Shown here: piece by piece, positions 1-41,748 of the stretch
Layout: each line of letters starts with the position of its first letter
Numbering within the stretch: position 1 is the stretch's first letter
Assembly: GCA_017940545.1 (NCBI GenBank)
Contig: JAGAYI010000023.1
Location: 1 to 41,748 of the forward strand
DNA: 41,748 bases
From: Prevotella sp.
GTDB lineage: Bacteria; Bacteroidota; Bacteroidia; Bacteroidales; Bacteroidaceae
Direction: 5' to 3'
Made by a program: the position numbers and the translations under genes
The notes under the pieces: model-generated
The model's database searches: none
Seen by the model: the letters and a program-made list of their open reading frames with translations, nothing else
What the model was told of the DNA's origin: nothing

Positions 1-2
1 GC

Positions 3-1385
3 AACGGCTCTGCCTACACGGAGAGCAGTCCGGGTAAACTGACCTCTACGGTCATCGGAAAGCTGAAGGCAGGCGACAACCTCTACCTGATGGGCGGACA
101 GTATGACTTCCAGAACACATTGAGCATCAACCGCTCGGGCAGCGAGGGCAACATGATTACCATTCAGCCCTATAACAGCGAAAAGCCAGTCCTGGATTTT
201 CGTCAGCAGCAGAACAAGAAAAATGGTGTAACGGTGGGCGGCAGCTATCTGCACATCAAGGGGTTAACCATTCGCTACGCGGGCTTCAAGGGCATCTGGT
301 TGGAGGATGCCAAATACTGCATACTGGAGGGGCTCGACGTGTATGGCTGCTGCAATGCCGGCATACAACTGCGTAGCGGTGGTCATAACATGGTGATCAA
401 CTGCGATGCGCACGACAACTTCGACTACCAGGACGAGGGCGGCAATGCCGACGGCTTTGCCGACAAGCAGGGCGATGCCTGTCCGGGCAACATCTACATA
501 GGTTGTCGGTCGTGGAACAACTCTGACGACGGCTGGGACAGTTTCCAGCGTGTTACTGACGGCACGCCGACGGTCTATATCAACTGCATAGCGTGGAACA
601 ACGGGCCGGCCACGTTCGACCTGTCGAGCCATCCGCGGGCAACGGGGGTGGATAAGGACCTGGCCTGCTTTGCCGGTAAGGACCTGGCCAACTTTGCCAA
701 TGGCGGCAACCCCAACGGCTTCAAGGTGGGTGGCGACGGCACGAAGCACAACGTGGAGCTGTACCGCTGCCTGGCCGTGGGGCACCGGAAGAAGGGCTTT
801 GACCAGAACAATAATGCCGGCGACATGAAGGTGATTAACTGCACGGCCTATAAAAACAACACCAACTATGGATTCGGCAACCCGCATGCATATACGATGA
901 CCATCAAGAACTGTGTGAGCGTGTCACCTACGGGAGGCAGTGGCAGCAACTATCATTTCTCAAAATATTCAGGTGCCACCATTACTTCTGATCATAACAC
1001 GTGGAACTCGGGCTACAGCTGTACGGAGGCTGACTTCGAGGGGTTGGACGTGACGGAAATCATCTTCGCCGAGCGTAATGCTGACGGCACGCTGCCAGCG
1101 ACACAGCAGTTCCACCTGAAGGCGTCGGCTACGAACCTCATTGACAAGGGCGTCAGCTACACCGGCTTCAGCGGCGAGAAGATGGCCGACTACGTTTCGT
1201 ACAAGGGCACCGCGCCCGACTTGGGCTGCTATGAGTACGACAGTTCGTCGGCCATTGAGGGTCTGACCATCAGCGAGGGTACGCCGCGTGCCGACATGCC
1301 TTGCTTCAATCTCAGCGGTCAGCGTGTTGATGGCTCCTACAAAGGCATCGTCGTTCAGAGTGGCCGGAAGTATTTGCAGAAGTAA
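3..1385 (+). CDS. Pectate lyase, PL9-like (5' truncated by window)
   Basis: The reading frame is open from base 3, so the ATG at 90 is internal and the true start lies left of the window; about 460 residues are visible. The protein is a right-handed parallel beta-helix with many short Gly/Asn/Val turns. The motifs NADGFADK (about 443-470) and NNSDDGWD (about 516-539) match the calcium-binding core of polysaccharide lyase family 9, which cuts homogalacturonan by beta-elimination. The last 26 or so residues (FNLSGQRV...YKGIVV...GRKYLQK) form a short basic tail also seen on three other secreted proteins in this window, so export to the surface or medium is likely. The next + strand gene starts 2 bases after the stop. 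The family call rests on motif memory; substrate is inferred from the neighbouring PL1 and GH28-GH105 genes. Confidence 0.82.
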   Translation, partial: NGSAYTESSPGKLTSTVIGKLKAGDNLYLMGGQYDFQNTLSINRSGSEGNMITIQPYNSEKPVLDFRQQQNKKNGVTVGGSYLHIKGLTIRYAGFKGIWLEDAKYCILEGLDVYGCCNAGIQLRSGGHNMVINCDAHDNFDYQDEGGNADGFADKQGDACPGNIYIGCRSWNNSDDGWDSFQRVTDGTPTVYINCIAWNNGPATFDLSSHPRATGVDKDLACFAGKDLANFANGGNPNGFKVGGDGTKHNVELYRCLAVGHRKKGFDQNNNAGDMKVINCTAYKNNTNYGFGNPHAYTMTIKNCVSVSPTGGSGSNYHFSKYSGATITSDHNTWNSGYSCTEADFEGLDVTEIIFAERNADGTLPATQQFHLKASATNLIDKGVSYTGFSGEKMADYVSYKGTAPDLGCYEYDSSSAIEGLTISEGTPRADMPCFNLSGQRVDGSYKGIVVQSGRKYLQK

Positions 1386-1387
1386 GG

Positions 1388-2440
1388 ATGGACTGGGAAC
1401 AGTACCGGAAACACAAGGACTTTGCAGGTGAGAAGAAACCGTCGATGCTACGGCGGCGCATAGGGCATGACTATACGTCAAGGTGCATTTACCTTATAAC
1501 AATGACGGTGGAAGGCCGGCGCCAGCTATTGGGACGGTTGGTGGGCAACGTGCAGGCACCTGCAGGAAGCGTTGATGCCCCAAGGGTTGAACTGACGGCT
1601 CTTGGAGAGAGGGTGCGGACGTGTTGGGCCGAAATAGGCGTGCACTACCCTCAGGTCAGAAGCATTGGTCTTCAGATAATGCCAGACCACCTGCATGGCA
1701 TTCTTTTTGTGCGAGAACAGATGGACTGCCAATTGGGGCAGGTCATAAAGGGCTTTAAGACTGGCTGTAACAGGGCTTACAGGGAACTGGGGCTTGCTGT
1801 TTCCTCTGCTGCGACAGTGTCGCAGCACAGCCAACAGCAGGGCGGGCAACAGAAACGGGACCGCAGCCTCGACGACCGTGAACATGGACAGCTGTGGGCT
1901 ATTGGCTTTAACGATCATATACTTTCAGGACGTGGGGAACTGGCGAATTGGCAACGCTACCTGCACGAGAATCCCTACAGACTGGCAATGAAGAGGGCTT
2001 ACCCTGACTATTTTCGTGTTCAGTTTAATGTAAATGTCGGGCAGCAAACGTATGCAGCTATTGGCAACCGTTTCCTGTTGCAACACCCACATAAGGTACA
2101 GGTGCAGCTGTCGAGGAGGCTGACAGAACAGCAAATACAGGATGAGGTGCAACGCTGTCTGGTGTTGGCAAAGAGTGGGGCTGTACTCGCATCCCCGGCT
2201 ATATCAACAGGAGAACAATCTGTAATGAGGGCTGTGCTGAATGCACATTTCCCACTTATCTTCCTTACACCTTGGGGCTTTAATGCTTTCTCAAAACCGG
2301 GACATCAGTACTATGAGGCCTGTGCGGAGGGCAGGCTGCTGTTGCTGGCACCCTGGCCACACCAAAACGAGCGGATAGCACTGACACGCCAGATGTGTAT
2401 GGACCTTAACGGCATGACAAAAGCTTTGTGTTCGTATTAA
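1388..2440 (+). CDS. RAYT / IS200-like Y1 transposase with extra C-terminal domain
   Basis: This 350-residue protein has the HUH signature MPDHLHGI at residues 98-105 (H-x-H metal ligands) and a later helix with RYLHENPYR that carries the candidate nucleophilic tyrosine, as in REP-associated tyrosine transposases. Such enzymes cut single-stranded DNA at hairpins. The usual RAYT length is about 150-200 residues; here about 140 more follow (from about base 2010). They include LASPAISTGEQ and GRLLLLAPW, which look like an alpha/beta, possibly SLOG/DprA-like, domain; that part is a guess. The ATG at 1388 lies 2 bases after the pectate lyase stop, so it is probably translated from the same mRNA. 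No terminal repeats of an insertion sequence are seen around it, which fits a domesticated RAYT rather than an active IS. Confidence 0.8.
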   Translation: MDWEQYRKHKDFAGEKKPSMLRRRIGHDYTSRCIYLITMTVEGRRQLLGRLVGNVQAPAGSVDAPRVELTALGERVRTCWAEIGVHYPQVRSIGLQIMPDHLHGILFVREQMDCQLGQVIKGFKTGCNRAYRELGLAVSSAATVSQHSQQQGGQQKRDRSLDDREHGQLWAIGFNDHILSGRGELANWQRYLHENPYRLAMKRAYPDYFRVQFNVNVGQQTYAAIGNRFLLQHPHKVQVQLSRRLTEQQIQDEVQRCLVLAKSGAVLASPAISTGEQSVMRAVLNAHFPLIFLTPWGFNAFSKPGHQYYEACAEGRLLLLAPWPHQNERIALTRQMCMDLNGMTKALCSY

Positions 2441-2480
2441 CAACGAAAAAGGAAGCCCGCGGGCTTCCTTTTTCGTTGTT
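2439..2480. terminator. 42-bp perfect palindrome, bidirectional terminator
   Basis: Left arm 2439-2458 and right arm 2461-2480 are exact reverse complements around a GC centre, so all 42 bases form one perfect palindrome. The GC-rich core (GGAAGCCCGCGGGCTTCC) is flanked by an A-run and a T-run, giving an intrinsic terminator on both strands. It contains the stop codons of both convergent genes. Confidence 0.85.
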
Positions 2481-4383
2481 ATTTCTTGAGGAACTTCTTT
2501 CCGTTTTGTATGACGATGCCTCGGTAGCTGCTATCTACCCGTTGTCCCTGCAGGTTATACATATAACCGTCGGCAGCAGTCGAGAACGTTACAGGAGTCT
2601 CAATGCCTGTGGGGTCGATGATGGAACCCTTGATGATGACCTGGGCAAGACCGATGTCCTTCTTGTTGATAGAGCCGTCAGTATTCGATGCCCCTACGTT
2701 ATACAGGTTGATAACCAGTTCGCATGTACCATCGGTAGCCGTGCTGCTGATTTCCTTGCTATAGTAGGAGTAATAGTTGTTTGCGGCATTGTTGCGGTTA
2801 GGCGATACGCCACTAAAGATGGTGCTCTTGCCACCGGCATCCTTCCATGAAATATCCATTGTTCCGTTGTCGGTGCCTGCCTTTGTTGCATACAGCTCAA
2901 TGCTGGAAGCCTTGAACTTGTTGCCGCTCTTGGTGGTGAACGAGAAGGTGACGGCATTGTCGCTGGCAGCAGCCGTCTGTATGGTCTGAGCCTGATAGAG
3001 CGCGAAACGTATGCTGCTGTAGGTTCCGTGCGTGCGTAAATCAAGGTTAGAGCCGCACGTCACGCTGGTAGAGGCAATGTAGTCGGCTATGGCGGTAGCC
3101 ACCTCGGCGTTCGTGTCGTTCGACATGGACCAGAAGATGCTGCCTTTGGTGCCATCGGGTTCCGGGGTGCTCTCGCCGAAGGGTAGTGTGGCACCGGCAT
3201 TTCCCTGCACTAATGAAGGCACCTCAGCATAGGGAGCTACCTGGTAGTCGTATGGCACGGTGACGGTAGAGCCTACGTTAGCTGGCAGGTTGCTGGCAGC
3301 GGCAATGTAGTTGTTGGTCGTCCAGGTTACTGCCGTTGCGCTGCTCTGGCTGTAGTAGTGACTCACGCCCGGCGCGAAGTAGTTGCCCTCAATGAGGAAC
3401 TCCGAGTTCTTGCGTGGGTTGATGCAGTTGTTGGCACCCGTGCAGCTGAAGTAGTTGTTCAGCATGTGAATCTTTCCTGCGCGGGCCATCGGCATGCGCT
3501 GCTTGCAGCCCGTTCCCCACCAGTTGAAGGCGAAGGTGGTATTTAGGTAACCTTGTGCCTCGCTGTCGCTGCTGCCCACGAGGTTGGTGTTCTGGTGCAT
3601 GTAGGAGCGTTCGGTATAGTGGAACGTACACCAGCTGACGGTGATGAAGTCGGCTGAATTGGTAATGTCGAAGTTGCCGTCCTCGCCGTCCTGAAAGTCG
3701 CAATGGTCTATCCAGCAGTGCTTGGCTCCTGTGCAGGAGATGAGGTCGCTGCCGCCCACGTCGATGGCGCCGGGGCCCACGAAGCTGATGTTGCGGATGA
3801 TGATGTTCTCAGCATTGCTGGAAAGTGAGAGAATGCCCGCATTGCGGTAGCCCTCGTCGTCGTCGTCCGTCAGGTTGATAATGATTTGGCGCGTATTGTA
3901 TTCTGCTGCTTCGCTTACTTTCTTGCCGTTCGTCAGCGTGCCACCCCCTCCGCTGGTGCTCATGCCGGAAACGCCAGCTTTGGTCAGCTCATCCTTTATC
4001 TGGTCAGTCACAAACCATTCGGTGCAGATACGTGCATTGTTGATGCCCAGCAGCGTCTTGTTCTTTGTGCTGATGCCGACGCTGGTAGCCACGATGAAGT
4101 CGCCGTCGGAACCGTCGAAGATGATGACGTCGTTCTGGCTGATGGCATTCTGAATGGTACTCTTCATGTTCTGGCCGGTTGACTTCAGAACAATGACCTT
4201 GCCCGTAAAGTCGTCGGGGATGGGGTAGGTGTAGCACCCGCCGCCCGTCATGTTGTAAGATGTGCCGGCATCGGTACGCGACGTAACGGTACAGAAGCCG
4301 AACGGCTCATTGAGGTCGTAGCCGTCGGCCCAGACAGACAGTGAGCAAAAGGCTGCAACGAGGGGAAGTAATATTCGTTTCAT
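2479..4383 (-). CDS. Pectate lyase, PL1 family, secreted
   Basis: A 634-residue protein with a signal peptide (MKRILLPLVAAFCSLSVWA). The catalytic beta-helix shows the PL1 pattern: WIDHCDF near residue 224, a Ca-site DGNFDIT segment just after it, SWCTFHY, and RMPMARAG near 296-303 with the conserved arginines. It should cleave polygalacturonate outside the cytoplasm. The part after about residue 430 is a beta-rich accessory region of unknown role. It ends in the short tail YNLQGQRV...GIVIQNGKKFLKK. It lies 52 bases downstream of the GH28-GH105 gene on the same strand with no terminator between, so the two are likely one operon. The stop codon sits inside the palindrome at 2439-2480. Confidence 0.88.
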   Translation of the reverse strand: MKRILLPLVAAFCSLSVWADGYDLNEPFGFCTVTSRTDAGTSYNMTGGGCYTYPIPDDFTGKVIVLKSTGQNMKSTIQNAISQNDVIIFDGSDGDFIVATSVGISTKNKTLLGINNARICTEWFVTDQIKDELTKAGVSGMSTSGGGGTLTNGKKVSEAAEYNTRQIIINLTDDDDEGYRNAGILSLSSNAENIIIRNISFVGPGAIDVGGSDLISCTGAKHCWIDHCDFQDGEDGNFDITNSADFITVSWCTFHYTERSYMHQNTNLVGSSDSEAQGYLNTTFAFNWWGTGCKQRMPMARAGKIHMLNNYFSCTGANNCINPRKNSEFLIEGNYFAPGVSHYYSQSSATAVTWTTNNYIAAASNLPANVGSTVTVPYDYQVAPYAEVPSLVQGNAGATLPFGESTPEPDGTKGSIFWSMSNDTNAEVATAIADYIASTSVTCGSNLDLRTHGTYSSIRFALYQAQTIQTAAASDNAVTFSFTTKSGNKFKASSIELYATKAGTDNGTMDISWKDAGGKSTIFSGVSPNRNNAANNYYSYYSKEISSTATDGTCELVINLYNVGASNTDGSINKKDIGLAQVIIKGSIIDPTGIETPVTFSTAADGYMYNLQGQRVDSSYRGIVIQNGKKFLKK

Positions 4384-4435
4384 ATTGTTTTTATATAAGT
4401 TGTAGGTGTAACAATAGCGATGGTGAAATGTGTCA

Positions 4436-7090
4436 TTACAAGGTGTCGGTGGTATAGCCCAGTGCCTCCATCTCCAATGAAGCCCAGATGAAGGGTCCCA
4501 CGCCCTTGGCGTCGTTGTCGCGTATGGGTTCGCTGAGGTAGTATTCGTAAGAGCCGTCGCGCCTGAGGTTCTCCTTCACGTTGGGTGCAGCCTTGAGCAC
4601 CTTCTTGCTGAGCCCCGGGCCAAGACCTGCCACGGCGCAGCACTGCGTCAGGGAGATGGTTTTGTCGTTGTTCAGGCGGATGAAGTGCTTGATGATACCC
4701 TCGTAGGCACAGATGCCGGCCTGACGGTATTCGTCGCCGACGTAGCCCTTGCGGGCGGCCTTCAGCAACACGTAAGCAAACATTGATGAGCAGGTGGATT
4801 CCAGGTAGTTACCTTCGCGGGTTGGAGAATCCATGACCTGATACCACAGTCCCGTCTTCTTGTCCTGCCACTTAATGATGGCATCAAGGTCGCGTTTCAG
4901 CAAGTCGATGAGTTCGGCACGGCGGGCGTAGTTTTCGGGCAGCGCGTCGAGTAGTTCAATGAGAGCCATGGAGTACCACCCCTGGGCGCGTCCCCAGCAG
5001 TGCTGCGAGAGTCCTGTCTTCTTGTCGGCCCAGAACATGTCGCGCGTCTCGTCGTAGGCATGGCGGTTCAGACCGGTTGCCGGGTCGTAGGTGCGCTGGT
5101 AGGTAATGCTGATTTGGTTGACGGCGTCGTCGTAGATTTTCTGAATATTCGGAGTAATCTGAGTATTCGGAGTAATCTGAGTAATCTGAGTAATCGGAGT
5201 AATCTGATTATTCTGATTATTCTGACCTTCCACCAACGGTGCTGTCAGCACGCGGAAGGGCAGCCCCATGAAGATGCCGTCGAGCCACACCTGATAGGAA
5301 TAAATGGCCTTGTGCCAATAGACCTTGTCCTTCTTGGTGCGGGGCTGCTTCTCTAACTGGCGCATCATGAGCTGTATGGCCTTCAGGTTCTTCTCCTCGG
5401 GATAGAGCTGCTGCATGCGTGCCACGAAGTGGCCGGTGCGAATGTTGTCGAGGTTATAGTCCTCGAGCTTGTAGTTGCGAATGTTACCGTCGGCATAGAT
5501 CATGGTGTCACAATACTCCTTACAATAATTAAGTATGGCGTTTCCGCCATACTTAAGATAGGTGTCGAGCATTGCTTCGAGTTCAATTCCCATGACGTAG
5601 CTCCACCGAGGTTTCTTGGCGAAGTCAAGCAGAAAGGACTTGGGCGTTCGCTGCATTTCCGAGTAGGTGAGCCACTCGCTGTAGTGCTTATATGGTTTCT
5701 CCAAGAGCACGATGTTTCCGTTGATGAAGAGGTTTTCGAACTTCACGTTACGCGTCTCGCCCTTGATGGTGTTGCCCGACTGCACGCCGTTGAACTTACA
5801 GTCCTTGACGTAGATGTCGTGAACATAGACGGCCGTGTCGAGTCCGATGATCTGCACGCCATACATAGACTTTTCGCAGGTGACGTTCTCCATGTAGATG
5901 TTGCGGACCGTGGGCGGATAGTTGCGGCAGCATATCTCGTTAGGCTCGTAGTCGAGGTTGATTTTCAGCACCGACTCCTTGCATTGTCCTACCTTAATAT
6001 TACGCGCGTAGATATTTTCGATGACACCGCCGCGGCAGGGGTTTGTCTTGATGCGTACCACACGCTCCAGTTCAGGCGAGTCCATCACGTTGTCGTGGGC
6101 AAAGACGTTGCGGCAGCCGCCGGAAATTTCAGAACCGATGACCACGCCGCCGTGTCCGTTGTGCATGATGCAGTTGCGTATGATGATATTCTCAGAGGGC
6201 TTTCCCCACAGGCGTCCGTCGTTGTTACGTCCGCTCTTGATGGCTATGCAGTCGTCGCCGGTGTTGAAGAAGCAGTTTTCAATCAGCACGCCGTCGCACG
6301 ACTCGGGGTCGCAGCCGTCGCCGTTAGGACCATCGTTGGTGATCTTCACGCCGCGCACCGTGACGTTCTTGCAGAACAGGGGGTGAATGACCCAGAAGGG
6401 AGAGCGCAGCAGGGTGACATTCTCAATGAGGATGTTGTCGCACTGGTTCAGGTTAATGAGCTGCGGGCGCAGGCCGTCGTTCTTGTCGAAACGGCGCTCG
6501 TCCATGTTGACACCGTCCTCTGCCTGCTTGAGCAGACGGGCACGGGAACCTCCGCGCTGGCTGATCATGCCCTCACGATAGCCGAAAGAGGCCTTTCCGC
6601 ACATGGGCCACCAGGTCTCGTTGGAGCCGCCGCCGTCGATGGTTCCTTCGCCGGTGATGGCCACGTTCTGCTGCTTGTAGGCATAGATGCAGGGACTGAG
6701 GTTCCAGCAGTCGATGCCCTCCCAGCGTGTAGGCACGATGGGGTAGAGGTCAGGCTGGAAGACAAACTGCAGCACGGCGTCTTTCTCGACCACAAGGTTG
6801 ACGTTAGACAGCAGGGTGATGGCACCCGTGTTGAACGTTCCTGCCGGCACGATGACGCGTCCGCCGCCTTTCTTCGAACAGGCTGCAATAGCTTTGTTGA
6901 TGGCTTTCTGGTTTTTTACTGCCGAAGCCTTGGTACTGGCTCCATACTTGGTGATGACGAAGTCGCGGGCGGCAAATTCCGGCGCCTTGATGCTTTGCTC
7001 AATCTGCTTGTAGGTGGTGTTCCACGCATCGTCGGCCATGGCCACGGCAGGAAGCAGCAGGCACAGGAGCAATAATTGGAGTTGCTTCAT
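4436..7090 (-). CDS. GH28 polygalacturonase - GH105 unsaturated galacturonidase fusion
   Basis: 884 residues with a signal peptide (MKQLQLLLLCLLLPAVAMA). Residues about 45-470 are a GH28 beta-helix: NGDGCDPES near 255, GDDCIAIKSG near 277, GHGG and RIKTN supply the usual acidic, His and Arg/Lys site residues. Residues about 480-884 are a GH105 (YteR-like) alpha/alpha barrel with WLDGIFMG near 602, HAYDE, and WGRAQGWY. GH28 hydrolyses galacturonan; GH105 removes the unsaturated uronate that pectate lyases leave at chain ends, so one protein joins two successive pectin steps. An Ile/Thr/Pro/Asn/Gln-rich insert at about residues 622-650 comes from a DNA tandem repeat. A promoter lies at 7129-7160, and the PL1 gene follows. 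Confidence 0.88.
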   Translation of the reverse strand: MKQLQLLLLCLLLPAVAMADDAWNTTYKQIEQSIKAPEFAARDFVITKYGASTKASAVKNQKAINKAIAACSKKGGGRVIVPAGTFNTGAITLLSNVNLVVEKDAVLQFVFQPDLYPIVPTRWEGIDCWNLSPCIYAYKQQNVAITGEGTIDGGGSNETWWPMCGKASFGYREGMISQRGGSRARLLKQAEDGVNMDERRFDKNDGLRPQLINLNQCDNILIENVTLLRSPFWVIHPLFCKNVTVRGVKITNDGPNGDGCDPESCDGVLIENCFFNTGDDCIAIKSGRNNDGRLWGKPSENIIIRNCIMHNGHGGVVIGSEISGGCRNVFAHDNVMDSPELERVVRIKTNPCRGGVIENIYARNIKVGQCKESVLKINLDYEPNEICCRNYPPTVRNIYMENVTCEKSMYGVQIIGLDTAVYVHDIYVKDCKFNGVQSGNTIKGETRNVKFENLFINGNIVLLEKPYKHYSEWLTYSEMQRTPKSFLLDFAKKPRWSYVMGIELEAMLDTYLKYGGNAILNYCKEYCDTMIYADGNIRNYKLEDYNLDNIRTGHFVARMQQLYPEEKNLKAIQLMMRQLEKQPRTKKDKVYWHKAIYSYQVWLDGIFMGLPFRVLTAPLVEGQNNQNNQITPITQITQITPNTQITPNIQKIYDDAVNQISITYQRTYDPATGLNRHAYDETRDMFWADKKTGLSQHCWGRAQGWYSMALIELLDALPENYARRAELIDLLKRDLDAIIKWQDKKTGLWYQVMDSPTREGNYLESTCSSMFAYVLLKAARKGYVGDEYRQAGICAYEGIIKHFIRLNNDKTISLTQCCAVAGLGPGLSKKVLKAAPNVKENLRRDGSYEYYLSEPIRDNDAKGVGPFIWASLEMEALGYTTDTL
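5141..5226. repeat. 9-bp tandem repeat inside the GH105 part
   Basis: Units of the form GTAATCTGA, GTAATCGGA and TTATTCTGA follow each other in steps of 9 bases. Because the unit is a multiple of three, gain or loss of copies would change the protein by three residues and keep the frame. On the coding strand it gives repeated Ile-Thr-Pro/Gln and Asn-Asn-Gln triplets. Confidence 0.85.
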
Positions 7091-7128
7091 TGTTTAAGTT
7101 TTAGTAGATTAGAAAATATTTATGGGCA

Positions 7129-7160
7129 CAAAGATACAAAAATATATCTGAATGCCCAAA
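7129..7160 (-). promoter_or_regulatory. Promoter of the GH28-GH105/PL1 operon
   Basis: Read on the - strand: TTTG (7157-7160), a 20-base spacer, then TATCTTTG (7129-7136). This matches the Bacteroidota housekeeping promoter (TTTG, 19-21 bases, TAnnTTTG). It leaves a leader of about 35 bases before the ATG at 7090. Confidence 0.75.
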
Positions 7161-7209
7161 GATAATAAGGAAATAATTGATGTAAAGGATTACGTTGAAG
7201 GCCGAAAAC

Positions 7210-7989
7210 TCAACGCTGCAATGCCTCGAAGAGCTGGTCGAGTGCCTTGTCGGCATCGCCTTGCGCCTCGTGTAGCAAGGTGACAAACTTGGAGCCGATG
7301 ATGGCACCGGCGGCATTGTCCTGTGCGGCCTTGAGGGTCTGCGCATTGCTGATGCCGAAGCCAATCATGCGTGGATTGCGGAGGTTCATCTGGTTGATGC
7401 GGCGGAAATATTCCTGTTTGGCATCGTCGAAAGACTTCTGGGCTCCCGTGATGGCAGCAGAAGACACCATATAGATGAAACCGTCGGTATGTTCGTCGAT
7501 GAAACGGATGCGCTCCTCGCTGGTTTCGGGGGTGATGAGCATGATGACACGCAGGTCGTAGCGGTCGGCCACGGGCTTGATGACTTCCTGATAGTCCTTA
7601 AAGGGCAGGTCGGGAATAATCATGCCGCTGACGCCACTCTCTACGCACGACTGGCAGAAGGCCTCGATGCCGTACTGCATGATAGGGTTCAGGTAGCCCA
7701 TGAGGATGAGGGGTATGCTGACCTGGTCCTTGACAGCACTCAGCTGTTCGAAGAGCTTGCGCAGGGTCATGCCGTTCTTGAGGGCCGTGGTGGCAGCATC
7801 CTGAATGACGGGACCGTCGGCCATGGGGTCGCTGAACGGAATGCCCACCTCAATCATGGAGATGCCGCGGCGCTGAAGGGTGAGAATGACTTGGGCCGTT
7901 CCGTCGAGGGTAGGGGCACCGGCGCAGAAATAAAGGGAGAGCAGCTTACGGGAGCCGCGATTATTGAAAAGGGAATTGATTTTGTTCAT
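7210..7989 (-). CDS. trpA: Tryptophan synthase alpha chain
   Basis: 259 residues, close to the family's usual 260-270. TrpA splits indole-3-glycerol phosphate to indole, which passes to TrpB. The catalytic-Glu segment [11 protein letters not shown] and the LPFKDY aspartate segment are present, as is the phosphate-binding GFGIS/GAIIGS pair. It is the last gene of the trp operon, starting 22 bases after trpF. The cytoplasmic partner subunit TrpB is encoded first in the same operon, at its far end. Only a weak short hairpin overlaps the stop codon, so I do not call a terminator. Confidence 0.96.
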
Positions 7990-8011
7990 ATTCTTGTTTG
8001 GGGTATAGGGG

Positions 8012-8659
8012 TTATAAGAGTGACAGTGATTGAAGACTTTTCATGAAAGTCGTGAGAAGATGGATGTCCTTGAGGGCCGGAGCATGCTCGAAACGCGAGT
8101 TGAGGTCGATGCCTGCCAAATAAGGATGACGGAAGTCGCTGATGTGCTGAGCGTCGTCGGGGCCTATGCCGCCACTGAGCAGGAAGGGCACCGGCCCTTG
8201 GTAGGCATTCAGCATTGACCAGTCGTACTGCGTACCGTTGCCGCCGGCTGAAGGCCCCTTGGCGTCGAACAGGAAGTAGTCAGCAAGTCCGGAATACAGG
8301 GAAGTGGCTTCCAGGTCGGCAGACGTGGAGATGCAGAAGGCCTTGATGACGGTAATGCTGACGGCAGCGCGAAGCGACTGGACGTATTCCGGTGTCTCGT
8401 GGCCATGCAGTTGTACGCCGTACAGACCGTAGTCAGCCACATGCTGAATGACATCAGTCAACGGGGCATCGACAAAGACACCGATGCGCCGGACCCGCTG
8501 GGGCAAGTAAGCTGGCAGTGCAGCAACGTAGCGGCTGGACTTAGGCCAGAAAATGAAACCCATCCACCCGGCGGAGCGTGGCATACCGTAGCCTGCCTGC
8601 AGCTCTTCGACAGCTGAGATATTGCCGGGCTCGCGCATGCCGCAAACCTTTAGTATCAT
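8012..8659 (-). CDS. trpF: Phosphoribosylanthranilate isomerase
   Basis: 215 residues. The N-terminus [14 protein letters not shown] holds the catalytic cysteine of TrpF, and the later [10 protein letters not shown] is the phosphate-binding loop of the beta/alpha barrel. It isomerises phosphoribosylanthranilate to the carboxyphenylamino-deoxyribulose phosphate used by TrpC. It is a separate gene here, not fused to trpC as in Escherichia coli. It lies 34 bases after trpC and 22 before trpA. Confidence 0.95.
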
Positions 8660-8693
8660 GGTTTAATGTTCTTGTTCTTAATTATTTATCATT

Positions 8694-9482
8694 TTATATC
8701 GCAGCGATGAAGTTGGCCAATGCTGCTCCGGGATCTTCCTGCTTCATGAAAGTCTCGCCGATGAGGAAACCCTGATAGCCAACTTCGCGGAGCTGACGTA
8801 CCGTATCGGGATTGCTGATGCCGCTTTCGCTGATTTTGACAGCATTGATGGGCAGCAGGTCGGCCAGCCGGAAGGAGGTTTCCACGTCAGTCGTGAAGGT
8901 GCCGAGACTACGGTTATTAATGCCATAGAGGTCGGGTTCCAGTTCAGCATAGTCCAATTCGTCTTCGTCGTGCATCTCCAAGAGCACTTCAAGCCCGATG
9001 GCATGAGCAGCCTGCAGGAGTCGTTTGCACTCGTAGAAGTTCAGGCAGGCAGCAATGAGCAGCACGGTGGACGCACCTGCCAGGCGTGCCTGTAGCAGCT
9101 GGTGCTCATCGATGATGAAGTTTTTGTACAGCACCGGAATGCGAACACCCGACATGCGTGCCTCTTTGATGTATTCATCGTCGCCGCCAAAGTAGCGGTT
9201 GTCGGTAAGAACACTGATGGCTGCCGCACCGTTCTGCTGGTAGGCAAAGGGAATGTCGGAGGGTTTGGCGTCTTCGTTAATCCAGCCAAGGGATGGTGAC
9301 TTACGCTTGAACTCGGCAATGATGCCGGTGGTTGACTTTCTGAGGGCGTCGGCAATAGGTGGACGCTTGTAGAAGGTCTGCTCTTCAATGATGCGCTGCA
9401 GTTTCTTGGTAGGCTGCATCTCCTTCATAATCTGGACTTCGCGCCGTTTCCAGGCTACGATTTCTTCTAAAATGTCTGCCAT
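8694..9482 (-). CDS. trpC: Indole-3-glycerol phosphate synthase
   Basis: 262 residues. The motif EFKRKSPSLG contains the substrate-binding lysine and SPS loop typical of TrpC, followed by NNRSLGTF and SESGIS further on. It closes the indole ring. It is a single-domain enzyme. It starts 56 bases after trpD; a TATCTTTG element at 9513-9520 could give weak internal transcription, but the upstream TTTG is absent at the expected distance. Confidence 0.95.
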   Translation of the reverse strand: MADILEEIVAWKRREVQIMKEMQPTKKLQRIIEEQTFYKRPPIADALRKSTTGIIAEFKRKSPSLGWINEDAKPSDIPFAYQQNGAAAISVLTDNRYFGGDDEYIKEARMSGVRIPVLYKNFIIDEHQLLQARLAGASTVLLIAACLNFYECKRLLQAAHAIGLEVLLEMHDEDELDYAELEPDLYGINNRSLGTFTTDVETSFRLADLLPINAVKISESGISNPDTVRQLREVGYQGFLIGETFMKQEDPGAALANFIAAI

Positions 9483-9538
9483 GGTCTGATGAATTTTAGT
9501 TGATTACGCCTGCAAAGATACAAAATATTTTCCATAAC

Positions 9539-10552
9539 TTAACTGTTCAGCTCGACAAATTTCCTGAATGTTTGTAATGCTGCGCCGCTGTCAATACTCC
9601 GGCGGGCAATGTCCACACACTCTTCAATGCTCTTCTGTCCGTGTTCCAACACCTGGATGCCGAAGGCTGCATTGGCCAGAACCACTTGCTTCTGACCAGG
9701 CAGGCAACGGTTTTCGAGTACGGAGTCAAAGATTCGGGCCGCCTCGTCCTCGGTAGCTCCTGCTACCAGTTCTTCAGGTTTGATGATGTCGAAACCCAGG
9801 TCGTGCGGTTGGAAGATACGTTCGTACTGATTGGTAGTCACCTTAAATGCCCCCGTGAGTGAAATCTCGTCGTAGCCGTCGATGGAGTTGACGATGCCAT
9901 AGTCGATGCCAAGCCGCTGATAAACATTGTTATACAGGCGCATTTGGTCGAGGTTGGCCACGCCAAGCAGCTGACAGCTGGGCTGGCTGGGGTTGACCAA
10001 CGGGCCAAGCAGGTTGAAGATGGTAGGGAACTGCAGGGCCTTACGGATGGGGCCGACGAACTTCATGGCACGTGCAAACAGCTGGGCATGCAGATAGACA
10101 ATGCCGCACTCGTTGATGCTGCGATTCAGGCGGTCAATGTCGTCGGTGAACTTGATGCCATGGTGGGCAATGACGTTCGAGGCTCCGCTTGTTGACGTGG
10201 CAGCATAGTTGCCATGCTTGGCCACCTTGTAGCCTGCACCGGCAATGACGAAGCAACTGGTGGTAGAGATATTAAAGGTGTTCTTGCGGTCGCCGCCTGT
10301 GCCGACGACGTCGATGTAACGGTCGCATTGCAAGGGGACAGGCACGCCGGTTTCCAGTATGCCGTCGCGGAAGCCGAGCAGTTCATCGACCGTCACGCCT
10401 CGCATTTGCAGAGCTGTCAGTAAAGCAGTAATCTGTTCGTTAGGGTATTCTGATTGCGTGATGCCAATCAAAATCTGCTTCATTTCTTCGCGCGAGAGTT
10501 CCTCGTGGTTGAGCATCCTGTTGAGGATGTCTTTCATTGTTTGCTTTTCCAT
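9539..10552 (-). CDS. trpD: Anthranilate phosphoribosyltransferase
   Basis: 337 residues, normal for TrpD. It joins anthranilate to PRPP. GTGGDRKNTFNIST is the PRPP-binding glycine loop, and KHGNYAATSTSGASNV follows as in the family. The start could be the ATG at 10552 or the next in-frame ATG five codons later; neither has a Shine-Dalgarno site. It is not fused to the glutaminase, in contrast to enteric trpGD. Confidence 0.95.
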   Translation of the reverse strand: MEKQTMKDILNRMLNHEELSREEMKQILIGITQSEYPNEQITALLTALQMRGVTVDELLGFRDGILETGVPVPLQCDRYIDVVGTGGDRKNTFNISTTSCFVIAGAGYKVAKHGNYAATSTSGASNVIAHHGIKFTDDIDRLNRSINECGIVYLHAQLFARAMKFVGPIRKALQFPTIFNLLGPLVNPSQPSCQLLGVANLDQMRLYNNVYQRLGIDYGIVNSIDGYDEISLTGAFKVTTNQYERIFQPHDLGFDIIKPEELVAGATEDEAARIFDSVLENRCLPGQKQVVLANAAFGIQVLEHGQKSIEECVDIARRSIDSGAALQTFRKFVELNS

Positions 10553-10595
10553 TGTATTGATGGGATATGATTTTTGATACGAATTATTGATAGGA

Positions 10596-11159
10596 TCAGG
10601 CTGTTAGCCAGTTCTGTATGATCTGTTTTCCGTCGGGTGTCAGTACGCTTTCCGGATGGAACTGAATACCGTGAATGTCGTACTCCTTGTGGCGCAGGGC
10701 CATCACCTGACCTTCAGGACTGACGGCCGTCACCTCAAGACAGACCGGGAAGTTGGTGTTGCTCACTACCCAGGAATGGTAGCGGCCAATGGTGATGTCG
10801 GCAGGCAGACCGTTGAACAGCGTGTCGGATGTGGTGACATGGCAAGGCGTTGCCACCCCATGAAACACATCGCTGAGGTTCTCCAGCTTAGCACCAAACA
10901 CTTCGCCTATGGCCTGGTGGCCGAGACAAACACCCAGAATAGGCTTGCGGCCGGCATAACGGCGGATGACGTCAAGAAGCAGTCCGGCTTCAGAAGGAAT
11001 GCCAGGGCCGGGTGACAGGATGATTTTGTCGTATGCCTCGATGTCGCCGAGGTCGAACTGGTCGTTGCGAAGCACCGTCACGTCGGCACCCAACTCTTTT
11101 ACCAAATGACTCAGGTTGTACGTGAATGAGTCGTAATTGTCAATGATTACTATTTTCAT
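10596..11159 (-). CDS. trpG: Anthranilate synthase component II (glutamine amidotransferase)
   Basis: 187 residues from the ATG at 11159 (MKIVIIDNYDSFTYN), which is the family's standard N-terminus; a longer open frame to 11204 runs into trpE and is not likely to be used. The class I amidotransferase triad is visible: Cys in GVCLGHQ and His/Glu in FHPES. It feeds ammonia from glutamine to TrpE. The start is 4 bases after the trpE stop, which suggests coupled translation. It could also serve aminodeoxychorismate synthase (PabA role), as in some bacteria. Confidence 0.94.
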   Translation of the reverse strand: MKIVIIDNYDSFTYNLSHLVKELGADVTVLRNDQFDLGDIEAYDKIILSPGPGIPSEAGLLLDVIRRYAGRKPILGVCLGHQAIGEVFGAKLENLSDVFHGVATPCHVTTSDTLFNGLPADITIGRYHSWVVSNTNFPVCLEVTAVSPEGQVMALRHKEYDIHGIQFHPESVLTPDGKQIIQNWLTA

Positions 11160-11163
11160 AACC

Positions 11164-12609
11164 TTACATCTTTTCTGCCATGATGATTGCCCGGCGCAGG
11201 GCACCGAGTTTGTTGTTTACTTCCTGCAACTCGTATTCCTCGTTGCTCTTGGCCACGATGCCACCGCCGGCTTGAAACCACAGTTCGCCATTGCGTGACA
11301 CAAAGGTACGGATGGTTATGGCCTGATTCAGGCTGCCGTCGAAACCGATGTAGCCAATGCAACCGCCGTATGCTCCGCGATTGTGCGGCTCGTATTCAGA
11401 AATAAGCTGCATGGCACGCACCTTCGGTGCACCGGAAAGAGTGCCTGCCGGGAACGTGTCGATAAACGTCTTGATGGGGTCGGCACCCGACGACTTTCCG
11501 CCAGTGCGTTCACATTCTGCAGATCCGTCTAACTCTCCGCTGACGCGGCTCACCAGATGGATGACATGGGAATAATACTGAATATCCTTGTAGTATTCTA
11601 CGCGAACGTTGTGGCAGTTGCGGCTCAGGTCGTTACGTGCCAGGTCAACGAGCATGACGTGTTCGGCATTCTCTTTAGGGTCATTGCGCAGGAACTCAGC
11701 GCCTTGCTTGTCTTTCTCTACATCGCCAGTACGCTTGGTGGTTCCCGCAATAGGGTCGATGTAGGCACGTCCCCCCTCAATTCGGCAATGCGTCTCGGGA
11801 GAAGAACCGAAGATACGGAAGCCGCCGAAGTCGAAATAGAACAGATAGGGCGAGGGGTTGATGCTGCGCAGAGCGCGGTAAAGGCGGAAATCGTCGCCCT
11901 CGTATTGCTGTATGAACCGGCGTGACAGCACGATTTGGAACACGTCGCCACGCAAGCAATGCTGTATGCCCCGGCGGATGTTCGCCTTGTGTTCCTCGTC
12001 GGTCAGCGTCGAACGTACATCGCCAACGGGATGAAAGTCATAAGCCTGCACGTTGCTGCGATTCATGGCTTTGAAGATTTCAGAGAGCCCGGAGTCACCG
12101 GTGTCTTTAGCGTCCTCGGAGAGGCCGATTACCGTCAACTGGTTGTTAAAGTGGTCGAATACGATGATGTCCTTATACATAATATATAATAAGTCGGGCG
12201 CATCGTTCTTCTCCAGAGTCTCGTCCTTCACGTTGATATTTTCGAAGTAGCGAACGGCATTGAAACTGGTGTAGCCATAAAGACCGCATAGGTGGGCATG
12301 GTCGCCCTTAACGTGTATGTAGTCAATCAAGGCATGTATGGCTTCTGCTGAACCGAAGTCAGCATCAAGTGGGCGCTTCATGACAGAACCGTCGGGGTAG
12401 GTGACTGTAGCAACATTGTGGCCAATGGCAACCGATGCTACAGGGTTAATGCCTATGAAGGAACGCGAGTTGTCCTTGTCGTGGTAGTCGGAACTCTCCA
12501 TGAGGGCACTCTGTGGGTAGATGTCACGCAGTCGCATATAAACGGATACTGGTGTATAAAGGTCGGCCAGAATCGTGCGACTGGTTGTTTGAAAGTTAAA
12601 AGTTTCCAT
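11164..12609 (-). CDS. trpE: Anthranilate synthase component I
   Basis: 481 residues from the ATG at 12609 (METFNFQTT); the open frame continues upstream inside trpB but that part does not look like TrpE. The chorismate-binding domain is intact, with DPIAGTTKRTG, LVDLARNDL, FPAGTLSGAPK and GGGIVAKSNEE. The N-terminal LMESSD resembles the LLES-type tryptophan feedback site, so the enzyme is probably inhibited by tryptophan. The trpE start overlaps the trpB end by 14 bases, which suggests translational coupling. Confidence 0.95.
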   Translation of the reverse strand: METFNFQTTSRTILADLYTPVSVYMRLRDIYPQSALMESSDYHDKDNSRSFIGINPVASVAIGHNVATVTYPDGSVMKRPLDADFGSAEAIHALIDYIHVKGDHAHLCGLYGYTSFNAVRYFENINVKDETLEKNDAPDLLYIMYKDIIVFDHFNNQLTVIGLSEDAKDTGDSGLSEIFKAMNRSNVQAYDFHPVGDVRSTLTDEEHKANIRRGIQHCLRGDVFQIVLSRRFIQQYEGDDFRLYRALRSINPSPYLFYFDFGGFRIFGSSPETHCRIEGGRAYIDPIAGTTKRTGDVEKDKQGAEFLRNDPKENAEHVMLVDLARNDLSRNCHNVRVEYYKDIQYYSHVIHLVSRVSGELDGSAECERTGGKSSGADPIKTFIDTFPAGTLSGAPKVRAMQLISEYEPHNRGAYGGCIGYIGFDGSLNQAITIRTFVSRNGELWFQAGGGIVAKSNEEYELQEVNNKLGALRRAIIMAEKM

Positions 12610-13804
12610 ATTCTCCTGCCATTTCTTTGTGAGACAAATAAGTTTCCACGTCCTTGTCGCCACGTCCGCTGACCGTCAGAACGACCACATCGTCGGGCTT
12701 GAACTGCATTTTCTGTAGGGCCGCTATGGCATGGGCTGATTCCAGTGCGGGAATGATTCCCTCCATGCGAGTCAGTTCGTAGGCAGCCCTGACGGCTTCG
12801 TCGTCGTTAATGGAATATACCGTTGCGCGGTGTTGTGTGGCCAGGTTGGCATGCATGGGTCCGATGCCGGGATAGTCCAGACCGGCAGAGATGCTTTCAG
12901 CCTCAATGATTTGTCCATCAGGCGTCTGCATGACCAACGTTTTGGAACCATGCAAGATGCCCAGATGCCCGGCATGGATTGTTGCTGCCGTATGTCCGGT
13001 ATCGGCGCCCTGACCACCAGCCTCAGCCAGCACTATTCTGACGCGTTCGTCGTCGATATAGTGGTAAATGGTTCCGGCCGCATTGCTGCCGCCTCCCACA
13101 CAAGCCATCAGTATGTCGGGATAGTCACGACCAATCTTTTCCTGCAGTTGTTCTTTGATCTCCTTCGAAATGATGCTCTGAAGGCGGGCCACCATGTCAG
13201 GGTAGGGGTGGGGCCCTACCGTAGAACCTATAATATAAAAGGTGTCAGCGGGATGACAACACCAGTCGCGGATGGCTTCGTTGGTGGCATCTTTCAGTGT
13301 CCAGTTGCCCGTCTTCACCGGTCGTACCTCTGCTCCCAACATCTTCATCCGCTCCACGTTCACATGCTGACGCTCCACGTCGAGAGCTCCTTGATAGACG
13401 ACGCAAGGCATGTCCATCAGAGCACATACTGTGGCGGTGGCCACGCCATGCTGACCAGCTCCTGTCTCGGCTATGATACGCTTCTTGCCCATCTTCTTGG
13501 CCAGCAGAATCTGTCCGATGGTGTTGTTGATTTTGTGTGCGCCGGTGTGGTTCAGGTCTTCACGTTTCAGGTAAAGGCGGCAACCATATTTCTCACTCAT
13601 GCGTCGGGCCAGGTAGAGTGGACTGGGGCGCCCCACATAGTCGCGTAACAGCGACATGTACTCTTCCTGAAACTCGCGACTCTCAAGAATGGGCAGATAC
13701 TCCTCTTGCAGTTTCTGCACTGTAGCATAGAGAATCTCGGGAACATAAGCCCCGCCAAACTCTCCATAAAATCCTTTTTCGTCAACTAAATAGCTTTTCT
13801 TCAT
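12596..13804 (-). CDS. trpB: Tryptophan synthase beta chain
   Basis: 402 residues (family about 390-410). HTGAHKINN holds the lysine that binds pyridoxal phosphate, ETGAGQHG and GGGSNAAG are the cofactor and substrate loops. It condenses indole and serine to tryptophan. It is the first structural gene of the operon, directly behind the leader and attenuator at 13859-13983, so it and everything downstream should respond to charged tRNA-Trp. The start ATG at 13804 has no Shine-Dalgarno site, as usual in this phylum. Confidence 0.96.
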   Translation of the reverse strand: MKKSYLVDEKGFYGEFGGAYVPEILYATVQKLQEEYLPILESREFQEEYMSLLRDYVGRPSPLYLARRMSEKYGCRLYLKREDLNHTGAHKINNTIGQILLAKKMGKKRIIAETGAGQHGVATATVCALMDMPCVVYQGALDVERQHVNVERMKMLGAEVRPVKTGNWTLKDATNEAIRDWCCHPADTFYIIGSTVGPHPYPDMVARLQSIISKEIKEQLQEKIGRDYPDILMACVGGGSNAAGTIYHYIDDERVRIVLAEAGGQGADTGHTAATIHAGHLGILHGSKTLVMQTPDGQIIEAESISAGLDYPGIGPMHANLATQHRATVYSINDDEAVRAAYELTRMEGIIPALESAHAIAALQKMQFKPDDVVVLTVSGRGDKDVETYLSHKEMAGEYGNF

Positions 13805-13858
13805 ACTTGTTGTTATTTTAATCTGTTTTATTACCCTCTTTTAATACTTACTAAAAAA

Positions 13859-13882
13859 GGCTCGTCGCGTTAACGACGAGCC
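13859..13882 (-). terminator. trp attenuator terminator
   Basis: GGCTCGTCG and CGACGAGCC form a 9-bp stem around a 6-base loop. On the - strand it is followed by six T (13853-13858) and lies about 55 bases before trpB; a T-run on the other side would let it stop + strand transcripts too. Its 5' half (13865-13882) can pair instead with 13916-13932, which lies just after the leader peptide stop. Confidence 0.88.
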
Positions 13883-13915
13883 TTTTTTATCTGATGTAGA
13901 TACATATATATATAT

Positions 13916-13932
13916 GGCTACGTACCCCGCGA
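13916..13932 (-). promoter_or_regulatory. Antiterminator segment of the trp leader
   Basis: On the - strand this reads TCGCGGGGTACGTAGCC. It can pair with the terminator's 5' half (13865-13882) through GGCT/AGCC, CGT/ACG and CGCGA/TCGCG, with small internal loops. It begins at the base after the leader stop codon, so a ribosome that finishes the peptide would cover it, while one stalled at the Trp codons would leave it free. Confidence 0.7.
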
Positions 13933-13983
13933 CTATTTGAATCTCGAGTTACGCCACCACCATGCATTCATCAATTTTGTCAT
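13933..13983 (-). CDS. trpL: trp operon leader peptide
   Basis: A 16-residue ORF (MTKLMNAWWWRNSRFK) with three consecutive TGG codons, starting at 13983; a second in-frame ATG at 13971 would give 12 residues. It lies about 25 bases downstream of the promoter at 14013-14044 and is followed by the antiterminator and terminator. Three Trp codons in a row in so short a frame is the hallmark of ribosome-mediated attenuation. The layout agrees with the Bacteroid-trp leader motif described for Bacteroidota tryptophan genes, as far as I recall it. Confidence 0.9.
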   Translation of the reverse strand: MTKLMNAWWWRNSRFK

Positions 13984-14012
13984 ATATATATAAGTTTTTA
14001 TGTTTTCGGTTG

Positions 14013-14044
14013 CAAAAGTATATATTATTCTTTTAATCCACAAA
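14013..14044 (-). promoter_or_regulatory. trp operon promoter
   Basis: On the - strand: TTTG (14041-14044), 20-base spacer, TACTTTTG (14013-14020). It is a full match to the Bacteroidota consensus. Transcription should begin near 14008, giving a leader of about 200 bases before trpB. Confidence 0.82.
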
Positions 14045-14060
14045 TATTTTGCTTGTTTTT

Positions 14061-14074
14061 TTACAAATTTGTAA
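14061..14074. promoter_or_regulatory. 14-bp palindrome, possible operator
   Basis: TTACAAATTTGTAA is a perfect palindrome between the divergent trp and small-RNA promoters. A related ACAAAATTTGT lies at 14095-14105, overlapping the small RNA's TTTG element. Spacing between the two is about three helical turns. No regulator is known to me for it; AT-rich chance is possible. Confidence 0.35.
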
Positions 14075-14100
14075 GTAAAAAGTAAATTTTATCGACAAAA

Positions 14101-14132
14101 TTTGTTTTTTAACCTTTAATGTTGTATATTTG
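14101..14132 (+). promoter_or_regulatory. Promoter of the + strand small RNA
   Basis: TTTG (14101-14104), 20-base spacer, TATATTTG (14125-14132): an exact consensus match on the + strand where no protein gene follows. Confidence 0.75.
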
Positions 14133-14137
14133 CCAAC

Positions 14138-14255
14138 GATAAGACAACATTTCGTTTAAAATGCATCTTATCATTCGTGTTTGTGAGGTTGGTAGCGTCC
14201 TGCACCAACCTCTTCTGTTATGTAAAAAAGCCTGACCTCACGGCCAGACTTTTTC
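14138..14255 (+). ncRNA. Candidate small RNA (about 118 nt)
   Basis: From the likely start 6 bases after the promoter, the + strand holds three stem-loops in a row: GATAAGA/TCTTATC with an inner CATTT/AAATG (14138-14172); GAGGTTGGT/ACCAACCTC (14185-14212); and the terminator at 14228-14251 with a T-run. No ORF of useful length lies inside. The set of consensus promoter, stacked hairpins and terminator is what a stand-alone sRNA looks like. It might belong to a known Bacteroidales RNA motif; I cannot identify which. Confidence 0.6.
14224..14254. terminator. Bidirectional terminator between small RNA and riboswitch transcript
   Basis: A 10-bp stem (14228-14237 with 14242-14251, two G-U pairs) with TCAC loop. 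T-runs flank it on both strands (14250-14254 on +, 14224-14229 on -). It ends the + small RNA and the - strand riboswitch transcript. Confidence 0.8.
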
Positions 14256-14345
14256 CTAACTTATATAATAATACACGTACGGTCCATTCGCGAAGAAACC
14301 GCGTTTTACCATTCCCCGTGAGGAGATGATGTTAATCGTAATCAC
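14256..14345 (-). CDS. Small ORF after the cobalamin riboswitch (29 aa)
   Basis: Begins at a GTG overlapping the stop of the preceding 16-codon ORF, or at an internal ATG at 14312 (18 residues). It ends directly against the terminator. The C-terminal half (MVKRGFFANGPYVYYYIS) is aromatic and not random-looking. I know no function; it may be a leader-type peptide or simply part of a structured RNA. Confidence 0.35.
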   Translation of the reverse strand: MITINIISSRGMVKRGFFANGPYVYYYIS

Positions 14346-14395
14346 TATTGTTGTTTGTTAGCCTCAATCTTCCTTACATCGAGGAACTTCGGCAT
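14345..14395 (-). CDS. Small ORF directly behind the B12 box (16 aa)
   Basis: ATG at 14395, 12 bases after the end of the B12 box, encodes MPKFLDVRKIEANKQQ, then TAG. The next ORF overlaps its stop codon by one base. Its position is where a riboswitch would control translation start. No Shine-Dalgarno site. Existence as a peptide is not shown. Confidence 0.35.
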   Translation of the reverse strand: MPKFLDVRKIEANKQQ

Positions 14396-14404
14396 CTTAA
14401 CATA

Positions 14405-14617
14405 TAAGGCAGGTCTTCTGACTTTGTTCCAACTACAGACTCCTTCCCATTTTTCCCTTGCATTGAGGGCCAAACAGTGGATTTTGCCTTGTCTGTAGTG
14501 TATAAAGGAACTTACAGCTGCGGGACAGTCGGAGATTTACACTCACATTCCCCTTTAATCGCTGTTATGCGAACCTTAATGTGTCCGTACTTGCTGACAT
14601 GACGTCAGGTCGCTTAG
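14405..14617 (-). ncRNA. Cobalamin (B12) riboswitch
   Basis: On the - strand the aptamer shows GGTTC, then AAAGGGGAATGTGAGTG, CCCGCAGCTGTAAG, CCACTG, GGGAAGG and, at 14408-14424, the B12 box AAGTCAGAAGACCTGCC. These are the ordered conserved blocks of adenosylcobalamin/cobalamin riboswitches. No transporter or cobalamin gene follows: downstream come two tiny ORFs and a terminator, then on the same strand the separate trp promoter. The 5' boundary is estimated from the promoter. Confidence 0.92.
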
Positions 14618-14623
14618 ACTGTG

Positions 14624-14631
14624 CAAAGGTA
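14624..14631 (-). promoter_or_regulatory. -7 element of the riboswitch transcript
   Basis: TACCTTTG on the - strand, with TTTC instead of TTTG 20 bases upstream. It would start RNA a few bases before the aptamer. Confidence 0.6.
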
Positions 14632-14667
14632 ATCAATTCCTATCACCCGATGAAAAATGGTCAAAAG

Positions 14668-14710
14668 AAAATGATAAAAGATGCATTGATTTAACATCCT
14701 TTATCATTTT
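14668..14710 (-). terminator. Probable terminator of the ROK kinase gene
   Basis: Sixteen-base arms (14668-14683 and 14695-14710) are complementary except one position, with an 11-base AT-rich loop, 42 bases past the kinase stop. It is AT-rich, so weaker than the GC terminators elsewhere. Confidence 0.6.
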
Positions 14711-14752
14711 CAGAGTCCATTCAGGCTGTTTCGCCGTCATGGTTTTTGAGAG

Positions 14753-15736
14753 TTATTGGATTTCCCAACCGATGGCCGATGCGCCCAGTACGGCAGCACT
14801 GGCACCGTCAAGTCCGCTTACCAAAAACTGTGCTTTGTTCTTGAAGATGGGAAGCACATGGTTGTTGTACGCCTTCTTGATGGGTTCCATAATCAGGTCG
14901 CCGGCTTTCACCATGCCTCCGAAGAAGATGAACGCTTCGGGTGAACTGAAGGCAGCGAAGTCTGCACATGCCTCACCGAGCATCTTACCCGTAAACTCGT
15001 AAATCTCCTTGGCAACCTCGTCGCCTTTGCCGGCAGCAATAGAAACATCAAGTGACGTTATGTCCTCGGGGTTCATTTCGCGTAACAGTGAAGGACGGTC
15101 GGTCTTTGCCAGAATCTCGCGTGCTGTACGAGCCACACCAGTGGCAGAGCAGTATGCCTCCAGACAACCGGTGCGTCCACATCCGCAAGAACGACCTTCG
15201 GCACCGCGAACCATCGTGACGTGTCCCAGTTCACCGGCGAAACCGTCGTGGCCGTAGAGTAGTTGGCCGTTGACCACAATACCAGAACCTACACCGGTTC
15301 CCAGCGTAATGACAATAAAGTTCTTCATGCCTCGAGCTACACCATAGACCATTTCGCCGATAGCGGCAGCGTTAGCATCGTTTGTAAGTGCTACGGGAAT
15401 GCCTAAAGCATCGCTGAAGAGTTTGGCAAGAGGTACTATGCCGTCATGAGCCCAAGCCAGGTTCGGAGCATACTCAATGGTACCGTTATAATAATTGCCG
15501 TTGGGGGCGCCTATGCCCATGGCTTTGATTTTCTCAATGCCACCCACTTGGTCAATGATGACCTGTAAGGCATCAACAGAAGCCTTGACATAGTCTTCAA
15601 CCTTCTCGAAACCTCCGGTCTTAATGGCTGTTGTCGCCTTGATTTCACCACGGGCATCTACGATGCCGAAAACGGAGTTTGTTCCTCCTAAGTCCAAGCC
15701 GATAACGTAGGGCTTGATTCCTTGTTGTTCGTTCAT
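14753..15736 (-). CDS. ROK-family glucokinase
   Basis: 327 residues. DLGGTNSVFG is the ATP-binding loop, NDANAAA has the catalytic aspartate, and GHVTM...SCGCGRTGCLE is the ROK zinc site (one His, three Cys). It phosphorylates glucose or a related hexose in the cytosol; Bacteroidota use such ROK kinases because they lack a glucose PTS. It stands alone, with a TACCTTTG element at 15774-15781 on the - strand upstream and a terminator downstream. N-acetylmannosamine or other hexoses cannot be excluded from sequence alone. Confidence 0.9.
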   Translation of the reverse strand: MNEQQGIKPYVIGLDLGGTNSVFGIVDARGEIKATTAIKTGGFEKVEDYVKASVDALQVIIDQVGGIEKIKAMGIGAPNGNYYNGTIEYAPNLAWAHDGIVPLAKLFSDALGIPVALTNDANAAAIGEMVYGVARGMKNFIVITLGTGVGSGIVVNGQLLYGHDGFAGELGHVTMVRGAEGRSCGCGRTGCLEAYCSATGVARTAREILAKTDRPSLLREMNPEDITSLDVSIAAGKGDEVAKEIYEFTGKMLGEACADFAAFSSPEAFIFFGGMVKAGDLIMEPIKKAYNNHVLPIFKNKAQFLVSGLDGASAAVLGASAIGWEIQ

Positions 15737-15864
15737 GTTATATTTAAGTTTATGTGAAATAGTTATTGTGTGGCAAAGGTACGAAGAAATTTGAGATTAG
15801 GAAGTTGTCGCGAATAGTTTTTTTCATCAGTAGAATGTTAAATAAGCCTAATAGGTTGGATCGA

Positions 15865-15896
15865 TTTGCTTTTTTGCTTACTAATTTGTACCTTTG
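15865..15896 (+). promoter_or_regulatory. Promoter of the LysE-type gene
   Basis: TTTG (15865-15868), 20-base spacer, TACCTTTG (15889-15896), an exact consensus match. It ends 8 bases before the ATG at 15905, so the mRNA would have almost no leader. Confidence 0.78.
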
Positions 15897-15904
15897 CACT
15901 CAAT

Positions 15905-16567
15905 ATGCCGTTTCCTATATATAATATAGTAGATTTAATATTCAAAGGTATGCTCATTGGTATGATAGCTTCAGCACCGATGGGTCCTGTGGGGGTGCTT
16001 TGTGTGCAGCGAACGCTGAACAAAGGCCGTTGGTATGGCTTTGTGACAGGCATTGGTGCTGCTGTGAGCGACATTATCTATGCAGGTATTACCGGTTTTG
16101 GCATGTCGTTCGTAACAGATTTTATCAACGATGCCCAAAATAAGTTCTACCTCCAGATTATCGGCAGCATATTGCTTCTCGCGTTTGGTATAGCCACATG
16201 GCGGAGTGACCCCTCAAAGAATATCCGTCACTCGGGTACTCAGCGCGGTACGCTGTGGCACAACACCTGGACGGCGTTCCTCGTGACGTTCAGCAACCCG
16301 TTGATTATCTTCCTGTTTATGGGACTGTTTGCCCAGTTCGCGTTTGTGTTCCCAGACCATCCGTTTGAAATGGTCATAGGGTTCTTGAGCATTGTGGCAG
16401 GAGCACTACTGTGGTGGTTTGGCTTGTCGTGGCTCGTTGATAAGGTACGTGCTATTTTTGACGACAACGGCATCAAGATAATTAATCAGATTATTGGTGC
16501 GGTAGTGGTTATTTTCTCGTTGGTCTTTCTGTTTGGCACAACCACCAGCCTGTTTCGCTTCTTTTAG
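15905..16567 (+). CDS. LysE/RhtB-family translocator
   Basis: 220 residues from the ATG at 15905. The frame is open further upstream, but that part overlaps the promoter. About six hydrophobic helices are visible, and the first carries SAPMGPVGVLCVQRTLNKGR-type sequence typical of LysE exporters (amino acid or metabolite efflux in the inner membrane). The segment TFSNPLIIFLF is the second family hallmark. A DUF4924 gene follows 28 bases downstream, so the two may be co-transcribed. Substrate unknown. Confidence 0.87.
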   Translation: MPFPIYNIVDLIFKGMLIGMIASAPMGPVGVLCVQRTLNKGRWYGFVTGIGAAVSDIIYAGITGFGMSFVTDFINDAQNKFYLQIIGSILLLAFGIATWRSDPSKNIRHSGTQRGTLWHNTWTAFLVTFSNPLIIFLFMGLFAQFAFVFPDHPFEMVIGFLSIVAGALLWWFGLSWLVDKVRAIFDDNGIKIINQIIGAVVVIFSLVFLFGTTTSLFRFF

Positions 16568-16595
16568 TTAAAAGGTAAAAAAGTAAAGATAAAGA

Positions 16596-17141
16596 ATGTA
16601 TATTGCACAGGAATTAAGGAAAAAGAATATTGCCGAGTACCTGCTGTATATGTGGCAGATAGAGGATACCATTCGTGCCTTCGACTGCTCTTTGCCGCGC
16701 ATCCGGCGTGAATATATAGACCGTTTCGGTTACAATGAAGAGCAAAAAGAAGAAGAACTCGACTGGTTTGGTAACCTAATCAGAATGATGAATACAGAGG
16801 GCTGTCGTGAAAAGGGCCATTTGCAAATCAATCAGGTTACACTCCAGCAGTTGGAAGAGTTGCATAGCCAGTTGTTGGCATCAACGAAGTTCCCCTTTTA
16901 TAATGCAGAGTATTATAAAGTGTTGCCTTATATCGTAGAGCTGCGCAACCGTGGTGCCCATAAGGAGGAAAACGAAATAGAAACATGTTTTAACTCGCTT
17001 TATGGTGTCATGATGCTGCGTTTGCAGAAAAAGGACATTACACCTAACACACAACATGCCGTCAAGGAAATCACCACCCTGATAGGAATGTTGAACGACT
17101 ATTATTTAAAAGACAAAGAAACCCCCTTGCAATTCGAATAA
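16596..17141 (+). CDS. DUF4924 family protein
   Basis: 181 residues, largely helical, beginning MYIAQELRKKNIAEYLLYMWQ, a pattern I recognise from the Bacteroidota-specific DUF4924 family. No signal peptide or membrane helix. It lies between the LysE-type gene (28 bases upstream) and rfbD (start 2 bases after its stop), so it is probably in one operon with both. Function unknown. Confidence 0.8.
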   Translation: MYIAQELRKKNIAEYLLYMWQIEDTIRAFDCSLPRIRREYIDRFGYNEEQKEEELDWFGNLIRMMNTEGCREKGHLQINQVTLQQLEELHSQLLASTKFPFYNAEYYKVLPYIVELRNRGAHKEENEIETCFNSLYGVMMLRLQKKDITPNTQHAVKEITTLIGMLNDYYLKDKETPLQFE

Positions 17142-17143
17142 TT

Positions 17144-18010
17144 ATGAATATCTTAGTAACAGGCTGTCGAGGCCAATTAGGAAATGAAATGCAATTGCTG
17201 GAGAAGGAACATCCCCAGCATACTTATTTTAATACTGACGTGGAAGAGTTGGACATCAGCAACCAGTTGGCCGTGGGGCATTTTGTGGCAGTCAATAAAA
17301 TTGACGGAATCGTGAATTGTGCCGCTTATACCGCTGTTGACAAGGCTGAGAGTGACAAGGAATTAGCTACGACGCTCAATACCATTGCGCCGGCCTATTT
17401 GGCTGCCGCGGTGGAGAAACGTGGTGGTTGGATGATTCAGATATCTACTGATTACGTGTTTGACGGCACCAAGCACACGCCATACGTGGAGACAGACACT
17501 CCCTGTCCGAACAGTGTTTATGGGTCAACAAAACTGGCTGGCGAACTGGGCGTATCGAAGTTCTGCAGGCAGGCTATGATCATCCGTACGGCATGGCTGT
17601 ATTCGACCTTCGGTAACAACTTCGTGAAGACCATGATACGTTTAGGTAGAGAGAAAACGGAACTGGGTGTTATCTTTGACCAGATAGGCACACCGACCTA
17701 TGCACGTGATTTGGCCCGTGTCATCTTCACCGCCATAGAGCAGGGCGTAAAGCCTGGTGTCTATCATTTCTCCAACGAGGGAGTTATCTCATGGTATGAC
17801 TTTACAAAGGCCATCCATCGTCTGGCAGGCATCTCCACCTGTCAGGTGCGTCCGTTACACACCAGCGAATACCCCACGCCAGCCAACCGTCCGCATTACT
17901 CGGTACTTGACAAGACCAAGCTGAAGCAGACCTATGACATAGAGGTGCCGTACTGGGAAGAGAGCCTCGCAGAGTGTGTAAAGAAACTATGCTCCCTAAG
18001 TTCTTTGTGA
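17144..18010 (+). CDS. rfbD: dTDP-4-dehydrorhamnose reductase
   Basis: 288 residues, an extended short-chain dehydrogenase. GCRGQLGNEM is the NAD(P)-binding loop, YVFDGTKH and YGSTKLAGE supply the catalytic Tyr-x3-Lys. It makes dTDP-L-rhamnose, a precursor of surface polysaccharide. RfbA, the first enzyme of the pathway, is 12 kb away at 29827-30702; RfbB and RfbC are not in the window. Starts 2 bases after the DUF4924 stop. Confidence 0.93.
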   Translation: MNILVTGCRGQLGNEMQLLEKEHPQHTYFNTDVEELDISNQLAVGHFVAVNKIDGIVNCAAYTAVDKAESDKELATTLNTIAPAYLAAAVEKRGGWMIQISTDYVFDGTKHTPYVETDTPCPNSVYGSTKLAGELGVSKFCRQAMIIRTAWLYSTFGNNFVKTMIRLGREKTELGVIFDQIGTPTYARDLARVIFTAIEQGVKPGVYHFSNEGVISWYDFTKAIHRLAGISTCQVRPLHTSEYPTPANRPHYSVLDKTKLKQTYDIEVPYWEESLAECVKKLCSLSSL

Positions 18011-18042
18011 GCCAAGCGACAAAGCCGAGCGAGGAAACCATA

Positions 18043-18112
18043 GGGGTCTGAACAAGCGCAGTTCCCCAAGTACAAATAATTAACAGGTCTGATAACCGCT
18101 TGTTCAGACCCC
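18043..18112. repeat. 70-bp element with 16-bp perfect terminal inverted repeats
   Basis: Arms 18043-18058 and 18097-18112 (GGGGTCTGAACAAGCG and its exact complement) enclose 38 bases. ATA occurs directly outside both arms, which could be a 3-bp target duplication. There is no T-run after it, so it does not look like a terminator. It fits a tiny MITE or REP-like unit, or a structured 5' leader of prfC. Confidence 0.6.
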
Positions 18113-18125
18113 ATACCCCAAGCTT

Positions 18126-18131
18126 AGGAGG
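18126..18131 (+). promoter_or_regulatory. Shine-Dalgarno site of prfC
   Basis: AGGAGG, 6 bases before the ATG at 18138. Nearly all other starts in this window lack such a site, as expected for Bacteroidota. Confidence 0.6.
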
Positions 18132-18137
18132 CTCAGA

Positions 18138-19727
18138 ATGAATCAAGAGATAGAAAGAAGAAGAACCTTTGCAATTATTTCGCACCCTGACGCTGGTAAG
18201 ACCACGCTGACCGAGAAGTTCCTGCTTTTCGGCGGACAGATACAGGTGGCCGGTGCAGTAAAGAACAACAAAATTAAAAAGACGGCTACCAGCGACTGGA
18301 TGGATATAGAGAAACAACGTGGTATCTCGGTCAGCACTTCCGTGATGGAGTTCGACTACACCCCCGACGGTTCGGACATTGAATATAAGGTGAACATCCT
18401 CGACACCCCCGGCCACCAGGATTTTGCCGAAGACACCTACCGTACGCTGACGGCTGTTGATTCTGCCATCATTGTAGTCGATGGTGCCAAGGGTGTGGAG
18501 ACACAAACCCGTAAGCTCATGTCTGTTTGCCGCATGAGAAATACTCCCGTCATCATCTTTATTAATAAGATGGATCGTGAAGGTCGTGACCCGTTTGACC
18601 TTTTGGACGAGTTGGAGCAGGAACTGGAAATTAAGGTACGTCCCCTCAGCTGGCCTATCAACCAAGGTGCCAAATTTAAGGGGGTCTATAATATTTATGA
18701 ACAAAAGCTCGATCTCTTCACGCCTGATAAACAGCGCGTGACCGAAAAGGTCAGCGTAGATATTGCTTCGGCAGAGCTTGATGTCCGAATTGGTGAGCAG
18801 GATGCTGCCAAACTCCGTGAAGATCTGGAACTTGTTGATGGCGTATATCCTGAATTTGATGTCGAAACTTACCGTTCGGCAGAAGTCGCACCCGTGTTTT
18901 TCGGCTCCGCGCTCAACAACTTTGGCGTACAGGAACTGTTGAACTGTTTTGTGCAGATAGCTCCAAGTCCGAAACCCACCAAGGCGGAGGAACGCATGGT
19001 GGACCCTGTGGAGCAGAAATTTACCGGCTTCATCTTCAAGATTACTGCTAACATAGACCCCAATCACCGCTCATGTATTGCCTTCTGCAAGGTCTGCTCA
19101 GGAAAGTTCCAGCGCAACCAACCCTATCTGCATGTGCGTCAGGGAAAGATGTTACGCTTCTCTTCTCCCACGCAGTTCATGGCTCAGCGCAAGTCAACGA
19201 TTGACGAGGCATGGCCTGGTGATATCGTCGGGCTACCAGATACGGGAGGCCTGTTCAAGATTGGTGATACGCTGACAGAAGGTGAGCAGTTGCATTTCCG
19301 TGGGCTGCCCTCGTTCTCGCCTGAGCTGTTCAAATATATTGAGAATGATGACCCGATGAAGTCCAAACAATTGCAGAAGGGAATCGACCAGTTGATGGAT
19401 GAGGGTGTTGCCCAGTTGTTCGTCAATCAGTTTAATAACCGGAAAATTATCGGCACCGTAGGTCAGCTGCAGTTTGAGGTTATTCAGTACCGTCTGGAGA
19501 ATGAGTATAATGCCAAGTGCCGTTGGGAACCTGTCCACCTATATAAAGCCTGCTGGATAGAAAGTGACGACGACAAGGAACTGGAGAACTTCAAAAAGCG
19601 CAAGTACCAGTATATGGCAAAAGACAAGGATGGACGTGATGTCTTCTTGGCTGATTCTGGCTATATGCTCCAAATGGCTCAGCAGGACTTCGAAAACATC
19701 AAGTTCCATTTCACCAGCGAGTTTTAA
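18138..19727 (+). CDS. prfC: Peptide chain release factor 3
   Basis: 529 residues, the standard RF3 length. The GTPase motifs are SHPDAGKTT (G1), DTPGHQDF (G3) and NKMDR (G4). RF3 removes RF1/RF2 from the ribosome after termination. The upstream region is unusual: a perfect inverted repeat at 18043-18112 and a canonical Shine-Dalgarno site. A long antisense frame across its 5' half is a shadow. Confidence 0.96.
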
Positions 19728-19765
19728 TATTTAAAGTAAAAACGATTAATTTATAAAAATCTGAG

Positions 19766-20347
19766 GTGACACGCGAAGAAGATATCAAGAAAGCTGTGGA
19801 AGTATTAAAAAAGGGTGGGGTGATACTCTATCCGACTGACACGGTGTGGGGCATTGGTTGTGATGCTACCAATGAGGAAGCTGTGAAAAGGGTTTACCAA
19901 ATAAAAAAACGTGAGGATTCGAAAGCACTGATATGCCTGGTGGATTCAGATGCGCGACTGCAACGATATGTGAGACAAGTGCCCGACGTGGCATGGCAAC
20001 TCATTGACAGTCTGAGTGAGGGCAACGTGAAACCCACCACGCTGATTTTGGACGGGGCGGTGAACCTGGCTCCGAACCTCATTGCCGAGGACGGAAGTAT
20101 TGCCCTGCGCATTACACAGGAACCCTTCTCAAAAGAACTTTGCTATAGATTTCAGAAAGCCTTGGTATCAACCAGCGCTAATATCAGTGGTCAGCCAGCT
20201 GCGCAAAACTACTGCGATATTGTGCCTGAACTGTTGGGTGCCGTTGACTATGTCTGCTGGAGCCGGCGACAAGAGCACAAACCGCACCAGCCAAGCAGCA
20301 TCATCAGACTGAAGGCTGATGGAGAGGTAAGCATCATTCGCAAATAG
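19766..20347 (+). CDS. Sua5/YciO/YrdC-type threonylcarbamoyl-AMP synthase
   Basis: 193 residues beginning at GTG (19766). YPTDTVWGIGCD, KKREDSKALICLV and STSANISGQPA are the family blocks that bind threonine, bicarbonate and ATP. The enzyme makes threonylcarbamoyl-AMP for the t6A37 modification of tRNA. The length fits TsaC-like members without the Sua5 C-terminal domain. It lies between prfC and the ClC gene, in a run of + strand genes. Confidence 0.92.
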   Translation: MTREEDIKKAVEVLKKGGVILYPTDTVWGIGCDATNEEAVKRVYQIKKREDSKALICLVDSDARLQRYVRQVPDVAWQLIDSLSEGNVKPTTLILDGAVNLAPNLIAEDGSIALRITQEPFSKELCYRFQKALVSTSANISGQPAAQNYCDIVPELLGAVDYVCWSRRQEHKPHQPSSIIRLKADGEVSIIRK

Positions 20348-20364
20348 GTATTTATAATCAAGTA

Positions 20365-22170
20365 ATGAGAGATACACGAGTCCTGACACGACCTGCATGG
20401 CTTGAAAAGCTACACGTTTGGCGCTGTGAACATATTAGCGACAAGCTGTTTATCATTATTCTGGCATTGTTGGTTGGTTTCTTTGCCGCAGTGGCTGCGT
20501 TCGTCCTACACTCTCTTATTAACCAGATTTCAGCTTTGCTGACTGGGCAGGTAGATAGTACAGGTGCAAACTGGCTCTATCTGGTGTTGCCAGTTATCGG
20601 CATTTATCTCACGTCGCTCTTCGTACGTTACATTGTCAGAGATGATATCTCACACGGCATTACGCGGATTCTTTATGCCATATCAGCGAAGCGAAGCCGC
20701 TTGAAACCTCATAATACTTGGTCGTCGGTAGTGGCATCGGCAATAACGATTGCCTTTGGTGGCTCGGTGGGTGCTGAGGCTCCTATTGTGCTGACAGGCA
20801 GTGCTATAGGCTCAAATATCGGACAATTGTTGCGACTTGACAGCCGTACACTAATGCTGCTGATGGGTTGTGGCGCGGCAGGTGCTATTGCAGGAATCTT
20901 CAAAGCACCAATAGCAGGTTTGGTCTTTACGTTGGAAGTCTTAATGATAGACTTGACGATGGCATCGCTCCTACCTATTCTGGTGTCGTGTGTGACAGCA
21001 ACCTGTTTTACCTATATATTTAGTGGCGACACCACCTTATTTTCCTTTCATATTGACTCCGACTGGACGGTGGAGCGTGTTCCGGCTACGGTGCTGCTGG
21101 GCGTATTTTGTGGGTTGGTGAGTCTGTATTTTATTCGTATGATGACGGCCACAGAGGGTATGTTTGCTCATTTCAAGGACAGACCCTATCTGCGTTTGCT
21201 CATTGGAGGTTCCATGCTGAGTCTGCTGATTTTCCTTTTTCCCAGTCTGTATGGTGAGGGGTACCAGTCAATCAGTCTGCTGCTGAATGGCAGGACGGAG
21301 GCTGACTGGAACCAGATATTAGATGGCTCACTTTTCTATGGACATAGTGAACTGCTGTTGGCCTATCTGGCTTTTGTATTGTTTACAAAGGTGTATGCCA
21401 CTTCGGCCACAAATGGTGCCGGTGGCGTTGGCGGAACTTTTGCACCAAGTTTGTTTATCGGTTGTTTTGCCGGTTTTCTTTTTGCCCGCCTATGGAATGA
21501 AAACAGCATAGGAGTCTATATACCAGAGAAGAACTTTGCCCTATTGGGCATGGCTGGTGTTATGTCGGGAGTGATGCATGCTCCGCTGACAGGCATCTTT
21601 CTGATAGCAGAAATAACAAGTGGCTATAACCTCTTCATGCCGTTGATGATTACCTCGGTTTGTGCTTATTTGACCATTATTATTTTTGAGCCACATAGTA
21701 TTTATGGTATGAGATTGGCTAAACAGGGAAAACTGATCACCCACCATACAGACCATGCTGTCTTGACATTGATGAGTCTTGACTCAGTCATAGACCGTGA
21801 CTATATGGCTGTAAACCCTGACATGGAACTGGGAGATATTGTACACAAGATTTCTCAGAGTCATAACAGTCAGTTGCCAGTTCTTGATGAGGCAGGTGTG
21901 CTGTTGGGCGAAATTGACATCAGCCGAATCAGAAATGTCGTGTTCCGTATTGAACTTTACCATCATTTTAGGGCTTCGCAACTCATGACGCAACCGGCCG
22001 AAACGCTTAACGATACTCAGTCAATGGCTGAAGTCATGAAAGCCTTTGATTCTACAGGTGCAGGATGGCTGCCTGTGCTGGATGCTGAACGGCATCTGAA
22101 AGGATATATTTCCCGTCAGCGAATCTACGGAATGTATCGCAAGATGGTTGCAGACATGAGTCAGGAGTGA
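20365..22170 (+). CDS. ClC-family chloride channel/antiporter with CBS pair
   Basis: 601 residues. About ten to twelve hydrophobic segments occupy residues 20-430. GGSVGAEAPIV carries the gating glutamate of the ClC filter (a variant of GREGP), and GVGGTFAPSLFIG is the GxFxP motif. The C-terminal 130 residues contain two CBS domains (YMAVNPDMELGDIV and LMTQPAETLNDTQS), which usually bind adenine nucleotides. It should move chloride, perhaps with proton exchange, across the inner membrane. It starts 17 bases after the Sua5-like gene. Confidence 0.92.
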   Translation: MRDTRVLTRPAWLEKLHVWRCEHISDKLFIIILALLVGFFAAVAAFVLHSLINQISALLTGQVDSTGANWLYLVLPVIGIYLTSLFVRYIVRDDISHGITRILYAISAKRSRLKPHNTWSSVVASAITIAFGGSVGAEAPIVLTGSAIGSNIGQLLRLDSRTLMLLMGCGAAGAIAGIFKAPIAGLVFTLEVLMIDLTMASLLPILVSCVTATCFTYIFSGDTTLFSFHIDSDWTVERVPATVLLGVFCGLVSLYFIRMMTATEGMFAHFKDRPYLRLLIGGSMLSLLIFLFPSLYGEGYQSISLLLNGRTEADWNQILDGSLFYGHSELLLAYLAFVLFTKVYATSATNGAGGVGGTFAPSLFIGCFAGFLFARLWNENSIGVYIPEKNFALLGMAGVMSGVMHAPLTGIFLIAEITSGYNLFMPLMITSVCAYLTIIIFEPHSIYGMRLAKQGKLITHHTDHAVLTLMSLDSVIDRDYMAVNPDMELGDIVHKISQSHNSQLPVLDEAGVLLGEIDISRIRNVVFRIELYHHFRASQLMTQPAETLNDTQSMAEVMKAFDSTGAGWLPVLDAERHLKGYISRQRIYGMYRKMVADMSQE

Positions 22171-22217
22171 CAACTATTTGACCATTTTATAATTATACCA
22201 TTTTATTATTTGAGGAG

Positions 22218-23204
22218 ATGCAAAAAAAGGATTTACGTATAGTGTTTATGGGAACACCCGAGTTTGCCGTGCCGACGTTGAAAGCTATGGTGGAGCAGGG
22301 ATACAATGTGGTAGCTGTAGTAACACAGCCTGACAAACCTGTAGGGCGACATGGGAGTGTGTTGCAGGCATCGGCTGTAAAGCAGTATGCGCAGAGTGTG
22401 GGACTACCGGTCTTACAACCTTTGAAGATGAAGGACCCTGCTTTTGTGGAGCAGTTGCAGTCCTATCAGGCAAATCTGCAGGTGGTTGTTGCTTTTCGAA
22501 TGCTGCCAGAAGTAGTGTGGGCTATGCCGGAATATGGAACCTTTAATGTACATGCAGCCCTGTTGCCTCAATACCGAGGTGCTGCTCCCATCAACTGGGC
22601 CATTATTCATGGCGAACAGCAGACGGGTGTGAGCACTTTTTTCTTGGATCATGACATAGATACGGGGCGAGTGATTATGCAAAAGTCGTTCGACATTCCA
22701 CAGGATGCCGATGTGGAATACGTTTATGACGGACTGATGGCCCTGGGGGCAGATATCTGCATGGAGACGATAGAACGTATTATAGCTGCCGATGGGTACC
22801 CTGAGAGCATTCCGCAGGACCAGCTGATGACTGCAGGTCAGGAACTGAGGCCGGCTCCCAAACTGTTCAAGGAGAACTGTTGTATTGACTGGAATGCCGA
22901 TGCTGAGAAAGTGAGAAATTTTGTAAGAGGGCTTTCGCCTGTTCCTGGAGCCTGGACAACGCTGGTGGCACCCGACGGACATGAAACGGTGCTGAAAATA
23001 TACAAAGCGCACGTGATATGTTGTGAGAATGTCAGTTCAGCCATAGGAACCATTGTAAAAGTGTCGCGGAACATGACGGCTGTGGTGGCAGGGAAGAAAA
23101 CCCTACTGGCCATTGATGAACTCCAGTTGGCAGGAAAGAAACGCATGAATATAACAGACTTCATGAACGGCATTAAAGAAATTGAAAATTATTTTGTAAA
23201 ATGA
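22218..23204 (+). CDS. fmt: Methionyl-tRNA formyltransferase
   Basis: 328 residues. MGTPEFAVPTL at the N-terminus, NVHAALLPQYRGAAPI with the catalytic Asn/His, and HDIDTG with the aspartate are diagnostic. It formylates initiator Met-tRNA with 10-formyl-THF. It belongs to the + strand run prfC to rpe. Confidence 0.96.
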   Translation: MQKKDLRIVFMGTPEFAVPTLKAMVEQGYNVVAVVTQPDKPVGRHGSVLQASAVKQYAQSVGLPVLQPLKMKDPAFVEQLQSYQANLQVVVAFRMLPEVVWAMPEYGTFNVHAALLPQYRGAAPINWAIIHGEQQTGVSTFFLDHDIDTGRVIMQKSFDIPQDADVEYVYDGLMALGADICMETIERIIAADGYPESIPQDQLMTAGQELRPAPKLFKENCCIDWNADAEKVRNFVRGLSPVPGAWTTLVAPDGHETVLKIYKAHVICCENVSSAIGTIVKVSRNMTAVVAGKKTLLAIDELQLAGKKRMNITDFMNGIKEIENYFVK

Positions 23205-23267
23205 TATACTAAAACGGCGTGTGGGACGTTAAATATTATAGACAATCAAAATAAAAGATTATTGCCT

Positions 23268-23396
23268 ATGAAGTATTTTACTCCCGACGCTCTTAAACCA
23301 AGTGAAAAGACCCTGAGACTCATCAAGGAAATAGCCCGTTCTTATCGTGTAGCCAAAATGGCTAATGGAGCGGAAGTTTCTTTTTGTCTTAATTAA
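23268..23396 (+). CDS. Small conserved-looking protein (42 aa)
   Basis: ATG at 23268 encodes a 42-residue basic protein starting MKYFTPDALKPSEKTLRLIK, with the core ARSYRVAKMANG, ending SFCLN. It fills the gap between fmt and rpe, 64 bases after fmt and 12 before rpe. Codon use is like its neighbours and there is no signal peptide. I have an impression of having seen this sort of ORF in other Prevotella genomes but cannot name it. Confidence 0.65.
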   Translation: MKYFTPDALKPSEKTLRLIKEIARSYRVAKMANGAEVSFCLN

Positions 23397-23408
23397 ACTA
23401 TTTAGAGC

Positions 23409-24056
23409 ATGACAAAAGTTTCCCCATCGTTGTTAGCAGCAGATTTTCTTCATTTAGAGAAAGACTTGCAGATGATTAACCGTAGCGATGCTGACTGGTT
23501 GCATCTGGATGTGATGGATGGTGTTTTTGTGCCGAACATTTCTTTCGGATTTCCTGTCCTTGAAGATGTCGCAAAGGCCTGTGACAAACCGCTTGACGTG
23601 CATTTCATGATAGTAAAGCCAGAGCGTTACATTAAGCAGACCGCGAAGTTGGGAGCAATGATGATGAATGTACATTACGAGGCATGTACCCATCTGCATC
23701 GTACGGTACAGGAAATTCACGATGCCGGCATGAAGGCAGGTGTAACGTTGAACCCCTCTACGCCCGTCTCAATGTTGGAGGACATCATTGGTGATGTGGA
23801 AATGGTATTATTGATGAGTGTTAATCCGGGCTTTGGCGGACAGAAGTTTATTGAGAACACCATCGACAAAGTCAGAAAACTGCGTCGTCTCATTGAGGAG
23901 AAAGGTTGTCATACCCTGATAGAGGTGGATGGCGGTGTGCAGGGAGAAACTGCTCCGCGACTGGTAGCTGCTGGCGTTGACGTACTTGTCAGTGGAAGCT
24001 ATGTGTTCAAGAGTCCAACACCAGAGCAGACCATACACGAATTGAGAATGTTGTAA
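23409..24056 (+). CDS. rpe: Ribulose-phosphate 3-epimerase
   Basis: 215 residues. LHLDVMDGVFVPN has a metal and catalytic aspartate, VHYEA, VNPGFGGQKF and VDGGV complete the active site and phosphate grip. It interconverts ribulose-5-P and xylulose-5-P, linking to the tkt and rpiB genes at the other side of the window. Its stop codon abuts that of the convergent sigma factor gene with no base between. Confidence 0.96.
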   Translation: MTKVSPSLLAADFLHLEKDLQMINRSDADWLHLDVMDGVFVPNISFGFPVLEDVAKACDKPLDVHFMIVKPERYIKQTAKLGAMMMNVHYEACTHLHRTVQEIHDAGMKAGVTLNPSTPVSMLEDIIGDVEMVLLMSVNPGFGGQKFIENTIDKVRKLRRLIEEKGCHTLIEVDGGVQGETAPRLVAAGVDVLVSGSYVFKSPTPEQTIHELRML

Positions 24057-24659
24057 TCAAGCGTATTCCACCTTCAGCTGAATGTCGTACTTTCTGGCCA
24101 TGCGACGCAGGTTGAGGATAGCATATCTCATACGTCCAAGAGCAGTATTGATGCTGACTCCCGTAATTTCGGCTATCTCTTTGAATGACAGGTCTTGATA
24201 CATACGCATATAAACCACTTCGCGTTGTGAAGCAGGAAGGCTGTCCATCATGTGGCGTACGTCATTCATGACCTGATGATTTACCATTTGCATTTCCCGA
24301 TTCATGACCATAACTTCCTGTCCTGCCAGGTTGCTCAGGTCGTTTTCTGCATTGGGTTCTATTACCCGTTCCGTTTTCTGTACCCTATAAAGATCCATAA
24401 TGATATTATGGGCAATACGGTTCATCCAGTATGAGAACTTTCCGGAGTTCGTATAATAACCTTGCTGTAGTTTTGTTATGATTTTTACAAAAGTGTCTTG
24501 GAAGATGTCATTAGCCAGTTCCTGGTCATGAACCATGAACATGATGTAGTCAAAAAGCTTTTGCTGATTACGTGCTAATAACTCATCAAACGCGCTATTG
24601 TCTCCATCAACATAACGTAGGGCCAACTCTTCGTCAGTCATTTCTGTGAATCTTCTCAT
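24057..24659 (-). CDS. ECF-type RNA polymerase sigma factor
   Basis: 200 residues. Region 2 is seen in ELANDIFQDTFVKI and FSYWMNRIAHNIIMD; region 4 in LPASQREVVYMR followed by LSFKEIAEITGVSINTALG, a helix-turn-helix that reads the -35 element. No anti-sigma gene lies next to it. It has its own consensus promoter at 24742-24773. The regulon is unknown. Confidence 0.93.
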   Translation of the reverse strand: MRRFTEMTDEELALRYVDGDNSAFDELLARNQQKLFDYIMFMVHDQELANDIFQDTFVKIITKLQQGYYTNSGKFSYWMNRIAHNIIMDLYRVQKTERVIEPNAENDLSNLAGQEVMVMNREMQMVNHQVMNDVRHMMDSLPASQREVVYMRMYQDLSFKEIAEITGVSINTALGRMRYAILNLRRMARKYDIQLKVEYA

Positions 24660-24741
24660 TGCTTACTCATTTTTTGTTGAGTAGATCTTTGTCGATAGGC
24701 GTTTTTTAGTTGTTTTATTAAAATTATTATATTAGTGCGTG

Positions 24742-24773
24742 CAAAAGTAGCTAAAAAGAGTGAAAATGCCAAA
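24742..24773 (-). promoter_or_regulatory. Promoter of the ECF sigma gene
   Basis: On the - strand: TTTG (24770-24773), 20-base spacer, TACTTTTG (24742-24749). Full consensus match, with a leader of about 75 bases. A divergent TATCTTTG for the + gene lies at 24813-24820. Confidence 0.75.
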
Positions 24774-24812
24774 TTTTTCTGTCAAAAAGTGCTTTTCTTG
24801 GCAGATTTAATT

Positions 24813-24820
24813 TATCTTTG
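24813..24820 (+). promoter_or_regulatory. -7 element of the kinase-nucleotidyltransferase gene
   Basis: TATCTTTG on the + strand, 30 bases before the ATG. No clear TTTG at the usual distance upstream, so the call is weaker. Confidence 0.5.
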
Positions 24821-24850
24821 TGACAAATTTACTGATATTTCCATAAGACA

Positions 24851-26794
24851 ATGATAAAATTATTTGTTCCAGGACGTCTCTGTTTGTTTGGAGAACACTC
24901 TGACTGGGCAGGACACTATCGTACGATGAATGCTGACATCGATTCAGGTGCAGCTATAGTGACAGGTATTGAACAAGGCATTTATGCCGAAGTAGAGAAG
25001 TCTTCTATGTTTGAAGTGCATAGCGATGCCTCTGAAATCGTCGATATGTGGCGTGATTTCTCCTGCAAGATGGACGAGGCAGAATTAAAACGTGTTGCAA
25101 AATCGGGTGGTTTCTTCTGCTATTGTGCCGGTGTAGCCAGCTATATGTTAGAGTGGTATAAGGTTGGTGGAGTGAACATCCGTATCACGGATATGACATT
25201 ACCTATGAAGAGCGGTTTATCATCGTCGGCTGCTATTTGTGTCCTTGTAGCACGCGCATTTAATCTGTTATATAATCTGAACCTGAACACTATGGGCGAG
25301 ATGAATATTGCCTATGTGGGAGAATTGCGTACTCAGTCACGATGTGGCCGTTTAGATCAGGCTTGCGCCTTTGGGGTAAAGCCTAATCTGATGACCTTCG
25401 ACGGTGATGAGACAGAAGTTTGTACACTAAACGTCAAGACACCGTTGTATTGGGTGTTTGCAGATTTGTGTGCAGAAAAGGATACCATTCAGATTTTGCG
25501 CGACCTGAACAAAGCCTATCCCTTTGCCATAGATGAAAAAGAAAAAAAACTCCAGGAGGCCTTGGGTTTCAAGAATCAGAAAATAGTAGAGAGAGCTGTC
25601 CAGTATATGGCAAATGGTCAGGTCGAGGAATTAGGAAAGCTTATGACTGAAGCGGAAGAACTATTTAACCGTCAAGTTGTCCCAATGTCATCTGCTTTGG
25701 CTGCTCCTAAACTCTATAAAACGCTCCACGACCCTCAAATACAGCAGTGGATATATGGCGGCAAAGGTGTCGGATCTCATGGAGATGGTTCTGTACAGTT
25801 TCTTGCCCGTAATCAGGAGTCGCAGGAGAATCTGGTAAACTATTTGAATGGCAAGGGACTTAAGGCCTACAAGCTAACTTTGAATCCTGTCCATACCGTA
25901 CGAAAGGCCATTATCCCCGTTGCCGGATTTGGAACACGTCTTTACCCAGCTACCCGAACATTGAAAAAAGACTTCTTTCCCATTTTGTGTCCTGACGGGA
26001 GGGTACGTCCAGTTATTTTGATTCTTTTAGAGGAGTTGGTAAAGAGTGGTATAGAGGACATCTGTCTGGTACTGGGGTCGGAAGAAGAACGAAAGCAATA
26101 TGAGGATTTCTTTGAGAAACCTTTGTCCGATGAGCATCTGCAGAAATTAAATACTGTCAACCAGGAATATGAAAGCCATATTCTTGAAATTGGCAAACGG
26201 CTACATTTTGTATATCAGAAGGAGAAAAGAGGATTTGGACATGCTGTTTATCAGGCTTTTGAGTTTACTCATAATGAACCCGTATTGTTGCTGTTAGGTG
26301 ACACGCTTTACCGCAGCTTGAGTAACAAGCCTTGTGCTCTTCAGCTGATTGAGAAATATGAGCAATATAATCAGTTAATGGTTAGTATTCATGAAGTACC
26401 CATAGAAAAAGTGCATCATTACGGAATACTTAGTGGCCATTGGGAAGATAAAGGCGAAAGCGTGCTTACTGTAAAAACAATGCGTGAGAAGCCTACCGCC
26501 AATTATGCTATGGAGAATTTGGGTGTTCTTAACAAGGATGGCAAGAACCACTATTACTCCGTGTTTGGCCAGTATATTCTTACACCAGACGTGTTCCACC
26601 AGTTGGAAGCCGACATCAAGAAGGCTGATGCTGCGGGCGATTTGCTGCGTGAAATAGAACTGACGACAGCATTAGACCGGGTTCGAAAGGAATCGGGTAT
26701 GATAGGAGTTCGCCTTCGTGGAAACATGTATGACATGGGTAACCCGTTGGCGCTTCGTCAGACTATTATGGAGTATTCGGAACCTGTGTTATAG
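24851..26794 (+). CDS. GHMP sugar kinase - nucleotidyltransferase fusion
   Basis: 647 residues in two halves. Residues 1-345 are a GHMP kinase: PGRLCLFGEHSDW at 7-19, GLSSSAA at 122-128, CGRLDQ near 180 and GGKGVGSHGDGS near 305. Residues about 353-640 are a sugar-phosphate nucleotidyltransferase with VAGFGTRLYPATRTLKKDF at its start, of GalU type. Together they would phosphorylate a free sugar at C1 and charge it with a nucleotide, a salvage route to an NDP-sugar. The order is the reverse of the fucose enzyme Fkp (transferase first). The sugar is unknown; the kinase half resembles glucuronokinase/galactokinase-like members. Confidence 0.82.
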   Translation: MIKLFVPGRLCLFGEHSDWAGHYRTMNADIDSGAAIVTGIEQGIYAEVEKSSMFEVHSDASEIVDMWRDFSCKMDEAELKRVAKSGGFFCYCAGVASYMLEWYKVGGVNIRITDMTLPMKSGLSSSAAICVLVARAFNLLYNLNLNTMGEMNIAYVGELRTQSRCGRLDQACAFGVKPNLMTFDGDETEVCTLNVKTPLYWVFADLCAEKDTIQILRDLNKAYPFAIDEKEKKLQEALGFKNQKIVERAVQYMANGQVEELGKLMTEAEELFNRQVVPMSSALAAPKLYKTLHDPQIQQWIYGGKGVGSHGDGSVQFLARNQESQENLVNYLNGKGLKAYKLTLNPVHTVRKAIIPVAGFGTRLYPATRTLKKDFFPILCPDGRVRPVILILLEELVKSGIEDICLVLGSEEERKQYEDFFEKPLSDEHLQKLNTVNQEYESHILEIGKRLHFVYQKEKRGFGHAVYQAFEFTHNEPVLLLLGDTLYRSLSNKPCALQLIEKYEQYNQLMVSIHEVPIEKVHHYGILSGHWEDKGESVLTVKTMREKPTANYAMENLGVLNKDGKNHYYSVFGQYILTPDVFHQLEADIKKADAAGDLLREIELTTALDRVRKESGMIGVRLRGNMYDMGNPLALRQTIMEYSEPVL

Positions 26795-26799
26795 CAGCA

Positions 26800-27243
26800 T
26801 TAAAGTTGCCACCATTTCTTCTTTTTCTTGTATTTGCGGCGTTCGTATGGGTTGACGAAGTCATTGGCAATGGTTTCATCCATAATGTCGTGCCATGATT
26901 TTTTGTGGGAAATCATCCGATAGATGGTTCCCCAATCAGGCAACCCTCCAAGATTACAGTCGTCAATAAATACGTCAGCTTTTATTTTCCTGCTGAAGTG
27001 TTGGTTGTTGTCAACGGTTTCTTCCGGATATTCATTGTTGACGGCATAAAACTCTACGCCCCGTTCACGGCACCAGTTGACAGCGTCCTCCAGATATTTA
27101 CCTTCACGGACAGTCCACAGAATCAGCTGGTGTCGATCCTTCATCAACATTTTCAGAGTATCGGTGGCGAAAGGAATTTCGTCACCGATCTCTGGATACC
27201 TGTGCTCGACGATAGTGCCGTCGAAATCTACTGCTATAATCAT
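26800..27243 (-). CDS. HAD-superfamily hydrolase, BT0820-like
   Basis: 147 residues. AVDFDGTIVEH is HAD motif I with the nucleophile Asp and acid/base Asp; WTVREG matches motif II and the FIDDCN segment gives the metal-binding aspartates. There is no large cap domain. It ends in a Lys-rich tail. Its ATG abuts the stop of the tyrosine kinase gene, so it is the last gene of the rfbA-kinase-HAD operon. A phosphatase of a sugar or nucleotide is likely; the substrate is not known. Confidence 0.85.
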   Translation of the reverse strand: MIIAVDFDGTIVEHRYPEIGDEIPFATDTLKMLMKDRHQLILWTVREGKYLEDAVNWCRERGVEFYAVNNEYPEETVDNNQHFSRKIKADVFIDDCNLGGLPDWGTIYRMISHKKSWHDIMDETIANDFVNPYERRKYKKKKKWWQL

Positions 27244-29790
27244 TTATCTTTTGACTGAAGTGTCGTCTTTCTTTCCATAGTGGCTTTCGGCATAGTTACC
27301 GTATGAGCCATAGTTGCCATAACCGTAGCGTCCGTAGCCATAGCGGCCATAACCGTAACGGTTGTAACCATATCGGCCGTAGCCGTAGCGTCCGTACTTG
27401 CCGTACTTGCCGTAGCCGTAATAGTACTTGTACTTCTTCTTCGACATGTCAACACCATTCAGTACCAGACATGCGTTAGGCAACTTCTTCTCGGCGCTGA
27501 TGTTATTAAGCATTGGAATGCTGGCCTTTGGCGTATAGTCAGAGCGCACCACCATGACGGATACGTCGCTGTACTTGCCAATCTGCAGGGTATCACTTAC
27601 CAGTCCTACGGGAGCAGTATCCAGTACGATGTAGTCATACTCTTCTTTCAGCAGTTCAATGACAACGCCCAAGTTCTCACGAGCCAGCAATTCGGTTGGG
27701 TTGGGGGGGACGGGACCTGCCAGCAGCAGGTCGAGGTTGTTGTTGATTCCAGACGGAATAATCTGCGCCTTCACGTCGTTCGTGTTAATTTTTTCTTTCG
27801 TCAGCAGGTTGGTGATACCTATTGTTCGGTCTGAAATACCGAAGAGCCTTCCCAATGCAGGCTTACGGATATCAAGTCCTAACAGAACCACTTTCTTTCC
27901 AAGCAGTGCGAAGCTGACTGAAAGGTTAGCCGCGTTGAAGGTCTTACCTTCACCTGATGTTGATGAGGTGAACAGTATGACTTTCTGACTGGTGGTCAGC
28001 ATGAACTGGATGTTTGTACGCATAGAACGGAATATTTCGTCCATCTGATTGTTTTTGTTTTCATGCACGACGATACCGGCAGCTGTCTTGGCACTCTCGT
28101 TGGCAACGGGAACCTCTGCTATCAGCGGCAGAGTGGTCAGGCGGCCTAAGTCGTCAGGTCCTTCCACCTTGTACTTCAAGAACTGAATCAGAAAAAGCAC
28201 CAGTGCCGGCAGACCAATACCCAGCAAGAGGCCGATGAGCAGAATCATGTTGGAGTTAGGACTTACTTTACCTCCGTACATCGGTTTGTCTATCAGTTTT
28301 CCTTTGTCGGCTGTGGCTGCAAGTGAGATGGAGTTCTCTTCACGTTTCTGTAGCAACATCAGGTATAGACCTGATTTTACTTCCTGCTGACGTCCAATTT
28401 CGTTCAGCACGCGTTCACGCTCAGGAGCGCTCGACACTCTGCTTTGGTACATGCCAAACTGGTTGTTCAGACTTTGGCGCTGAATGTCGGCACTACGGTA
28501 GGCTTGTGTCAGCGAGGTGCGGATACTACGCTGCAGCTCGTCGAGCGTGTTGGTCAGGGTTACTACCTGAGGAGCACTTTCTGATGCAGAGTGCAACAGG
28601 CGGTTACGGTCTTGAACGGCCTTGTTATAGTCTGTAATCAGACCTGCTGAAGCAGCATCGCTCAGTCCGACACCTGCAGGCATTACCTGATATTTGTTGG
28701 CAGGGTTGTCCACATATTCGCGCATGTAGTCCAGCATTTGTATTTGCGCGTTCACCTCCGAGATTCTGTTTGAGAACTGGCTGGTGGCAGCTACAGCCTG
28801 AGCAGCATCGGTACCGACGTCGGTAAAGTTGTGGCTTCGCTTGTAGCTCTCAATTTGACCTTCGGTCAGTCCCAGTTCCTTGTTGATTTTCTCCATACGG
28901 TCGTTGATGAAGTTCTCGGTTCTGCGTGCCACTTCGTTCTTGTCGGCATTGGCTTGTCCGTTATAGCATGCTGCCAGCTGGTTCAGGAAGTCTGCACCAC
29001 GCTTTGAGTTGATGTCTTTGATGGACAACAAGGCGATGGATGTAGCTTTTGAGATAGGGGCAATTGACAGGCGTCCAACATACTGGCTGGCCGTTGTGTT
29101 GACGGGCGATATGTTGACATACATTGCCTCTCCTTCTCTTAGCGTCTTTCCGGGAACAGCTGTAAAGGTCAGCGTGCCGGCCGAAAACTTTCTCGACGTA
29201 GGCAGCGATGTGAAGTTCATCATGAATGGTTTTTCCACTCCTCCTTCCAGAATGGTTCCATCTACATTATATTTAGTGCCCTTACGCACGATTTTTATCT
29301 TGATTGATTTGCCGTTCTCGTTCATCTTGCTGAGGCTGAGCGGGTCAATATCAACCGTGATGGGTTGTGTAAGATACATCAGCTGTTTCATGACACGCCC
29401 GTCGGTATAGTACTCCGTATAAAGCTTCAGGTTCTTGACCACCTCTTCGGCAAGAATCTTGCTGTGCAGGATTTCCATCTCGTTCTCCAGGCCGTTGCTG
29501 TTAGCAATGTTACCGTCGTCCATGAGGTTAGACAGCATCCTGTTGGCTGTTCTTGAACGTCCGCTTTCTTCCTTAATCATCATTTTTACTGATACCTGAT
29601 AGATAGGTGTACTGTAGCGCAGGTAAATCAGTGCGCCGCAAACGCAGATGAATATGGAAAGTGCAAACCATTGCCAATTCAGCACCAAGGCCGTATAGAT
29701 TGCCCTAAAGTCAAAAGAAGACTCCTCTTCGTTATTATTGACTACGGAATCGATGCTTTCTGTTTTTTCAATCTTGTTATTCTCTTCCAT
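27244..29790 (-). CDS. Wzc-like polysaccharide tyrosine autokinase
   Basis: 848 residues. A Wzz chain-length domain with two membrane helices (about residues 35-55 and 515-540) flanks a periplasmic coiled coil. The cytoplasmic BY-kinase has Walker A STSGEGKTFN, Walker A' VVLLGLDIRKP and Walker B DYIVLDTAPVG. It should control polymerisation and export of capsule or exopolysaccharide by cyclic autophosphorylation of its tyrosine tail. That tail (about residues 783-848) is extreme: some 21 tyrosines in GY/RYGYG repeats, coded by a minisatellite. It follows rfbA by 36 bases. Confidence 0.92.
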   Translation of the reverse strand: MEENNKIEKTESIDSVVNNNEEESSFDFRAIYTALVLNWQWFALSIFICVCGALIYLRYSTPIYQVSVKMMIKEESGRSRTANRMLSNLMDDGNIANSNGLENEMEILHSKILAEEVVKNLKLYTEYYTDGRVMKQLMYLTQPITVDIDPLSLSKMNENGKSIKIKIVRKGTKYNVDGTILEGGVEKPFMMNFTSLPTSRKFSAGTLTFTAVPGKTLREGEAMYVNISPVNTTASQYVGRLSIAPISKATSIALLSIKDINSKRGADFLNQLAACYNGQANADKNEVARRTENFINDRMEKINKELGLTEGQIESYKRSHNFTDVGTDAAQAVAATSQFSNRISEVNAQIQMLDYMREYVDNPANKYQVMPAGVGLSDAASAGLITDYNKAVQDRNRLLHSASESAPQVVTLTNTLDELQRSIRTSLTQAYRSADIQRQSLNNQFGMYQSRVSSAPERERVLNEIGRQQEVKSGLYLMLLQKREENSISLAATADKGKLIDKPMYGGKVSPNSNMILLIGLLLGIGLPALVLFLIQFLKYKVEGPDDLGRLTTLPLIAEVPVANESAKTAAGIVVHENKNNQMDEIFRSMRTNIQFMLTTSQKVILFTSSTSGEGKTFNAANLSVSFALLGKKVVLLGLDIRKPALGRLFGISDRTIGITNLLTKEKINTNDVKAQIIPSGINNNLDLLLAGPVPPNPTELLARENLGVVIELLKEEYDYIVLDTAPVGLVSDTLQIGKYSDVSVMVVRSDYTPKASIPMLNNISAEKKLPNACLVLNGVDMSKKKYKYYYGYGKYGKYGRYGYGRYGYNRYGYGRYGYGRYGYGNYGSYGNYAESHYGKKDDTSVKR
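27247..27444. repeat. Minisatellite coding for the Tyr/Gly tail of the kinase
   Basis: Repeated CCGTAGCGT, CCATAGCGG, CCGTAACGG and CCGTACTTG-type units in steps of 3-15 bases, all in frame. They encode GY, RYGYG and KYG blocks. Copy number could change by slippage without breaking the frame. Confidence 0.75.
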
Positions 29791-29826
29791 GTTTATATAA
29801 ATATAATATAATGTATATAGAATGAT

Positions 29827-30702
29827 TTATTGTTCTGTTAATTGCATAAGATATTGACCATATCCATTCTTAATCATGGGCTGGGCTATTGTTTTCAGTT
29901 GCTCTGCCGTAATCCATCCACGTTTGAAGGCAATTTCCTCCAGACAGGCAACCTTGAGTCCTTGTCGTTTCTCAATCACCTCGATGAAAGTGCTTGCTTC
30001 GCTCAGGCTGTCGTGGGTGCCGGTGTCGAGCCAGGCAAAGCCACGCTGCAGCGTCAGTACTTTCAGGTTCTTTTGTTTCAGATATTCCTGATTGACTGTC
30101 GTTATCTCCAGTTCTCCGCGTGCGCTGGGCTTAATGTTCTTGGCAATTTCCACAACACTATTGGGGTAGAAGTACAAACCCACAACCGCATAGTTCGACT
30201 TGGGCTGTCGGGGCTTTTCCTCAATGCTGAGACAGTTGCCCAGTTCGTCGAACTCGGCAACACCGTAGCGTTCCGGGTCGTTGACATAATAGCCGAAGAC
30301 AGTTGCCTCACCTCGCAGTTCTGCATTCTCCACGCTTTGGCGTAAGAGGGCAGAGAACCCGCTTCCGTAGAAGATGTTGTCGCCAAGCACCAGACATACA
30401 GAATCGCTGCCGATGAACTCTTCTCCGATGATGAATGCCTGAGCCAGACCGTCGGGCGATGGCTGTTCAGCATATTCGAATCTGACTCCAATGTCCTCGC
30501 CGCTTCCCAGTAAACGCTTAAAGCCTGGCAAATCGTGCGGAGTGCTGATAATTAGTATCTCACGGATGCCTGCCAACATCAGAACCGAGATGGGATAATA
30601 AATCATCGGTTTGTCAAAAATAGGTATCAGCTGCTTGCTAATTCCCTTGGTAATGGGGTACAGTCGCGTGCCGCTTCCTCCTGCTAATACTATTCCTTTC
30701 AT
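29827..30702 (-). CDS. rfbA: Glucose-1-phosphate thymidylyltransferase
   Basis: 291 residues. [20 protein letters not shown] is the nucleotide-binding loop, and [10 protein letters not shown] and [15 protein letters not shown] are further RmlA blocks. It makes dTDP-glucose, the first step to dTDP-rhamnose. It is the first gene of an operon with the tyrosine autokinase and the HAD gene. A TAACTTTG element lies at 30727-30734 on the - strand. Confidence 0.95.
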
Positions 30703-30726
30703 GATATAACGTCATATTTCAGGCTG

Positions 30727-30806
30727 CAAAGTTACAAATTTTTTCTGTTATAAAGTCTAATTTGTGAAGAAAATCGTTCTTTTATGAATAAAAAATATTA
30801 ACTTTG
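30727..30806. promoter_or_regulatory. Divergent -7 elements, rfbA and hypothetical gene
   Basis: TAACTTTG occurs on the - strand at 30727-30734 (for rfbA) and on the + strand at 30799-30806 (for the gene at 30829). Neither has a clear TTTG at 19-21 bases upstream. Confidence 0.5.
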
Positions 30807-30828
30807 CAGCCGAAAAATAAAAAATAAC

Positions 30829-31473
30829 ATGTCATTCTTATCAAAATTATTTAGTCGGAAGGATTCCGAAACTACGGAAAGAACTGGTGGAATGGAAGAT
30901 TTCATGACACTTATTCGTGTATATTTTCAGGCTGTGATGGCTGCCGACCTCGGCATTACGAATATTGCCATGCTGCCTGACTTACGGGTGTTCAAGACTA
31001 CGCTGCACGTTGCTACGGTGAACAACAAGCTGGGAGTGGGCGAGAAGAGCCGTTGCAAAAAGATGCTGAAAGACATTTACGAAATGGACGATGCCTTTTT
31101 CAAGGAGATTGACCAGAGCATCAGGAAGCGTTGCCGCAGGCTGCAGGACGTTCAGCCGTACATGTTGCAGTTTCAGGCATTCACTAACGACACCATGATG
31201 CTTGTCAGCAACCTGATGAAGTACAAGCTCCGCATTCCGAGTATGTTCAAGAAGACGCTCTACTCCATGACCGAGCAGACCGTCAACGATATCTTCACAA
31301 AGAACGATTTTAAGGACGCCGGCGAGATGAAGACGGCGGTGGGAATTCGTGAGTATGCCCGCCGACTGGACTTTTCTCAGCAATGGACTACCAATTTTGT
31401 CTTTAAAGTTATTATGTTGGCCAAGAAAGAACCACGCCCCAAGGATGAGGATTCAAACACTAAAAAATCCTAA
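30829..31473 (+). CDS. Conserved-type hypothetical protein
   Basis: 214 residues starting MSFLSKLFSRKDSETTER. It is soluble, basic and mainly helical, with no signal peptide. I do not recognise a domain. It precedes the coiled coil-zapA-rny set by about 70 bases with a promoter element in between, so it is probably its own unit. Nothing in the sequence reveals its activity. Confidence 0.7.
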   Translation: MSFLSKLFSRKDSETTERTGGMEDFMTLIRVYFQAVMAADLGITNIAMLPDLRVFKTTLHVATVNNKLGVGEKSRCKKMLKDIYEMDDAFFKEIDQSIRKRCRRLQDVQPYMLQFQAFTNDTMMLVSNLMKYKLRIPSMFKKTLYSMTEQTVNDIFTKNDFKDAGEMKTAVGIREYARRLDFSQQWTTNFVFKVIMLAKKEPRPKDEDSNTKKS

Positions 31474-31512
31474 TTTTTGACGTTTAACCTTTTTTGTTTC
31501 ATCATAAAGTAT

Positions 31513-31520
31513 TACCTTTG
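31513..31520 (+). promoter_or_regulatory. -7 element of the coiled coil-zapA-rny operon
   Basis: TACCTTTG, 22 bases before the ATG at 31542. A TTTG at 31493-31496 is only 16 bases upstream. Confidence 0.5.
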
Positions 31521-31541
31521 TAGAAATTAACGGGTTAGCTC

Positions 31542-31838
31542 ATGAACTCTAATGAGAAAGTTTTGAAGAATTTTGAGACGCGCGTACGTCAGATGCTTCT
31601 TCGTTTCCAAGACTTAAAGAAGGAAAACGAGGAACTTTTTGCCATGGTAGAGCAGAACGAGCGCGACATCAAAGGACTGAAAGACCAGCTTGAACAGAAG
31701 TCTCGTGACTATAACTCGTTGAAAATGGCTAAGATGATTGAAATCTCCAACGGTGACCTTGAAGGTGCCAAGGAGCGGTTGTCGAAGCTCATCCGTGATG
31801 TAAACAAGTGCATTGCTATCTTAAGTGACGCAAAATAA
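31542..31838 (+). CDS. Coiled-coil protein, ZapB-like
   Basis: 98 residues with long heptad runs (FQDLKKENEELFAMVEQNER and the EQKSRDYNSL stretch), no signal peptide. It starts the short operon and is followed 12 bases later by zapA. Its size and coiled coil suit a ZapB-like partner of the Z-ring, but this is argued from context, not from a specific motif. Confidence 0.7.
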   Translation: MNSNEKVLKNFETRVRQMLLRFQDLKKENEELFAMVEQNERDIKGLKDQLEQKSRDYNSLKMAKMIEISNGDLEGAKERLSKLIRDVNKCIAILSDAK

Positions 31839-31850
31839 CCTTTTGAAGCG

Positions 31851-32159
31851 ATGGCAGAACCGAACAAAGAGAAACTACATATCCGCCTGCACGTCTATGA
31901 CGAAGAAATCGAGGTTACCATTAACCGCGATGATGAGGAATTCTATCGTGCAGCGGCCAAGCTCATCAACGGCCGTTATAACGCCTACGCACAGGCTTAT
32001 AAGGGACGTAAGAGCGACCATACAATAGCGCTGATGACACTGATTGACATCGCGTTGCTGTATGAAAAAGAGCGTACACACAACGACACGTCGCCCTACG
32101 ATAATATTCTCACTCGGCTCACCGCTGAAATTGAAAGCGCACTTGGAGAGAGGAAGTAG
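31851..32159 (+). CDS. zapA: Cell division protein ZapA
   Basis: 102 residues. The N-terminal fold LHIRLHVYDEEIEVTINRDD and the helix with ALMTLIDIALLYEKE match ZapA, which bundles FtsZ filaments. It sits between the coiled-coil gene and rny, an arrangement typical of the phylum. Confidence 0.88.
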   Translation: MAEPNKEKLHIRLHVYDEEIEVTINRDDEEFYRAAAKLINGRYNAYAQAYKGRKSDHTIALMTLIDIALLYEKERTHNDTSPYDNILTRLTAEIESALGERK

Positions 32160-32191
32160 AATATTATTAACATTATAAATTATCTATTATT

Positions 32192-33730
32192 ATGGATTTA
32201 CTTTCTATTATAGCCATTGTTGTGGCACTCGTCGTGGGTGTCGCCGTGGGCTATCTGATTTTCCGCTATGTCGTCAAGGGAAAATATAATCAGATGGTAG
32301 AGGCTGCCCAGAAGGAGGCCGAGGTGATTAAGGAGAAGAAACTGCTGGAGGTAAAAGAGAAGTTCCTCAACAAAAAAAGCGAGCTGGAAAAAGAGGTACA
32401 GCAGCGCAACCAGCACATTCAGCAGAGCGAGAACCGCCTGAAGCAGCGCGAGATGTCGCTCAACCAGCGTCAGGAAGAACTGGGACGCCGTAAGAACGAG
32501 CTGGACAACCAGCAGAATCGCATAGACAACGAGAAGAAGATGCTGTCCATGAAGCACGAGGAACTGGAGAAAATGCAGCTTCAGGAGCGTGCCAAGCTGG
32601 AGGAGCTTTCGGGACTGAGTGCCGACGAGGCCAAGACCCGACTGGTGGAAGCCATGAAGGACGAGGCCAAGACCGACGCGCAGGCTTACATCAACGAAAT
32701 TATGGACGAGGCGAAGCTCAATGCCAACGCTCAGGCCAAGAAAATTGTCATCCAGACCATTCAGCGCGTTGCTACCGAGACAGCTGTTGAGAACAGCGTT
32801 TCCGTGTTCCATATTGACAATGATGACGTGAAGGGGCGTGTCATCGGTCGTGAGGGTCGTAACATACGCGCACTGGAAGCTGCCTGCGGCGTGGAGATTG
32901 TGGTTGACGACACGCCAGAGGCGATTGTCATTTCGGCCTTCGACCCCATTCGCCGTGAGGTCTGCCGTTTAGCCCTCCACCAACTGGTGGCCGACGGGCG
33001 TATTCACCCCGCCCGCATCGAAGAGGTGGTGGCCAAAGTGAAGAAACAGTTGGAAAACGAGGTTATAGAAACTGGTAAGCGCACGACGATAGACCTGGGC
33101 ATTCATGGCCTTCACCCGGAGCTTATCCGTATTATTGGTAAAATGAAGTATCGCTCTTCCTACGGTCAGAACCTTTTGCAGCACGCCCGCGAAACAGCCA
33201 ATCTTTGTGCCGTGATGGCTGCCGAACTGGGACTGAACCCCAAGAAGGCCAAGCGTGCCGGACTGTTGCACGACATAGGCAAGGTGCCCGACGAGGAGTC
33301 GGAGCTGCCGCACGCCATCTATGGTGCCAAGCTGGCCGAGAAGTATAAGGAGAAGCCCGACATCTGCAATGCCATTGGTGCTCACCATGACGAAATGGAG
33401 ATGCAGACGCTGTTGGCTCCTATCGTCCAGGTGTGCGATGCCATTAGTGGTGCCCGTCCCGGTGCCCGTCGTGAGATTGTAGAGGCTTACATCAAGCGTC
33501 TGAACGACCTTGAGGCTATTGCTATGTCCTATCCTGGTGTCACCAAGACCTATGCCATTCAGGCTGGTCGCGAGCTGCGTGTCATCGTGGGTGCCGACAA
33601 GATGGACGATGCTGAGACGGAGGCTCTCTCTGGCGAGATTGCTAATAAGATTCAGACGGAGATGACTTATCCCGGTCAGGTGAAGATTACCGTTATCCGT
33701 GAAACTCGCTCAGTAGCTTACGCTAAGTAA
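32192..33730 (+). CDS. rny: Ribonuclease Y
   Basis: 512 residues. An N-terminal membrane helix ([17 protein letters not shown]) is followed by a long coiled coil to about residue 190, a KH domain with [13 protein letters not shown], and an HD domain with [12 protein letters not shown] and GAHHDE. It is a membrane-bound endoribonuclease that starts mRNA decay. The GC-rich terminator at 33760-33796 ends the operon. Confidence 0.95.
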
Positions 33731-33759
33731 AACTTACAATACACACACCCAGTAAAGCG

Positions 33760-33796
33760 GGGGGGACGCGTTATAAGCGTATCCCCCCTTTTTTTT
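33760..33796 (+). terminator. Terminator after rny
   Basis: GGGGGGACGC and GCGTATCCCCCC pair with a 2-base bulge around a 7-base loop, followed by eight T. About 30 bases after the rny stop. Confidence 0.85.
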
Positions 33797-33901
33797 ACAA
33801 CTGGCAACTATTTTTAAGTTGCAAAAGTTTAATTCGTCTAACATTTAAATAATGATAACTTGATATAAGACTTTGTTAAGGTTTGTTCGTTGATATTGTT
33901 C

Positions 33902-33909
33902 TATCTTTG
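33902..33909 (+). promoter_or_regulatory. -7 element of the winged-helix gene
   Basis: TATCTTTG on the + strand, 34 bases before the ATG at 33944; the nearest TTTG (33882-33885) is 16 bases upstream. It argues against the longer frame starting at 33890. Confidence 0.5.
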
Positions 33910-33943
33910 TGCCGAATATGTTACACAAAGAAAGACTTTTCCT

Positions 33944-34279
33944 ATGGAAATAACTACCCCAACGCAGCTGACCGTTGGTCGCTACGAGTTAAACACCAAG
34001 ACTATCCGGCTCATTTGCCACCATGCTGACGGCACCTGCACGAAGCAGATACTCTCCTTTCGTGAGTGCTGCATGTTGCAGATGTTGATGCAAAACCTGA
34101 ATGAGATTGTGGAAAACGAACGTTTCTGCCGTGAGTTGTGGGAGAATACTTATCTCTTCAGTAACGCCAGCCTTTATGTCTTCATCAGTCGCTTGCGCCA
34201 TTACCTCACTGACGACCCGCGTATCAGCATAGAGAACGTACGGGGGCATGGCTACAGGATGACGTTCAACGACCGATAA
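33944..34279 (+). CDS. Stand-alone winged-helix DNA-binding protein (OmpR/PhoB C-terminal type)
   Basis: 111 residues from the ATG at 33944. It consists of only the Trans_reg_C effector domain: FSNASLYVFISRLRHYL is the recognition helix region and IENVRGHGYRM the typical wing. The receiver domain is missing, so it is not controlled by phosphorylation in the usual way. The next gene starts 10 bases downstream and codes for a secreted protein; a paired role is possible. Confidence 0.82.
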   Translation: MEITTPTQLTVGRYELNTKTIRLICHHADGTCTKQILSFRECCMLQMLMQNLNEIVENERFCRELWENTYLFSNASLYVFISRLRHYLTDDPRISIENVRGHGYRMTFNDR

Positions 34280-34289
34280 AACTGTCCGT

Positions 34290-34811
34290 ATGCCTTATTC
34301 CTACTTTTTTGTGTTATGTCTTACCTTTTGGACTGTCGGAGCTACGGCACAGGAAACCAGGGACGTGAAGCGTAGTACAGACGGCAGTGAAACTCCTTTG
34401 CCTGCCGATTCGCTCGGATTCTCAGACCCCTCCATACGCAAGAATTTTGAGGAGTGGCTCAGCCGTATGCCATCTACGGTAGCACCAAATCCCAATGACA
34501 TTCTGGCACCTGTGGAACCTGACTTCTTGAGCAAGGTTGCCCTGAAGGATGAACCAGATTTCCCTGAAATTAACTGGAAGGATGTCTTGAGTTCTTCTCA
34601 TTGTGATGCTGACCTGCAGTACTGGAGCAAATGGCTGGAACGCCGACGCAAGGAGCAGCAGCGGGAGGGGGGAGCCATGACTATCGGGGCCGATGTCTTC
34701 TCCTTGGTCGGTTTCTTGGTCAGTAAGCTTTTCTCCCGAAAGGCATCCAGCCATAAGACGAAGGCTCAGAGGCACCGTGAGAGGTTGGAGAAGATTCTGG
34801 AAGATTATTAG
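34290..34811 (+). CDS. Secreted or membrane-linked protein of unknown function
   Basis: 173 residues. A signal peptide (MPYSYFFVLCLTFWTVGATA) is followed by an acidic, Pro-rich middle and a basic C-terminus with one moderately hydrophobic stretch (DVFSLVGFLVSKLF) and then KTKAQRHRERLEK. I recognise no family. It is co-transcribed with the winged-helix gene and ends before the terminator at 34820-34856. Confidence 0.65.
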   Translation: MPYSYFFVLCLTFWTVGATAQETRDVKRSTDGSETPLPADSLGFSDPSIRKNFEEWLSRMPSTVAPNPNDILAPVEPDFLSKVALKDEPDFPEINWKDVLSSSHCDADLQYWSKWLERRRKEQQREGGAMTIGADVFSLVGFLVSKLFSRKASSHKTKAQRHRERLEKILEDY

Positions 34812-34819
34812 CATGACGA

Positions 34820-34856
34820 AAAAGGCTGTCCGTAGTATAACAGTGGACAGCCTTTT
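34820..34856. terminator. Bidirectional terminator between the secreted protein gene and rpiB
   Basis: AAAAGGCTGTCC and GGACAGCCTTTT are exact complements with a 13-base loop, between two convergent genes. Confidence 0.85.
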
Positions 34857-34878
34857 ATCATGAGTGATAAAGATGAAT

Positions 34879-35322
34879 TTACTTTTGTACGGGAATCTTA
34901 TCGACGCGTTTCTGATGGCGGCCACCCTCGAAGGTGGCGGTGAAGAACTCGTCCATAATTTTCTCGGCAGTCTTGTTGTCGATGAAGCGACCGGGCATGA
35001 CGAGCACGTTGGCATCGTTGTGCTGACGAATGAGATGGGCAATCTCGGGAATCCAGCACAGTCCGGCACGCACGCCCTGGTGTTTGTTCAGGGTGATGGC
35101 AATGCCTTCGCCGCTGCCGCAGATGCCTATGCCGGGATAAACCTCGCCGCTCTCGATGCCCTCAGCCAATGCGTGGCCGTAGTCAGGGTAGTCAACCGAT
35201 GCGTCGCTCCAGGTGCCGTAGTCCTTATAGGGGTAGCCATGCTTCTCCAAGTACTCCAGCACGAATTTCTTAAGGGCGTAGCCTGCGTGGTCACAGGCTA
35301 CGCCAACAGTTTTAACATCCAT
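34879..35322 (-). CDS. rpiB: Ribose-5-phosphate isomerase B
   Basis: 147 residues. VACDHAGYALK at the N-terminus and GICGSGEGIAI with the catalytic cysteine define the RpiB/LacAB family. It interconverts ribose-5-P and ribulose-5-P. Its ATG overlaps the tkt stop codon by one base (TAATG), so translation is coupled. Confidence 0.95.
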   Translation of the reverse strand: MDVKTVGVACDHAGYALKKFVLEYLEKHGYPYKDYGTWSDASVDYPDYGHALAEGIESGEVYPGIGICGSGEGIAITLNKHQGVRAGLCWIPEIAHLIRQHNDANVLVMPGRFIDNKTAEKIMDEFFTATFEGGRHQKRVDKIPVQK

Positions 35323-37334
35323 TATGCTAATAATTTTTTAACTTGCTCGTAAACATTCTGTCCGGTATATCCGAGTTTCTCGTCGAGCACCTTGTAAGGA
35401 GCTGAGAAGCCGAAGCTCTGCAGACCCCATACGCAGCCGTCGGCACCTACGAGACCCTCGAGGGTGACGGGCAGACCGGCGGTCATGCCAAACTTCTTCT
35501 TGCCACAGGGCAGCACGCTCTGCTGATACTCCACGGGCTGACTGCGGAACAGTCCCTCAGAGGGAACGCTCACCACGCGAACCTTTACGCCGTCCTCACG
35601 CAGCAGCTTGGCACCGGCCAGAAGCGTGGAAACCTCGGAACCGCTGGCCAGCAGGATGACGTCGTAGTCCTCGTCGCTTCCGGCTACGACGTAGGCACCC
35701 TTCTGGGTCTGGCTGTAGTCGTTGCCCTCGGGCAGCATGTCGATGTTCTGGCGCGAGAAGATGAGTGCCGTCGGTGTCTCGGTGTTCTCCATGGCCATGC
35801 GCCAGCAGACGGTCGTCTCCTCGGCATCGGCAGGACGTACGACGAGTACGGAGTTCTTGCCGTGGTGGTTCTTCAGCTTCTCCATGAGGCGAATCTGGGC
35901 TTCTTGCTCAACGGGCTCGTGCGTAGGACCGTCCTCACCTACGCGGAAGGCGTCGTGGGTCCAGATGAACTTCACGGGCAGTTCCATGAGGGCAGCCATG
36001 CGGACGGCGGGCTTCATGTAGTCAGAGAACACAAAGAACGTGCCGCAAGCGGGGATGACACCACCGTGCAGCGCCATGCCGATGCAGCAGCAGGCCATGG
36101 TGAGCTCGGCCACACCAGCCTGGAAGAAGGCACCGCTGAAGTCGCCCTTCACCAGGTTGTGAGTCTTCTTCAGGAAACCGTCAGTCTTGTCAGAGTTGCT
36201 CAGGTCGGCAGAAGCGCAAATCATGTTGGGCACCTGCTCAGCCAGCGCACCCAGTACGGTAGCCGATGCACCACGCGTAGCGGCACCGGCCTTCTGCTCC
36301 ACCTTCGACCAGTCGATGACGGGAGCCTTGCCTGAGAACCACTCCTCCATGAGCTTGGCCTGCTCGGGGTGACCCTTGGCCCACTCAGCCTTCTCGGCAT
36401 AGCGCTCGGCGCAAATCTTCTTCAGTTCCTCGGCACGCTTGGCATACAGTTCCTTCACTTCGGGGAAGATGACAAACGGATTTTCGGGGTCAGCACCCAA
36501 GTTCTTCATGGTCTGCACGAAGTTGTCGCCGCCGAGTGGAGCACCGTGCGTGGCGCAGTTGCTCTCGTAGCTTGAACCGTCAGCTTTGCGGGCACCCTTG
36601 CCCATGACGCAGTGGCCGATGATCAGCGAGGGGCGCTCTTTCTCGGCCTGTGCCTTCTTGATGGCCTCACGAATCTGGTCAACGTCGTTGCCGTCAATCT
36701 TCTGCACGTACCATCCCCAGGCCTCGTACTTCTTGGCAGTATCCTCAGAAGTTACCACCTCGGTCTTCGTAGAGAGCTGGATGTCGTTGGCATCGTAGAA
36801 CATGATGAGGTTGTCCAGTCCCAGGTTGCCGGCAATACGGCCTGCACCCTGCGAAATCTCCTCCTGTACGCCACCGTCAGAGATGTAGGCGTAGATGGTC
36901 TGGTTCATGACGTTGCCTAAGCGGGCCTTCAGGAACTTGGCGGCAATGGCGGCACCAACGGCGAAGGTGTGGCCCTGTCCCAGCGGACCTGAGGTGTTCT
37001 CAATGCCGCGCTCCAGCTCACGCTCGGGGTGGCCGGGGGTTACGGAGCCCCACTGGCGCAGGTTCTTCAGGTCCTCCAGGTCGTACTTGCCGATGAGGGC
37101 CAGCTGCGAGTAGAGCATGGGAGCCATGTGGCCGGGGTCGAGGAAGAAGCGGTCGCGTCCTTCCCATGTGGGGTTCTCGGGGTCATAGACCAGGAATTCG
37201 CTATAAAGCGTGTTAATGAAATCTGCACCGCCCATGGCACCTCCCGGGTGTCCGGACTTTGCTTTTTCAACCATAGCAGCAGCCAGGATACGAATGTTAT
37301 CCGCTGCACGATTCATAGTTTTGTTGTCGTTCAT
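35322..37334 (-). CDS. tkt: Transketolase
   Basis: 670 residues, the full length of the family. GHPGGAMGGAD and the ISDGGVQEEIS/YDANDIQLS stretch bind thiamine diphosphate; the pyrimidine domain has HDAFRVGEDGPTHEPVEQ. It moves two-carbon units in the non-oxidative pentose phosphate pathway, supplying erythrose-4-P for aromatic amino acids. It forms an operon with rpiB. A TAAATTTG element at 37383-37390 (- strand) may be its promoter, but no TTTG lies upstream. Confidence 0.96.
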   Translation of the reverse strand: MNDNKTMNRAADNIRILAAAMVEKAKSGHPGGAMGGADFINTLYSEFLVYDPENPTWEGRDRFFLDPGHMAPMLYSQLALIGKYDLEDLKNLRQWGSVTPGHPERELERGIENTSGPLGQGHTFAVGAAIAAKFLKARLGNVMNQTIYAYISDGGVQEEISQGAGRIAGNLGLDNLIMFYDANDIQLSTKTEVVTSEDTAKKYEAWGWYVQKIDGNDVDQIREAIKKAQAEKERPSLIIGHCVMGKGARKADGSSYESNCATHGAPLGGDNFVQTMKNLGADPENPFVIFPEVKELYAKRAEELKKICAERYAEKAEWAKGHPEQAKLMEEWFSGKAPVIDWSKVEQKAGAATRGASATVLGALAEQVPNMICASADLSNSDKTDGFLKKTHNLVKGDFSGAFFQAGVAELTMACCCIGMALHGGVIPACGTFFVFSDYMKPAVRMAALMELPVKFIWTHDAFRVGEDGPTHEPVEQEAQIRLMEKLKNHHGKNSVLVVRPADAEETTVCWRMAMENTETPTALIFSRQNIDMLPEGNDYSQTQKGAYVVAGSDEDYDVILLASGSEVSTLLAGAKLLREDGVKVRVVSVPSEGLFRSQPVEYQQSVLPCGKKKFGMTAGLPVTLEGLVGADGCVWGLQSFGFSAPYKVLDEKLGYTGQNVYEQVKKLLA

Positions 37335-37477
37335 AATAGTTAATAATAAAAAATATTTTTTTTGAATAGTTTAATCTTCCTGCAAATTTACTCATTTATT
37401 TTCATATTCCCATGATTTCTTTTGATTATTTAGCAAATTACTATGTAGTTTACGTCGTAAACATGCATGACGATTCC

Positions 37478-37636
37478 TTACTTTTCCCTTCTGTGTCTTT
37501 GCAAACGGCGTTTAAGCAGTCGTACAACGTCGTTGTACAGCTTGTCCGACGGATGCTTCAGCACATAGAGCAGGCGCTGATAAACTGGTGTGTCGATGAT
37601 GAATGCCTCTAACGGCTGTCGCAAAGTGTTTACCAT
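37478..37636 (-). pseudogene. Degenerate copy of the C39-HTH gene's middle part
   Basis: A 52-codon frame whose segment RQPLEAFIIDTPVYQRLLYV and then LKHPSDKL is close to QPLEASIIGTPVYQRLLYV plus LKHPSERL in the gene at 39715-40278. At DNA level, 37534-37623 matches about 40000-40080 with few changes. The copy begins where the C39 part of the longer protein ends; the helix-turn-helix is missing. It could be a remnant or a short separate reading frame. Confidence 0.65.
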
Positions 37637-37646
37637 GGAAAATTAT

Positions 37647-37718
37647 TTAATTAATCGGGGACTCAACATACATTTCAGCATATATTCCATGTGAAGTTGT
37701 CTGAGTCCCCTGATTCAT
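37647..37718 (-). CDS. Possible small peptide (23 aa)
   Basis: ATG at 37718 encodes a 23-residue peptide starting MNQGTQTTSHGIYAEMY. It overlaps the previous tiny frame by ATGA. An inverted repeat GGGGACTCA/TGAGTCCCC (37657-37665 and 37702-37710) lies inside it, and GAGTCCCC recurs near 37756. It may be a fragment of a decayed gene. Confidence 0.25.
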   Translation of the reverse strand: MNQGTQTTSHGIYAEMYVESPIN

Positions 37719-37769
37719 AGGTATTCAATTTCATTCAGAAAGAGGATCATTCGGAGTCCCCAATCTTCA

Positions 37770-37931
37770 TTAGTTTCTTAAAAAAACACAAGGGGGTGCC
37801 TCCTGTGTACACTCTTTAAGTCTGAAAAGTTGCAGATCAGCATCATAATTATATGACCGCAGAAAACTTTTTCGTGGAAACTCATGAGGAATCTTTATCC
37901 GCTCTATTGACATCGGGCTATTTCTCCTCAT
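37770..37931 (-). CDS. Possible small ORF (53 aa), uncertain
   Basis: From ATG 37931 a basic 53-residue frame, ending KECTQEAPPCVFLRN. It follows a third copy of the spacer found between the two tail-bearing genes, where a gene start would be expected. No domain, no signal peptide. It may be decayed sequence. Together with the fragments above, it accounts for the gap between tkt and the LRR gene. Confidence 0.3.
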   Translation of the reverse strand: MRRNSPMSIERIKIPHEFPRKSFLRSYNYDADLQLFRLKECTQEAPPCVFLRN

Positions 37932-37945
37932 ATATTGCCATACAC

Positions 37946-38070
37946 TGATATTTTTTACGTTTTTTTCTAAACTTCCCACTTTATTTCACCACATACTTCT
38001 TTCCGTTACGGATGTAGATGCCCCTCTGCGTAGGCAGGGCAGTCAGCTGACGGCCTTGCAGGTCGAAGTA
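37946..38070. repeat. 125-bp direct repeat, copy 1 (tail and 3' flank)
   Basis: Matches 38755-38879 with equal length and about ten differences by eye. It spans the last 30 or so codons of the LRR gene plus about 35 bases after its stop. Confidence 0.85.
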
Positions 38071-38742
38071 AATATTAGCGTTTTGTTCTGGGGTATTCTT
38101 TGATTCTATTTGATTTGGCCCTATACTTGTATGTGTCATTTCTACAATATGGGCAAAACGATTCCATCCTTCTGCAGACTTATATTTATCTATTGTTCCA
38201 GCCGGAACGTAAAGTATTGCGTCATCATAGGCGTTAGAGGAAAACATATTCTCCCCGATAGAGAACGGATTTTCAATATTAGATATGATAGTTTCAATGG
38301 AAGAATTATAAAAAGCCAATTCTCCAATGCCAGTCAAACTGGCTGGTAACGTAATTGACTTCAGGGAATAGCATTGTTTAAAAGCACATGTTCCAATGTA
38401 CGTTACCGAAGAAGGGATGATGACAGAACTGATTTCGGTTGATGTAAATGCATATTCACCAATTTCAGTAACAGGATGATACGTCCCCCAAGCAAAGACC
38501 TTGTCACGGATAATAATGTCCCCTGATGCTTCGGGATTACCTGGTATGGTGTTCTGTTCAACTTCCATTCCTTCAGAGCTCCACGTCTCAATATACTGAC
38601 CTTCTTTGACTTTTGCGGTTTTATTATCTACATCGACCGTATAGGTCACTCTTGTTTCAGAATCCCAATTTTCTACAATATAGATGCACATACCTTTCAT
38701 GGACATCAGTAGAAAGAATGTAAAAAATAATGCACGTTTCAT
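37981..38742 (-). CDS. BspA-like leucine-rich repeat secreted protein
   Basis: 253 residues. A signal peptide (MKRALFFTFFLLMSMKG) is followed by LRR_5 repeats such as IGEYAFTSTEISSVIIPSSV and TYIGTCAFKQCYSLKSITLP, the BspA type used in adhesion and interaction with host or other proteins. A short tail (YFDLQGRQL...RGIYIRNGKKYVVK) ends it. It starts 47 bases after the gene at 38790 and lacks its own clear promoter, so they are probably one operon. Confidence 0.85.
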   Translation of the reverse strand: MKRALFFTFFLLMSMKGMCIYIVENWDSETRVTYTVDVDNKTAKVKEGQYIETWSSEGMEVEQNTIPGNPEASGDIIIRDKVFAWGTYHPVTEIGEYAFTSTEISSVIIPSSVTYIGTCAFKQCYSLKSITLPASLTGIGELAFYNSSIETIISNIENPFSIGENMFSSNAYDDAILYVPAGTIDKYKSAEGWNRFAHIVEMTHTSIGPNQIESKNTPEQNANIYFDLQGRQLTALPTQRGIYIRNGKKYVVK

Positions 38743-38754
38743 CTTGGTTACTTT

Positions 38755-38879
38755 TGATATTTTTTACGATTTTTTCTAAACATCCCACTTTATTTCACCA
38801 CAAACTTCTTGCCGTCCCGGATGTAGATGCCCCTCTGCGTAGGCAGGGCAGTCAGTTGATGGCCTTGCAGGTCAAAGAA
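38755..38879. repeat. 125-bp direct repeat, copy 2
   Basis: Counterpart of 37946-38070, covering the tail codons and downstream spacer of the gene at 38790. Confidence 0.85.
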
Positions 38880-39572
38880 CTTGCCATCCTTTGCAGGCTG
38901 ACGCTCCACATGATTGATGAAAGTAGTCTCATCTTTGTAGTCGTAGATAACGGTATTCTGCCGCTTACACTGCATCAGCTTGCAAACGGCACCAACTCTT
39001 GCAACACCCAGAAGTCCCAACAAACCATATTTGGCAGAACCGACACCTTCTATCCAAAGGTCACCATAAACAACCTCGTCATAATACGTTTCGTTAGCAC
39101 ATAATTCACCAACACGGATACATTTGCGGAGTGTCTTATCAGCCGAGTTCTCCATGATTGTGTCAGACACGGACAGGACCACTAAGTCTGTTTGATTCCA
39201 ACTATATGTGTCTCCAACCTTCGTTGAGAAGTCCATTACTTTTACATTCTCTTGATGATTGTTCATGCTATATTGGAGAAAGATGGCTCCCTGGCTGTCC
39301 TGTCCGACATAGATTCCGCTAAACTCCATTTCCTCAGGTTCAGGCTGACCGTCTGACCAATCTTTACTATACAGCTTCTTGTAGGGGATTCCGTTAATGA
39401 TGGTGTTCCCCCTAAGTTCGTACATCTCATAGCGTATAGACGGCTGATAAGTACTGAGGACATATTGCATTGTCCACACTTTGCCTTCGTCAAGCAGGGA
39501 TTCGTACTGTAATTCCTGTGCCGAAACAGTAAACGGCAGCAGTGACATTAAGAATAACAAAATTTTCTTCAT
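38790..39572 (-). CDS. Secreted protein with C-terminal tail, function unknown
   Basis: 260 residues from the ATG at 39572 (MKKILLFLMSLLPFTVSAQE), a clear signal peptide; the open frame upstream contains the promoter and is not coding. The mature part is beta-rich with many aromatic residues and no domain I know. The tail FDLQGHQL...RGIYIRDGKKFVVK is nearly the same as that of the next gene. Promoter at 39596-39627. Prevotella genomes often hold families of such small exoproteins. Confidence 0.75.
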   Translation of the reverse strand: MKKILLFLMSLLPFTVSAQELQYESLLDEGKVWTMQYVLSTYQPSIRYEMYELRGNTIINGIPYKKLYSKDWSDGQPEPEEMEFSGIYVGQDSQGAIFLQYSMNNHQENVKVMDFSTKVGDTYSWNQTDLVVLSVSDTIMENSADKTLRKCIRVGELCANETYYDEVVYGDLWIEGVGSAKYGLLGLLGVARVGAVCKLMQCKRQNTVIYDYKDETTFINHVERQPAKDGKFFDLQGHQLTALPTQRGIYIRDGKKFVVK

Positions 39573-39595
39573 AAGCTTACTTTTGATATTTTTTG

Positions 39596-39627
39596 CAAAG
39601 TTAGCGTTTAAAAACGTGACGAACAAA
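39596..39627 (-). promoter_or_regulatory. Promoter of the two tail-bearing genes
   Basis: On the - strand: TTTG (39624-39627), 20-base spacer, TAACTTTG (39596-39603). Full consensus match, 24 bases before the ATG. Confidence 0.75.
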
Positions 39628-39714
39628 TTTTTCTTTAGGAAAAAATTAACAAAAAGTTAACAGCAACGGCGGACAGTTGATGATGAATGATGAGGTACCC
39701 TGCCCCAAATACAA

Positions 39715-40278
39715 CTATTTCTTTCCCTTGATTTCCCGGATCCTCTGGTCGAACTCCGCACCGTTACCGTGTTCCCGAAAGAACTTTGTGAGCATCCTGC
39801 GCCGGTTTACCGTTACGTAAGGCTGACTACGGCGTATGAGAGTTGCTATTTCCGACGGACGGAAATGCAGCCTGACGAGCAGGCATATCTGGTAGTCACT
39901 CCACTTTATGTTTGGGAAACAGTTATAGAGGGTGGAGCGGAACGTGGGCAATTGCTCATCCACCATGCGGATAAGGGCATCCCAGTCTTCATTCGTCAGC
40001 CTCTCCGACGGGTGCTTCAGCACATAGAGCAGGCGCTGATAAACTGGTGTCCCGATGATGGATGCCTCTAACGGCTGTTGCACGCCGATGGTATGCATGC
40101 CAATATGTTCGGCTGCCTCACTGATGCCCAACAGCGAAACGCCCTGTCGCGAGATAAAGCACTTCTCACGCATGTACTGTGAGGAATACCGCTGCCCATA
40201 GTATGCCGCCACCATGCGGAGACATGTCGGTCCGCAGTCCATGGCATCGTGCTGGGTGTAGAGGGGAACTAGATTCAT
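39715..40278 (-). CDS. Half C39 peptidase domain fused to a helix-turn-helix domain
   Basis: 187 residues. Residues 1-68 match the first half of a C39 bacteriocin-processing peptidase: QHDAMDCGPTCLRMVAAYYG with the catalytic Cys, then SRQGVSLLGISEAAEHIG. The second half, which normally holds the His and Asp, is missing. From about residue 70 another module follows, with LLVRLHFRPSEIATLIRRSQ, similar to the C-terminal DNA-binding domain of Prevotella/Bacteroides TPR regulators. It begins 14 bases after the TlpA gene stop. A protease role is unlikely as it stands; binding of a peptide coupled to DNA binding is a speculation. Confidence 0.75.
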   Translation of the reverse strand: MNLVPLYTQHDAMDCGPTCLRMVAAYYGQRYSSQYMREKCFISRQGVSLLGISEAAEHIGMHTIGVQQPLEASIIGTPVYQRLLYVLKHPSERLTNEDWDALIRMVDEQLPTFRSTLYNCFPNIKWSDYQICLLVRLHFRPSEIATLIRRSQPYVTVNRRRMLTKFFREHGNGAEFDQRIREIKGKK

Positions 40279-40292
40279 TGTTTTCCAAGTAT

Positions 40293-41456
40293 CTACTCCA
40301 ATAATTTAAGAACCAATGCTTCCTCTTTTCCTGTCATTTCATTAGTCATTGACACGATGGTTCCTGCTTTATCTATCAGTATGTACAAAGGAATTGCCTC
40401 CGCTTTATATACCTCTGACAGATCCTCGCCATCAGTTTTTGCAAGAACATTTACCCAAGGCAAGTGGTTATTGTCAACCGCTGTTTTATAATTGTCAAAT
40501 AATCTGTCACAACCTACACCAATAATCTCTAACCCTTTGTCTGCATATTTGGCATGTAATATCTTAAGTGCAGAGAAGCTCTTTATACATGGCACACACC
40601 AGCTTGCCCAGAAATCTAACAGAACAACTTTCTTCCCTCGAAAACTGCTGAGTTTCACTTCTTTACCGCTAAGCGACTTGCGTGTAAAATCATAAGGCTC
40701 TTGACCAACTTTCGGCTGATAGGTTGCCTTCATTCTTCGTATTTCGTCCTGCATGAGTTTGCATTCGGGCTTATTTCCTGCTTTTCTGGAAACCATTTCG
40801 GCAACAACAAATACTTCATCGGCATTTAAACTCTCATTCCCCAATAATTCATACACCAGAAGTGGAGCAATTCGTAATTCACTGTGACTTTTAATGAAAT
40901 CAAGTAGTGTCCGGACATTCTTTTGTTGCTGAATTTCCCGTTCTTTCATCAGAGTTCTAAATGCCATACTGATGCTATCCATTTTCTCAGCAGGTGGACC
41001 TGCTTGGATTTCCTTATTTATATTATTTAGGGATATCAGGAAGTCTTTTTGCGCAATTGTAAATATACTATCAGCATCCTGCATGTAGTGTCTATACAGT
41101 TTTATGTCTCCATCAATATTAGTTCCCTCTTGAGTATATTTCCAATCATCATTGGCATCCCAATGAAGTGTTGTCTCACCTTGTTCGACAAATGCATGAA
41201 TTGCAGGTAAATCAGAATAATATAATGTTACCATTGTCAACCTATCTGCTTCACCGCAAATCTCAAATATACCATTTACGATGCGAGCGGTATCCGCAAC
41301 CTTAAACCATTGTTCATCTTGCCATCGCATATAAGAATACTCCACGTATGCAGAATCATTAGCATGGTGAATAATGCCATGTATTTTGAAAGTGTTGGAT
41401 GCCACTGTGGTAAGACAACACATGAAGGTAATAATGATGAGTGTATTTTTTAGCAT
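40293..41456 (-). CDS. TlpA-like thioredoxin with DUF4369-type N-terminus
   Basis: 387 residues from the ATG at 41456, which gives a good signal peptide (MLKNTLIIITFMCCLTTVAS); the open frame up to 41519 overlaps the preceding ORF. The N-terminal 120 residues look like DUF4369, the middle is helical, and the C-terminal 140 form a TlpA/AhpC thioredoxin fold with FWASWCVPC (CxxC). It should act as a periplasmic disulfide reductase or oxidase. Base composition is more AT-rich than tkt or trp genes. Operon with the short lipoprotein and the C39-HTH gene. Confidence 0.88.
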   Translation of the reverse strand: MLKNTLIIITFMCCLTTVASNTFKIHGIIHHANDSAYVEYSYMRWQDEQWFKVADTARIVNGIFEICGEADRLTMVTLYYSDLPAIHAFVEQGETTLHWDANDDWKYTQEGTNIDGDIKLYRHYMQDADSIFTIAQKDFLISLNNINKEIQAGPPAEKMDSISMAFRTLMKEREIQQQKNVRTLLDFIKSHSELRIAPLLVYELLGNESLNADEVFVVAEMVSRKAGNKPECKLMQDEIRRMKATYQPKVGQEPYDFTRKSLSGKEVKLSSFRGKKVVLLDFWASWCVPCIKSFSALKILHAKYADKGLEIIGVGCDRLFDNYKTAVDNNHLPWVNVLAKTDGEDLSEVYKAEAIPLYILIDKAGTIVSMTNEMTGKEEALVLKLLE

Positions 41457-41460
41457 ATTT

Positions 41461-41604
41461 TTAAACTTCAGACAACAATACGGCAGCACTATCCGGACTG
41501 GCATCGGCCATGCTGTCAATGGCCGTCAGACGGGCATCGTACCGATGTCCGCAGGCACACAGCAGCACCAACAAAAGGCTGAATATGTAAACTACGCTTT
41601 TCAT
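41461..41604 (-). CDS. Short lipoprotein, probably the N-terminal remnant of a TPR regulator
   Basis: 47 residues: a lipoprotein signal (SLLLVLLCAC) and then RYDARLTAIDSMADASPDSA. The latter resembles the start of the membrane-bound tetratricopeptide regulators common in Bacteroidales, which run to 500 or more residues. Here a stop comes after 47. It has its own promoter (41613-41643) and is followed 4 bases later by the TlpA gene, so it may serve only as the translated leader of that operon. Confidence 0.65.
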   Translation of the reverse strand: MKSVVYIFSLLLVLLCACGHRYDARLTAIDSMADASPDSAAVLLSEV

Positions 41605-41612
41605 TCAGTGTG

Positions 41613-41643
41613 CAAAGGTACGAATAAGCGAGTACAATACAAA
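41613..41643 (-). promoter_or_regulatory. Promoter of the lipoprotein-TlpA-C39/HTH operon
   Basis: On the - strand: TTTG (41640-41643), 19-base spacer, TACCTTTG (41613-41620). It leaves only about 8 bases before the ATG at 41604. Confidence 0.75.
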
Positions 41644-41694
41644 ATAAATATTGGCTTTTCTGACTGCAAGACGACGCCTGCCGTTTAGAGTGTG

Positions 41695-41748
41695 CCGGGG
41701 AAACTGGGAGAAACCCCCGGGGAAACGGGGAGAAACTGCCGGGGAAAC
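41695..41748. repeat. 11-bp tandem repeat, runs off the window
   Basis: CCGGGGAAACT, GGGAGAAACCC, CCGGGGAAACG, GGGAGAAACTG and CCGGGGAAAC follow each other: an 11-base period nested in a 22-base period. GC-rich beside AT-rich surroundings. No spacers, so not a CRISPR array. Confidence 0.8.

Follow-up and report, generated by a model that had tools for sequence, protein, structure and literature searches.

A gene-less cobalamin riboswitch transcript of Prevotella carries a conserved seed predicted to act on methylmalonyl-CoA mutase mRNA

RyhB and other cofactor-sparing small RNAs are made when a cofactor is scarce and lower the enzymes that use it, RyhB being switched by the Fur protein. EutX of Enterococcus is reportedly a gene-less transcript behind a B12 riboswitch, and the B12-dependent pathway concerned is said to be off without the cofactor. 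In Listeria, Rli55 likewise joins a B12 riboswitch to a gene-less transcript and a B12-dependent pathway that is off without the cofactor, and it acts by sequestering the EutV protein through an ANTAR element (PMC8079631). In AspocR (Rli39) of Listeria monocytogenes, a B12 riboswitch governs a noncoding RNA that is produced at full length when B12 is absent and that represses a function serving a B12-dependent pathway, probably by base-pairing; AspocR is antisense to pocR, a regulator gene on the opposite strand (PMC8079631). The riboswitch transcripts SreA and SreB, also from Listeria, pair in trans with the 5' UTR of prfA, but their ligand is SAM, the terminated RNA is made with ligand, and the available part of this source describes no separate seed-plus-terminator module (PMC8079631). 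Another paper, judging by its available text, concerns the small RNA OmrA acting on btuB (PMC11162775), and two more bear no relation to the subject (PMC7160235, PMC9600662). Among the openly licensed PMC papers listed in literature searches, no report of an RNA composed of riboswitch, seed and terminator was found.

Rumen Xylanibacter and Prevotella make propionate, a major energy source for the host, in a B12-dependent manner. In Xylanibacter ruminicola KHP1, B12 raises the RNA and protein of mutA and mutB by log2 1.3-1.7, a modest effect for mutA, and marginally raises mmdB, mmdC and oadG RNA; overall, only three proteins increase with B12, and the study reports higher abundance of the two mutase subunits (PMC11575231). 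The transcript of the adenosyltransferase gene pduO also rises with B12 in this strain (PMC11575231). The strain has four cobalamin riboswitches, and because none is close to any of the B12-raised genes just named the authors set them aside as not directly involved, calling the mechanism unknown and favouring post-translational control (PMC11575231, 2024). Their introduction mentions the antisense RNA of Listeria as a precedent that had yet to be explored. In the same study, the genes near riboswitches are among the most changed in RNA, which fits control at the RNA level, and genes lowered by B12 show larger changes; the direction of change for the six-gene operon of KHP1 is not given in the available text (PMC11575231).

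The window, i.e., the whole 41,748-nt stretch analysed here, is contig C48 of a 2.2-Mb Prevotella assembly that is 70.5% complete. The first-pass annotation had described a cobalamin riboswitch with no gene behind it, followed by tiny ORFs and a strong terminator, and these parts of its description are borne out by the following features:

14624..14631, minus strand: putative -7 box TACCTTTG, read by eye from the sequence, with a likely transcript start at about 14618
14392..14593, minus strand: cobalamin riboswitch aptamer RF00174 (cmscan, 80.2 bits, E 2.6e-18)
14370..14386, minus strand: small hairpin TTCCTCGATGTAAGGAA directly 3' of the aptamer, with a similar form in several relatives
14256..14345, minus strand: mechanical 29-codon ORF with a GTG start, containing MVKRGFFANGPYVYYYIS, judged to be no gene because its frame is not favoured in relatives
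14258..14279, minus strand: conserved seed TACGTGTATTATTATATAAGTT, predicted to be antisense to the translation-start regions of mutA and oadG
14224..14254, minus strand: terminator hairpin with a GUGA loop and T-run, the predicted RNA 3' end (sequence, stem covariation and covariance model)

The covariance search that had been proposed for the aptamer places it far above the gathering score (31.5 bits) and recovers it in a whole-genome search as well; it is the sole Rfam match inside the window at gathering thresholds, and the genome has two further cobalamin riboswitches, both on contig C25. The interval from the riboswitch to trpB, which starts at 13804, holds no ORF of at least 100 aa, and about 110 nt without a credible gene lie 3' of the riboswitch before the terminator is reached; the same-strand neighbours are a ROK-family glucokinase gene upstream and trpB downstream. 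We take TACCTTTG to be a Bacteroidota-type -7 box, and TANNTTTGC-like boxes stand just 5' of the riboswitch in several relatives; a -33 TTTG at the usual spacing from TACCTTTG was not found in the window. The hairpin TTCCTCGATGTAAGGAA is possibly part of the expression platform. A simple terminator scan of the window returned no terminators and thus did not list the hairpin, whereas the covariance model of the module described below matches at 14279-14216 with 69.9 bits, a score that is partly so by construction because the window is one of the 52 sequences in the model; the independent support for the terminator comes from the 51 others. A discrete transcript is possible: a putative promoter was read by eye, and the terminator is conserved and covarying. 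On the minus strand, a leader peptide MTKLMNAWWWRNSRFK with three Trp codons (13983-13933) precedes trpB, and a terminator-like hairpin (approximately 13890-13853) lies between the two in what reads as a classical attenuator arrangement. With trpB seemingly equipped with its own leader peptide and terminator, the riboswitch transcript looks like a separate unit, and read-through into trpB as its main product, which the annotation had considered, is disfavoured.

A search of the whole stretch against 60 relatives, together with a peptide search, pointed to conservation at the nucleotide and not the peptide level, in a 22-nt element, UACGUGUAUUAUUAUAUAAGUU, which adjoins the covarying terminator hairpin. 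The 18-mer CGTGTATTATTATATAAG was present at up to one mismatch in 83 of 249 genomes of the genus (Prevotella in the broad sense), a count that includes a few chance or target-side matches, while the reversed-pattern control gave 2 matches. Besides the window's own, 92 places of this 18-mer were fetched, and a simple pattern for a B12 box and aptamer core motif was found upstream at 59 of them. A second set, with named contigs, contained at least 119 stretches, mostly labelled Prevotella, Prevotellaceae or Bacteroidales and many of them from ruminants; among the matches listed were Xylanibacter ruminicola D31d, Prevotella communis E15-14 and P. koreensis, and two stretches labelled Clostridium and Ruminococcus, from which the module was absent, were left out. 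Once near-duplicates, cases at contig ends and 13 matches that were unrelated or in target orientation had been discarded, 146 distinct places were left, 105 of which have a B12-box match within 450 nt upstream.

In an alignment of 52 sequences (the window and 51 others), the seed is nearly invariant and all 11 predicted pairs of the terminator stem show compensatory changes, a combination that points to the plan of a base-pairing small RNA; as in trans-acting RNAs of this kind, the conserved seed sits beside a terminator and lacks a coding frame. A covariance model built from these sequences (R1) matches 90 of 200 genus genomes at E ≤0.001. An order-wide sample of 247 genomes, which span 174 genera and include, among those listed, two other members of the family, gave a match to the model in the window's genome and in 0 of the 246 others. 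A plasmid search returned no match. A two-mismatch search for diverged elements in 12 genomes was uninformative in number (126 matches versus 149 in the reversed control); 30 of these matches were inspected, and a few with a terminator were kept. Some variant elements have deletions or insertions, and several of these nevertheless fit the mutA leader found in their own genome.

The module stands behind B12 riboswitches at many unrelated places, about half of them gene-less. By a mechanical count, 56 of the 105 loci with riboswitch and element have no same-strand ORF of 100 aa or more that begins in the next 170 nt, 48 have an ORF after the module, and one has the element inside an ORF start. 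The genes that typically follow encode TonB receptors or a flavodoxin-like protein, and one truncated TonB representative hits the B12-receptor model TIGR01779 with a score under its threshold. Where no riboswitch is close by, the element is often found in intergenic positions within cobalamin operons (CbiK, CobJ/CbiC). An Rfam search of 20 short loci of this sort found one riboswitch, located 3' of its element (L095), and among 18 loci of 8 kb without a box-pattern match RF00174 was detected in 11, always upstream on the same strand at a distance of 181 to 5,428 nt, with the remaining 7 yielding no riboswitch. By the B12-box and RF00174 counts, then, most copies of the seed are linked to B12-riboswitch transcripts. 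Twelve of the loci lacking a nearby riboswitch have the element inside the start of a longer ORF.

In four loci (L045, L048, L104 and L110), the seed overlies the start of a CbiK-type ORF beginning with MKYVYYYIS or alike, and the usual GUGA terminator is absent; the ORF of L048, the one among them that was tested against Pfam, is CbiK, and the DNA of L153 and L226 is similar to this arrangement. Such a CbiK-type mRNA would be seed-bearing and is possibly a sponge or a source of processed RNA. A flavodoxin-like protein of 132-133 aa (weak NCBIfam matches) follows a B12 riboswitch in L106, L046, L062, L065, L067 and L116, and this gene occurs either with the seed module in between or without the module (L015, L016).

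Five of the 92 places fetched first carry the element inverted, just 5' of a start codon. One of these (L066) precedes mutA, the methylmalonyl-CoA mutase small subunit as identified by its N-terminus, and the other four (L055, L102, L109 and L120) precede a single gene type, the representative of which (L055) matches OAD_gamma, PF04277. We therefore compared 50 mutA leaders, comprising the best 30 matches taken regardless of the element, the window's own genome and 19 others (17 element-bearing). In the 60 nt next to the start codon, 38 of the 50 leaders (20 of the 30 unselected and 18 of the 20 others) have a stretch of 10 nt or more that is exactly complementary to the seed and 12 do not, compared with 4 of 336 other ORFs taken from loci L129-L208, or 2 of 121 in the AT-rich subset of these controls. 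Dinucleotide shuffles of the mutA leaders gave a mean of 0.8 and a maximum of 4 of 50 over 300 runs. The same 50 leaders contained the element itself in no case, its reverse in none and its unreversed complement in one, and each of four neighbouring 60-nt windows scored 0 of 50. Complementarity to the start region of an unlinked mRNA is thus beyond chance, and different mutA leaders retain different halves of the complement. In the window's own assembly, the 14-mer ACTTATATAATAAT occurs at exactly two places, before mutA and in the riboswitch RNA; the mutA site is 15 nt long, lies 17 nt before the start codon and has a predicted duplex energy of -18.2 kcal/mol. In 100 genus genomes, this 14-mer has 66 occurrences versus 2 for the reversed control; some of the 66 are elements, others lie at mutA or lactate permease, and others have no evident role.

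Seed and target also vary together. In 54 genomes that have both, native element-mutA pairs have a mean energy of -16.8 kcal/mol, compared with -14.6 kcal/mol for mismatched pairs, and none of 20,000 permutations reached the native sum, either for all 54 genomes or for the 24 with variant elements, although p-values overstate independence here because the genomes are related. One variant group lacks three seed bases and its leaders fit that, and two genomes (G207 and G167) have altered seeds with matching mutA leaders; across the 24 variants, the genome's own element pairs better than the standard one in 17 and worse in 7. Co-variation of seed and target, as expected of a base-pairing small RNA, is thus seen in permutations over related genomes. 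Moreover, mutA is present in 83 of 90 model-positive genomes versus 50 of 110 others at E ≤0.001, and in 83 of 86 versus 50 of 114 at E ≤1e-4. mutA is missing from seven model-positive genomes, of which G034, G139 and G173 match the model well. Within the unselected set of 30 mutA loci, the 20 from model-positive genomes have longer matches than the 10 from other genomes (p = 0.005, subject to the same relatedness). Strong mutA sites without a model match were found in G143 (16 nt) and, as the exact 14-mer, in G112 and G020, both 91-92% complete.

Two further candidate targets are oadG and the lactate permease gene lctP, for each of which 30 loci were taken out of more matches. A complement of at least 10 nt is present in 11 of 30 oadG and 9 of 30 lctP leaders versus 4 of 336 other ORFs, and absent from 19 and 21, respectively. 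By model status, the matches fall in 9 of 19 model-positive versus 0 of 11 other genomes for lactate permease, and in 9 of 19 versus 2 of 11 for oadG. The native lctP pairings in 19 genomes show the same trend as those of mutA (3 of 20,000 permutations). The oadG site of the window's own genome is 13 nt long; a lactate permease gene was not found in this assembly, which is 70.5% complete. In X. ruminicola D31d, an orphan riboswitch-seed-terminator locus, with the next ORF on the other strand, coexists with a 16-nt site before oadG and the 14-nt ACTTATATAATAAT before mutA. As a single case, a perfect 14-nt site in L331 (1004-1017) overlaps or abuts the start of a 328-aa ORF that has no Pfam match at E ≤0.001.

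Collectively, the comparative data make it probable that the locus encodes a riboswitch-controlled base-pairing RNA that represses mutA and the succinate-to-propionate branch when B12 is scarce. The noncoding RNA would be about 390 nt long and consist of the cobalamin riboswitch, a linker, the invariant seed and the terminator. When cobalamin is scarce, the riboswitch would let the RNA be made or accumulate, and the seed would then base-pair with the mutA mRNA leader at a site that ends no more than about 25 nt from the start codon and, in part of the species, with the leaders of oadG (a decarboxylase gamma/delta-like subunit) and lactate permease. Pairing is predicted to block ribosome entry and to lower the target mRNAs and proteins, so that the cell would spare B12 by lowering the succinate-to-propionate branch whenever the cofactor of that branch is missing. 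From the sequence comparisons we infer a transcribed RNA whose level falls with B12 and a seed-leader pairing that takes place and represses. Over 105 loci, the seed is not clearly more open than in shuffles (median unpaired 0.45 versus 0.41), and across 41 loci the linker contains no conserved anti-seed (mean z -0.01). Masking of the seed by the linker, for which these 41 loci give no conserved-partner signal, was rejected, and the lack of an anti-seed makes premature termination or control of stability more likely. The wider proposal, which we hold to be likely, is that a seed-plus-terminator module has spread among gene-less RNAs, btuB-type leaders and cobalamin-operon spacers, forming an RNA-only, genus-wide B12-sparing regulon on mutA, oadG and lactate permease in which sensor and antisense effector would be one molecule.

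An orphan-riboswitch RNA with distant targets would account for the B12-dependent rise of methylmalonyl-CoA mutase in X. ruminicola, and would be a trans-acting riboswitch RNA in Bacteroidota, a phylum in which, to our knowledge, few base-pairing RNAs are understood; it also serves as a warning that riboswitches without a gene may themselves be regulators. The logic is analogous to that of the iron-sparing RyhB, with the difference that the Prevotella RNA carries its own cofactor sensor. Unlike AspocR, it is predicted to act on unlinked mRNAs through a 19-22-nt seed and to target the B12 enzyme itself; its mutA target does not lie on the opposite strand of the same locus, mutA being on contig C31 and the element on C48. 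Whereas Rli55 relies on an ANTAR element, the part conserved here is AU-rich and complementary to mRNAs. The Listeria cases are set apart from this RNA by phylum, by its dedicated seed, predicted to target unlinked mRNAs of the B12 enzyme's pathway, and by the spread of the module.

Several other readings of the locus were weighed. The same RNA could work with the opposite sign, being made or released with B12 bound, or activating or stabilising the mutA mRNA by pairing; we regard this as rather unlikely, since the sites fall within translation-start regions, at which pairing as a rule blocks ribosomes, and since the seed, located 5' of the terminator, is contained in both the short and the read-through RNAs. 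The 48 of 105 loci with an ORF after seed and terminator speak for it, as there the terminated short RNA could be the ligand-bound product, of which SreA is an example (PMC8079631). The rise of mutA with B12 in KHP1 is also what an activating RNA made with B12 would give, although the larger changes reported among genes lowered by B12 in that strain (PMC11575231) are as expected of classical OFF switches. In another reading, the element and the mutA leader are both bound by an RNA- or DNA-binding protein, and the transcript is a decoy such as Rli55 or EutX. Its orphan plan of riboswitch, element and terminator without a gene does resemble Rli55, but the match is strictly reverse-complementary (38 of 50 leaders versus 0 of 50 for the element itself), the halves of the complement kept differ between mutA leaders, and changes in the element are partly mirrored in the leaders, all of which renders a decoy very improbable.

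The transcript might instead be the idle, attenuated remnant of a leader that has lost its transporter gene, as the first-pass annotation had envisaged in the form of a recent deletion. The ORFs after the element at 48 of 105 loci, often for TonB receptors or the flavodoxin-like protein, are in keeping with such an origin; however, the 56 gene-less loci in the same count, the nearly invariant seed and covarying terminator, with no decay of the seed seen in orphan loci, and the conserved complement at mutA make this extremely unlikely. As to the B12-controlled product, the annotation had offered either the transcript as a regulatory RNA, which strong comparative evidence supports, or a small peptide, to which the frame counts leave hardly any room. 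The 29-codon ORF with MVKRGFFANGPYVYYYIS does exist (GTG start, 14345-14256), as do other short mechanical ORFs, and the 12 longer ORFs starting in the element, including the MKYVYYYIS-type starts of L045, L048 (CbiK), L104 and L110, might suggest a B12-controlled small protein or leader peptide. However, among 43 orphan-type loci an upstream ATG without a stop occurs in the YVYYYIS frame in 8 and in the other two frames in 9 and 16, and some variant elements shift the frame. The back-translated pattern GPYVYYYI was found in 2 of 200 genus genomes, which, given how common the nucleotide element is, indicates that the peptide is not what is shared, and the upstream part of the ORF is not common to relatives. 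The peptide was rejected on these counts, and its YVYYYIS part corresponds to the conserved RNA.

Two further observations concern neighbouring units. In L050 and L097, a riboswitch-seed-terminator unit lies approximately 270 nt before a same-strand anaerobic ribonucleotide reductase gene (identity tested for L050). In the window, a second, unrelated small-RNA-like unit is located on the plus strand (14125-14212), consisting of a box TATATTTG followed by a strongly conserved hairpin GAGGTTGGTAGCGTCCTGCACCAACCTC, of which the fetched loci contain 21 distinct instances including the window's; T-runs stand behind this hairpin in relatives, some instances lie beside the ROK gene, and the unit converges on the terminator of the B12 RNA.
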